Source of the DNA: Phycisphaerae bacterium
GTDB lineage: Bacteria; Planctomycetota; Phycisphaerae; Sedimentisphaerales; Anaerobacaceae
Reading direction: 5' to 3'
Assembly: GCA_012744475.1 (NCBI GenBank)
Contig: JAAYBV010000010.1
Location: 1-47,190, forward strand
Length of the DNA stretch: 47,190 bases
Below are positions 1 to 47,190 of the stretch, piece by piece (positions within the stretch are counted from its first letter, which is position 1; every line of letters starts with the position of its first letter). The notes below the pieces were generated by a model, which was given only the letters and a program-made list of their open reading frames with translations, was not told the origin of the DNA and ran no database searches. The position numbers were made by a program, and so were the translations under genes.

Positions 1-152
1 AGATTGCGCTGAGTGAGTTTGGCGGCGTCGATCCGGCGTCGGTCGAGAAGATGACCATCGGCGTCGGCAACCGGACCAGCCCCGTCGCCGGCGGCACGGG
101 CACCGTCTACATCGACGACATCGGCTTCGGCAGACCGGTTGCAGCGCAGTAG
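1..152 (+). CDS. C-terminal end of a secreted LamG/carbohydrate-binding-type protein (partial)
   Basis: The window opens inside a gene; the reading frame begins at base 3 and stops with TAG at 150-152. The visible 49 residues contain 'VEKMTIGVGNR' followed by 'GTVYIDDIGFGRP'. This is the beta-strand ending seen in jelly-roll domains of planctomycete secreted proteins, and it resembles 'TLTIGIEGAG...LLIDNIRVYP' in the large LamG protein at 10645-13596. A strong terminator follows 60 bases later, so this is the last gene of its transcript. The full domain content cannot be known from this fragment. Confidence 0.6.
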   Translation, partial: IALSEFGGVDPASVEKMTIGVGNRTSPVAGGTGTVYIDDIGFGRPVAAQ

Positions 153-211
153 TCGGACGTTGCCACCTCCAGCCATACCAGCAGTCTCAGGCTGGAAACA
201 GAGGATTTCGT

Positions 212-245
212 GGGGCTGTGAGCACGCCGCTCACAGCCCCTTTTC
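212..245 (+). terminator. Rho-independent terminator
   Basis: A perfect 12-bp stem (GGGGCTGTGAGC at 212-223 and GCTCACAGCCCC at 229-240) with a 5-base loop is followed directly by TTTT at 241-244. It ends the transcript of the partial gene at 1-152. Confidence 0.9.
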
Positions 246-265
246 TATGGCCATGCGGTGAGGGC

Positions 266-295
266 TTGGGATTCGGCCTGTTTCTGTGGTATCAT
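266..295 (+). promoter_or_regulatory. Possible sigma-70-type promoter
   Basis: TTGGGA at 266-271 and TATCAT at 290-295 are 18 bases apart. The pair lies just past the terminator and 80 bases upstream of the zinc-ribbon gene at 374. The match is moderate, so this is a guess from position and consensus. Confidence 0.35.
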
Positions 296-373
296 AGATG
301 CACGAGATGCCATTTGTGGTGACGAACGAGAAGTCATGGTTCAGGCCGTGGGGGCCGTTCGGAGGACCCAACC

Positions 374-2032
374 ATGATCAAGTTCTCCTGTCCGAAGTGC
401 GGCCAGTCGATCCGCGTGGACGACAAGTACGCGGGCAAGAGTGGCAAATGCCCCCGCTGCGGGACCGAGGTCCAGGTGCCGGCGGAATCGAGCATCATCA
501 CGTTTCGCTGCGGCAGTTGCGACACGAAGATCAGGGTTTCCACCCGCCACGCCGGAAGGAGGGGCAGGTGCCCGAAGTGCCGGGAAGCGGTGGTGATCCC
601 CGGTGGTGAGCCGGTGCGGACGGAGGAAATACTGGCTCGGACGATCGCTTGCCCGATGTGCGGTCGGGCGATTGACGTGCCCGCAGACGCCGCAGGCATC
701 TTCGTGGAATGCCCTGCGTGCGGGAGCTTCCTTGACGCTTCGACGGGTTTGGTCGCCTCCGCACCCGTTGCTTCGGTCTCTTCCGAGGCGGTCGCGAAAC
801 CCCACAAGGAGCCTGCGACAGCCTCCGCAACGCCGGCCAGGTCGAACCGCCGCCGGCTCATCCTCGTTGTCGGCGTGCTTGCCGCCGCGACGGCAGCTCA
901 CATCGGCCTCGTTCTGTTCCTCCGCTCCCGGGACTCCGCGCCTGTCGGGGAATCACCGATTCGGCATCGGCAGCAAGAGGTCGCTGAAATGGGGCCTTCG
1001 GCCGAATCGGCGGCTGGCGAGGTCGCGCCTTCCGAACAGATCGCCTCGCCTGAAAGGGTCTTGTCCCCTGCTGCCGAGATGATTCACCTGCGATTCCACC
1101 CACGTCCCGGAGCCGGACCGACCCTGCGCGTGACTACGCGGCTGGATATCTCCTCCCAGGAGGCTGGGCAACAGGTGGAGCTTGTGAACACCCAAGCGTT
1201 CACGGTTGCTCTCGAAGCGAAGAGGGCGCGAACCGATGGGGCTATCCCCGTCGTGGTCACGCTCCGTGCGATACAGGTCCGGACCCAGATGGATGGAACA
1301 GTCCTGGGCGAGTACGATTCGGACAAATCCCTGAGCGAGGCCGACTCGATGGCGGGAATCTACGTGCCCTTCGTCGGAAAGTGTTTCACAATCCACGTTT
1401 CGGATCAGGGCGAACTGCTGGATCCGGGATTCGACGAACTGTTCCTGGCCGTTGCGGCCGACCGCGTCGAGGTTGAAGACGACATGATGCGGGAGCAGCT
1501 CAAAGAAAGGGCTGAGGAAGCCATTGCGAAGACCGACCAGCGCTATGGCTCACGCCGGAGCAGGACCCTGGCGCTGAAACAGCAGTTTGAAGAGTCCTTC
1601 ATCTTCGGAGCCGATGCGATTCGTGGCCTGCTCGACCATTTGATCGTCCGCCTGCCCGAAGAGCCGGTGCAAAAGGGCAGCCGGTGGGATGGGCCCGTCC
1701 CGCTCCGATTGGAGGCACGCTTTGAGATACCCGGCAACTATACGATAACGGTCCTTGAGGAGGACTCCTGCGAGATCGTTGCCGAGGGACGGCGAGGCAT
1801 GGAGGACGAACCCATCATCTATCAGGTCGGCGCGACGACGGTCAGCAGCCAATTGGGAGGTTCCTCACAGATCGATCGGACCGTGGACCGCGCGACGGGC
1901 TGGCCGCGCTCCGCGGAGCAGAGGACTTCGCTCCGCGGTCGCGTCCTGAGGACCACCTCCTCCACGCCGGGTCAGGCGGCGTTCTCCGACGTCGTCATGG
2001 CGATCGTCACCACCGTGACGGCGGTCGAGTAG
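374..2032 (+). CDS. Zinc-ribbon, single-pass membrane protein of unknown function
   Basis: This 552-residue protein opens with paired-cysteine zinc ribbons: CPKCG at residues 6-10 with CPRCG about 20 later, then RCGSC with CPKC, then CPMC with CPAC. It therefore carries three short ribbons like the MJ0042/FmdB-type ribbons common in planctomycetes. A basic stretch leads into one membrane helix near residues 160-182 (LILVVGVLAAATAAHIGLVL). The remaining 350 residues form a beta-rich region ('LRVTTRLDISSQEAGQQVEL') resembling lipoprotein-like domains of the DUF6263 type; that assignment is from memory of the family pattern. The topology suggests ribbons in the cytoplasm and a large domain outside. 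The start has GGAGG at 361-365, 8 bases before ATG. No function can be assigned. Confidence 0.8.
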   Translation: MIKFSCPKCGQSIRVDDKYAGKSGKCPRCGTEVQVPAESSIITFRCGSCDTKIRVSTRHAGRRGRCPKCREAVVIPGGEPVRTEEILARTIACPMCGRAIDVPADAAGIFVECPACGSFLDASTGLVASAPVASVSSEAVAKPHKEPATASATPARSNRRRLILVVGVLAAATAAHIGLVLFLRSRDSAPVGESPIRHRQQEVAEMGPSAESAAGEVAPSEQIASPERVLSPAAEMIHLRFHPRPGAGPTLRVTTRLDISSQEAGQQVELVNTQAFTVALEAKRARTDGAIPVVVTLRAIQVRTQMDGTVLGEYDSDKSLSEADSMAGIYVPFVGKCFTIHVSDQGELLDPGFDELFLAVAADRVEVEDDMMREQLKERAEEAIAKTDQRYGSRRSRTLALKQQFEESFIFGADAIRGLLDHLIVRLPEEPVQKGSRWDGPVPLRLEARFEIPGNYTITVLEEDSCEIVAEGRRGMEDEPIIYQVGATTVSSQLGGSSQIDRTVDRATGWPRSAEQRTSLRGRVLRTTSSTPGQAAFSDVVMAIVTTVTAVE

Positions 2033-2199
2033 CCACGCCCCGATACAGCCGCCTTGTCCTGCACACGGGAGTCCAAGCCACCCGGCTGTACGCATGGTCG
2101 GTCGCAAGAAGGCTTGCCTGATTTCCGGTCGCCGCTCATAATAGGGACGCACGACGCCGCAGCGAAGGCGGCGCGATCCAGGACATTGGGGATGTGATT

Positions 2200-2568
2200 A
2201 TGCCGGCTTCATCCGAAATCATGGGGACCTCTTTTGGCGAAATCACGATCGGCAAGACAACATATGAGACCGACGTGTATGTCCTGGCCAGTGGCGAGGT
2301 CAAGAGGCGCAAGAAGAGACTTGCCAAGGAGGTTTACGGCACGTCGCACAAGATTGGCCCGGCGGAGCTGAAGAGGATCTGCAAGGGCGGCCCGAAGAAG
2401 GTGTTCATCGGAACAGGCCAGTCCGGCGTCGCCGAACTGACGCCGGAGGGTTGCGACTTTCTCCGTGAGCATCGCATCGAGTTCTGCGCGCTGCCCACAC
2501 CCGAGCTGATCGATGCCTACAACAAATTCGCCAAGCCCAAGGCGGCCTTGATCCACGTGACTTGTTGA
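2200..2568 (+). CDS. Mth938-like domain protein
   Basis: This small protein of about 122 residues has the full Mth938/NDUFAF3-like pattern: 'SFGEITIGKTTYETDVYV' near the N-terminus, then 'GTSHKI', 'KKVFIGTGQSGVAELTPEG', 'LPTPELIDAYN' and a terminal 'AALIHVTC'. The family is widespread but its bacterial role is not settled; the eukaryotic relative assists complex I assembly. ATG 2200 is chosen because GGGGA lies 7 bases upstream; an in-frame GTG at 2194 is the alternative. It stands alone between the zinc-ribbon gene and an empty stretch. Confidence 0.85.
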   Translation: MPASSEIMGTSFGEITIGKTTYETDVYVLASGEVKRRKKRLAKEVYGTSHKIGPAELKRICKGGPKKVFIGTGQSGVAELTPEGCDFLREHRIEFCALPTPELIDAYNKFAKPKAALIHVTC

Positions 2569-3025
2569 CGCAGGGCGGTCTGCCTGCGGCGTTTATGCAA
2601 CGATCCGGCGGGGCGCCGAGAGCGTCGGCCAGCCCGCCGATGCATCGCGAATATGGCCGTTGAGAAAGTACTCGGTCTCCCGCCGGGCCCGCGCGCTCCA
2701 TGCGAAAAGGTTCTCATAGTCGGTTGCCGCGCTCTCGCAGGCCGAAAGGTCGGCTTGAACAGAACGGTCTTCACGTCCGTCGGACATCAGAGAGCAGTTC
2801 CGTTTCATCGCAATGCTCCATGCAAAAAACCATGACTCTCATACCGGCGATCTGTCGATCTCCTTATCTACGTAGACGCTCTCCACAGCATCTTCTGACA
2901 TCCAAACCAGGAATTCTTTAAAGATTCACGGCTCATCGGACGAGACAGAGCGGTCAAGGCGGAATGGAACAGCACAGAGGCGAAACAGGGCTCCAGGAAG
3001 CACGTGCCGGCGGTCGGCAGGGCGG
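2569..3025. other. Gene-poor stretch with one weak small ORF
   Basis: About 460 bases separate two convergent genes. The only candidate is a 71-codon minus-strand frame at 2593-2808, which starts ATG with GGAG about 8 bases upstream ('MKRNCSLMSDGREDRSVQ'). It resembles nothing I recognise and could be chance. No tRNA, clear terminator or repeat is visible. Confidence 0.4.
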
Positions 3026-4198
3026 CTATTGCAGGGCGACGTCACGGTAGATCCCAGCAAGCCGTATCGCTTGCTTTACCGCATCATATTCCTGCTCCAC
3101 GCGTTGGCGGATGCTCGTGGTGATCTCGTTCCATGCGTCAGGGTTCTCCGCCAACCAGAGGATACGTTCGGCCACGCCGCCCACGTCCTGCTCGTCGGCC
3201 AACAGATACCCACGGTCTGATCCGAAGACCTCGGGGATGTCGCAGTGCCTTGTGCTGACCACGGGCATGCCGGAAGCGGCCATTTCGATCATACCGACCG
3301 GCGCGCCTCCCTCGCAGTCGCCGTTGGAGGTTGTGAGGCTGGGAGATACAAAGATGTGATGTTTGTACGCTTCCTCCAGCAGCCGGCGGTGAGGCTGGAA
3401 CCCGAGGAGTCTGACGCTCGAGGTCAAGTTGTGCTTTTGGATCCCCTGCATGATCCGGGCTTTCTCTTGCACCCCCTCTGCGGTCGACCCACTGTCTCCG
3501 ATGATTGTGACCTCAAGCGGAACGTGATCCCGGATCCGGCCCAGAGCCTCCAACGCAAGCGGAATCCCCTTCTTCTCGCGGAACGAAGCGGCGATGAGCA
3601 CGCGAAGCGGCTCGTCGTCACGGCGGCGACGCGGCTGGAACGGGATTGTATCGATTCGAATGCCGAGGTGGTGGACCGTGACTTTCTCTTGCGGGCAGCC
3701 GAGTTGTACGACCAGCTTCGCCAGGTGCGGACCCTCGCAGAGTACACGATCGACATGGCGGAACAGAGCGTGATACCGTGCCCTCCATCTTGGGTCTTCG
3801 CAGGGCAGCCGATTCGCGTCGACGCCGTAGAAGGTAACGACATGCTTGAGCCCGGCTCGACGTACTGCGTCTTTGTAGCTCCAGCCGATGTAGCCGAAGT
3901 GCGAGTGTACTACCGAGGCGCGGTGTCTTCTGGCGACATCGACGAGATGGGCACTGTGCCGACGGAAACGCGTTCGTAACGTCAATAGTCCTTGCAGGAC
4001 GATCAGGGCACGACGGGAAGCGCTCTGATCCAGCCAACAATGGATGTGGGGCACCTCGAATGCATCGAGATTCGCGGTTGACCGACAGACAACGTGGCTC
4101 TCCACCTCCGCGGGCAGATACTTCACCTGGGTATAGAGCCAGTTCTCGGTCAGATGGACCCAGGTGTGGACGTTGTGAATAACAACCTGCTTGTGCAT
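3026..4198 (-). CDS. GT4-family glycosyltransferase
   Basis: A 390-residue GT-B fold enzyme that should transfer a sugar from a nucleotide-sugar donor during surface-polysaccharide assembly in the cytoplasm. The N-terminal half has 'HSHFGYIGW' and 'VVTFYGVDAN'. The C-terminal half has the GT4 donor-site features 'LIAASFREKKGIPLALEAL' and the E-x7-E motif in 'EGGAPVGMIEMAASGMPVVST' around residues 295-305. It resembles WcaL/AmsK-type exopolysaccharide transferases. ATG 4198 is preferred over GTG 4219 because AAGGG sits 6 bases before it. It follows the aminotransferase at 4312-5502 on the same strand after a 113-base gap, so the two are probably co-transcribed. Sugar and acceptor are unknown. 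Confidence 0.88.
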   Translation of the reverse strand: MHKQVVIHNVHTWVHLTENWLYTQVKYLPAEVESHVVCRSTANLDAFEVPHIHCWLDQSASRRALIVLQGLLTLRTRFRRHSAHLVDVARRHRASVVHSHFGYIGWSYKDAVRRAGLKHVVTFYGVDANRLPCEDPRWRARYHALFRHVDRVLCEGPHLAKLVVQLGCPQEKVTVHHLGIRIDTIPFQPRRRRDDEPLRVLIAASFREKKGIPLALEALGRIRDHVPLEVTIIGDSGSTAEGVQEKARIMQGIQKHNLTSSVRLLGFQPHRRLLEEAYKHHIFVSPSLTTSNGDCEGGAPVGMIEMAASGMPVVSTRHCDIPEVFGSDRGYLLADEQDVGGVAERILWLAENPDAWNEITTSIRQRVEQEYDAVKQAIRLAGIYRDVALQ

Positions 4199-4311
4199 GG
4201 TCTGCCCTTCAACATGCACGGCGCGAAATCCGATCTCGTGGAGGACGCATGGAGCAGCCGCAGGCTGCGCGGCGCGCCGGTGCGATCCACCGAATCCCTC
4301 CGTCGGGCGCG

Positions 4312-5502
4312 CTACGCATGGAGTACTCCCTCCACAGCGCGAATGACGTTGTCAACGTCACCCTCTTTCAGCTTGGCCGAAAGGGGCAGACTGACGGTCT
4401 GCCGACCGATCCGCATGGCCTGCGGGTAGTCCTCCGGTCGCCAGCCGAATCGCTCCTGATAGAACGGGTGTTCGGGCAGGCTCAAATAGTGCACGCCGAC
4501 CCCGATGTTTCGAGCCGTCATGGCCTGCAGAAAGGCATCCCGATCGATCCCGCAGCGGGCCTGATCGACAAGTATCGTATACAAGTGGCGAGCATGGCGG
4601 GTTTCAGGTTCGATCGGCGCCGGCACAGTCAGCGGCAGGTCTGAAAACGCTTTCGTGTAGCGATCCCAGATCGCCTGGCGGCGCGACGCGTACGGCTCTA
4701 TCCTGCGCAGCTGATGAACGCCGATCGCCGCCTGCAGATCCATCATGTTGTACTTGAAGCCGCAGTCCACGACATGGTAGTGCTTGTAGCCCTCGTCGCC
4801 AAATCGCCGCCACGCATCCTGCGTCATGCCATGCAGAGCCAGTCTCTTGATCCGGGCGGCACCCTCCTGATCGTTTGTGATCACCATTCCCCCCTCGCCG
4901 GTGACGATGTTCTTGGTTGCATAGAAGCTGAAGCACCCGAAGTCGCCGAAGGTGCCGGCATGCTGCCCTCGGAACTCCGTCTCGATGGCATGGGCGCAGT
5001 CCTCAATCACCTTCAAACCGTGATGGCGGGCGATGTCCATGATGGTGTCCATTGGACAGGGTCGCCCGGCAAAATGTACGGGTACGATCGCGCGGGTTCT
5101 TTCGGTGATCTTGTGCGCGACCTGCTCGGGATCGAGGTTCATCGTAACGGAGTCGATATCTGCCAGGACTGGTTTCAGTCCGGCATGGATGATCGCATTC
5201 ACCGTGGCGCAGAACGTCATCGCGGTCGTGATGACTTCGTCACCCGGCTGAAGTCCCGCCGCCAGCATGCTCAGGTGCAGGGCCGCCGTGCAGGAGTTGA
5301 CCGCAATGGCGCACCGGGCCCCTTTGTAGCGTTTGAAGTCTTCCTCGAACTGAGCGACCTTGGGTCCGGTTCCCAGCCAACCGCTTCGCAAGCACGCGAC
5401 GACCTCCTGGATTTCCGTCTCTTCGATGGCGGGCGAGCCGTAGACAAGGAATCCCCCGTTCATAGAGGTCGCAGGAAACTCGGGCGTCTTCTTGTCCTTC
5501 AT
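4312..5502 (-). CDS. DegT/DnrJ/EryC1/StrS aminotransferase (nucleotide-sugar aminotransferase)
   Basis: A 396-residue PLP enzyme of the sugar aminotransferase family, which aminates keto-sugar nucleotides using glutamate or glutamine. Visible family features are 'SGWLGTGPKVAQFEEDF', 'AVNSCTAALHLSMLAAGL', 'PGDEVITTAMTFCATVNAI', 'VIEDCAHAIE' and the PLP-binding 'FYATKNIVTGEGGM', with the Schiff-base lysine at residue 197. The length is normal for the family. It resembles ArnB/PseC-type enzymes making 4-amino sugars, but the substrate cannot be fixed. The adjacent glycosyltransferase and two acetyltransferases upstream make a small pathway for an N-acylated amino sugar in a surface glycan plausible. 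Confidence 0.9.
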   Translation of the reverse strand: MKDKKTPEFPATSMNGGFLVYGSPAIEETEIQEVVACLRSGWLGTGPKVAQFEEDFKRYKGARCAIAVNSCTAALHLSMLAAGLQPGDEVITTAMTFCATVNAIIHAGLKPVLADIDSVTMNLDPEQVAHKITERTRAIVPVHFAGRPCPMDTIMDIARHHGLKVIEDCAHAIETEFRGQHAGTFGDFGCFSFYATKNIVTGEGGMVITNDQEGAARIKRLALHGMTQDAWRRFGDEGYKHYHVVDCGFKYNMMDLQAAIGVHQLRRIEPYASRRQAIWDRYTKAFSDLPLTVPAPIEPETRHARHLYTILVDQARCGIDRDAFLQAMTARNIGVGVHYLSLPEHPFYQERFGWRPEDYPQAMRIGRQTVSLPLSAKLKEGDVDNVIRAVEGVLHA

Positions 5503-5959
5503 CTGGTCTGTTTCCCGTTGCTTCTGGTGTTATCACACTTGCCGAGACCACGCCAGGTGGCCACACACGACTTGCCTCTGGCTCTGCTTGAGAAGCCACG
5601 GAATCCGGGGGGGCGTATATACCGATATCGTCCGCCTGCCCCAGACATATCTCCGGTATCGGCACGATCAGCCCGTAGCTTTACGAAGATGGGAATGCGT
5701 GGATCAGGCCGATAATCGGTGCATTTGTCACAGGCCCGGCGGATCGCACGCATCCTGTTCGCAGGTTGTCACCGGTGGCCGTCGCGACCGCGTCGGTCTG
5801 ATCTGAGACGGCATGAACCGGGTTCTCCACGTCGATAGCTTGGTGGTGGCGGAAGACGCCTGGGCTGATGGTCCCCCAGATTGCCCCAGCGGCCTGAACT
5901 TCGGCGGTGACCGAAGCACAGTCCCCTGAGTCTATTCCTGGGCCTTTACGAGCCAGGCA
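5503..5959. other. Intergenic stretch without a recognised gene
   Basis: This 457-base gap lies between the aminotransferase and the downstream acetyltransferase, all on the minus strand. No frame resembles a known protein and no RNA gene is visible. It probably holds the promoter for the aminotransferase/glycosyltransferase pair, but I see no convincing box. Confidence 0.4.
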
Positions 5960-6586
5960 TCATGTGGGATACTCTCGCAGGACGGCGTGACGCCGAATCT
6001 TGCCGAACAGGTTGATGCCGACGGCCAGCCAGAGAAACCGGGCGCCGAGCTTCTGTTTGAACCGGACGGCAGAAGAGTTGAAGCGATGGGTGACGCTGTA
6101 ATATGTGTCCCGCCCCATTCGGCGCAGGGCCTCGTAGGTGCGGCGTCGCAGGTAGGGTGCGATATTCATCCCTCGGAAAGCGTCCAGTGTGAACTGGTCG
6201 AACAGGTAGACCTCGTTTTCACGCAGGGGAACCTGGTGCCACGGATGGGTGCACTCCGCCAGATTGCACCAGACGAATGCCGCGATCTGTCCGTGGTGCT
6301 TGATACCGAAGCAGAGTTTCCCCTCGTCAAGCCGTTGGAGCAACTCGGCTTCCGACCGCCAGGGGACCAGGGTCACAAAAGTCCGGATCTCGTCGGGGCC
6401 GAAGGCGCCGAAGGTGCAGTCCTCGGTGCCCGAGTTGCAGCCCTGCGTCGAGTCGTCGACCAAACCTTCCTGCGTCCAGTAGTAGAACTCGATCCGGATC
6501 CTGAGCCGGGGCAGGACCCGCTCCGTCAGCTTTTCCAGCACGAGCCGGTATCGGATCGCCCGGCCCACCTTTTCCCATATGTTCAT
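5960..6586 (-). CDS. GNAT-like acetyltransferase, downstream copy of a tandem pair
   Basis: This 208-residue protein is a close paralogue of the next gene upstream, 6668-7294. Both share 'AIRYRL..LKLTER.LPRL.I', 'FGPDEIRT.VT.VPWRSEAELL.RLDEGK', 'CFG.KHHGQIA', 'VPLRENEVY.FDQFT.DAFRG' and 'F.KI.RH'. The 'HHGQIAAFVWCNLAE...DAFRGMNIAPYLRRRTYEAL' section has the beta-strand and helix order of GNAT acyl-CoA binding, as in polysaccharide-linked N-acyltransferases. ATG 6586 is chosen because it gives the same length and N-terminus ('MN.W.K') as the paralogue; a longer frame to 6655 exists. It probably acetylates or acylates an amino sugar in the neighbouring pathway, which is inference from context. 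Confidence 0.75.
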   Translation of the reverse strand: MNIWEKVGRAIRYRLVLEKLTERVLPRLRIRIEFYYWTQEGLVDDSTQGCNSGTEDCTFGAFGPDEIRTFVTLVPWRSEAELLQRLDEGKLCFGIKHHGQIAAFVWCNLAECTHPWHQVPLRENEVYLFDQFTLDAFRGMNIAPYLRRRTYEALRRMGRDTYYSVTHRFNSSAVRFKQKLGARFLWLAVGINLFGKIRRHAVLREYPT

Positions 6587-6667
6587 TGTCAGACTCTCAG
6601 AAGTCTCTGTTTCGTCCGCTCCGATGCACCGCCTGCAAGTGCAGATACGGTTCATGCAGCCAGGGCA

Positions 6668-7294
6668 TCACGCGGGATACTTCCTGATGACATAGTGGCG
6701 ACAGATCTTGCCGAACAGGTTGACGCCGACGGCCAGTTCGAGAAATCTGGCATTGACCTTCTGTCTGACCCGGACGGAAGACGAGTTGAACCGCTCGACC
6801 ACACTGTAGAAGGTGTCTCGCCCCATACCTCGAAGGGCGTCATAGGTCTGACACAGCAGGCAGGACGCGACGTTCTTTCCCCGAAACGCATCGGGCGTGA
6901 ACTGATCGAACACGTAGACCTCGTTTTCTCGCAAGGGGACGCGATGCCATGGATAGGTGCACTCGACGAAGTTGCACCAGACGATCCCGGCAATCTGCCC
7001 ATGATGCTTCAAGCCGAAACAGCGTTTTCCCTCATCGAGCCGCCGGAGCAACTCGGCCTCCGACCGCCACGGGACCACGGTGACAAGGGTACGGATCTCG
7101 TCGGGCCCGAAGGCGCTGAAGGCGCAGCCGTCGAGATCGGGAGGCAGGCCTGGTGGCTTGCTGCCGTTCAGACCTTCCTGTATCCAGTAGTAGCATTGAA
7201 TCTGGATTCCGAGCCTGGGCAGGATCCGTTCGGTCAGCTTTTGCAGCGTGAGCCGGTATCGGATGGCCTGAGCTGCCTTCCTCCATGCATTCAT
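6668..7294 (-). CDS. GNAT-like acetyltransferase, upstream copy of a tandem pair
   Basis: This 208-residue protein has exactly the same length as its neighbour at 5960-6586, from which it is separated by 81 bases. Identity is high through the acyl-CoA-binding core ('FGLKHHGQIAGIVWCNFVE', 'FDQFTPDAFRGKNVASCLL') and weaker in the segment near residues 45-60, where the two differ in length and sequence ('GSKPPGLPPD' against 'DSTQGCNSGTE'). That loop may set acceptor preference. ATG 7294 ('MNAWRKAAQAIRYRL') matches the paralogue's start; an extension to 7417 is possible but unlike it. The pair is a recent tandem duplication. The exact substrate is unknown. Confidence 0.75.
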   Translation of the reverse strand: MNAWRKAAQAIRYRLTLQKLTERILPRLGIQIQCYYWIQEGLNGSKPPGLPPDLDGCAFSAFGPDEIRTLVTVVPWRSEAELLRRLDEGKRCFGLKHHGQIAGIVWCNFVECTYPWHRVPLRENEVYVFDQFTPDAFRGKNVASCLLCQTYDALRGMGRDTFYSVVERFNSSSVRVRQKVNARFLELAVGVNLFGKICRHYVIRKYPA

Positions 7295-7450
7295 CGGCGT
7301 CGTTCCTGATCTGCGGTGTCCCGGCGAAGATGGGTAGCGCTTACATGGGGTTCCACCTGAGAGTCTATATCGGACAACGTCCCGGAACACTTGACTGGAA
7401 CGGACCGGTATCTTCAAATGTGCTCGTCCGGCGACGTCCCCCCCGATTGG

Positions 7451-7626
7451 CCGTGTCTGTGAAAATATCCTGGCAGGCGTGTGGCAGCGGCAAACGGAGC
7501 AAGGCGGAGTTTGCCGATGGCTTCGACGGCGCGCGTATCACCATCGGCAAGCCTGCGCTTGCCGCTGCCACACATGGCGCTCCGTACTGGAAAACGGGCC
7601 TTGCCGCGAAATTCGCACAGACACGG
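7451..7626 (+). repeat. 176-bp structured repeat, copy 1
   Basis: The unit is bounded by CCGTGTCTGTG (7451-7461) and its reverse complement CACAGACACGG (7616-7626). Inside is a 95-bp core, 7479-7573, bounded by GTGTGGCAGCGGCAA and TTGCCGCTGCCACAC. The second copy lies at 47017-47190. Left and right flanks match that copy in inverted orientation (26/26 and 48/53), while the core matches it in direct orientation (93/95). The core can fold into a cloverleaf: GGCAAAC/GTTTGCC, GATGG/CCATC and GGCAAGC/GCTTGCC hairpins on the outer 15-bp stem. It has no coding capacity and sits between a divergent acetyltransferase and the NifA-like gene, so it is a MITE- or REP-like element. Confidence 0.92.
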
Positions 7627-7663
7627 TTGGCCTTCGGAGTCAGATTCCGCTTGCACGCGGACG

Positions 7664-7704
7664 CACAAAATTGTACATTCCTCCCCTTGGCCTACAATTT
7701 TGTG
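7664..7704. promoter_or_regulatory. Paired operator-like sites upstream of the NifA-like gene
   Basis: CACAAAATTGTA at 7664-7675 and its perfect reverse complement TACAATTTTGTG at 7693-7704 are separated by 17 bases, 29 bp centre to centre. The same motif occurs in pairs at 13854-13895 and 16838-16880. Here the pair ends only 26 bases before the start codon, with no sigma-54 box in the expected downstream position, so autoregulation is the likely role. Confidence 0.75.
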
Positions 7705-7730
7705 GGCCGTTTCCGGAATGGACGAAAGGC

Positions 7731-9266
7731 ATGGCCGGCATGAGGGCAAAGCAATCGGCGGAAGTACGACTCCTGAGCGATGTGGCGAAGGCGTTTGCCG
7801 AGTCGCTGGACCTTGAGGAAACGCTCAAGAGCATCCTGAAATCGCTCGACACGCACCTGAAGCTGCGGCGGGGGACGATCACCCTGCTGGATCCGCAGAC
7901 CGAAACGCTGACGATCCGCGTCGCGCACGGGCTCAGCGAGAAGTCCAAAGGCCTCGGCAGCTACAAGGTTGGAGAGGGCATCACCGGGCGAGTCGTGCAA
8001 ACCGGCGAGGAGATCGTCGTAGCCGACATCTCTAAAGACCCGCGATTCCTCGGCAAGACGCAGGCGCGGAAGCCGGCGGATGGCACGCGTACGGCGTTCT
8101 TCTGTGTGCCGATCAAGCTCGACGGCCGGACGGTGGGCGCCCTGAGCGTGGACCGGCAGGCCCAGCGAACGGACAGCTTCGAAGCCAACGTGCGGCTGCT
8201 GAACATCCTCGCGGCAATGGTGGCCCAGGCGATCAAGCTCAACAAGCTGGTCGAGTCGGAGCGGAAGTTGCTGCGGGACGAGAACGTACGGCTGCGGCGC
8301 GAACTCAAGACGCGGTTTGACCTGCGCAACATGGTCGGGACCAGCAACGCCATGCAGGAGGTCTACCGCCTGATCGAGCAAGTGGCGGAGAGCTCCGCCA
8401 CCGTGCTGATCCGTGGCGAGAGCGGAACCGGCAAGGACCTCGTCGCCCACGCCGTTCACTACAGCAGTCTCCGCGCCGACAAGCCCTTCATCAAGGTCAA
8501 CTGCACCGCCATGCCCGAGACCCTGCTGGAGAGCGAGCTGTTCGGGCACGAGAAAGGCGCCTTTACCGGCGCGGTCGAACGCAAGCTCGGCCGCTTCGAG
8601 AGGGCCAACGGCGGGACGATCTTCCTCGACGAGATCGGCGATTTCCCGCCCAGCCTTCAGGTCAAGCTTCTTCGCGTCATTCAGTTCCGCGAGTTCGAGC
8701 GCGTCGGCGGCATCGAGACGATCAAGGCCAACGTCCGCATTATCGTCGCCACACACAAGAATCTCGAAGAGCTGATCACCGAAGACCTGTTTCGCGAGGA
8801 CCTTTACTATCGGATCAACGTCTTTCCGATCTATCTGCCGCCGCTGCGCGAGCGCAAGGACGACATCATGTTGTTGGCCGACCATTTTCTCGAACGGTTC
8901 GCGGCCGAGAACGGCAAGCACATCCTGCGGATCTCGACGCCCGCGATCGACATGCTGACGCATTACCATTGGCCGGGTAATATTCGCGAGTTGGAGAACT
9001 GCATCGAGCGGGCGGTCCTGCTGTGCGCGGACGATGTGATTCGCAGCGAGCACCTGCCCCCGTCGCTCCAGATGATCGACCGCACACAGGTCGTTGCCAA
9101 CCCCTCGCTGACCGAGATCATCGCCAACAAGGAGCGCGAGCTGATCGTCGATGCTCTCAAGAAGGCCGCCGGCAGCCAGCGCCATGCCGCCCAGGAGCTT
9201 GGCATTACCGAGCGCATCCTCGGCTACAAGATCAAGAAGTACGGCATCCACCCCAAGTACCTGTAG
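7731..9266 (+). CDS. NifA-like sigma-54-dependent activator (GAF + AAA+ + Fis HTH)
   Basis: This 511-residue enhancer-binding protein should open sigma-54 promoters by ATP hydrolysis. A GAF sensor occupies roughly residues 15-175 ('[19 protein letters not shown]', '[13 protein letters not shown]'). The AAA+ domain follows with Walker A 'GESGTGKD' near 228, the sigma-54 contact loop 'GAFTGA' near 276, and Walker B '[10 protein letters not shown]' near 295. A Fis-type HTH ends the protein ('[22 protein letters not shown]'). There is no receiver domain, so it is not a phospho-dependent NtrC; GAF input is typical of NifA. ATG 7731 starts just before the GAF domain; the frame stays open upstream into the repeat, which is not coding. 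Paired sites like those in its promoter also precede two sigma-54 promoters nearby, suggesting it controls ammonium uptake and assimilation. No nif genes are in view. Confidence 0.92.
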
Positions 9267-9333
9267 CGGCTGGTGGTCTGCGATACGGATCTCGCGTACG
9301 CCGGAAAGAGCCGGAGCACGGGAGTCTCGCGCT

Positions 9334-10227
9334 TCAGCTTTCGTCCGGATTTCGTGCTTCGGGTTTCGAATCAGCTCGGCCGTAGCGGCCGTTGCCCGGC
9401 TCCAGGTGCAGCAACCGCCGCAGCTTCGCGGAAGTCATGAGCGGCCGTTCGTTCGCTTCTGCAATCAGGTGTACTCGGCGCAACAGGTCTGCGTTGCCGG
9501 CCAGCTTGCTGCGTTCTCGGTCATAGTAGATGTTGTCTTCGAGTCCCACGCGGACACCGCCGCCCATCGCAATCGCGACGGAATTGACGGGCAGTTGGTA
9601 GTCTCCGATGCCGGCCAGCGACCAGTACGAATCCGCCGGCAGGTCGCGGATCATGATTCCGGTGTGCAGCAGATCCGCCTGGGCGCACGCCACGTTGCCC
9701 AGCAGGAGGTTGAAGTAGAACGGCGGCGAGATGGCCCGCTTCTTCTGGAGGTAATGAGCGTAGTTGATCATCCCGGCGTCGAACGCCTCCAATTCCGGGA
9801 CGATCCCGCGGTCCTTCATCCGAGTAGCCAACGACAAGATTGTATCCGGGGCGTTGATGCTGGCCACCTTGTTGAAATTCAGCGAGCTGAGCGTCAGGCT
9901 GCCCATATCCGGCTTGACGTTGCCGTCGAGGCGGAGGACCTCGCCTCGCTGCGTCAGGTCCTTGAAATTGCGTCCGCTGGTGGAGACGCAGATAATCAGG
10001 TCGCCGGCGAACGACCGGATGGCGGCGATGATCTTCTCGTAGACCTCGGCACGGTACGTCGGCTCCCCGGTGGCCTCGTCCCGTGCGTGCAGATGCACCA
10101 TTGTGATGCCGATCTCGACGGCGCGGTGCACGTCCTCGACGATTTCCTGAACGCTGACCGGGACGTGCGGCGTCATCGCCTTGGTGGGGATCATTCCCGT
10201 CGGCGTGAAGTTGACAATCAAATCCAT
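9334..10227 (-). CDS. BKACE-family enzyme (beta-keto acid cleavage)
   Basis: This 297-residue protein belongs to the family of 3-keto-5-aminohexanoate cleavage enzymes, Zn-dependent TIM barrels that condense a beta-keto acid with acetyl-CoA and release acetoacetate. Visible signatures are 'VNFTPTGMIPTKAMTPHVPV' at the N-terminus, the metal-binding 'MVHLHARDEATGEPTY', 'SGR', 'PELEAFDAGM' and 'AMGGGVRVGLEDNIYYDR'. ATG 10227 is preferred because AAGGA lies about 9 bases upstream and the family begins here; an upstream in-frame extension has no family match. The C-terminal 20 residues are low-complexity and may run past the conserved domain. BKACE members act on many keto acids, so the substrate is open. 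Confidence 0.88.
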   Translation of the reverse strand: MDLIVNFTPTGMIPTKAMTPHVPVSVQEIVEDVHRAVEIGITMVHLHARDEATGEPTYRAEVYEKIIAAIRSFAGDLIICVSTSGRNFKDLTQRGEVLRLDGNVKPDMGSLTLSSLNFNKVASINAPDTILSLATRMKDRGIVPELEAFDAGMINYAHYLQKKRAISPPFYFNLLLGNVACAQADLLHTGIMIRDLPADSYWSLAGIGDYQLPVNSVAIAMGGGVRVGLEDNIYYDRERSKLAGNADLLRRVHLIAEANERPLMTSAKLRRLLHLEPGNGRYGRADSKPEARNPDES

Positions 10228-10644
10228 AAGCTCGTTCCTTGTGGACGGTTGCGCCGGAAACCACGGGCGCGAACCGCCGGGCGAGCGGCGCAAATGACGT
10301 TGTCGCTCGTACCGAACAGGCCGTCGGAGCCGCGTACGTTCACGCTGTCGTTGCCGGCCGCATTTCGCCGCAGACGGCTCGGACGAATCTCCTGAATCGT
10401 CTGCGGCGACTGACATACTGCTGCATCCATCTCCACTATTCATCGGATAAGCCGGCGCCAAAACTCCGCAGAAAAATCGAAAGTCCTGCGGAGCCTCTCG
10501 GCGGTCTTCGCGATCAGGCGCGTTTCGAAGCCGCGTCTGGTCCGATTGGGGAGAGATAGCGAGGGCAGGGCCCTGGCGGGCGCCCTGCCCTCGATGTGGG
10601 ACTTGATTGCCTTGCTTTGGGCGTTGCCTGCGCCCGATCCGGTT
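10228..10644. other. Intergenic stretch between two minus-strand genes
   Basis: This 417-base stretch should hold the promoter of the BKACE gene and the 3' end of the LamG transcript. A 12-bp stem at 10560-10593 is described separately. No recognisable coding frame or RNA gene is seen. Confidence 0.4.
10560..10593 (-). terminator. Hairpin at the 3' end of the LamG gene
   Basis: CGAGGGCAGGGC at 10560-10571 pairs perfectly with GCCCTGCCCTCG at 10582-10593. It lies about 50 bases past the stop codon at 10645. No T-run follows on the minus strand, so it is a strong hairpin but not a textbook intrinsic terminator. Confidence 0.5.
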
Positions 10645-13596
10645 TCAGAACCCCTTGTAGATCGGTCCCGGACGGTCCACGAGGCCGGCGACCTCCGCCA
10701 TGCTCAGGGCGCGGTTGTAGATGCGGACCTCGTCGATCCGGCCGTTCATGTACTCGGTCCCCGAGCAGTTGCCGATACGAAGCTCCTGGTCGGGCTTCAT
10801 GAACAGTGGCGTGCCGCTGAAGGCCACGGTCGCCGAAAGCACGCCGTCCAGATACAGGCCGGCGGTGTCGGTCGCATCATCCACCGCGTAGGCGATGTGA
10901 TGCCACTCGTTCAGACCCACAACACCGCCATGCGCTGCATCGATATCGACGCTCGTATTGAGCCAGACGCTGCCATCGCCGATGTCGCCGTGGACGCGCG
11001 TCGCTTCGACTTTCACGTCGAACGTGTTGTCGCTGTTGAATCGCGTTCCAAGGATCGCGCGTAACGCGTCCAGATCATTTGCGTTGATCCAGGCGGCGAC
11101 GGTAAACGAGTTCATGGCGAAGTCCGCCGAATAGGGCACGGATACGTATTGCGGAACCGTGGCGTTGCTGGCCAGATCGAGGGCCTGGCCCTCGAAGCCC
11201 GGCACGAAGTCGGGCGTTCCGGAAATGGTCCCATGGTGGCCGCCCGCGGCATCGCTGGCGTCCCCGTCGAGCGGATAGTAGGCGACCAGGCTCGCATCGT
11301 CCGGCTGGACCGGCTCGATCAGCTCACTGGCGTAGGGATAGACGCGGATGTTGTCGATCAGAAGCATCCCCGATGCGCCGGCGCCTTCGATGCCGATTGT
11401 CAGCGTGGTCACGTTCCGCACGTTCAGCCCTGTCAGATCGATCGCCCAGGGAATCCACGCCGCGATCTTCAGGTCCTCGGCCGAGCCGCCGTAAGAAACC
11501 TTCGTGCCGTTGATCTTGACGTAGAGCTGTCCACCGCTGTTGGCGGGGGCGCCGAAGAAGACCAGCGACAGGCTCTGTATCCCGTAGCCGGACCAATCCT
11601 GCGGCTCGTCGAACGAACGCTCCGCCTCGGAGGTCGTGGCGCCGTTGGTGTTCTCATAGGCCAGCGGCATGGATTGCTTGCCGCTGTGGGCCAGCGTCGT
11701 CTCGGCGAACGGGGCATTGAGATAACCGACGGTCGAGCCAGTGTCATTGACCCACCCGTCGAGCCACGTGTCGTAAATATGATTGTTGGTGTCGTTGTAG
11801 GTCTCGAAATCATCGACAACGATGGATTCAGCGACGGAGAATGTCCAGACCTCGCTGCTCCAGACGGCGGGTTCCTCGACGTCGTTGATCTCGTCCACCT
11901 TCCAATAGTAGGTATGGCCCAGTTCGAGAGCGGCGTCGTAGCTGGGCTGCGAAACGGTCTCGGCGGCGGCAGTGCCGTCGATTACGGCCTGCTCATCGGT
12001 GCTCACGTACACATTATGCTGTTCGGCCTCACGTCCCGGCCGCCACCTCAGGGTGGTCGCGGGATGCACATTCGTCGTGCCGGAAGCCGGCTGCGGCTGG
12101 CGCGCGAACGCGGGAACGTGCAGGAAGCGAACCTCGCTGAGGCCGTACTGGCCCATTGTGCCCCAACCGCTGTTGACGGTCAGACGGACATACTTGGCCG
12201 CCACGCCCGCCAGGTCTATGGTGGTATTGGCGGTGTAGGTGTCGGTGGTTGTTGCCTGAGCCAGCTCCACGTCGCCCAGAGCAGTCCAACCAGTCCCGTC
12301 GGTCGAGTGCTCGACTGTGACATTCTTGAGTCCGAAGCCGAGAATCTTCTCGAATTGCACGTTGTAGTTCCAGACCAGCATCTGGTGGAGCCGCAGAACA
12401 CGCTCGAACTCGTACTGGATGGACAGGGCCGTGTCCGCCGGGGCGCCAGCCAGCCACATATCGGTGCTCTCGGTCGAGTGCTGATCGGCTGCGTTGAGTC
12501 CGGAGCCGTTGACGGTGTTCTCCGGGCCGGCGCCGGCCTCAGAGACGCCGTTGCTCGTGGCGATGATGTTCTGGACGGCATAGGCGTACGGCTCGACCGT
12601 GAAGCTCCAGACGTTGCCGGGGAAGACCGTGTAGTCGGGCGCTCCGTTGACTTCGTCGACACGCCAGTAGTAGGTTTGGCCCAGTTTCAGCCGACCCGGG
12701 TCGTAGCTGTCGGCGGTCTGGCCGTGACTGACGAGCACGCCCAGCGGATTGGCGACCGTCGCGGCACTGACATCGTCCCGAGAGGTGCCGAGGTAGATAT
12801 CGTGGGTGGCCGCCGAAATACCAGGTGTCCAGCTCAGTGTCGTGTCACGCGACACATCGGTTGCTCCATCTTCCGGGTTGGGAAACGAGGCCAGAAGCGT
12901 GGCGAACTCCTGGTTCGTCAGGCCATAGAGGTGCCATGACTGGTTGAACAGATCCTGCGTCACCGTGATTACCAGATCTTCGCCGGCGACCGCGGTGAAC
13001 TCGTAGTTGATGTAGTAGGCGTCGTTGTCGTTGGGCATTCCCACGGTCGTCGCATCGTCCTCATTGATTGTTTCGGTGGCATCGGAAATCGGACCTGCGC
13101 CGTCAGGATCGAATTCGAAGATCACCGTACGCTGGTTATTCGCCGCCCACTGGCGGGTATAGATCCGAGTGTGGTACGTATACCCCGCGGTGAGCCCGCT
13201 GAGCGTCCACGTCGTCGTCCCATCGATGGCGTTATCGCCGTTGTAATACATGTCCGTCAGCAGGTCCGCCAGGCCGCCGGAGACGTTGTGATCGGCGTTT
13301 CCGGCATGATCGTAGAGATATCCGGAGGAGACCTCTCTGTTGAAGTTCAGCGTGCCATTGGCCGCTGCGTTATAAGCATCGAACTGAACCCCATTGATCA
13401 AGGCGCCCGGGGTGCCGGTCCCAAAATCCAGTTTGTGGGTGTAGGTGTTGTCGGCGCTTATACCGCAATCAGCGTCCCCCGTGATCTTGACATAGCTGAT
13501 GCTCCCGGCATCTGCCGCGGTGGCCGCGAAACCGAGGATGACCATCGCCACGGCTGCGAGAGCTAATCCAATTGCAGGGCGATTGTTTGTAGACAT
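10645..13596 (-). CDS. Large secreted LamG/discoidin-type carbohydrate-binding protein
   Basis: This 983-residue exported protein begins with a clear signal peptide (hydrophobic 'IGLALAAVAMVILGF', cleavage near 'ADAG'). A beta-rich N-terminal domain comes first, then two fibronectin-III-like modules that each end in 'TYYWRVDEVNG' or 'TYYWKVDEIND'. Between them is a discoidin (F5/8 type C) domain ('STDGTGWTALGDVEL', 'AKYVRLTVNSGWG'). A jelly-roll module follows ('VVDDFETYND', 'LLIDNIRVYPYA'). The C-terminal LamG/concanavalin domain reads 'LVAYYPLDGDASDAAGGHHG' through 'GRIDEVRIYNRALSMAEV'. No enzyme domain is visible, so it probably binds polysaccharide outside the cell. GGAGG lies 7 bases before ATG. 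Such multi-module proteins are abundant in Phycisphaerae. Confidence 0.88.
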   Translation of the reverse strand: MSTNNRPAIGLALAAVAMVILGFAATAADAGSISYVKITGDADCGISADNTYTHKLDFGTGTPGALINGVQFDAYNAAANGTLNFNREVSSGYLYDHAGNADHNVSGGLADLLTDMYYNGDNAIDGTTTWTLSGLTAGYTYHTRIYTRQWAANNQRTVIFEFDPDGAGPISDATETINEDDATTVGMPNDNDAYYINYEFTAVAGEDLVITVTQDLFNQSWHLYGLTNQEFATLLASFPNPEDGATDVSRDTTLSWTPGISAATHDIYLGTSRDDVSAATVANPLGVLVSHGQTADSYDPGRLKLGQTYYWRVDEVNGAPDYTVFPGNVWSFTVEPYAYAVQNIIATSNGVSEAGAGPENTVNGSGLNAADQHSTESTDMWLAGAPADTALSIQYEFERVLRLHQMLVWNYNVQFEKILGFGLKNVTVEHSTDGTGWTALGDVELAQATTTDTYTANTTIDLAGVAAKYVRLTVNSGWGTMGQYGLSEVRFLHVPAFARQPQPASGTTNVHPATTLRWRPGREAEQHNVYVSTDEQAVIDGTAAAETVSQPSYDAALELGHTYYWKVDEINDVEEPAVWSSEVWTFSVAESIVVDDFETYNDTNNHIYDTWLDGWVNDTGSTVGYLNAPFAETTLAHSGKQSMPLAYENTNGATTSEAERSFDEPQDWSGYGIQSLSLVFFGAPANSGGQLYVKINGTKVSYGGSAEDLKIAAWIPWAIDLTGLNVRNVTTLTIGIEGAGASGMLLIDNIRVYPYASELIEPVQPDDASLVAYYPLDGDASDAAGGHHGTISGTPDFVPGFEGQALDLASNATVPQYVSVPYSADFAMNSFTVAAWINANDLDALRAILGTRFNSDNTFDVKVEATRVHGDIGDGSVWLNTSVDIDAAHGGVVGLNEWHHIAYAVDDATDTAGLYLDGVLSATVAFSGTPLFMKPDQELRIGNCSGTEYMNGRIDEVRIYNRALSMAEVAGLVDRPGPIYKGF

Positions 13597-13853
13597 GGCA
13601 ATTCCTCCAGATCACATCAAAGTTAACATTCTGCAATCGTGCACGATCCCATGGCGGCACGCCGGCCGATTGCCTGCTTTCCCTGTGAAACGTCCTCCGT
13701 TTGCGCCACTGCCGTCCGTGACGGTGTCTTTCTCGGGTCCATTGTCCCCTGTCTGCCATAGTATCGTCCGTTCGGGGCGGATGCAATAGAACGAACTTTA
13801 GTTCCCGGGCGTCGGGCTTGTGGTGGCCGGGGGGGAGAGAGAGCTGGCTTGGA

Positions 13854-13895
13854 TACAAAAATGTAGTCGTGTGGAATACGGTCTACATTTATGTA
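13854..13895. promoter_or_regulatory. Paired upstream activator sites for the porin-amtB-glnB operon
   Basis: TACAAAAATGTA at 13854-13865 and TACATTTATGTA at 13884-13895 face each other, 30 bp centre to centre. They end 91 bases before the sigma-54 promoter at 13987, the distance expected for an enhancer. The same arrangement recurs at 16838-16880. Confidence 0.8.
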
Positions 13896-13986
13896 CATCC
13901 GCTGGTACCGGGCATTCCGGTGCGCGGTTCTTGTATCTTGTTGCGGATGAGGCGGTTACGTGCATTCCAGTCGTGGTGTCGACGGC

Positions 13987-14001
13987 TGGCACGGTGCTTG
14001 C
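13987..14001 (+). promoter_or_regulatory. Sigma-54 promoter of the porin-amtB-glnB operon
   Basis: TGGCACGGTGCTTGC is a perfect match to the sigma-54 consensus, with the -24 GG at 13988-13989 and the -12 GC at 14000-14001 separated by exactly ten bases. Transcription should start near 14013, about 90 bases before the ATG at 14104. Confidence 0.93.
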
Positions 14002-14103
14002 GTTGGACAGAGAGATCATCATCGATAGTCCATGGATCAAGCGTAATGGCGCGAGTGACATTCAGTGATGGCAACCGCAACCGGAAGCAGGAGAGAAGAA
14101 GAG

Positions 14104-14859
14104 ATGAGCAAGTCCAAGGCGGCATGGTGTGCGGCAACCCTGATTCTGGGCCTCCATACGGCCGGTTTCGCCGAGGGCGACGTGACGGTCGGCGTCGGAG
14201 CCGATCTTTTCAGCAAGTACGTCTGGCGCGGCCAGAACCTCGTGGACGATTGGGTGTTCCAGCCCAGCGTCAGCGCCGGCTACAAGGGCCTGACCGGTTC
14301 GATCTGGGGCAATCTCGATCTGACGGGCGATTTCGTGGACGACGGGGAATTCAACGAGGTGGATTACGCCATCGACTATAGCAACGACTTTCCCGGCCAG
14401 GAGACGCTCGGCTATTCGGTGGGCGTGATCTACTACGATTTCCCCAACACGCCGTGGGAGGCGACGAGCGAATTCTACGGCGGGCTGTCCGTCGATGCGC
14501 CGCTCCGTCCGGCGGTGAAATGGTTCTACGATTTCGACGAGGCCGACGGCAGCTACCTCCTGTTCTCGATCGGACACACGGTCGAGAAGATCGCCTCCTG
14601 GCGCGAAGGGCGCTCCTGCGTTCTCGTCCTGAGTGCCAGTCTGGGCTATGGGACGGACAACTACGACGAGTTCTATTTCGGCGTCGATGACGCGGCGCTG
14701 AACGACGTGACGCTCTCGGCTGGGGTGCCGTTCACGTTCGGCTCGCTGACGGTCAAGCCGAGCGTCGCTTACTCTATGATGATCGACGACGACATCCGCC
14801 GAGCTACCGGCGAGAGTGACAGTCTCTGGGCGGGCGTCGGACTGTCGTACAGCTTCTGA
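14104..14859 (+). CDS. TorF-family putative porin (Gcw_chp type)
   Basis: This 251-residue outer-membrane beta-barrel has a signal peptide ('AAWCAATLILGLHTAGFA'), then the family signature 'DLFSKYVWRGQNL', alternating short strands ('AGYKGLTGSIWGNLDLTG', 'VDYAIDYS') and a C-terminal 'VGLSYSF' ending in Phe, the usual barrel-insertion signal. In many proteobacteria this family sits beside PII and ammonium-transporter genes, and the order here is the same: porin, amtB, glnB. A role in passing small nitrogen solutes across the outer membrane under nitrogen limitation is plausible but unproven. ATG 14104 is chosen for AGGAG upstream and the signal peptide; an earlier in-frame start at 14065 would place 13 odd residues before it. 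Confidence 0.87.
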   Translation: MSKSKAAWCAATLILGLHTAGFAEGDVTVGVGADLFSKYVWRGQNLVDDWVFQPSVSAGYKGLTGSIWGNLDLTGDFVDDGEFNEVDYAIDYSNDFPGQETLGYSVGVIYYDFPNTPWEATSEFYGGLSVDAPLRPAVKWFYDFDEADGSYLLFSIGHTVEKIASWREGRSCVLVLSASLGYGTDNYDEFYFGVDDAALNDVTLSAGVPFTFGSLTVKPSVAYSMMIDDDIRRATGESDSLWAGVGLSYSF

Positions 14860-14991
14860 CCCGATAGGAGATTCCCGGCGGCCGACGTGGCGCGCCCCCG
14901 GGGTGGTGGGCTCTCGCCGGAGAGCGACAAGAACGTGGACTATGTCCCGCGCCGCGTCGGCGCGGTGTCTGGCTGATGAAGGGTGGAAATG

Positions 14992-16293
14992 ATGGATCCA
15001 AATGTGAGAGTCATTGTGGACACGATGTGGGTGCTGATCACGGCGATGCTGGTGTTCTTCATGAACCTGGGTTTTGCCGCCGTGGAGTCCGGGTTCGCCC
15101 GTGCGAAGAACTGCGTGAACATCATGTCGAAGAACTTCATTGTATTCGCGGTCTCGTCGCTGGGCTTCCTGATCCTGGGCTGGGGCCTGATGTTCGGTGA
15201 TGGCAATGGCTGGATCGGCCTCACGGGTCTGTTCTTTGCCAGCGGCGCCGACAACTCCCCGGCCATCGGCGAGGTGTATCAGGGCGTGTACTCGGCGATC
15301 TCCTGGACCGGCGTTCCGCTGTGGGCGAAGTTCTTCTTCCAACTGGTGTTCTGCGGGACGGCGGCGACGATTGTCTCCGGTGCAGTGGCCGAGCGGGTCA
15401 AGTACATCGCGTTCATCCTCTTCTCGTTCGTGATGGCCATGTTCATCTACCCGGTGGTGGGCCACTGGGTCTGGGGCGGCGGCTGGCTCGCGAAGTTGGG
15501 CATGTTCGACTTCGCCGGCTCGACGGTCGTCCACAGCGTGGGCGGCTGGGCGGCCCTGGCCGGCGCGGTCATTCTGGGTCCGCGCATCGGCCGGTTCGAC
15601 AATGGGGATATCAAGGCCATCCCGGGTCACAACCTGTCGCTGGCAACGCTGGGCACCTTCGTGCTGTGGTTCGGATGGTTCGGGTTCAATCCCGGTTCGA
15701 CCATGGCCGCCGATCCCGGCGCGATCAGCCACGTGGCGGTGACGACGAACATGGCGGCGGCCGCCGCGATCATGAGTGCGACGATGACCTCCTGGATCCT
15801 GATGGGCAAACCCGATCTGGGCATGACCCTGAACGGGTGTCTGGCCGGCCTGGTGGCGATCACGGCGCCGTGTGCCTTCGTAGGCGCGGGTAGCGCGATT
15901 CTCATCGGCCTGATCGCCGGCGTGCTGGTCGTTGTGTCGGTGATGATGTTCGATCGGCTGCGCGTCGACGATCCGGTCGGGGCGCTGTCCGTGCATCTGG
16001 TCAACGGTGTGTTCGGGACCCTTGCGGTCGGGCTGTTCGCCCAGGACAAGATCGCCGGCACGGCGACCGGCAACGGCCTGTTCTTCGGTGGCGGCTTCAA
16101 GCTCCTTGGCGCACAACTGGCGGCTGTCGGCTCCGTCGCGGTCTTCGTGTTCGCGGCCGCAGCGGCGACCTGGCTGGTCCTCAAGGCGGTCATGGGCGTC
16201 CGGGTCTCGCGCGAGGAAGAGTTGCGCGGTTTGGATATCGGCGAGCACGGAAACGAGGCCTATGCCGGCTTCCAGGTGTTCACCACCGCCTGA
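14992..16293 (+). CDS. amtB: Ammonium transporter AmtB
   Basis: This channel of about 433 residues conducts ammonium/ammonia through the inner membrane and is gated by PII. Family features are '[19 protein letters not shown]' in the first helices, '[20 protein letters not shown]', the two pore histidines in '[14 protein letters not shown]' and '[15 protein letters not shown]', and '[12 protein letters not shown]'. About eleven hydrophobic helices span the chain. The short cytoplasmic tail ends '[12 protein letters not shown]', as in family members whose tail meets PII. GTG 14983, ATG 14989 and ATG 14992 are all possible; AAGGGTGG upstream best fits the last. Co-transcription with glnB, 62 bases downstream, supports the classic Amt-PII pairing. 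Confidence 0.95.
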
Positions 16294-16354
16294 CGGACCA
16301 GAGCAAATCCCGGAGAATCCAGGGGCGACAAGCCCGATTCAGGAGAGTAGGAAC

Positions 16355-16696
16355 ATGAAACTGATCATCGCATACATTCAGCCGCACAAACTCAACGACG
16401 TGAAACAGGCCCTGTACAAAGCCGAGGTCTACAAGATGTCCGTGACGAACTCGCTGGGTTGTGGCCAGCAGAAGGGATATCACGAGAGCTACCGTGGGGT
16501 CCAGTTTGAGGTTAACCTTCTCAAGAAGGTCCGGCTCGAGATCGGAGTCAACGAGGACTTCGTCGAACGGACGATCGAGGCGATTATCGCCGGGGCGCGA
16601 ACCGGGCAAATCGGCGATGGGAAGATCTTCGTGCTGGACCTGCCCGAGTGCATCCGCATTCGCACAGGACAACGCGGCGGCGAAGCCATCGGATAG
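16355..16696 (+). CDS. glnB: PII nitrogen regulatory protein, lacking Tyr51
   Basis: This 113-residue trimeric signal protein binds ATP/ADP and 2-oxoglutarate and would block AmtB. Conserved parts are '[20 protein letters not shown]', the T-loop '[18 protein letters not shown]', 'KVRLEIGV' and the C-loop '[17 protein letters not shown]'. Counting residues against the E. coli protein, Tyr46 is kept (HESY) but the uridylylation residue Tyr51 is Phe, and position 49 is Val. Regulation by GlnD uridylylation at this site is therefore not possible; effector binding alone may work. AGGAG lies upstream of ATG 16355. It is the last gene of the sigma-54 operon, followed by a terminator hairpin at 16785. 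Confidence 0.95.
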
Positions 16697-16784
16697 CCGT
16701 CACGCGCAGGCAGAGGGCGGCCGAAAAAGGCAGACCTGAGCCACGCGCCATCATCGTCTGTGCCCACTCCTGTGGGCCGGCGAT

Positions 16785-16819
16785 TCGAGCCTCGTCCGCC
16801 CGGGCGAGGCTCGATCTTT
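16785..16819 (+). terminator. Terminator hairpin after glnB
   Basis: TCGAGCCTCG at 16785-16794 pairs perfectly with CGAGGCTCGA at 16805-16814, followed by 'TCTTT'. It ends the porin-amtB-glnB transcript just before the next activator sites. Confidence 0.65.
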
Positions 16820-16837
16820 GCCGGGCGGATCATGCGC

Positions 16838-16880
16838 TACAATTTTGTAGGCCACCTGGGGATCGGTCGACATAAATGTA
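16838..16880. promoter_or_regulatory. Paired upstream activator sites for the glutamine synthetase promoter
   Basis: TACAATTTTGTA at 16838-16849 and GACATAAATGTA at 16869-16880 lie 31 bp centre to centre. They end 90 bases before the sigma-54 promoter at 16971, almost the same geometry as at 13854-13895. Confidence 0.8.
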
Positions 16881-16970
16881 GTTTGTCGCAAGGCGGCCGG
16901 CGCGAGTCAATGGACTGTAAGATGTTGTCTTATCCAAGGTTGTGTATACGAATTCCGCATCCGGTCGAAT

Positions 16971-16986
16971 TGGCACGCAAGTTGCT
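16971..16986 (+). promoter_or_regulatory. Sigma-54 promoter upstream of glutamine synthetase III
   Basis: TGGCACGCAAGTTGCT matches the sigma-54 consensus perfectly, with GG at 16972-16973 and GC at 16984-16985 ten bases apart. Transcription should begin near 16997, leaving about 470 bases before the coding start at 17466. Confidence 0.93.
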
Positions 16987-16996
16987 AAAGAGTATG

Positions 16997-17465
16997 TCGT
17001 GTGTGTCAGTGTCGCCTCCGGCACATACCAGAGCAGACGATGGTGGAGTCTTCAGTTCGATGGTGGCAAGGAACATACAGGCTGTTCGGCCGGTGCGGCG
17101 GTCTGCCACGCCGCTGTTGTGCGGGCACGACCCCGAAGTTGCGTCAGGCCTCCGGCCGGTGGCGTCCGCTGCGGCCATCGATCGCTGGACATCAGCTCTT
17201 GCTCCATGCGTCGCCCTGCATTCGTGGATGAAGTGCGTGCTGCACCGCGCCGTGCGGTGGCATTGGACTGTGGGTGAGGCTTGCTCGCCGCCGGCGAGTT
17301 CTGCTGGGGAGCTCGCCGTGCGGCGCGAGCCTCGCCCCGTGTTGACAGTCCGGGCCGACGCCGATAGCATGGCCGCATCATCTCATCGGCTTCGAGGAGG
17401 CGCAGGCATTTGGGTGTGGCGCGCTGGACCCAACAACAGGTGTGATGGCAATTGAGGAGTCAAAG
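16997..17465 (+). other. Long structured leader or candidate noncoding RNA before glnA
   Basis: No convincing coding frame is seen in these 470 bases downstream of the sigma-54 promoter. The segment is rich in short hairpins: CACCGC/GCGGTG near 17242-17260, CTCGCC/GGCGAG near 17284-17300, and GAGGCT pairing with AGCCTC across 17276-17336. It could be a 5' leader of the glutamine synthetase mRNA or a separate nitrogen-induced RNA. I do not recognise a known riboswitch. Confidence 0.45.
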
Positions 17466-19565
17466 ATGTCGATTACGGTCAATGAGGCATTCGGACGCAA
17501 CGTCTTCAACGAAGCGACCATGCGGGAATATCTGCCCAAGAACGTGTTCCGCTCGCTCAAGAAGACTCTGGACGGCGAGCAGCCGCTGGATCCTGTCACG
17601 GCGGACGTGATCGCCAACGCCATGAAGGACTGGGCCATCGCCAAAGGCGCCACGCATTACTGTCACTGGTTCCAGCCGATGACCGGACTGACCGCGGAGA
17701 AGCACGATGCGTTCATCTCGCCGACCCCCGACGGGCGCACCATCATGGAATTCAGCGGCAAAGAGCTGATCAAGGGCGAGCCCGACGCCTCGTCCTTCCC
17801 CTCCGGCGGCCTACGCGCCACGTTCGAGGCCCGCGGCTATACCGCATGGGACTGCACCTCACCGGTCTTCGTCAAGGAGAACGGCAAGAACATCACGCTG
17901 TACATTCCCAGTGCCTTCTGCTCGTACCGGGGCGAGGCGCTGGACAAGAAGACGCCGCTGCTGCGGTCGATGGACGCGCTCAACAAGCAGGCGGTCCGTG
18001 TGCTGAAGCTATTGGGCAACACGACCACCTCCCGCGTTACGGCGACGATGGGCCCGGAGCAGGAGTACTTCCTGATCGATCGGGAGTTCCACAAGAAACG
18101 TCTGGACCTGGTGCTGGCCGGAAGGACGCTGTTTGGCGCCAAGCCGCCTCGCGGACAGGAGTTGGAGGACCACTACTTCGGTTCCCTGCAGGAGCGGGTC
18201 GCCAGCTTCATGAATGAGGTCAACAACGAGTTATGGAAGCTGGGCGTCACCGCCAAGACGCAGCACAACGAGGTCGCGCCCGCGCAGTACGAGCTGGCGC
18301 CGGTCTTCTCAACGGTCAATGTGGCCGCCGACCACAATCAGTTGACGATGGACACGCTGCAGAAGGTCGCGCTGCACCATGGATTCGTATGCCTGCTGCA
18401 CGAGAAGCCGTTCGCCGGGGTCAACGGCTCAGGCAAGCACAACAACTGGAGCATGGTGACCGACGACGGCGTGAATCTGCTCGATCCGGGGGACACGCCA
18501 CACGATAACATGGTCTTTCTGGTGATGCTCTGCGCCGTGGTCAAGGCGGTGGACAAGTACGCTCCGCTGCTCCGCGCCAGCGTCGCCAACGCCGGCAACG
18601 AGCATCGGCTCGGCGCCAACGAGGCGCCGCCGGCCATCGTGTCAGTCTTCCTGGGCGATCAGTTGACCGACATCTTCGAGCAACTGGCCAACGGGCCGGC
18701 CAAGAGCAGCAAGAAGGGCGGCCAGCTCAAGCTCGGCGTCTCGACCCTGCCGCCGCTGCCGAGAGACTGCACCGACCGAAATCGCACGTCGCCGTTCGCT
18801 TTCACGGGCAACAAGTTCGAGTTCCGCATGGTCGGCTCGACTCAGTCGGTGTCGGGCCCCAGTTTCACGCTGAACACGATCGTGGCCGATGCCCTCTGCG
18901 ATATCGCCGACGAACTGGAAAAGGCCGACGACGTCAAGGCGGCCGCGCAGAAGATCCTTCAGGACATCGCGGTCAAACACGCGCGGATTGTGTTCAACGG
19001 CGACAACTACACGGCCGAGTGGGTGGCTGAGGCGGCGCGGCGCGGACTGCCGAATATCCGTTCGGCCGTCGAGTCGCTCGTGGGCATTCCGTCGAAGGAA
19101 AACATCGCGGTGTTCAGCAAGCATGAGGTCCTGTCGGAGCATGAGCTGAGAGCGCGGACGGAGGTTCTTCTGGAGGTCTACAGCCGGCAGATCAACATCG
19201 AGGCGCAGACCATGCTGAGCATGGCGAAACGGCAGATCCTGCCGGCGTCGTGTGAGTACTCGGCTCGTCTGGCCGGCGCTGTAGCGGCAGTCTCCGGCGT
19301 GGGCGGCCATGCGGAGACGCACAGCCGGATGCTTGCTCGCGTGTGCGAGCTGATCACGGCCCTGGAACACGGGATCACAGAACTGGAGAAAGCGACGGCC
19401 CGGGCGGCTGCCACGAAAGGCGTCGAAGCTCAGGCGGGAAGCTACTCCCATGACGTCGTACCGGCGATGCGCACGGTGCGGACGGCCGCTGACGAGCTGG
19501 AGACCCTCGTCGACGCCAAGCTCTGGCCGATGCCGATCTACGCCGAGATGCTGTTCATTCGATAG
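17466..19565 (+). CDS. glnN: Glutamine synthetase, type III
   Basis: This 699-residue enzyme condenses ammonium with glutamate using ATP. Its length and motifs are those of GSIII (about 700-730 residues), not the 450-residue GSI. Visible are the N-terminal '[20 protein letters not shown]', the metal/glutamate-site motif '[10 protein letters not shown]', '[18 protein letters not shown]', '[15 protein letters not shown]', '[16 protein letters not shown]' and '[20 protein letters not shown]'. GAGGAG lies 6 bases before ATG 17466; GTG 17442 and ATG 17445 are less well placed. It is placed behind its own sigma-54 promoter and paired activator sites, so it should be induced together with ammonium uptake. 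Confidence 0.96.
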
Positions 19566-19696
19566 TGCGCTACGGATTCTGTTCGGGAGGGCGACGCAGG
19601 CGCCGCCCCTGTCCCGATACGATACGAGCGTCGCGTGAAGCCGAGCGGGAAACAGGGACTTGCTTTTGTCTCCTGGGCGACGTAGATTTGTCGCGC

Positions 19697-20458
19697 ATGG
19701 AATTCGCGATCGAGACAAGCGGGTTGACGCGTCGCTTCGGTGACCTGGTGGCGGTCGACAGCCTGGATTTGCGTGTCCGGGCGGGCACGTTCTACGGCTT
19801 TCTCGGCCCCAACGGCGCCGGCAAGTCCACGACGATCAAGATGCTCACGGGCCTGCTGGCCCCTACCTTCGGGACGATGCGCATCCTCGGCGAGGACACC
19901 GCAGACCTGCACACGGCGCGCCAGGTCAAGCGGCGCATCGGTGTGGTGCCCGAGGATCTGGCCTTGTTCGACAACCTGACCGGGCGGGAGTACCTGACCT
20001 TCGTCGGACGCATGTATCAACTGCCTGCGGCCCTGGTGCGCGAGCGCTGTGACGAGCTGCTGGCGATGATGACGCTGGCGCACGAGGACAGGAAACTGAC
20101 GCTCGAATACTCGCACGGCATGAAGAAGAAGCTGGCGTTGGCCGCGGCGCTGATCCCCAATCCGGAGCTGCTGTTCCTGGACGAGCCGTTCGAGGGGGTT
20201 GACGCCGTGTCGTCGGCGGTGCTGCGCGACACGCTCAGACGCTGCGTCCAGCGCGGTGCGACGGTATTCCTGACGTCCCACGTGCTGGAGATCGTCGAGA
20301 AGCTGTGCACCGACGTTGGGATTATCGCCCAGGGCCGGCTCGTCCACCAATCCACGATGGACGAGATTCGCCAGGGCGGCTCGCTGGAGCAGCGATTTCT
20401 GGAAGTCGTCGGAAGCGGTCACATCGAGCGGCAGAAGCTCAGTTGGCTGGAGGGGTAG
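19697..20458 (+). CDS. ABC transporter ATP-binding protein
   Basis: This 253-residue ATPase of an ABC-2-type exporter has Walker A 'GPNGAGKSTT', Q-loop region 'GVVPEDLALFDNLT', the signature 'YSHGMKKKLALAAAL' (a variant of LSGGQ), Walker B 'LLFLDEPFEGVD' and the H-loop 'FLTSHVLEIVE'. ATG 19697 begins the domain ('MEFAIETSGLTRRFGDLVAV'); the frame is open upstream but unlike the family. The permease gene begins on the base after its stop codon, so the two are one unit. The substrate is unknown. Confidence 0.92.
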   Translation: MEFAIETSGLTRRFGDLVAVDSLDLRVRAGTFYGFLGPNGAGKSTTIKMLTGLLAPTFGTMRILGEDTADLHTARQVKRRIGVVPEDLALFDNLTGREYLTFVGRMYQLPAALVRERCDELLAMMTLAHEDRKLTLEYSHGMKKKLALAAALIPNPELLFLDEPFEGVDAVSSAVLRDTLRRCVQRGATVFLTSHVLEIVEKLCTDVGIIAQGRLVHQSTMDEIRQGGSLEQRFLEVVGSGHIERQKLSWLEG

Positions 20459-22192
20459 ATGGATATGGACCAGCTCCGCACGATCCTGTGGCTGCGCTGG
20501 CGTCTGAGCCGCAACCAATGGGCGCGAGCCGGCGGGCTGGCGGCCACCCTCACGCTGATTGTAGTTGCCATCGCGCTGACCATCAGCGCCGGCGGCGCGG
20601 TCATGGGTTTTCTGTGCGGCGTCTTCATACTGCCGAAGGTTCCGTCCCTCATCCTGCTGATCATCTGGGACGGGCTGACGCTTATGTTCCTGTTTCTCTG
20701 CGTGGCGTCCATCGTTTCGGACATCCAGCGTTCGGAGACGATCGACATCGGCCGCATGCTGCACCTGCCGATCTCGCTGCGGCAGATCTTCGTCATCAAC
20801 TACCTGGCGTCGCATCTGTCGCTGAGCGTGGTTCTGCTGGTTCCCAACATGTTTGGGCTGGCCCTGGGGCTGGTTCTGGGCAGGGGGCCGGCCATGATCT
20901 GGATGTTGCCTCTGGTGATGGGCTTTGTCTTCATGATTACCGCGTGGATCTACTGCCTGCGCGGCTGGCTGGTCACGCTCATGATCAATCCGCGTCGCCG
21001 GCGGGCGATCATCGCGGGCGTCACCGTGGGTTTTGTCCTGTTGACTCAGCTTCCCAATCTCGTGGTTCAAACGGTCTCGGGCCGCGGCCGCCATCGCCAG
21101 GGGGCCCCGGCCGATGCGCCGGATGCGACGGCTTCGCCGGGCAGGCCGGAAGCGACGATTCCACCGCTGGTGCTGACCGCGCACAAGGTCGTGCCCTTTC
21201 TATGGGTGGGCAACGGGGCGCTGACGCTGGCCTCGGGCGACGTCCGTCCGGCGATCCTCGCGAGCATTGGTGTCTTCGGTATCGGCGCGCTGGGGCTGCG
21301 GCGGGCCTATCGGTCCACCATTCGTTTTTATCAGGGTGGCGAGACCGGCCGGCTGGCCGGACGCAAAGACAAGGCCAGACAGGTCGCGCACGTTCAGGAC
21401 GATTTCGGCAGACGCCTTCCGGGCGTGCCGCGCGAGGCTTCCACGCTGGCTCAGGTGTTCTTCCGCTCTCTCAAGCGAGCGCCCGAGGTCAAGATGGCGC
21501 TGGGTATGAACCTGATGTGGCTGGTGATCTTCGGCGGGATGGCGCTGTTCAGGCGATCGTCCGCCCCTCCTGACGCCGTCAAACCGTTTCTGGCGACCGC
21601 CGCCATTGCCGTTACGTTCTTCGGCATGGTTCAGCTCATGTTCAATCTGTTCGGCTTCGACCGGGGCGGGTTCCGCACGCTCGTATTGCTGCCGATGCCT
21701 CGTCAGTGGATCCTGCTGGGAAAGAACCTCGCGTTGTTTCCGATCGCGGCGGTGATCGGCCTGGTCCTGTTGGCCCTCGTGACGATCGCGATGCGCCTGC
21801 CGGCGATGGTCGTGCTCGCCGCCGTCCTGCAACTTCTTGCCGCTTTCGGCCTGCTGAGCATGATGGGCAACCTCTTCTCGGTGCTCGTGCCGTACCGGGT
21901 GGCGCCGGGCTCCATGAAGCCGACCAAGACGCGCATGACGACGACCCTTCTGATCCTGTTCTTGCACCTGCTGTTTCCTGTGGCGATGATTCCGATCTTC
22001 CTGATGCCCCTGTTGGGGTATCTGTTTGAAGGCGTTGGCTGGGCGGATAGCGGACCGGTGAACATCGCGGCGTCGGGGCTGCTGCTCGTAGCGCTGGCCC
22101 TGTGCTATGGGCTCAGTCTTGCCCCTCTGGGTGACTTGCTTGAGCGACGCGAGAGGGCGATCCTCGAGGTCGTCGCTCGCGAAGTGGAATGA
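20459..22192 (+). CDS. ABC-2-type transporter permease
   Basis: This 577-residue membrane protein has hydrophobic segments at roughly residues 25-65, 75-100, 120-180, 185-205, 265-285, 350-375, 385-410 and 425-555. It opens 'MDQLRTILWLRWRLSRNQW', as many ABC-2 permeases do. A soluble middle section (about 210-345) includes the basic 'GRKDKARQVAHVQDDFGRRL'. It directly abuts the ATPase gene and should form the export complex with it. The cargo cannot be inferred. The reading frame ends naturally at 22192, directly beside a broken methyltransferase gene. Confidence 0.87.
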   Translation: MDMDQLRTILWLRWRLSRNQWARAGGLAATLTLIVVAIALTISAGGAVMGFLCGVFILPKVPSLILLIIWDGLTLMFLFLCVASIVSDIQRSETIDIGRMLHLPISLRQIFVINYLASHLSLSVVLLVPNMFGLALGLVLGRGPAMIWMLPLVMGFVFMITAWIYCLRGWLVTLMINPRRRRAIIAGVTVGFVLLTQLPNLVVQTVSGRGRHRQGAPADAPDATASPGRPEATIPPLVLTAHKVVPFLWVGNGALTLASGDVRPAILASIGVFGIGALGLRRAYRSTIRFYQGGETGRLAGRKDKARQVAHVQDDFGRRLPGVPREASTLAQVFFRSLKRAPEVKMALGMNLMWLVIFGGMALFRRSSAPPDAVKPFLATAAIAVTFFGMVQLMFNLFGFDRGGFRTLVLLPMPRQWILLGKNLALFPIAAVIGLVLLALVTIAMRLPAMVVLAAVLQLLAAFGLLSMMGNLFSVLVPYRVAPGSMKPTKTRMTTTLLILFLHLLFPVAMIPIFLMPLLGYLFEGVGWADSGPVNIAASGLLLVALALCYGLSLAPLGDLLERRERAILEVVAREVE

Positions 22193-22193
22193 C

Positions 22194-22640
22194 GTGCCGG
22201 CTGACACTTCGGCCCGGATGCTGGCCGTACTCGAAGCCAAGGCGAAGGCATCGGGCCTGGACCACGTCCGGCCTCTCCTGCTCGATGACGGATACCCGTC
22301 GCCGGTGGGCCTGCAGTTCGACGCCATCGTCAGCAGCATGGTCCTTCACCACATCGAGGATATTCCGGCGTTGCTGACGCGGCTGGCTCAGTGGGTCCGG
22401 CCGGGAGGGTGGATCGCTATTGCCGACCTCGAACCGGAGGATGGGACCTTCCACAGAGGCGATGCGCACGTCGTCCATCGCGGCATCGACCCCGCCTGGC
22501 TCCGAACGCAGGTCGAAGCGAAGGGTTTCACGGTCGAAAGCGCCCGAACGGTCCACGTGGTCCGCCGTCAACCCGAGGGGGCCGATCGGCCCCGAGACTA
22601 CCCTGTCTTTCTGGTCGTCGCACGCCGGGTGCATTTCTGA
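22194..22640 (+). pseudogene. Class I SAM-dependent methyltransferase, 5'-truncated
   Basis: The frame reads 'DTSARMLAVLEAKAKASGLD', 'FDAIVSSMVLHHIEDIPALL', 'PGGWIAIADLEPEDGTFH', the middle and C-terminal half of a type 11 methyltransferase. The N-terminal glycine-rich SAM-binding motif I (normally GxGxG about 20 residues before 'DTS') is absent; the preceding bases are the end of the permease gene. A GTG at 22194 could start translation, but the product would lack the SAM site. This is most simply a decayed gene cut by a deletion that joined it to the permease. Confidence 0.75.
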
Positions 22641-22653
22641 CCGGCGCATCAGA

Positions 22654-23559
22654 CTACGTGCGCCAGGTGAGTGACGTCACCTGGCCATCGATGCTTGTGT
22701 TGCCGGCAACCGCGTGCAGGGTGAATTGACCGCCACGAGCGCTCAGGTTCGCCTCGACCCAGCCCACGGGTATCTCGCGGTTGAAGCTGTAGCCGACGGC
22801 CGGCAGGTTGATCAGGGCAATCCCCTCATGCATGCCGAACGCGTAATCGTGTGAATGGCCGTAGACAAGGGCCTTGACCTTCGGCACCGGCTCGATGATC
22901 TCGAACAGCCTCGGTGAATCCAGCAGTTCGCCGTCGGTGTCGCGCAGGGAATGGTGGAAGCACAACAGCAGGGGGGTGTCGTCCGACTCGGCGAGGTAGG
23001 TCTTGAGCCAGTCCCGCTGCACCTTGCCCAGCAGCCCCGGCGTCTCGTTCGTCTTGACGAGGGAATCGAGAAGGACCAGACGCATGGGACCGGCGTCGAC
23101 GATCGTCACGTATTTGCCCTTGACTGGCTGGATCCGGCCCGGCGGATTCCTGAACTGCGCCAAAATGTTCGCACGGTTGTCGTGATTGCCCAGCGCCATG
23201 TAGACCGGCACCTTGCCGTCGAGGGGCGCCAGCAGCCTGTGGACCTGCGCGTAGTCGTCCGTCAGGCCCTGGAGGCGGGCCACGTCGCCGGCGATCATCA
23301 TGCCCGCAGGCGGCTGGGCCAGCACCTGCTCCAGGACCTTCTCCAGATTGCGATGCGGATAGAATTCGCCACTGTGGTCGTTGGGATCGGAGGCGATGTG
23401 AATATCGGCCAGAAACGCCCATCGACTCGTGTATGTCGGCGTTTGGCTTCGCCGGCTGGTGGCGCAGCCCGGCAAGCCTAAGGCGGGAAACGTCAGTGCC
23501 GCAGCGCCGGCACGAAGGAATTCTCGTCTTGTCAGCCATCGATCCGATCGCATCGTCAT
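22654..23559 (-). CDS. Exported metallophosphoesterase
   Basis: This 301-residue calcineurin-like phosphoesterase has the two-metal motifs in order: 'FLADIHIA' (D-x-H), 'IAGDVARL' (GD), 'LGNHDNRANI' (GNHD), 'LCFHHSL' (H) and 'VYGHSHDYAF' (GHSH). The N-terminus 'TRREFLRAGAAALTF' is a twin-arginine signal, and 'LGLPGC' may be a lipobox, so it should act outside the cytoplasm. ATG 23559 is chosen because AAGGAG lies 7 bases upstream; an in-frame start at 23619 lies in the adjacent repeat. It resembles secreted phosphohydrolases of planctomycetes; the substrate is not known. Confidence 0.88.
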   Translation of the reverse strand: MTMRSDRWLTRREFLRAGAAALTFPALGLPGCATSRRSQTPTYTSRWAFLADIHIASDPNDHSGEFYPHRNLEKVLEQVLAQPPAGMMIAGDVARLQGLTDDYAQVHRLLAPLDGKVPVYMALGNHDNRANILAQFRNPPGRIQPVKGKYVTIVDAGPMRLVLLDSLVKTNETPGLLGKVQRDWLKTYLAESDDTPLLLCFHHSLRDTDGELLDSPRLFEIIEPVPKVKALVYGHSHDYAFGMHEGIALINLPAVGYSFNREIPVGWVEANLSARGGQFTLHAVAGNTSIDGQVTSLTWRT

Positions 23560-23577
23560 TGCCTGCTCCTTCGATTG

Positions 23578-23677
23578 GTAAGATGGGCTTCGCCGTTTGT
23601 AGTGTGCCCGTAAGGGCATACAATCAAAGTAACGCCTTAGGGCGTCACTACGAGCATGGGCCGAAAACCCATCTTAC
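23578..23677. repeat. 100-bp cruciform-forming intergenic repeat
   Basis: Outer arms GTAAGATGGG (23578-23587) and CCCATCTTAC (23668-23677) are perfect inverted repeats. Nested inside are GTAGTG with CACTAC, and two small hairpins, TGCCCgtaaGGGCA and ACGCCttagGGCGT. The whole could fold into a cloverleaf, like a REP/MITE element. It lies between the metallophosphoesterase start and the BamE-like gene. No second copy is seen in this window. Confidence 0.8.
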
Positions 23678-23809
23678 ATAGCACCGATGGACCCTGTTGT
23701 GCAACCCCTTAGCAGAGAATCAGGCCGCTTTCTTCTCCTCGTCGGGTCCGCGGATTTGCCGTGACCACAGGGCGGTCCATACGCCTCTTACCTGCAAAGC
23801 CGGCTTTGT

Positions 23810-23838
23810 TTGACATGCGGAACAAATCCAAGTACGCT
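23810..23838 (+). promoter_or_regulatory. Sigma-70-type promoter of the BamE-like gene
   Basis: TTGACA at 23810-23815 and TACGCT at 23833-23838 are exactly 17 bases apart. Transcription would start near 23845, about 70 bases before ATG 23917. The same two hexamers and spacing occur upstream of yajC. Confidence 0.65.
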
Positions 23839-23916
23839 GTGACGTGCGGTGCGTCACAAATCGTCGGAAACGACGAACTCCGAAGCAATATGACCTGAGA
23901 AAAAGGAGCGAATAGT

Positions 23917-24300
23917 ATGTGCAGGCGGGAGCCAGCGGCATCAGCGTGTGTCATTGTCCTGTGCGTGGTGTTGGGTTTCGTTCTGAGCGGGTGTGTTTCC
24001 GGCCGGTCCGACGTCAGCTACGGTTCGAAGGGACCGGTAGTGGGAGGTGAAACGCTCCGGCAGATCAAGGTGGGCGTCACCAGCAAAGAATGGCTGCTCG
24101 GCACGCTGGGAGAACCTACGAGCGAGACCCAGACGCCTGAGGGGACCGAGATTCTCAAGTACGCCTATACCAAGAAGGTCGAAAGCGATCTCGACGTCTT
24201 CATCTTCCTGAGCTTTGACGACCGACGCGAGGAGCGCACATCGCTCTATTTCGAAATCACCGACGGCATCGTCAGCCGGTACTGGAAGGAAGAGCGATAG
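23917..24300 (+). CDS. SmpA/OmlA (BamE)-like lipoprotein
   Basis: This 127-residue lipoprotein has a signal peptide ending in the lipobox 'VLSGC' near residue 26. The mature part has the BamE/OmlA pattern 'GGETLRQIKVGVTSKEWLLGTLGEPTSE', 'LKYAYTKK' and a strand-rich end. BamE helps outer-membrane protein assembly in proteobacteria, but this fold is also used by unrelated lipoproteins, so the role is only suggested. AAGGAG lies about 9 bases before ATG. Confidence 0.78.
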   Translation: MCRREPAASACVIVLCVVLGFVLSGCVSGRSDVSYGSKGPVVGGETLRQIKVGVTSKEWLLGTLGEPTSETQTPEGTEILKYAYTKKVESDLDVFIFLSFDDRREERTSLYFEITDGIVSRYWKEER

Positions 24301-24424
24301 ACTCGGCGCGCCGCTGCGAGCCACGCCGAGACGCGGCAGCACAGGGCTTGTCGGGTGGTGCCGGAACCGTTAGAATCTGCCCGTCTTCCTCCGAAATGGT
24401 TCTGGTAGTCGCAGGGAAACGTCT

Positions 24425-25306
24425 GTGGCAGGCAGGTTTGCCGACAAGCGCGTGATTGTTACAGGGGCGTCCTCCGGGATCGGGGCGGCGACGGCGCGGC
24501 AGTTTGCTGCCGAGGGGGCCTGCGTGGTGCTCGTGGCCAGACGGAAGGACGCGCTCGAAGCGATTGCCTGCGAAATCGGCGCCGACCGGACGCTGGTGGT
24601 CGCCGGCGACGTGACGGATCCAGCCGCCATGCAGATGATGCTGGAGCGAACACGGGGGCATTTCGGACGGGTCGACATTCTCGTGAACAACGCAGGCTTC
24701 CACGCCAGAGGTCAACTCGAACAGTGTTGTCCGGAGGACCTGGCGCGGATGATCGACGTGAACCTCAAGACGCCGGTGACGTTATGCCGCATGGCGCTGC
24801 CTTATCTGAGGCGGGCCGGTGGCGGCGCGATCGTCAACGTCGCATCCCTGGCCGGGCGAGTCCCCGGCGGCGGTGCGGCCACCTACAGCGCTACGAAGTT
24901 CGGACTGCGGGCCTTCAGCTTGTCGCTGGCCGAGGAACTGGAAGGCAGCGGCATCACGGTCTCGCTGGTCAGTCCGGGTCTGGTGGACACGCAGTTCTTC
25001 GCGGACCAGGTCGAGCTCGTCGCGCCGATGGCCTTCTCCCAGCCGATGAGCACGGCCGAAGAGGTGGCCGAGCAGATTCTCGCCTGTGCCTCGGACGGAC
25101 GGCGGGAGAGGGCCGTCCCGCAACTGGCAGGCTGGTTGTGTACGGCCGGCTACCTTCTGCCTCGCGCCAGACGTCTGCTGCGACCGTGGCTGCAGCGGCG
25201 AGGCCGGGCCCGGAAAGAGCAGTACATCCGCCGCAAGAGGCTGCATCACTTCTCGCCGGCACCTCCGGCGCGGGATGCGTCGGAGGGTGTCTCTGATCTC
25301 AGGTGA
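24425..25306 (+). CDS. Short-chain dehydrogenase/reductase
   Basis: This 293-residue NAD(P)-dependent oxidoreductase has the classical SDR motifs: cofactor-binding 'VTGASSGIGAA' at the N-terminus, 'LVNNAG', the catalytic Ser in 'VNVASLAGR', and 'YSATKFGLRAF' with Tyr and Lys. The last 60 residues are unusually basic ('RARRLLRPWLQRRGRARK') and may be a membrane-surface or protein-contact tail. GTG 24425 with AGGGA upstream is the start. The CapK-like gene follows after 3 bases, so the two are translated from one message. Confidence 0.9.
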   Translation: MAGRFADKRVIVTGASSGIGAATARQFAAEGACVVLVARRKDALEAIACEIGADRTLVVAGDVTDPAAMQMMLERTRGHFGRVDILVNNAGFHARGQLEQCCPEDLARMIDVNLKTPVTLCRMALPYLRRAGGGAIVNVASLAGRVPGGGAATYSATKFGLRAFSLSLAEELEGSGITVSLVSPGLVDTQFFADQVELVAPMAFSQPMSTAEEVAEQILACASDGRRERAVPQLAGWLCTAGYLLPRARRLLRPWLQRRGRARKEQYIRRKRLHHFSPAPPARDASEGVSDLR

Positions 25307-25309
25307 GCA

Positions 25310-26719
25310 TTGAACGTTGAGGTGACATCTCGACCCTTCAGGCAACGGACCGGTCCGATCGACCTGGTTCATGCTGTGCGCTATGCGCAACGTTGCCGTC
25401 AGGTGCGGCGTCTGATGGCCATGACGCCGCACGAGCTGGAGCAGTTCCGTCTTGAACGACTGCAAGACCTCGTTGCGCACGCCTACGCAAACGTCGAACT
25501 CTACCACCGCAAATGGCGACAGGCGGGCGTGCGGCCGGAGGAAATCCGGACCCTGGGAGACATCCACAAGCTCCCGGTGGTCACGAAGGACGATTTCCGG
25601 CACAGTTTCCCCGACGGTGTCCTGTCGCGCCGGTGCCGACCGAGCCAGCGGTATCTGGTGGGGACGTCGGGTTCGACCGGCAGTCCCGTGACCGTGTTCG
25701 TCGACTTCGACAAGGTCCTGCTTGATTTCGCCGTCAATCTGCCTCAGATCATGGCGGGCTGCCGTCCCATCACCGTGCTCTCGGGTCTGCGGGATTTTCT
25801 GCTTCGAAGGGACATCCGGCAGTTGTTCATCGTGGTGGACCAGTCACGGGCGTATGAGAGCCTGCAGGGGCGCGTATTTCCGCAGATGCGGCATACGGTG
25901 GTGGATTCACTCCTGCCGGCGGCCGAACACATCGCGGCGCTGAATCGCAAGCGGCCTGTGTTCCTGATGACCTACCCGAGCGTCCTGCGCAATATCTGCC
26001 TGGCGCTCCGTGCCGGCGGTGCGACCGTCCATCAGCCCGAGCTGATCATGGTGATCGGCGAGGTTCTGGACGAGCCGCTGCGGGCGCTGGTCCGCCGAAC
26101 CTTCCGATCCCAGGTGATGGATGTATATGGTTCCACCGAAGCGGGATTCATCGCCGCCGAGTGTCCCGAGCACTGCGGCCTGCACGTGCTGACGTGGAAG
26201 GTGCTCGTCGAGCTGCTGGACGACGACGGCAAAGAGGTCGCACCAGGTCATACGGGCAGGGTGGTGATCACCGACCTGTTCAATCGCGCCACGCCCATTA
26301 TCCGCTATTCGGGTCTGGGCGATTATGCCTGCCGGGCAGTCGAGCCGTGTCGGTGCGGCCGGACGCTGCCTTTGCTGGCCCGCATCGAGGGACGGTCGGT
26401 GGACTCGATCGTCCGGCCCGACGGCCAGCTCGTTCATCCCTATCATCTCACGTTGGCCCTCGAAGACGTGCCGCACCTGGCCAAGTTTCAGATTCGGCAG
26501 GAGCGGCGCGATCACATTCGGGTCCTCCTGGTCAAGGACCTTGTCCCCGAGGCGGCGAACGTCTCATTCGCTCCCGATGGCGAGGTGGGACAGGTTATCC
26601 TCGAACGCTTCGGGCGCATTCTCGACAACCAGATCACAGTGGAGCTTCATACCGTCGTGGACATTCCCTCTCGTCCCGGCTCGCACAAGCACGCGACGGT
26701 GCTGTCCCTGGCAACCTGA
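25310..26719 (+). CDS. CapK/phenylacetate-CoA ligase-like adenylate-forming enzyme
   Basis: This 469-residue protein belongs to the PaaK/CapK branch of adenylate-forming enzymes, which activate a carboxylate with ATP. Visible are the phosphate-binding 'VGTSGSTGSPVTVFVDF', 'MDVYGSTEAGFIAAEC', 'RVVITDLFNRATPIIRYSGLGDY' and a C-terminal 'ARIEGRSVDSIVRPDGQ' hinge. A cysteine cluster ('PCRCGRTL') precedes the hinge. The start is TTG 25310 with AGGTGA upstream, three bases after the SDR stop; GTG 25322 is an alternative. The SDR plus CapK-like pair suggests modification and activation of one acyl substrate, but which is unknown. Confidence 0.87.
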   Translation: MNVEVTSRPFRQRTGPIDLVHAVRYAQRCRQVRRLMAMTPHELEQFRLERLQDLVAHAYANVELYHRKWRQAGVRPEEIRTLGDIHKLPVVTKDDFRHSFPDGVLSRRCRPSQRYLVGTSGSTGSPVTVFVDFDKVLLDFAVNLPQIMAGCRPITVLSGLRDFLLRRDIRQLFIVVDQSRAYESLQGRVFPQMRHTVVDSLLPAAEHIAALNRKRPVFLMTYPSVLRNICLALRAGGATVHQPELIMVIGEVLDEPLRALVRRTFRSQVMDVYGSTEAGFIAAECPEHCGLHVLTWKVLVELLDDDGKEVAPGHTGRVVITDLFNRATPIIRYSGLGDYACRAVEPCRCGRTLPLLARIEGRSVDSIVRPDGQLVHPYHLTLALEDVPHLAKFQIRQERRDHIRVLLVKDLVPEAANVSFAPDGEVGQVILERFGRILDNQITVELHTVVDIPSRPGSHKHATVLSLAT

Positions 26720-26735
26720 GACGCGGCGATCCGCA

Positions 26736-27932
26736 TCAGGAGATGGTTTTGCGGACATACGCCGGGCCGAATGTTCTGGTCAGCACGCCCGGCAGCCGTC
26801 CCCGTCGGCCTAGGCCGACGACCCATGAGACCAACGGGTTCTTGCGTCGCGATCTTGCCTGCTTCATCGCTTCGAGGTTGATGCCGGCGATCTCTCGGGC
26901 CACCTCCTCGATGGACCGATCCGTCTGCCGAGTCTGGGCCATCAGGTTCTCCACCCTGGGCACGAAATGCTGCCGGATGAACGGAACGATCCTTTCGTGG
27001 TCGAGAGCGAGCGAGCCAAGGATACTGCCGAGGACACCGCCACTGTTTGAGACGAAATCCGGGAAGTACGTGATGCCCCTGGCGGCAAGGGCCTCCCGGG
27101 CCTTCTGCGTGACAGGGTTGTTGGCCCCGCAGACGATGGCCTGGGCCTGCACCCGATCGGCGTTGGCGCTGCTGACGCTCCAGGACAGCGCGCACGGGAC
27201 GAAGAAGTCCCCCGGCACCGCCGACACGTCGGCAGGTGCGATGCAGCGCGAGGGATCGTATCGGTTCACGCAGTCGCTGCCGGCGGCGGCCCGCTCGCGC
27301 AGAAGACGCGTCACGTCGAGTCCTTCGGAATCGTAGACCGCGCCGCGGTCTGTGGAGACAGCCACGATCCGGCATCCGATCTCGGCAAGCTGTTCGGCCA
27401 GCGCGCCACCGACTTTGCCGAAGCCTTCGATGGCCACGCGACAGTCGTTCAGCGATAGCTTCCGCGCCGCCGCCACCTGCTCGACGCAGAGCCGCACGGT
27501 CAGGGCCGTGTAGTATCCCGAATCCCGCGCCGACCGCGGTCGCATCAGACCGGCGGTCCGGCAGATCAGACGCAGGTCGTCGTCATTCGTCCCGGCGTCT
27601 TCGCCGGGCAGATATCGCCCTCTAAACAGCGCGAGCCGCTCGGCAAACGACCGCACGATCTCTTGACGCTCCTGTGGTGACATCGTGTCTCGATGCGTGA
27701 GAATCGCGGCCTTGGCGCCGCCGAACGGCCACTTCAGGAAAGCGTACTTCAGGGTCATGGCGCGGGCCAGATGGCACAGGTCGGCTGTGAACATTTCCGG
27801 GACCATCCGAATGCCGCCGGCACTGACGCCGCCGATGTTCGAATCGATGACGAGATGGCCCAGCACAGACCCATCGGGCCGGTAGAACGAATGCAGCGCC
27901 TCCGGCGTGACCTCAGGATTCTCGGTCTGCAT
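26736..27932 (-). CDS. Glu/Leu/Phe/Val dehydrogenase family protein
   Basis: This 398-residue NAD(P)-dependent amino-acid dehydrogenase deaminates or forms an amino acid. The dimerisation/catalytic half contains 'GGVSAGGIRMVPEM', 'MTLKYAFLKWPFGGAKAA' with the catalytic lysine, and 'LPGEDAGTNDDDL' with the conserved Asp. The NAD-binding half contains 'VAIEGFGKVGGALAEQL', 'GANNPVT' and 'FVSNSGGVLGS'. The substrate-binding N-terminus differs from typical glutamate dehydrogenase and is closer to leucine/phenylalanine-type enzymes. The basic C-terminal tail after 'MKQARSRRK' is unusual. Its gene converges on the CapK-like gene. Confidence 0.88.
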   Translation of the reverse strand: MQTENPEVTPEALHSFYRPDGSVLGHLVIDSNIGGVSAGGIRMVPEMFTADLCHLARAMTLKYAFLKWPFGGAKAAILTHRDTMSPQERQEIVRSFAERLALFRGRYLPGEDAGTNDDDLRLICRTAGLMRPRSARDSGYYTALTVRLCVEQVAAARKLSLNDCRVAIEGFGKVGGALAEQLAEIGCRIVAVSTDRGAVYDSEGLDVTRLLRERAAAGSDCVNRYDPSRCIAPADVSAVPGDFFVPCALSWSVSSANADRVQAQAIVCGANNPVTQKAREALAARGITYFPDFVSNSGGVLGSILGSLALDHERIVPFIRQHFVPRVENLMAQTRQTDRSIEEVAREIAGINLEAMKQARSRRKNPLVSWVVGLGRRGRLPGVLTRTFGPAYVRKTIS

Positions 27933-27972
27933 ATGGATGCGTCCTCATCTCAACCCCGATGCACGTCGGGAC

Positions 27973-28056
27973 TGCCGGAGGAGGGACTCGAACCCTCACC
28001 CTGTTGCCAGGACGGGATTTTGAATCCCGCGCGTCTGCCAATTCCGCCACTCCGGC
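27973..28056 (-). tRNA. tRNA-Leu (anticodon CAA)
   Basis: On the minus strand the 84 bases fold as a class II tRNA. The acceptor stem is GCCGGAG with CTCCGGC and discriminator A. The anticodon stem CGGGA/TCCCG holds a loop with CAA, and a long variable arm precedes the T-arm 'GGTTCGAGTCC'. CCA is not encoded. Confidence 0.95.
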
Positions 28057-28084
28057 TCAGTCGTTACTTTCCATCAGGGCGGAC

Positions 28085-28113
28085 ATCATAAGGAATCGAT
28101 TCGGGCCCGTCAA
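28085..28113 (-). promoter_or_regulatory. Promoter of tRNA-Leu
   Basis: On the minus strand TTGACG (28108-28113) and TATGAT (28085-28090) are 17 bases apart, 28 bases before the mature 5' end. Confidence 0.75.
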
Positions 28114-28164
28114 CAGACAATTCACCCGCCGGGCGAAAACGGGGCTGGTCGGAGGCGCCTGCAA

Positions 28165-28193
28165 TTGCCCGTGCGCGGGCGAGGGACTATAAT
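28165..28193 (+). promoter_or_regulatory. Promoter of the sulfatase gene
   Basis: TTGCCC at 28165-28170 and a perfect TATAAT at 28188-28193 are 17 bases apart, giving a start near 28200 and a short leader before ATG 28227. Confidence 0.7.
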
Positions 28194-28226
28194 CGACGCC
28201 GATAGGCCGTCGAAAAGGGGCTTGTG

Positions 28227-29687
28227 ATGTGCAGCCGAATCGGTAGAAGGGAGTTTTTGAAGACGATTGGCACAGGGGCCGCCGCGGGCGCTCTGGCGAC
28301 GATGCTCGGACAAGGCCCGTCGGCGGCGCGAGACCGGTCCGATGAGCGCGCCAGGCCCAACCTGCTGTTCGTCTTCGCCGACCAGTGGCGCGCGCAGGAC
28401 ACCGGCTACGCTGGCAACGCCGATGTCCGAACGCCTCATCTCGATCGGCTGGCCAGGACCAGCGTCAACTTTCGAAACGCGGTGTCGGGCTGTCCCGTGT
28501 GCAGTCCGTTCCGGGCCAGCCTGGTCACCGGGCGGTATCCGCTGACGCACGGGGTCTTTCTCAACGATGTCCTGCTGAACGACGAGGCGGTCTCCATCGC
28601 GCAGGCCTACAACCGTGCGGGGTACGACACCGCCTACATCGGCAAGTGGCATCTCGACGGCAACCACAGAAGCGCCTTCATCCCTCGCCAAAGGCGGCAG
28701 GGCTTTCAGTTCTGGAAGGTCCTCGGTTGCACGCACGACTACAACAACTCGTTCTATTACAGCGACGAGAATGTCCGGCTTCGTTGGGAAGGCTATGACG
28801 CCATTGCGCAGACGCGCGAGGCCCAACGCTATATCCGCGAGCACGCCGCCGGCAGGCCCTTCATGCTGTTCCTGTCTTGGGGGCCGCCGCATGCGCCGTA
28901 CCACACCGCGCCGGAGAAGTACAAGGCCCTGTTCAACCCTGATGCGCTGGCGGTTCGGCCCAATGTTCCTGAGTCTGACAGGCAGAAGGCCCGCGAGGTT
29001 CTGGCGGGCTACTACGCCCACATTGCAGCGCTCGACGACTGCCTCGGCGATCTGTTGGCGACGCTGTCGGAAAAGGGAATCGCCGAGAACACGATCCTGG
29101 TCTTCACATCCGATCATGGCGACATGCTGTATTCCCATGGCCGCCAGAAGAAGCAGCAACCCTGGGACGAATCGATCCGGGTTCCGTTCCTGCTGCGGTA
29201 TCCGGCGGCATTGGGTCCCGGCGGGCGGACGATCGACATGCCGATCAACGCGCCGGACATCATGCCCACGCTGCTTGGGCTTTGCGGCATCGACGTCCCC
29301 GATACCGTCGAGGGGAGTGATTTCTCACCTGTTGTGAAGGGCGTCTCGCCTGTGCCTGATAACGCCGCGTTGATAAGCTGTCCATCGCCGTTCGGACAAT
29401 GGACGCGAAAGGCAGGCGGCCGCGAGTACCGAGGCGTCCGCACGGAACGATACACGTACGTGCGCGATCTCGACGGCCCCTGGCTGCTCTACGACAACAT
29501 CGCCGATCCGTACCAGTTGACCAACCTGGTCAACCGGCCCGAGCACGCTCGATTGCAGGAGCAGTTGGAGGGATTGCTGAGGGCGAAGCTGACGCAGACC
29601 GGCGACGATTTCCGCTCGGGTTGGGACTACATCCGACAATGGGGCTACGAGGTGGACGACTCCGGCACGGTGGTTTACACGAACTGA
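28227..29687 (+). CDS. Exported sulfatase (formylglycine type)
   Basis: This 486-residue arylsulfatase-family enzyme removes sulfate esters, probably from polysaccharides. The activating motif C-x-P-x-R is present as 'CSPFR', with Cys at residue 92, which a formylglycine-generating enzyme must oxidise. Metal and active-site elements are 'LLFVFADQWRAQDTG', 'YIGKWHLDG' and 'LVFTSDHGDMLYSHG'. The N-terminus 'GRREFLKTIGTGAAAGAL' is a twin-arginine signal. ATG 28227 has AAGGGG upstream; a GTG at 28224 is in frame. The tandem-GH16 gene follows 30 bases later on the same strand, so the two likely degrade one sulfated glycan. Confidence 0.94.
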   Translation: MCSRIGRREFLKTIGTGAAAGALATMLGQGPSAARDRSDERARPNLLFVFADQWRAQDTGYAGNADVRTPHLDRLARTSVNFRNAVSGCPVCSPFRASLVTGRYPLTHGVFLNDVLLNDEAVSIAQAYNRAGYDTAYIGKWHLDGNHRSAFIPRQRRQGFQFWKVLGCTHDYNNSFYYSDENVRLRWEGYDAIAQTREAQRYIREHAAGRPFMLFLSWGPPHAPYHTAPEKYKALFNPDALAVRPNVPESDRQKAREVLAGYYAHIAALDDCLGDLLATLSEKGIAENTILVFTSDHGDMLYSHGRQKKQQPWDESIRVPFLLRYPAALGPGGRTIDMPINAPDIMPTLLGLCGIDVPDTVEGSDFSPVVKGVSPVPDNAALISCPSPFGQWTRKAGGREYRGVRTERYTYVRDLDGPWLLYDNIADPYQLTNLVNRPEHARLQEQLEGLLRAKLTQTGDDFRSGWDYIRQWGYEVDDSGTVVYTN

Positions 29688-29717
29688 ATCCAATCGAATT
29701 GGCAATGAGGTGACATC

Positions 29718-31298
29718 ATGCGGCGATCGATATGGAGAATGGCCTTGTGTCTGTCCCTGGCAGCGGTTCCTCTTTGCCGCGCGGAGGCAAAGCGGCCGGC
29801 CAGTTGGACGCGGACGGAGGCGCTGGGATCTGTCCCCACGCCAACCTCGGATCGCCTGCCGCTTTCCGATCAGGGCAATGAGGGCCGCTGGCTCCCGTAC
29901 GAGCCGATGACGGACGAGTTCGAGGGCACGGCGCTCGATCCGGACCGGTGGTGGCCGCGGAACCCCGGGTGGCTGGGTCGCCAGCCCGCCTACTTCTGGC
30001 CGGGCAATGTCACCGTCTCGGACGGCAAGCTCCATCTGGTCATGCGCCGCCAGGAAGTGCCCGAGATGCCCAAAGACAAGGGCTACCATACCTACACGTC
30101 CGCCGCCGTGCAGAGCAAGGGCCGCGTCAAGTACGGCTACTTCGAGGTCAAGGCCAGGGCGATGAAGTCGCACGGCTCCAGCTCCTTCTGGTTCTACGAC
30201 AGCACACCCGAGGAGTGGACCGAGATCGACGTCTTCGAGATCGGTGGCAAGTCGCCGGGATACGAGCGCAAGTACAACATGAACGCACACGTCTTGCATA
30301 CGCCTACCGAGAAGGAGCACTGGTCCTGCGGTGGCGTGTGGATTGCGCCGTCGGACCTGGCGGACGACTATCACGTCTACGGGCTGGAATGGGACCCGAA
30401 CCGGATCAAGTGGTACTTCGACGGGGTGCTGGTCCGCTGGGTTGAGAACACCCATTGGCATCAAGCCCTGACGCTGAATTTCGACAGCGAGACGATGCCG
30501 CAGTGGTTCGGCCTGCCCGATGACAGCGATCTGCCTTCGACCTACAGCGTCGAATACGTGCGGGCATGGAAGCGGGCGGATGCCGCTGAGCAGCCGGTGC
30601 AAGCCACGTTGCCGGTGGGCAACGAATACAAGCTCATCTGGTCGGATGAGTTCGACGGGCAGACGCTCGATTCGACCAGGTGGGATTATCGCGGCTTGGG
30701 GCCACGCCGCGATGCGGTCAATGTCAAGGAAACCGTCTCGCTCGATGGCGAAGGGCATTTGGTCCTGACCACAAAGCGCGCGGGCGATGCGTATCATACG
30801 GCGATGATCGGCACCCAGGGCCGGTTCGAGACCACCTTCGGCTATTTCGAGTGCCGCGTCAGATTGCAGGAGCAGGTCGGGCACTGGTCGGCCTTCTGGC
30901 TCCAGAGCCCCAGCCTGGGGCAGCCGCTGGGCGACCCTGCCGCCGCGGGCACCGAGATCGACATCTTCGAATACTTGCGCAAGGACGGCGACCGCGTTCA
31001 TCACAACCTGCACTGGGACGGCTACGGCGAGCACCACAAGCACGCCGGAACGACGGTGACCGTCGCCGGGTTACAGAGGGGCTGGCACACCTTCGGCCTG
31101 CTCTGGACCGACCGCGAATACGTCGTCTATGTCGACGGCAAGGAGACCTGGCGCAGCGACAAGGGCGTCTCCCATCGCAGCCAGTACATCATCTTGAGCC
31201 TGGAGGTCGGCAAGTGGGCCGGTGACATCGCGCAGGCCCAGTTGCCCGACCACCTCTATGTCGATTACGTCCGCGTCTACCAGAGGCAGGGGCAGTAG
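29718..31298 (+). CDS. Secreted glycoside hydrolase with two GH16 domains
   Basis: This 526-residue exported enzyme has a signal peptide ('MALCLSLAAVPLCRAEA') and two complete GH16 beta-jelly-rolls. The first, about residues 45-290, has the catalytic motif E-I-D-V-F-E with Glu169, Asp171 and Glu174, and ends 'HWHQALTLNFDSETMPQWFG', a pattern like agarases and porphyranases. The second, about 305-525, begins 'EYKLIWSDEFDGQTLDSTRW' and has E-I-D-I-F-E with Glu413, Asp415 and Glu418, nearer laminarinase-type GH16. Both acid pairs are intact, so both domains should be active. GAGGTGA precedes ATG. With the sulfatase upstream, breakdown of a sulfated galactan or mixed glucan is likely. Confidence 0.93.
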   Translation: MRRSIWRMALCLSLAAVPLCRAEAKRPASWTRTEALGSVPTPTSDRLPLSDQGNEGRWLPYEPMTDEFEGTALDPDRWWPRNPGWLGRQPAYFWPGNVTVSDGKLHLVMRRQEVPEMPKDKGYHTYTSAAVQSKGRVKYGYFEVKARAMKSHGSSSFWFYDSTPEEWTEIDVFEIGGKSPGYERKYNMNAHVLHTPTEKEHWSCGGVWIAPSDLADDYHVYGLEWDPNRIKWYFDGVLVRWVENTHWHQALTLNFDSETMPQWFGLPDDSDLPSTYSVEYVRAWKRADAAEQPVQATLPVGNEYKLIWSDEFDGQTLDSTRWDYRGLGPRRDAVNVKETVSLDGEGHLVLTTKRAGDAYHTAMIGTQGRFETTFGYFECRVRLQEQVGHWSAFWLQSPSLGQPLGDPAAAGTEIDIFEYLRKDGDRVHHNLHWDGYGEHHKHAGTTVTVAGLQRGWHTFGLLWTDREYVVYVDGKETWRSDKGVSHRSQYIILSLEVGKWAGDIAQAQLPDHLYVDYVRVYQRQGQ

Positions 31299-31306
31299 CC
31301 CGCGTG

Positions 31307-32299
31307 CTATGCGAAGCTGTGGTGGATGGGCTGCTTTTTCAGTTCCGCCAGGGTGGGCAGCAGATCGAACGACGGGATGGGAAACGCCTCGGTGAAGCGG
31401 TCGATGGTGTGCTGGATCTGCGCCATGGTTCGGCCGTGCATCATGGCGAAGAGGTTGTAGGGCCAACGGCTTCCAAGGGATGCCGGGACCTGTCGCTCGT
31501 AGCAATGGCTTACGGCGCCCGAGTGGGCGAGCCAGCGGCCGGCCTCGACGATGTGCCCGGGATCGACCTGCCCGACGAACATGACGTTGGCGGTGAAGCC
31601 GAGCCTGTGATGGTTCAGCACGCCTGCGATGCGGCGGATCACGCCGGCCTCGATCAGCTCGGCCAGCAGCGCGAACATCTCGGGCTCGGCCATCGTCGCC
31701 GGACACACCGCATCGAATGGCCGGCTGGTTACATCGAGACCGTCAGCGAGATGCGTCAGCAACTGCTTCTGTTCTTCACGCAAGACAACCGGCTCCGTCC
31801 CCGGCACCCGCTCGACATCACGCAGCAGCACGTCGTCGTCGCCCTCGGCGTCGAAACGCACGTCCAGTTTGAAGACGCGCGTCACCGGAAGGCTGTGAAA
31901 CTCGATGTCGAAACGGGCCTGTAGCTCGATCAGATTGTGACGGAGTTGCTCGTTCGACGCGGCCTGGAGGGTGAACCAGAGATTGAACTCGTGGCGGCGC
32001 AGGTAGTTGTGTGAGACGCCGGGAAGGGCGTTGATCGCTGCCGTTACGGTCGGCACCTGTTCATCCGGCACGTGGGCAGCCACCAGCGTGCTGGCCATGC
32101 CCAGCGCACGCTGGTTGAGGACGGCGCAGATCCGCCGGAGCACGCCGTCGGCCTGGAGCTGCCGCGTCTGATCCAGAACGTCGGCCTCGGTACACCCCAG
32201 ATCCGTTGCCATCTGCGCAAAGGGCTGCGAAACGAGCGGCAAGCCTCTCTGAAGGCGATTGCACAGGCGTTTCTGGAGATCGGTCAGAGGGGCGGTCAT
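31307..32299 (-). CDS. ahbAB: Siroheme decarboxylase, AhbA-AhbB fusion
   Basis: This 330-residue protein has two Lrp/AsnC-like halves. Residues 1-160 begin 'LTDLQKRLCNRLQRGLPLVSQPF', and residues 165-330 begin 'LREEQKQLLTHLADGLDVTSRPF'. Each half has a winged-helix start, 'GVLRRICAVLNQRALG' or 'GVIRRIAGVLNHHRLG', and an RAM-like 'VSHNYLRR' or 'VSHCYERQ'. In the alternative heme pathway AhbA and AhbB together decarboxylate siroheme to didecarboxysiroheme; here both are on one chain. Its start codon overlaps the stop of the radical SAM gene (ATGA), so the two are translationally coupled. NirDL-type proteins of heme d1 synthesis are related; the radical SAM partner favours heme b. Confidence 0.88.
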   Translation of the reverse strand: MTAPLTDLQKRLCNRLQRGLPLVSQPFAQMATDLGCTEADVLDQTRQLQADGVLRRICAVLNQRALGMASTLVAAHVPDEQVPTVTAAINALPGVSHNYLRRHEFNLWFTLQAASNEQLRHNLIELQARFDIEFHSLPVTRVFKLDVRFDAEGDDDVLLRDVERVPGTEPVVLREEQKQLLTHLADGLDVTSRPFDAVCPATMAEPEMFALLAELIEAGVIRRIAGVLNHHRLGFTANVMFVGQVDPGHIVEAGRWLAHSGAVSHCYERQVPASLGSRWPYNLFAMMHGRTMAQIQHTIDRFTEAFPIPSFDLLPTLAELKKQPIHHSFA

Positions 32300-33333
32300 G
32301 GCTTGCCCTTTGGCTCGTACCAGCAGATCGGGTCCGTAGCGAGGTAGTCGCCCGTCATGGTGTAAGCACGGGCTCGACAGCCGCCGCAGACCTTGACGCA
32401 GGCGCATCGGCCGCACTCGCCCTTGTAGGCGGGCAGATCGCGAATCGCATTGAGAAACGGCGAGCGGTCCCAGATTGCCGCAAAGTCGTAGCCGTTTTCG
32501 ACGAGATTGCCCGCCGAGATGTCGAGAAAGCCGCACGTCTGGACGTCGCCTCGGTGGCTGATGAAGCCGAAGCCTCGGCCGCCCATGCATCCGCTGACGT
32601 GTACCTTGGGCAGTTCTGCGTTCATCTCGCGGAAGAGCCGGGCGTACTGCGGTCCGCAGGTCACTCGCAGCTCGATGCCAAGATCGGACCGCAACTGGAG
32701 CAGTTCGGCCAGCAGTTCGGCGTATTGCCGTGGTTCGAGTATCTCCTCGGTGATCTCCTCGCCCCGCCCGGTCGGGACCAGGATGAAGGGGTTGTAGCAG
32801 TAGGCCCCGAGCCGGCGTGCGAGATCGGCGATGGCGGGCACCTCGTGGAGGTTGCTGCGCGTGATGGTCGTGTTGATCTGGAAGCGGATGCCCACTCTCC
32901 TGGCGGTTTCGGCGGCCCTCTGGACCGTGTCGAACGCACCATCGGTACGGCGGAAGGCGTCGTGCGTCCGGGCGGTGGCGCCGTCGAGGGAGAACGACAG
33001 AGCCATCACGCCGGCCTCCTTCAGGGCCGCCAACGAGGCGTCGTCGATGGCGTAGCCGCACGTGGCCATCACCATGCGCAGCCCCAAGTCGCGTCCGTGC
33101 CGCACCAGCTCCACGATGTCCTCCCGTTCGGTGGGCTCGCCGCCGGTCATGATAACGACGCACTTCTCGTAGGCGGCCACCGCGTCGAGGATTCGCTTCC
33201 ATTGCTGCGTGCTCAACTCGTCGCGTCGCGTCGCGCTGTCTGCGTCCGCCCGACAGTGCCGACAGTTGAACCGACAACGCCGCGTCACCTCGAACGCAAG
33301 CAAGCGGGGTTTGTTGTCCTGCTCGTCCTTCAT
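32296..33333 (-). CDS. ahbD: Radical SAM heme b synthase (AhbD-like)
   Basis: This 345-residue radical SAM enzyme has 'TRRCRFNCRHCRAD' with the CxxxCxxC iron-sulfur motif, 'VIMTGGEPTERED', 'SFSLDGATARTHDAFR' and 'FILVPTGRGEE'. A C-terminal SPASM-like cysteine cluster reads 'CGRCACVKVCGGCRARAY'. This pattern fits AhbD, which oxidatively decarboxylates Fe-coproporphyrin III to heme b; AhbC, the deacetylase, is the alternative. ATG 33333 has GAGG 5 bases upstream. Overlap with the ahbAB fusion and shared strand make an operon. This oxygen-sensitive route suits an anaerobe. Confidence 0.85.
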   Translation of the reverse strand: MKDEQDNKPRLLAFEVTRRCRFNCRHCRADADSATRRDELSTQQWKRILDAVAAYEKCVVIMTGGEPTEREDIVELVRHGRDLGLRMVMATCGYAIDDASLAALKEAGVMALSFSLDGATARTHDAFRRTDGAFDTVQRAAETARRVGIRFQINTTITRSNLHEVPAIADLARRLGAYCYNPFILVPTGRGEEITEEILEPRQYAELLAELLQLRSDLGIELRVTCGPQYARLFREMNAELPKVHVSGCMGGRGFGFISHRGDVQTCGFLDISAGNLVENGYDFAAIWDRSPFLNAIRDLPAYKGECGRCACVKVCGGCRARAYTMTGDYLATDPICWYEPKGKP

Positions 33334-33453
33334 GATCCTCGATCCTACGCCTGCGGGACGCCCGCGGTTCACGGCCCGCCTGGGCGCGTCAGGCGGGGCT
33401 TGCGGCGCAGCACTTCGCGCCAGGATCGCGCGCCCTTTCGATCAGGTGGGCGC

Positions 33454-33490
33454 AAACAAAAACCGCGTTTTCGATACCGAGAACGCGGTT
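33454..33490 (-). terminator. Intrinsic terminator of tRNA-Asp
   Basis: On the minus strand AACCGCGTT (33482-33490) pairs perfectly with AACGCGGTT (33461-33469), followed by a T-rich tail, directly after the tRNA. Confidence 0.85.
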
Positions 33491-33496
33491 CTTGTA

Positions 33497-33570
33497 CGAG
33501 GCCGATGGGGCTCGAACCCACAACCTTCGGATCGACAGTCCGATGCTCTCACCAATTGAGCTACGGCCCC
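33497..33570 (-). tRNA. tRNA-Asp (anticodon GTC)
   Basis: On the minus strand 74 bases fold as a tRNA. The acceptor GGGGCCG pairs with CGGCCTC (one G-T pair), with discriminator G as expected for Asp. The anticodon stem TCGGA/TCCGA holds loop CTGTCGA, giving GTC. CCA is not encoded. Confidence 0.95.
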
Positions 33571-33586
33571 AACCGATAAAGCCGCA

Positions 33587-33616
33587 AATATAGCGATTGC
33601 CTGGCAACCGTGTCAA
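33587..33616 (-). promoter_or_regulatory. Promoter of tRNA-Asp
   Basis: On the minus strand TTGACA (33611-33616) and TATATT (33587-33592) are 18 bases apart, 16 bases before the tRNA. Confidence 0.7.
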
Positions 33617-33722
33617 ATCTTTTTGTCCCGATTCCACTCAGATTCTGTAGCTTGGCGCCCCCGGCGGCGCGATTGCCGACCTCGGGCCGGGCGGAATTAC
33701 CCGCAGCCGGAAAGGTACCCTA

Positions 33723-33750
33723 TTGATTTCTGAAACAACTGTTTTAAACT
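33723..33750 (+). promoter_or_regulatory. Promoter with a TetR-type operator in its spacer
   Basis: TTGATT at 33723-33728 and TAAACT at 33745-33750 are 16 bases apart. The spacer contains AAACAACTGTTT (33733-33744), an imperfect palindrome with arms AAACA/TGTTT, a good place for the TetR-family protein encoded downstream to bind. A further TGTTTCA near 33798 repeats the half-site. Confidence 0.55.
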
Positions 33751-33817
33751 GCTGTATGAAACGTCTGTCCTGCTGAGGGTGACGCAGTGAACGTGTTTCA
33801 GTGATCGGCGAGGAGCC

Positions 33818-34474
33818 ATGGACGAAAGAACCGTTCAAGATCGATTGGTTGAAGCGGCTGAGGTTCTGTTCTGCCAGCGAGGCTTTGATGACACTGGCGT
33901 TCGCGAGATCGCCGCGGCGGCCGGCTGCAACGTGGCGTCGATCAACTACTACTTCGGAGGCAAGGACCGGCTCTATGTCGAGGTATGGCGCCGTCAGCTT
34001 GGCATCATGCGAGAGACTCGGACGGCCGGCATTCGCAAGGCAATGTCCGGCAACGAGTTGCCGTCCCTGGAAGAGCTGCTCAAGTCCTATGCACGGTCCT
34101 TCTTCGAACCGTTGGCTGATGAGAGTGGGCTGTCTGTTGGGCAAGGGCACTGCCGGTTCGTGGAGCTGATGATCAGAGAGATGGTTGATCCGCGTCTGCC
34201 CGCCGATATGTTCGTGACCGAGATGGTGTCGCCGGTGATGGCGGTCCTGACTGAAGCCATTCAGACGGTCTGCCCGTGGTTGAAGCCGCCGACGGTTCAG
34301 CGTATGATCCTGTCGGTCGTCGGGCAGCTTGTGTACGTGGTGGCGGCCCGAAGGATGTTCGAACGATGCGACTGCGCGAATCTCCCCCGATTGAATCCCG
34401 AGGAGATGATCGATCACATCGTCAGGTTTTCGGCCGCGGCGATTCGCGGCTACGAAAAGGGAGAGAGAGAATGA
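33818..34474 (+). CDS. TetR/AcrR-family repressor (CecR-like)
   Basis: This 218-residue regulator has the TetR helix-turn-helix at the N-terminus ('LVEAAEVLFCQRGFDDTGVREIAAAAGCNVASINYYFGGKDRL'; positions about 8-50) and an all-helical ligand domain like that of CecR/YbiH. It probably represses its own operon from the palindrome at 33733. Its stop overlaps the start of the outer-membrane factor gene (ATGA at 34471), a sign of translational coupling. The ligand is unknown. Confidence 0.9.
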   Translation: MDERTVQDRLVEAAEVLFCQRGFDDTGVREIAAAAGCNVASINYYFGGKDRLYVEVWRRQLGIMRETRTAGIRKAMSGNELPSLEELLKSYARSFFEPLADESGLSVGQGHCRFVELMIREMVDPRLPADMFVTEMVSPVMAVLTEAIQTVCPWLKPPTVQRMILSVVGQLVYVVAARRMFERCDCANLPRLNPEEMIDHIVRFSAAAIRGYEKGERE

Positions 34475-35976
34475 AGGTTCAGGCTGGTGTGGTTCTGCGT
34501 TTTCTATCGTATGGCATCGTCGTTGCGCTGGCTGGCGGCTGCATGATGGGCCCGAAGTACTCCAGGCCCAAGACGCCGGCCGAGACGGCGCCGAGCTTCG
34601 TCCATGCCCCGGAACCGGCCCAGGACACGAGCGATTGGCAGCAGGCGGATCGCTGGTGGGAGCGTTTTGGCGACCCGGTCACCGCCGATCTGGTCCGCTT
34701 GGCGCTGGAGAACAACTATGATCTGAAGGCCTCTGCGGCAAGGGTGCTCCAGGCCCGGGCAGGCCTCTCGGAGGCGAAGGGGAAGCTCTGGCCCGAGATT
34801 TCCTATGGTCTGACCCGCAACCGCAGCAAGAGCTATTTCAACTTTGGCGGTGGCGGTGGCGAAGAAGACCCCAACAATCCCTTCTTGTCGATGTTCAGCG
34901 GCGGCTTCAGTCCGTTGACGACGACCTGGTCGCAAGACATCTCGGTGTCGTATCTGGTGGACTTCTGGGGGATGTTGCGGCGGTCGCAGCGTGCGGCGTG
35001 GGAGGAGTTGCTGGCCACCGAAGCCAACCGGCAGACGCTGGCCAACTCCACCATCGCCCTGGTGATCCAGGGCCGGATCAACGTAGCCATCGCCCAACGG
35101 CGTCTGGCACTGGCGACGGCCAACGTGGCGAGTCTCCAGAACACGCTCGACATCACGGAGCGGCGCTATCGCCAGGGCCTGATCGGGCCGGTGGACGTGC
35201 GGCTGGCCCGCGCCAATCTGGAAGGCGCCAAAGTGCAGGAGCCGGCTATTGCCTCGGCGCTGGCGGTTTCGCGTCATTCTTTGGATGTGCTGGTCGGCAG
35301 GCAGCCTGGGGTTTCATCTGCTCTGACGGAGACCCTTCCCGACCTGCCGGAACTGGGGTCGGTTCCGGTCGGGGTGCCCGGCGCCTTGCTGGATCGGCGT
35401 CCCGACGTCCGGGCGGCCGAGTTTGCCCTGCGTGCAGCCAACGAGCGGATCGGCGTCAGCGTCGCGCAGCTCTACCCCAATCTGGTGCTGACCGCCAGCT
35501 ATGGCCGCAGCGCCGACACGTGGGAGGACATCTGGCGGGATTTCTCCGAGACCTATTCCGCTATGTTCAACCTGGCACAGCCCATTTTCAAGGGAGGCCA
35601 GCTTCGGGCCCAGGTCCGGGCGGCCAAGGCCCGGTATGAAGAGGCGGCTGCCACCTACGGCGGTGTGGTGCTCGACGCCATGCGACAGGTGGAAGACGCC
35701 CTGATCAGCGAGCAGTTGCTCCAGCGTCAGCTCGAATACACCCAGCTCCAGCTCCAGGAGTCCAAAGCCGCCGAGGACCTGTCGAGGCGACGGTACGAGC
35801 AGGGGGTGGAGGGCCTTCTGACGGTGCTGGAATCGGAACGGTACCGGCGGGTGGCGGAGGAGCAGGTGGCCGTCCTCCAGGGACAGATCTGGACGAATCG
35901 CGTGAACCTGCACCTGGCGCTGGGCGGTGACTGGGCCGGCGTCGATGCCGCGGAATCCCAACTGGTGAAGAAATGA
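34471..35976 (+). CDS. Outer-membrane efflux lipoprotein (NodT/TolC-like OMF)
   Basis: This 501-residue outer-membrane factor has a lipobox near residue 24 ('ALAGGCMMGPKY'). It shows the NodT-family start 'WWERFGDPVTADLVRLALENN', two repeated helical halves ('AARVLQARAGLSEAKGKLWPEISY', 'AANERIGVSVAQLYPNLVLTASYG') and 'LDRRPDVRAAEFAL'. It forms the trimeric exit duct for tripartite efflux. Overlaps of four bases at both ends (TetR before, MFP after) show a tight operon. Confidence 0.92.
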   Translation: MKVQAGVVLRFLSYGIVVALAGGCMMGPKYSRPKTPAETAPSFVHAPEPAQDTSDWQQADRWWERFGDPVTADLVRLALENNYDLKASAARVLQARAGLSEAKGKLWPEISYGLTRNRSKSYFNFGGGGGEEDPNNPFLSMFSGGFSPLTTTWSQDISVSYLVDFWGMLRRSQRAAWEELLATEANRQTLANSTIALVIQGRINVAIAQRRLALATANVASLQNTLDITERRYRQGLIGPVDVRLARANLEGAKVQEPAIASALAVSRHSLDVLVGRQPGVSSALTETLPDLPELGSVPVGVPGALLDRRPDVRAAEFALRAANERIGVSVAQLYPNLVLTASYGRSADTWEDIWRDFSETYSAMFNLAQPIFKGGQLRAQVRAAKARYEEAAATYGGVVLDAMRQVEDALISEQLLQRQLEYTQLQLQESKAAEDLSRRRYEQGVEGLLTVLESERYRRVAEEQVAVLQGQIWTNRVNLHLALGGDWAGVDAAESQLVKK

Positions 35977-37187
35977 GCGGGCAGGCGACGAAAGGCGAAG
36001 GCAGGGAGCAGGATCGGCGCCGTGACACGGCGCCGACGCGGGCAGGCGTGCGTGCGTGGTTGTTCGTGTTCGTCCTGGTCCTGGGTCTAATCGCCACCGC
36101 GCTTTTCGTCAGATTTCGCAGGTCCCCGCAGCGCGCCGAGCAGGGCGCCCCGGCTCCCCTGGTTCAGGTTCGCAGGCTCGTCGTCGCCGACATCCCTGTG
36201 GTCATTCAGGGCTCCGGCGTCGTCCGACCCAAAGTCGAAGTGAACGTCATGCCGGAGGTGGCCGGCACGGTGGTGTTCATCCATTCCGAACTCAAGGCCG
36301 GCGGCATCATTCGAGCCAACGAGAAGATCGTACAGATCGATTCACGTGACCACGAACTGGCCGTTCGTCAGGCGCGGGCGGCTGTGGCCGAGGCGCAGGC
36401 CGCACTGGAACTGGAAAGCGCCGACACGGATCGTGCGCCGGCGTTGCGTGAGCCTCGCATTCAACGAGCCATGGCCACTCTCGACTCGGCCAGGACGCAG
36501 TTGGAGATGGCCGAGCTGAAGCTCCAGCGGACCACCATTTCGCTGCCGTTCGACGCAATGATCGCCGGGGATACTGTGAACCTCGGCCAATACGTCGGGG
36601 TCGGGCAGCCTCTGGCGACAGCATGTGGGATCGATGCCTTCGAGGTGGAGGTCCTGCTCGAAGGCAGCGAATTGGCCTGGCTCGACGTCTTTCCGCTGCC
36701 GGCTCCTGTCGGCGGGACGGATGGAAATCTCGCCCCGGCCGAGGTCCAGGCGGAGCTGGCCGGCGGCACGCACACGTGGGCCGGACGCGTCACTCGAACG
36801 ACAGGGCAAGTGGATCGCGCTTCACGCAGAGTCCCGGTCGTTGTGGAGGTCCCCCGCCCGTTGGATGGTTCCGAAGGCAGGCCGCCTCTCTTGCCCGGGA
36901 CCTTCGTCAGTGTCCGCATTGCCGGAAAGACGCTGCATCGCGCTGTGGCGATTCCGCGCGAGGCCATCCATGAATCCAATCGCGTCTGGCTGGTTCGCGA
37001 CGGCAGACTGACTGCCCAGCCCTTGGAGATCGTTCGGACCGATGACAGGCATGCCTATGTCACATCGGGCCTTCCCGATGAGGCGCTGATCGTCACCGAC
37101 GGGCCTGATGGGTATGTCGAAGGGATGGCGGTCCGGATCTCCGACCAGGCGGGTGAAGGGCGGTCTGCCGAACGCACAGCCCCTTGA
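35973..37187 (+). CDS. RND efflux periplasmic adaptor (MFP)
   Basis: This 404-residue membrane-fusion protein is anchored by one N-terminal helix ('WLFVFVLVLGLIATALFV', residues about 28-46). Its HlyD/AcrA layout is visible: 'IQGSGVVRPKVEVNVMPEVAGTVVFI' (barrel and lipoyl), a helical hairpin ('ELAVRQARAAVAEAQAALEL'), 'AMIAGDTVNLGQYVGVGQPLA' (lipoyl return), then a beta-barrel and 'AIPREAIHESNRVWLV'. It should join the OMF to an inner-membrane pump. No RND pump gene follows; the next gene is 6-phosphogluconolactonase, so the pump is encoded elsewhere or has been lost. Confidence 0.9.
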   Translation: MSGQATKGEGREQDRRRDTAPTRAGVRAWLFVFVLVLGLIATALFVRFRRSPQRAEQGAPAPLVQVRRLVVADIPVVIQGSGVVRPKVEVNVMPEVAGTVVFIHSELKAGGIIRANEKIVQIDSRDHELAVRQARAAVAEAQAALELESADTDRAPALREPRIQRAMATLDSARTQLEMAELKLQRTTISLPFDAMIAGDTVNLGQYVGVGQPLATACGIDAFEVEVLLEGSELAWLDVFPLPAPVGGTDGNLAPAEVQAELAGGTHTWAGRVTRTTGQVDRASRRVPVVVEVPRPLDGSEGRPPLLPGTFVSVRIAGKTLHRAVAIPREAIHESNRVWLVRDGRLTAQPLEIVRTDDRHAYVTSGLPDEALIVTDGPDGYVEGMAVRISDQAGEGRSAERTAP

Positions 37188-37386
37188 AACAAGCGATCCG
37201 GCCGGCGACGCACGTCGCCTCCGCCGCCGTGTTCGACGCGTGCCGGCCTCGATGATGGTCCGACCGGCGACCTCTCTGCAGTCCTGCCGGGTTTGCCGTG
37301 GATTTTTCTGGCAGCGGCTGGATACGCGTCGGATAATGACCGGGTGGTTTGGCCGCGGCCGAAGGCGGCCAGGCATGGAGGTGACC

Positions 37387-38142
37387 ATGGAAACCACGGC
37401 GAAGTATCGGCCCAACATCCAGATCGTCTCGGACGTCGAGGATCTGGCGTCCCGGACGGTCAATCTGTTTGTTTCGTGTGCGCGCGAGGCGCTGGAGTCG
37501 AGGGGCGCGTTCAACGTGGCTCTTTCCGGCGGCCAGACACCCCGACGGGCCTTCGAGAAACTGGCGGCCAGTCCTGCGGCACAGGCGTTGCTCTGGCAGC
37601 ACATTCACGTGTTCTGGGTGGATGAGCGATACGTCCCTGTGGATTCGCCGCACAGCAATTATCGGTTGGCCGCCGACGCGTTTCTGAGGAAGGTGCCGAT
37701 CCCGCCGGACAACATTCACAGGATTCCAACCGAGTACGAGGATATCTCCACGGCTGCACGCTCGTACGAGACGATTCTCCGCAGTGTGTTTGCGCTCGAA
37801 GAGGGCCGCATCCCGGAATTCGACCTGATCGTTCTCGGCATGGGCGCCGACGGACATACGGCGTCCCTGCTGCCGAATTCCTTCGCTCCGTTCGACACGG
37901 ACGACCTCGCGTGCGCTGTCTACGTCATGGACGGCCGGCTCAATCGAATTACCCTGACCCATCCGGTCCTGCGCGCCGCCAACCGCCTGGTTGTCCTCGT
38001 GTCGGGAGCGGAGAAGGCCGAGACGCTCAGGGAGGTCCTGAACGGCGAGCCCGATGAGGTCCGTTACCCGATCCACATTCTCTGGCCGGTGCTGGACAAG
38101 GTGATCTGGTTTGTGGACCGTGATGCGGCGGGCGCCATCTGA
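37387..38142 (+). CDS. pgl: 6-phosphogluconolactonase
   Basis: This 251-residue enzyme hydrolyses 6-phosphogluconolactone in the oxidative pentose phosphate pathway. Family motifs are 'FNVALSGGQTPRRAFEKLA', 'IHVFWVDERYVPVDSPHSNY' and 'FDLIVLGMGADGHTASLLP', with a C-terminal 'ITLTHPVLRAANRLVVLVSG'. ATG 37387 has GGAGGTGA just upstream; ATG 37375 is an alternative. It stands alone on the plus strand between the efflux genes and the converging LysM gene. Confidence 0.95.
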   Translation: METTAKYRPNIQIVSDVEDLASRTVNLFVSCAREALESRGAFNVALSGGQTPRRAFEKLAASPAAQALLWQHIHVFWVDERYVPVDSPHSNYRLAADAFLRKVPIPPDNIHRIPTEYEDISTAARSYETILRSVFALEEGRIPEFDLIVLGMGADGHTASLLPNSFAPFDTDDLACAVYVMDGRLNRITLTHPVLRAANRLVVLVSGAEKAETLREVLNGEPDEVRYPIHILWPVLDKVIWFVDRDAAGAI

Positions 38143-38173
38143 CGGAACGGGGCCGGCGCCGCCAGGCGCTGAT

Positions 38174-38683
38174 TCACTCGGGAATAATCAGCTTGGTTCC
38201 GGGGCGGATCTTGTTGGCGTCCCTGATGGTTTGCTCGTTTGCGGCCAGGATCTTTTGCCATCGGCTGGCGGTGCCGTAGTATTGCTGCGATATCGAGGAG
38301 AGAGTCTCGTCCTTCTGGACGATGTGGAACCGGGTGGTGGTGATTTTCTGTTCCCTTTCGTGGACCGTCAGATCAGGTTGCGGGACGCGCGTCTGAGTCG
38401 GCGGGACGTTGACGGATGGCTCCGGACGAACGGTCTCGACGAGTCCGGTGACGGGCGAGGTCTCCGCGACCTGCGTCGGTCTTTCCGGAGCCGCCGATGC
38501 CGCCGACCGGCTCGGTTCGGAGATGAGGGGCTCCGTCTGAGGCTGGCTCTCCTGCGAAGTGGGGGCCGAAGGACTGACCATCCGCGCCTGTGTAGTCAGG
38601 GTCGGGCGTGTCACCACCCAGAGCAGGACCACGCCCGCCAGGACCACGCCGCAGATCATCCCTATTTTGAAATCTCTGTCCAC
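38174..38683 (-). CDS. LysM-domain membrane protein
   Basis: This 169-residue protein has an N-terminal membrane helix ('IGMICGVVLAGVVLLWVV', residues 7-24), a Pro/Ser/Thr-rich linker and a C-terminal LysM domain at about 120-168 ('HIVQKDETLSSISQQYYGTASRWQKIL', 'IRPGTKLIIPE'; these are two separate stretches). LysM binds peptidoglycan, so the protein would link the inner membrane to the wall. It lies just downstream of secDF on the same strand. A partner enzyme is not evident. Confidence 0.88.
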   Translation of the reverse strand: MDRDFKIGMICGVVLAGVVLLWVVTRPTLTTQARMVSPSAPTSQESQPQTEPLISEPSRSAASAAPERPTQVAETSPVTGLVETVRPEPSVNVPPTQTRVPQPDLTVHEREQKITTTRFHIVQKDETLSSISQQYYGTASRWQKILAANEQTIRDANKIRPGTKLIIPE

Positions 38684-38784
38684 TGTACAGACCGGGCTGC
38701 AAAACTGTGCTCATGTCCACGAAACGCAAGCACCCGGGCGGCGGGGCGTGGTTTGGCCCCACCGCCGTCGGTACGATTGACAGC

Positions 38785-41700
38785 CTATTTTGCCTGTTGC
38801 TTTTCCGCGCCAATCAGCAGCAGCGGGGCCGCCACGGCGATCGACGAATACGTTCCGACGATCAGGCCGACCAGGATGACGTAGTTGAAGCCCCGCAGGC
38901 CGGAGCCGCCGAAGATGTACATCACAAACACGACAAACAGCGTCGTCACGCCGGTAATGACCGTTCGAGAAAGGGTCTCGTTGATACTGTTGTTGATCGT
39001 CTGAGGCGTGAGCTGGGCTTTGTGCCGATTTTCGCGGATCCGGTCGAAGATCACGATGGTGTCGTTCAGCGAGTAGCCCAGCAGGGTCAGGATGGCCGCG
39101 ATCAGCGTGCCGCTGATGCGGAAATCACCGACCAGCAAGGCCGACCCGATAGCCGTCTTGGCCAGGAACGCGGAGACCGCGACAGCGCCGACCGCGATGG
39201 AGACGTCGTGGAACAGGCACGCGATGGCCGCCAATCCGAACCGCAGACTGCCGAACCGCAACCAGATGTAGCCGACGATTGCCGCCAGCGACAGGACGAT
39301 GGAAATCAAGGACCGCGTCTTGGCCTCCGAGCCGACGAACGGATCGATCTGAGTGACGCGAGGAAGTGTCGTTTCCCTCTGGGTGGCCAGCAGAACGCGG
39401 TTTTTCTCGTTGTTGACGAACCGTTCCCACTCCTGTTCGCTAAGCGTTCGCAGTCCGGCTTCGGGCTCGACGCTCACGAATGTGAAGGCGTTGACCGGCT
39501 GGTTCGGGTCGGTGTTCTTGAGTCCGGAACCGTACACAGCGTATGGATACCAGGCCAGATTCTGTGTGTCCAGTCGGAAGCGAAGCTCCTGAATGCGCTG
39601 ACGGATCTCTGCCAGCGTCGCCGGGGTCTGGAGCGTTGTCTCCAGGCGGATGCCGCCGACGTAGTCCGCCAGTTCCGGATAGGTGTCGACGACTTCCTCG
39701 GTGATCCTCTCAGCGGAGGCGATCGCGGGATGCAGGTTCTGCTGAATCTCCAACTGACCCTGGAAGGCCTGTCGGATGGCATCGGTGACGACCTCTTCGA
39801 CTTCCGGCTCGGCGACTGTCGCGTTGGGGAACGCCTTGGTCAGGACGTCCTGGACCATGGCCGGATTGACCCGGCTGGTGGAGACGACGTACGACTGGGC
39901 TCCGTCGGGCGCCAGCTCGAACATGCCCATCCGCCGGCCGAGCTCGGATTCCGCTTTGCGGATCTCGGAGGTCGCCGCATCGACCGCCGGGCGGCTGCCG
40001 CTGAATGTCACCACCGTTTGCAGCTTGTTGATCGCGGTGGTGGTGATCTCATACTGGCTGTAGATCTTCTCTCCGCTGGGACTCTCGCCGATCGGTTCGC
40101 CGACACTGTAGATCGTGGCCGCCTGGAGACCGGGGTTGTTCAACTGCACGCCGATCTCCTGGATGCGTTTCTCGACGTTCGCACGCGTGAGGGATACGCC
40201 TTCTTTGAGATCCATCTGCACGCTCGTACCACCGGTGAACTCGATGTCGTACTTTGACTGGCCGCGGACGAAGAACAGCGTCAGGCTGCCGACCACCAGA
40301 AGCGCCGAAACCGTGATGAATATCTTCCTCATGCCCATCCAGTTGATGTTGGGCACGCTGATGAGACGCAGCATGACCAGACGCTCTTTGACGATTCGCT
40401 TGGAGACCAGCAGATCGAGGATGACGCGCGTCACGAAGATCGCGGTGAACATGCTCGATGCGATGCCGAGCATCAGCACGATGGCGAAGCCTTTGATGTC
40501 CTCGGAGGCCACATAGTAAAGGATGGCCGCCGTAAGGATCGTTGTCAGGTTTGAGTCGAAGATCGCGGAGAACGCCCGTGCGTAGCCGTTGCGAATCGCC
40601 GTGGTCAGGCCGACCCCCTTGGCCTGCTCCTCGCGGATGCGCTCGAAGATCAGCACGTTGGCGTCCACGCTCATGCCGATGGTCAGGATCAAACCAGCGA
40701 TGCCGGGAAGGGTGAACGTCGCACGCAGCCCGGCCATGATCGCCAGTGTGAACAGGACATTCAGCAACAACGCCACGTCGGCGATCGAGCCGCCGACGGC
40801 GTAGTAGACGATCATGAAGCAGATCACCACCACCAGACCGATGAGGCCCGAGCGGATACCCTTCTGGAGGTTCTCGGCGCCGACGGACGGGCCGATGACG
40901 CGTTCGGAGATCGGCTGCTCAATCAGCCGTGCCGGCAGAGAACCGGCGTTGAGCTTGTTGACCATGTCCGTGATCTGCGTCATGGTGAAGCTGCCGGTGA
41001 TGATGCCCTGGCTGCCGATCGGGCTGTCGGGATTGATCTCGGGCGCGGAGATGGCAATGCCGTCGAGCAGGATACAGAGGGGCCGTCCGGGGTTCTCTCG
41101 CGTGACATTGTAGAACAGAGCGCCCCCTTTGTCGTCCAGGCGAAATCCGATGGCCCTTCGGCCCATCTGGTCCGACGACGGGAACGACTTCTCCAGCTTC
41201 CAGCCGCGTCCGCCGGTCGCGCGCAGGATGGCCTCGTTGGGTCGGTTGCTGGCGAGGACGTAGCTTTTGTCGCCGAACTGGCCGAAGACGGCGTTCCGGG
41301 CGCCGAACTGCGCGGGGTCCTCGATCTCGCACCAGACGTACTGGCTGTCGGAGGCCGACTTGGGACCTTTCTCGCTCAGTTCCTGGGTGTAGCGTTCGAT
41401 CTCCGCCTCGCTCAGCTCGGTGCGGCCCCGGGTCGGCAGGATGCGCCATTCGAGGATGCCGGCGCCTTTGAGCATACGTTGAAGGTCCTTGGGGTCATCG
41501 AGCTGGCCGCGATAGGGGCGGTACTCGTCATAGGTGGTCACGAGGTTGTCGAGAGCGGCGGCACGATCGGGGAACATGGCCTTGAGCTGCCCGATCCTCT
41601 TGACCCGGTCCGACAATCTCTGATCCATTTCCAGGACGTAGGTGACCTGATCGATGGTCAGATTCAGCTGATCGAGCTTGCGTCTGGCGGCGTCGTATCG

Positions 41701-42453
41701 ATCGTTCAGGCCCCCCTCGGCGGTGAGCTGATTCAGCACGTCCACCAGTTCCTTGTACGCCGTGACATACTCGGTCAGCGGCGCGACCTGCTCCTCGGAA
41801 CCGGCAAAATCCTTGAGTGTGCTCGCCAGCTCGCCTGCGGCCAGCCTGGTCCAGTCGCCTCGGTTGGCCTCAACGCGGTCCACCGCTACGCCCGCGTCAC
41901 TGAGGGTCTTCTTGAGACCGTCGAGCTTCTGATAAAGGGCGTCCCGCTCTTCCTGGGCCTGCCGGCGGGCGTCATACGTCGAGACCAACGTATCGATGAT
42001 GGCTGCGCGATTCGGATCGCCCTGCGCAAAGCGGGCCAGGGTCTCCGTGCGTTCGGCTGCCGGCTCCTGGAGCGCGCGCATGATGGTCGCCGGGTTGGTG
42101 TTCCTGGCGAGAAGATCGTTCAAGGCGGCCTCGTACGCATGGCGGAACTGCTGCGTCGCCTTGCTGGCCAAAGGCATCTGGATCTCGAAGCGCGTGTTGC
42201 CCAGAGGCCGCCAGACGAGGTTCTGGATGTTGGCCGGATCGATGCGCCGGCGCAGCACCGCGATCATCCGCTGGGCGAGGTCCGTCTCCTCACTGGCGGT
42301 CAGGCCCTCCGTGTTGATCGCATAGATCAGGCTGGTTCCACCGGCCAGATCGATGCCGGGCTTGAGCTTCTTGTCGGGCGGGTACAGGCCGATCACCGCC
42401 AGCGCCACCAGAATGAGGATCAGGACAATCTTCGGTACCAGATTCTTGTTCAT
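38785..42453 (-). CDS. secDF: Protein translocase SecDF, single-chain fusion with enlarged periplasmic domains
   Basis: This 1222-residue fusion of SecD and SecF uses the proton gradient to pull proteins through SecYEG. The SecD half has TM1 (8-24), 'GIDLAGGTSLIYAI' and a TM bundle from about 538 to 690 with 'GMSVDANVLIFERIREE'. The SecF half starts near 700 ('WMGMRKIFITVSALLVVG', 'DIEFTGGTSVQM') and ends with TMs from about 1045, including 'YSLNDTIVIFDRIREN'. Two regions are unusually large: residues about 90-330 of SecD, mainly charged helix, and a roughly 300-residue SecF external domain. AGGAAA precedes ATG. yajC lies 61 bases upstream, and Tgt further upstream completes the usual tgt-yajC-secDF order. 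Confidence 0.95.
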   Translation of the reverse strand: MNKNLVPKIVLILILVALAVIGLYPPDKKLKPGIDLAGGTSLIYAINTEGLTASEETDLAQRMIAVLRRRIDPANIQNLVWRPLGNTRFEIQMPLASKATQQFRHAYEAALNDLLARNTNPATIMRALQEPAAERTETLARFAQGDPNRAAIIDTLVSTYDARRQAQEERDALYQKLDGLKKTLSDAGVAVDRVEANRGDWTRLAAGELASTLKDFAGSEEQVAPLTEYVTAYKELVDVLNQLTAEGGLNDRYDAARRKLDQLNLTIDQVTYVLEMDQRLSDRVKRIGQLKAMFPDRAAALDNLVTTYDEYRPYRGQLDDPKDLQRMLKGAGILEWRILPTRGRTELSEAEIERYTQELSEKGPKSASDSQYVWCEIEDPAQFGARNAVFGQFGDKSYVLASNRPNEAILRATGGRGWKLEKSFPSSDQMGRRAIGFRLDDKGGALFYNVTRENPGRPLCILLDGIAISAPEINPDSPIGSQGIITGSFTMTQITDMVNKLNAGSLPARLIEQPISERVIGPSVGAENLQKGIRSGLIGLVVVICFMIVYYAVGGSIADVALLLNVLFTLAIMAGLRATFTLPGIAGLILTIGMSVDANVLIFERIREEQAKGVGLTTAIRNGYARAFSAIFDSNLTTILTAAILYYVASEDIKGFAIVLMLGIASSMFTAIFVTRVILDLLVSKRIVKERLVMLRLISVPNINWMGMRKIFITVSALLVVGSLTLFFVRGQSKYDIEFTGGTSVQMDLKEGVSLTRANVEKRIQEIGVQLNNPGLQAATIYSVGEPIGESPSGEKIYSQYEITTTAINKLQTVVTFSGSRPAVDAATSEIRKAESELGRRMGMFELAPDGAQSYVVSTSRVNPAMVQDVLTKAFPNATVAEPEVEEVVTDAIRQAFQGQLEIQQNLHPAIASAERITEEVVDTYPELADYVGGIRLETTLQTPATLAEIRQRIQELRFRLDTQNLAWYPYAVYGSGLKNTDPNQPVNAFTFVSVEPEAGLRTLSEQEWERFVNNEKNRVLLATQRETTLPRVTQIDPFVGSEAKTRSLISIVLSLAAIVGYIWLRFGSLRFGLAAIACLFHDVSIAVGAVAVSAFLAKTAIGSALLVGDFRISGTLIAAILTLLGYSLNDTIVIFDRIRENRHKAQLTPQTINNSINETLSRTVITGVTTLFVVFVMYIFGGSGLRGFNYVILVGLIVGTYSSIAVAAPLLLIGAEKQQAK

Positions 42454-42514
42454 AGCGTTTTCCTGTTAGGTTGTTTGCTGAGTCAGTCTCTCTTCGACCA
42501 TCCGCCAGAGGCGC

Positions 42515-42940
42515 TTAATCTTTCCCCTCCTGGGAGAGATTCTTGCCGATCGCGGAGGTGCTGACTCGTATCTTGGTGTTGTTCGATTCGTCGATCTTGA
42601 GCACGACCTCGTCGCCTTTGACCTCCACGACCGTTCCGAAGATCCCCCCGATGGTTCGGACCCGGTCATTCTTGCTGAGCGACTGCACCATCTGCCTGTG
42701 CTTTTGCTGCTGCTTGCGAGGCCCTCGCATCAGGAACAGGTACATGATCACGAAGATGAAGATCAGAGGCAGATACGAGATCAGCGGCGAAACCTGCTTC
42801 GTCGGGGCCGGCGCTGCGGCATCTCCGGCGGGGTCCGGCACGACGGCGGTGCCCTCGTTGCCGCCGGTCACGGGCTCCGAACTGATTCGCGACGGCGCTT
42901 GATTGCCGTCTGCCTGCGCTATGATCCACACGTTTGCCAT
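42515..42940 (-). CDS. yajC: Preprotein translocase subunit YajC
   Basis: This 141-residue protein has a Pro/Ala-rich external N-terminus, one membrane helix ('YLPLIFIFVIMYLFLM', about 57-73) and the cytoplasmic YajC signature 'RGPRKQQQKHRQMVQSL', 'VRTIGGIFGTVVEV'. YajC works with SecDF. The N-terminal extension of about 50 residues is longer than in E. coli. AAGGA lies 7 bases before ATG, and a promoter at 42979-43007 serves it and secDF. Confidence 0.95.
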   Translation of the reverse strand: MANVWIIAQADGNQAPSRISSEPVTGGNEGTAVVPDPAGDAAAPAPTKQVSPLISYLPLIFIFVIMYLFLMRGPRKQQQKHRQMVQSLSKNDRVRTIGGIFGTVVEVKGDEVVLKIDESNNTKIRVSTSAIGKNLSQEGKD

Positions 42941-42978
42941 GATGAATTCCTTTCTAAGGCCCTGGGTATATTCGCGAT

Positions 42979-43007
42979 AGCGTATACAGTGGGGACAGAA
43001 TTGTCAA
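42979..43007 (-). promoter_or_regulatory. Promoter of yajC-secDF
   Basis: On the minus strand TTGACA (43002-43007) and TACGCT (42979-42984) are 17 bases apart, identical hexamers and spacing to the promoter at 23810. Confidence 0.65.
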
Positions 43008-43052
43008 ATTCAAATGGGATTCGCCGGTCGAAAACCCTTTGAGCGACGGTGC

Positions 43053-44195
43053 TTATCGGACGCCCTCGCCTCGGGCCAACTCCGCGGCGGCCCATCGCTC
43101 GAACCCGCCCTCCTCGATCTGCCGCCGAATCTCGGACATCAGTCGCTGGTAGAACCTCAGGTTGTGCAGGGACAGGAGGATGGGACCGAGCATCTCGCCG
43201 CAGTTGAAGAAGTGCCGGATCGCTCCGCGTGTGAAATGCCGACACGCGTAGCAGTCGCAGTCTGCTTCGATCGGTTCGCCCGAATCGATATGGACACTGT
43301 TGCGGAACCGCAGGGCGCCCTGACGGGTGAAGGCGAAGGCGTTGCGTCCGTTGCGAGTCGGCAGGACGCAGTCGAACATGTCCACACCGGCCCGTACCGC
43401 CGCGATGATGTCTGCGGGCATCCCGACGCCCATCAGGTAGCGGGGGTGGTCGGCCGGCAGCAGGGCGGCGGTGTGCTCGACGGTGCGGACCATGTGCTCG
43501 TGGCCCTCTCCGACGCTGAGGCCGCCAATGGCATATCCGTCAAAACCGGTACGAACGATTTCCTCGGCACAGCGGCTGCGAAGCGCAAGATCGATTCCCC
43601 CCTGAACGATGCCGAAGAGCAACTGCCCGTCGCGCGCGTGGGCCTGCTTGCAGCGCCGGGCCCAGGCGATGGTCCGGTCTACGGCCTTGCGGACGTGCTC
43701 GGGCTGGGCGGGGAAAGGAGTGCATTCGTCGAAGCACATGATGACGTCGGCGCCGAGCCGGTTCTGGATGTCGGTGGCGGTCTCGGCATTCAGATGGACG
43801 CGGGCGCCGTCGACGTGACTGGCGAACTCGACGCCGTCGTCGTCGATTCGGGTCAGCTCGCCGAGAGAAAAGACCTGGTAGCCTCCACTGTCGGTCAGTA
43901 TCGGACGATTCCAGGCCATAAAGTGATGGAGACCTCCGAGCCTCTCGACGACCTCCACGCCCGGGCGCAGCATGAGGTGGTAGGTGTTGGCCAGGATGAT
44001 CTCTGTGCCGGTGGCCTCAATCTGGTCGGGCGTGACGCCTTTGATGGTTCCGGCGGTGCCGACGGGCATGAACGCCGGGGTCTGGACGGGCCCATGGGCC
44101 GTGTGCAAGACGCCCCGGCGGGCGCCGCAGCAAGAGTCGGTTGCGATGGTTTCAAAATGCCGCATATGGAATTCGTCACGCTCCGGCACAGCCAT
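43053..44195 (-). CDS. tgt: tRNA-guanine transglycosylase
   Basis: This enzyme of 380 residues exchanges guanine-34 for preQ1 in tRNAs with GUN anticodons. The active-site Asp is in 'ILTDSGGYQVFSL', the second Asp in 'VDMFDCVLPTRNGRNAFAF', and the zinc site in 'CDCYACRHFTRGAIRHFF'. 'TPAFMPVGTAGTIKGVTP' is the family N-terminus. A shorter start at 44165 would align better with E. coli Tgt, but neither start has a strong ribosome site. tRNA-Asp in this window carries GTC, a Tgt substrate type. Confidence 0.95.
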   Translation of the reverse strand: MAVPERDEFHMRHFETIATDSCCGARRGVLHTAHGPVQTPAFMPVGTAGTIKGVTPDQIEATGTEIILANTYHLMLRPGVEVVERLGGLHHFMAWNRPILTDSGGYQVFSLGELTRIDDDGVEFASHVDGARVHLNAETATDIQNRLGADVIMCFDECTPFPAQPEHVRKAVDRTIAWARRCKQAHARDGQLLFGIVQGGIDLALRSRCAEEIVRTGFDGYAIGGLSVGEGHEHMVRTVEHTAALLPADHPRYLMGVGMPADIIAAVRAGVDMFDCVLPTRNGRNAFAFTRQGALRFRNSVHIDSGEPIEADCDCYACRHFTRGAIRHFFNCGEMLGPILLSLHNLRFYQRLMSEIRRQIEEGGFERWAAAELARGEGVR

Positions 44196-44241
44196 TGGCC
44201 TGCGGTCCCATACGACCGATAAGACCTGCAGGACCAGCGCT

Positions 44242-45504
44242 TCAATAGAGGCTCGCGATGGTCGAGCCGGGGTAATAGTGTTCCAGTATTTGTTCGGCGG
44301 TTCTGCCCAGCCGGGCCATTCCTTCGGCGCCGCACTGGCACATGCCGACGCCGTGGCCCCAACCCCGTCCGGAGAGGAAGGCCCAGCCGTTGCCCCAGGA
44401 AACGATATGACAGATCGTGCTCTGGATCTTGCGCCCGCTCGGATCGAGCGCCAGGCGGAGGTCTTCGCCGCGAAGGGTGTCAGTCTGGCCCGTCGAGCCG
44501 GTCAGGCGAATCCGGGTCAGCCGGGCGAACTGGCCGTAGTCGCTCTTCTCGATGGCGACGATACCGGTGATCTCCCCGAGCTTCTCGAGGCTCGGATATC
44601 GGGCAACCAGGCGATTCGTGACGGTGGTCTTGTCGAACTGGGCCATCGGCCAGAAGAACAGCCCCATCTTGGCGACCTCTTTGCAGTAGGGGCAGGGCAC
44701 CGCTTTGAGCGGTCCGAACGGCTCGCCGAAGACACGTTCGCAGTCTTCGGTGTGCCCGCCGCAGATCGAGCTGTAATAGGCCGGAAACAGATCAGTCCGG
44801 CCGGTGCGAGGGTCTTTGGCAACCAGCACTCTGCCGTAGGTGGCGTTCACGGCGTTCCAGACCTGCGCCGATTCGGCCCCGATGCCGCCGTACACCTGGC
44901 TGGCCTGTGTGCTGCTGACGTCCCAGTCCCGATTTGCCCCGAAGCGTTTCTTCGTGTAGAGGCAGTAGGTCCTGGCGGCTATGGTCTGGGCCCGCAGGGC
45001 CTGCGGCTCCCAGTAGCTCGGCATCTCGGCGCCGATGACACCCGCCAGATAAGGTTCCAGGGGCACGAAGTTGACCGCGCGGAAGGTTCGCCCGTCTTCA
45101 TTGAGGATCAGCTTGAGTCGGCCGCGGTAGTTCTGCCGGTTCAGCGTGAACACGTGGGGCCGCTCGGTGCTGATGACCAGCCTGTCACCCGGTTGGACCG
45201 TTGTTCCCAGCACGATTCGTCCGTCGGAGAGCGTCACCTTGACGGGACCTTCCAGCGAGGAGGCGACAGGCTCGCCGCCCGGGACCACGGCGAAGAAGTC
45301 GTGATGGTCAACGTGCATGACCGACGGCGACGCCACCGTGCATTCTGTGGCGCTGGACAGCAGCAGAACGCGGACCCAGAACTGGGATTCGACGTCCATC
45401 TGCGGCGTCGGGCGAACGATCTCGCGCCGGCCGCACCCGGCCAGAAGGACCATCGAGCTGACGGCAACCGCCAGCGGGACCGTGCCACGTCTGTTGCGTG
45501 CCAC
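44242..45504 (-). CDS. SpoIID/LytB-domain lipoprotein
   Basis: This lipoprotein of about 420 residues has a short signal with lipobox ('VSSMVLLAGC') and a SpoIID domain: 'VPLEPYLAGVIGAEMP', 'ALRAQTIAARTYCLY', 'YSSICGGHTEDCERVFG' and 'GRGWGHGVGMCQCGAEGMA'. SpoIID is a peptidoglycan lytic transglycosylase in Bacillus; in non-sporulating planctomycetes it is probably a wall or amidase-regulating enzyme. GTG 45504 is preferred because GGGGAGG lies 9 bases upstream and it gives a compact signal; an ATG at 45567 extends it by 21 odd residues. Confidence 0.87.
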   Translation of the reverse strand: MARNRRGTVPLAVAVSSMVLLAGCGRREIVRPTPQMDVESQFWVRVLLLSSATECTVASPSVMHVDHHDFFAVVPGGEPVASSLEGPVKVTLSDGRIVLGTTVQPGDRLVISTERPHVFTLNRQNYRGRLKLILNEDGRTFRAVNFVPLEPYLAGVIGAEMPSYWEPQALRAQTIAARTYCLYTKKRFGANRDWDVSSTQASQVYGGIGAESAQVWNAVNATYGRVLVAKDPRTGRTDLFPAYYSSICGGHTEDCERVFGEPFGPLKAVPCPYCKEVAKMGLFFWPMAQFDKTTVTNRLVARYPSLEKLGEITGIVAIEKSDYGQFARLTRIRLTGSTGQTDTLRGEDLRLALDPSGRKIQSTICHIVSWGNGWAFLSGRGWGHGVGMCQCGAEGMARLGRTAEQILEHYYPGSTIASLY

Positions 45505-45585
45505 GGCACGGAACCTCCCCGTAGAGGCCGGGCTCGATAATGGCTGGTTACGCGACGGCACAGGCATCCGGCACAGGCGGGTCGA

Positions 45586-46896
45586 CTACTCAAGATTCCG
45601 TAGCGACAGGCCAAGACCCGACAGGGCTTTCTTGATCTCGTTCAGACTGGTGACGCCGAAGTTCTTGCACCCCAGAAGCTCCGCATCGGTCGTGCGCGTC
45701 AGTTCGCCGACGCTGTGGATGTTGAGTTTCTGGAGACACTTGCGGGCCCGCACCGACAGTTGGAGGTCGTCCACGGGCTTGTTCATCAGCCCCTGGTCCT
45801 CCGGGCTGCTCGGGCCGGCGAGGTCTCCGGCGGCAAGGCTCTTGTCCTCCAGGGCCATGCCCAGGCGAAGCCCCTTGCTGTCCAGGATGGCCTTGATCTC
45901 GCGAAGAGACGTTTCGCCGAAGTTCTTGTAGGACAGCAACTCGGCCTCGGTGATGTTGAGCAGGTCGCCCAGCGTGCGGATGTTCATCTTCCTCAGGCAG
46001 TTCCTGCTGCGGACGGAGAGTTCAAAGTCGGAAATGGGCGTCTCGAGAATCTGGTTCTTGCGGCTTCTCTTCTTCTCCCGCTCCTCGTCATAGTACATCG
46101 TCTTGGAGCTGTCGACGTCCTTCTTGAAGAGCAGGGCGCGCGGGTGATTGGGGTGGCACTCCAGGACCTTGTCGACACAGTGGCAGGCCTTTTCGAACTC
46201 CCCGCGGTCTTCATAGAGCACCGCCAGGTTCAGCAGGGCGCTGACATAGGCCGGTGCGCAGGCGATGGCCTGCTTATAGTAGTCGATGGCCGTCGACTCG
46301 TAGCCGGACAGATCGTGACGATACGCCAGGTGAAACAGCGCCCGGTGATGGTCTGGGGCCAGCTCCAGAACCGTCTTGTAGTTCTGCACGGCCTTGTCGT
46401 ATTCGCCCAGGGTTTCCTGGAGGCGACCGAGCTGGTAGTGGTACTCGGCGCTGACGTTCTCGAAGTTCTTGCAGGCGTCCAGCTCTCGGGCGGCCGCGTC
46501 CAGGTCGCGGCCTTCTCGATAGGTCGCCGCCTTTTCCAGATTGACGTTCAGAGGTTCCGCCCCGAAATCGATCGCGCGTTGCAGGCAATCAACTGCCTCG
46601 CCGTACCTCTTGCGTCGGCGGAGCGCATAGGCCAGGTAGGTGAACTTCTCCAGGCAGTCCTTGGCCTTATGGAGCTTCTCCACGGCCTCGCTGTGCTTTC
46701 CGAGCATGAACAGGCCGATCCCCACTGCCAGGTTCGCTTCTGCCGACGTCTTGCCGCGTTCGGCCTCGACCTGTTGGGCGAATTTGGCGCGGTTGGACTC
46801 ATTGGAGTTGACGGCACGCGACAACGCGTGCAACTCCTTCATCGACGGCAGTGGCTGGGCAAAAAGGTTGATCTCCAGTCCGGCGGTCTGCTCCAT
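45586..46896 (-). CDS. TPR protein with two RNA-polymerase alpha-CTD-like domains
   Basis: This 436-residue protein has TPR repeats over about residues 50-265 ('AVGIGLFMLGKHSEAVEKLHKA', 'YHYQLGRLQETLGEYDKAVQNY'; separate stretches) followed by a charged linker and two helix-hairpin-helix alpha-CTD modules. Module 1, about 285-347, reads 'FELSVRSRNCLRKMNIRTLG' and 'KNFGETSLREIKAIL'. Module 2, about 371-432, reads 'LQLSVRARKCLQKLNIHSVG' and 'KNFGVTSLNEIKKAL'. In E. coli alpha, Arg265 and Asn268 contact DNA: Arg is kept in both modules, while Asn is kept only in module 1. It is not the polymerase subunit itself, as no N-terminal domain is present. ATG 46896 has GGGAG upstream. It likely binds DNA or polymerase partners. 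Confidence 0.87.
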   Translation of the reverse strand: MEQTAGLEINLFAQPLPSMKELHALSRAVNSNESNRAKFAQQVEAERGKTSAEANLAVGIGLFMLGKHSEAVEKLHKAKDCLEKFTYLAYALRRRKRYGEAVDCLQRAIDFGAEPLNVNLEKAATYREGRDLDAAARELDACKNFENVSAEYHYQLGRLQETLGEYDKAVQNYKTVLELAPDHHRALFHLAYRHDLSGYESTAIDYYKQAIACAPAYVSALLNLAVLYEDRGEFEKACHCVDKVLECHPNHPRALLFKKDVDSSKTMYYDEEREKKRSRKNQILETPISDFELSVRSRNCLRKMNIRTLGDLLNITEAELLSYKNFGETSLREIKAILDSKGLRLGMALEDKSLAAGDLAGPSSPEDQGLMNKPVDDLQLSVRARKCLQKLNIHSVGELTRTTDAELLGCKNFGVTSLNEIKKALSGLGLSLRNLE

Positions 46897-46964
46897 GGAT
46901 ATCGTCTCCCAAAAGGATCTATTCACGTCGGTCCTATGTCGGCCCTTGAAACGGACAAACCGGT

Positions 46965-46992
46965 ATTATAGGCAGGCTGCCGCCCTTTGCAA
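46965..46992 (-). promoter_or_regulatory. Promoter of the TPR/alpha-CTD gene
   Basis: On the minus strand TTGCAA (46987-46992) and a perfect TATAAT (46965-46970) are 16 bases apart. Confidence 0.65.
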
Positions 46993-47016
46993 CAGCTTTT
47001 TGCACGGGCCGCGGCA

Positions 47017-47190
47017 CCGTGTCTGTGCAGATTTCGCGGCAAGGCCCGTTTTCCACCACGGAGCGCCCTGTGTGGCAGCGGCAAACGGAGCAAGGCGGAG
47101 TTTGCCGATGGCTTCGACGGCATGCGTATCACCATCGGCAAGCCTGCGCTTGCCGCTGCCACACGCCTGCCAGGATATTTTCACAGACAC
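47017..47190 (-). repeat. 176-bp structured repeat, copy 2 (cut 2 bases short by the window end)
   Basis: This matches the repeat at 7451-7626 in inverted orientation. The 53 bases at 47017-47069 match 7574-7626 reversed (48/53), and 47165-47190 match 7453-7478 reversed (26/26). The 95-bp core at 47070-47164 instead matches 7479-7573 in the same orientation, differing at two adjacent bases. The element lies upstream of the TPR/alpha-CTD gene. Confidence 0.92.

Follow-up and report, generated by a model that had tools for sequence, protein, structure and literature searches.

The window that we analysed, a stretch of 47,190 nucleotides from a Phycisphaerae bacterium, encodes a protein in which a tetratricopeptide repeat (TPR) solenoid is followed by two copies of the C-terminal domain (CTD) of the RNA polymerase alpha subunit. 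The best explanation overall for this TPR-CTD protein, to which we assign a probability of roughly 55%, is a bivalent DNA binder of the UP-element type that is free-standing, associated with transcription and part of the core of the Planctomycetota. This reading draws on the computed architecture and fold, the separate ancestry of the modules, a near-universal presence in the phylum, the constraint on contact residues, synteny in many lineages and a promoter that is conserved in close relatives.

Results

Gene and domain layout

The TPR-CTD gene lies at 45586..46896 on the minus strand and encodes 436 residues from an ATG at 46896, the start that is common to close relatives; an in-frame GTG at 46926 would give an ORF of 446 residues (45586-46926, minus strand). 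In a Pfam scan, PF03118 (RNA_pol_A_CTD) matched two stretches with 148.8 bits in all against a cut-off of 23.8, and several TPR models were also above their cut-offs in the N-terminal part, which bears out the preliminary description of a TPR protein carrying two alpha-CTD modules. Scored singly, CTD1 reached 80.8 bits and CTD2 76.7, close to the 85.8 bits of the CTD in the same genome's rpoA, so that a chance match is excluded. Chance or a wrong frame is further ruled out by conservation of the ORF across Planctomycetota, and a fusion through misassembly by the same layout in many assemblies. The TPR solenoid occupies 46087..46842 (minus strand, about residues 19-270), and CTD1 lies at 45880..46071 and CTD2 at 45619..45801 on the same strand. 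Between them is a linker (45787..45846, minus strand, about residues 351-370), which is probably flexible as judged from a pLDDT below 50 at residues 355-364 of the AlphaFold2 model.

The same genome carries a complete rpoA, a 338-aa ORF on another contig that scores 360 bits with TIGR02027 (cut-off 227.8); hence, the polymerase keeps a CTD of its own. The TPR-CTD protein has no alpha N-terminal domain (NTD), and the rpoA models match its CTD part only and all below cut-off (139.2 bits for TIGR02027). It shares with the rpoA CTD the Pfam family and the predicted fold, but differs in placing two modules, which form separate groups in a tree, on a TPR scaffold.

Distribution

A strong match (best E <= 1e-45) was present in 389 of 393 Planctomycetota genomes with a completeness of at least 90%, and the gene is thus near-universal within this sample. 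Two of the remaining four genomes (G142 and G083) hold fragments at contig ends, while the other two (G204 and G410) yielded no orthologue, just an rpoA and plain TPR matches. Within the window's order, a set of 61 genomes that includes that of the window yielded 60 with an orthologue, a few of the orthologues incomplete; the genome without one, G033, is a 68% complete assembly. A separate scan of contigs with patterns from the TPR-CTD protein gave 81 matches, 80 of which were kept as named loci; a planctomycete group is named in the titles of 78 of these and 'bacterium' alone in two (L087 and L100).

Exactly three PF03118 matches were found in 97 of 118 genomes, more than three in 17 and two in 4. 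The four two-match genomes (G125, G181, G200 and G215) all belong to family f46 and encode a TPR protein with one CTD (L194-L197), which scores like CTD1. Extra alpha-CTD matches bring the count to six in G075, to five each in G148, G214, G246, G261 and G326, and to four in 11 others. Locus L199 has a 91-aa alpha-CTD frame running to the end of its stretch, and in one relative a 546-aa frame (G023:C61:9910-10143), part of which shares 63% identity with CTD1, is possibly a second CTD protein.

Searches of plasmids matched 73 records, and no match covered more than 80% of the query; where the 30 matches listed carry annotated features, these are RNA polymerase alpha subunits. With the CTD part as query, 17 phage records matched, of which four are annotated as alpha subunits and 13 are without annotation. 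Neither search holds anything in favour of a phage or plasmid origin.

Structure models

An AlphaFold2 model of the whole protein, built from 61 aligned sequences, had a mean pLDDT of 86.1 and a pTM of 0.60; given this pTM, we do not rely on how the model positions the CTDs against the TPRs. For this alignment (A1), 60 of the 80 named loci were added to the window sequence, with L094, L097, L099, L102 and L112 left out (the L099 stretch carries an in-frame stop), and a further alignment (A3) comprised the window and 54 loci, with L073, which had been out of frame, left out. The TPR part adopts the TPR superhelical fold (1w3b_A, Z 21.2, rmsd 4.9, 236 aligned). Because TPR matches filled the whole-model listings of Foldseek and VIA-align, the C-terminal part was folded alone, at a lower confidence (pLDDT 77.4, pTM 0.41).

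In the comparison with alpha-CTD structures that the preliminary description had proposed, the C-terminal model matches solved alpha-CTDs. All 50 Foldseek matches listed for it are polymerase alpha chains or alpha-CTDs, including 1lb2_E (TMt 0.92, rmsd 1.0, 65 columns) and 9zum, a Caulobacter alpha-CTD on AT-rich DNA (rmsd 0.8, 50-52% identity). VIA-align placed CTD2 on 8y5t_A2 (Z 13.1, rmsd 1.2, 67 aligned residues), and CTD1 was covered by 1 of the 50 matches listed (6gh5_A, Z 8.6, rmsd 2.8, 73 aligned). In these models, the C-terminal modules have the predicted alpha-CTD fold, a compact helical domain with two helix-hairpin-helix motifs.

Ancestry and constraint

We built a tree of 108 CTDs from every fourth CTD pair (32 pairs) and 44 rpoA rows on 71 columns, which are few. 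In it, the rpoA, CTD1 and CTD2 sequences each form a group of their own (98/95, 97/96 and 98/92). Rooted at the midpoint, the tree sets CTD1 and CTD2 together opposite rpoA; this choice of root, and the fact that E. coli is the sole row that is known to lie outside the Planctomycetota, prevent identification of the donor rpoA.

Sequence identity was compared in the 13 genomes for which both genes were fetched (78 pairs, mutually dependent). Mean pairwise identity was 70% for CTD1, 59% for the rpoA CTD, 60% for the rpoA NTD and 51% for CTD2, and fell to 44% for TPR residues 149-270 and 23% for TPR residues 11-148. CTD1 exceeded the rpoA CTD in 71 of the 78 pairs and CTD2 did so in 20. We regard the layout, the way in which the modules group and the constraint on them as firm, with CTD1 conserved more strongly than the CTD of the polymerase. 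This constraint contradicts the idea that the protein is a relic, either decayed or a product of annotation alone, that has no function of its own. The one-CTD versions in four of 118 genomes and the two of 393 assemblies without an orthologue do indicate that parts can be lost, but a gene that is nearly universal in the phylum sample, with one module more constrained than its counterpart in the polymerase, makes a relic scarcely credible.

DNA-contact residues

Residues were counted in 133 CTD1, 128 CTD2 and 43 Planctomycetota rpoA rows, with identical ORFs counted once, four unclassed ORFs (three distinct) left out and one-CTD proteins contributing no CTD2 row; E. coli letters and numbering were checked against NC_000913. 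In the numbering of the 436-aa protein, R296 and N299 of CTD1 and R383 and K386 of CTD2 correspond to E. coli R265 and N268. We take eight positions to be the DNA contacts established by work on E. coli, among them Arg265, Asn268, Cys269, Gly296, Ser299 and Glu302. In the window, CTD1 has R296, N299, C300, N325, G327, T329, S330 and E333 at these positions, as in the phylum's rpoA, while CTD2 keeps R383, N412, G414, T416, S417 and E420 and has K386 in place of Asn268.

The same pattern holds in general. In CTD1, the six named residues are each present in 133 of 133 rows and T298 is present in 130. In CTD2, Arg265 occurs in 128 of 128 rows, C269 in 89, G296 in 124, S299 in 124 and E302 in 127; position 268 fails to keep Asn, with Lys in 102 and Arg in 24 of the 128. 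The preliminary description, which had placed the key Arg in both modules and the key Asn only in the first, thus extends beyond the window. It had also considered that the surface residues might match a different helix-hairpin-helix family. The conserved set, however, includes the alpha-CTD DNA-contact positions, and such a family is ruled out by profile, fold and residues, all of which point to the alpha-CTD.

Conservation at the eight contact positions was higher than at the other positions in CTD1 (0.997 versus 0.790, 133 rows), in CTD2 (0.919 versus 0.645, 128 rows) and in the rpoA CTD (0.907 versus 0.695). Both modules, unlike rpoA, are additionally basic at positions 267 and 272, and the mean net charge of positions 262-273 is +3.8 for CTD1 and +3.6 for CTD2 but 0.0 for the 43 rows of Planctomycetota rpoA. 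A CTD that has to bind unaided by the polymerase would be expected to carry such extra basic residues beside the key Arg. The region of the second hairpin (positions 291-304) is less basic, with mean net charges of +0.2 for CTD1, +0.4 for CTD2 and +2.6 for rpoA, and this would count against a DNA binder. Lys298 of E. coli is replaced by Thr in both modules; as Thr is also found in 43 of 43 Planctomycetota rpoA rows, this change is not special to the TPR-CTD protein. On balance, the TPR-CTD protein is likely to bind DNA.

These residues also bear on an alternative in which the modules contact proteins, such as sigma region 4 or activators, and have little DNA binding of their own, the protein acting as an adaptor that bridges clients of the TPRs to the transcription machinery or soaks up activators that bind the alpha-CTD. 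At positions 259 and 261, which we take to be those of the 261-determinant, CTD1 keeps Asp259 and Glu261 (129 of 133 rows each), and the conserved residues specific to CTD1 (F260, M273, E297 and K310) fall outside the DNA-contact set and are not accounted for by DNA contact. Yet conservation at the DNA-contact positions exceeds that at the other positions in both modules, basic residues have been gained beside Arg265, and CTD2 varies at position 261 (N in 39, Q in 36 and E in 34 of 128 rows) while retaining most of the DNA set. We therefore regard such an adaptor as a doubtful explanation, though one of some weight.

Promoter and A-tract

A predicted promoter, TTGCAA-N16-TATAAT, precedes the gene at 46965..46992 on the minus strand, with an A-tract at about -45 to -41 (46997..47001, minus strand). 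The position of the A-tract is presumably that of the proximal UP-element subsite, which is the natural target of the alpha-CTD. This promoter is the best sigma70-type consensus site in 38000-47190 (10 of 12 positions); four sites scoring at least 9 were found there versus 1.5 expected. All 16 closer loci inspected, which were picked by hand, have TTGCAA (14) or TTGCAG (2) with TATAAT at a spacing of 16-17 bases, and this site lies 81-150 bases ahead of the match. Over 94 distinct upstream regions, a promoter with one mismatch allowed was present in 52, against 1.0 when the mononucleotides were shuffled; the columns from -46 to -41 are rich in A, with no conservation in columns further upstream.

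The promoter is a feature of close relatives. Among orthologues of at least 50% identity, 35 of the 54 upstream regions carry the exact TTGCAA-N16/17-TATAAT site, 34 of them with four or more A in the six positions from -46 to -41; below 50% identity, the exact site was found in 6 of 88 regions, with the A-tract in five of the six. Such an A-tract accompanies 46 of 146 other TTGCAA sites, drawn from 150 of 359 matches, and as the rows are related the Fisher value for this contrast overstates the difference.

In the window's genome, three sites of the promoter kind have TTGCAA and six have TTGACA; a stricter A-tract pattern occurs there once, at the TPR-CTD gene. Over 61 genomes, this stricter pattern matched 68 sites in 38 genomes, 23 at the TPR-CTD gene and 45 elsewhere, and its reversed control gave zero matches in the same genomes. 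As 45 of the 68 sites are elsewhere, this type of promoter is not private to the TPR-CTD gene, and it may serve the polymerase's CTD alone, the TPR-CTD protein or both. An Rfam scan of nine loci behind other TTGCAA promoters found no rRNA genes and one tRNA only. A second recurrent type of A-tract promoter (like GAAAAAAATGCTTGCAAAA) occurs in several relatives (for example, at G017:C92:17305, G021:C232:3805 and G028:C120:12785).

It is also conceivable that the protein is a nucleoid component, or acts in another DNA process, as a bivalent A-tract binder that bridges DNA without a direct role at promoters. Two linked modules that resemble DNA-binding domains, joined by a linker that is modelled at low confidence and is probably flexible, would suit such a role, as would the near-universal presence of the gene. 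Both the membership of the modules in a domain family of a polymerase subunit and the gene's own conserved UP-type promoter in close relatives point to promoters instead, and we consider the nucleoid role distinctly unlikely.

Gene neighbourhood

In the window, the TPR-CTD gene is followed on the same (minus) strand by a gene for a SpoIID/LytB-domain protein (44242..45567), tgt (tRNA-guanine transglycosylase, 43053..44195), yajC (42515..42940) and secDF (38785..42453), the last with SecD and SecF in one 1222-aa ORF. At least 5 kb of downstream sequence was available in 56 of the 80 named loci; tgt was matched in 44 of these and secDF in 40. In 43 of the 56, tgt lies downstream in the same orientation, and L078 has its tgt match upstream and on the opposite strand; most Phycisphaeraceae-like loci in this comparison do not have the tgt synteny. 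Where no SpoIID match intervenes, the tgt match starts 20-333 bases past the TPR-CTD match. A further 20 loci were hand-picked on complete or long contigs from various families. In 11 of them tgt follows in the same orientation; the other nine lack this arrangement, six of them having a SpoIID-type match and three none of the four neighbours. The tgt-yajC-secDF run is common in bacteria; what the planctomycetes have apparently added is the TPR-CTD gene in front of it.

No Pfam model matched about residues 43-415 of the SecDF ORF, before the P1 head, at E <= 0.001. Elsewhere in the window (3026-5502, minus strand), genes for a glycosyltransferase and a DegT-type aminotransferase adjoin, as in surface-sugar clusters.

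Discussion

A protein of the TPR-(alpha-CTD)2 layout is apparently undescribed, as full-text searches of one literature library listed no paper describing one. Two models other than those of the polymerase also match the CTD part, namely those of the BREX kinase PglW (NF033442) and of the short PRK07758 family (NF005841). The scores, 36.2 of 990 bits for NF033442 (best stretch 271-356) and 44.6 of 115 bits for NF005841, are far below what membership of either family requires, and we know of no layout of TPRs plus two CTDs for PglW or PRK07758. Streptomyces AfsR, a transcription regulator, reportedly contacts the polymerase's CTD. In PMC10936776, where AfsR is studied together with the alpha-CTD, it has a SARP domain, an NOD and a TPR domain; the likeness lies in the TPR domain, whereas in the TPR-CTD protein the alpha-CTD is built into the protein itself. 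A study of essential genes in Planctopirus limnophila counts 108 essential phylum-specific proteins of unknown function, and its main text contains none of the words tetratricopeptide, TPR and rpoA (PMC10632474); tetratricopeptide and TPR are likewise absent from the main text of PMC12283558.

We propose that an alpha-CTD became detached from an rpoA, probably earlier than the last common ancestor of the Planctomycetota, and that after duplication it came to form the C-terminal end of a TPR protein. CTD1, aided by CTD2, would grip the minor grooves of UP-element-type A-tracts untied from the polymerase, while the TPR solenoid would dock a partner such as the polymerase, a sigma factor or a regulator. 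At UP-element promoters, the protein may replace, or compete with, the polymerase's own CTDs, and such a role at promoters is plausible. The preliminary description had suggested that the protein could recruit or divert transcription factors, or bridge DNA to other proteins, and these roles are still inferences. The A-tract promoter upstream of its own gene raises the possibility, which we hold more tentatively, that the TPR-CTD protein regulates itself and the tgt-yajC-secDF genes behind it. A link to protein export is at most hinted at by the operon. A bolder version, in which the detached alpha-CTDs form a phylum-wide general transcription factor that acts in trans as a 'third and fourth CTD' reading UP elements genome-wide, and in which the TPR scaffold and the secDF/yajC operon connect the machinery of protein export with transcription or the nucleoid, appears unlikely.

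The alpha-CTD is the polymerase's own promoter-reading module, and we know of no counterpart in model bacteria of a factor of this kind. In the Planctomycetota, two further copies of the alpha-CTD reside in a separate protein, one of them more constrained than that of the polymerase. In this phylum, the reading of UP elements may therefore be shared with, or put under, a separate factor.
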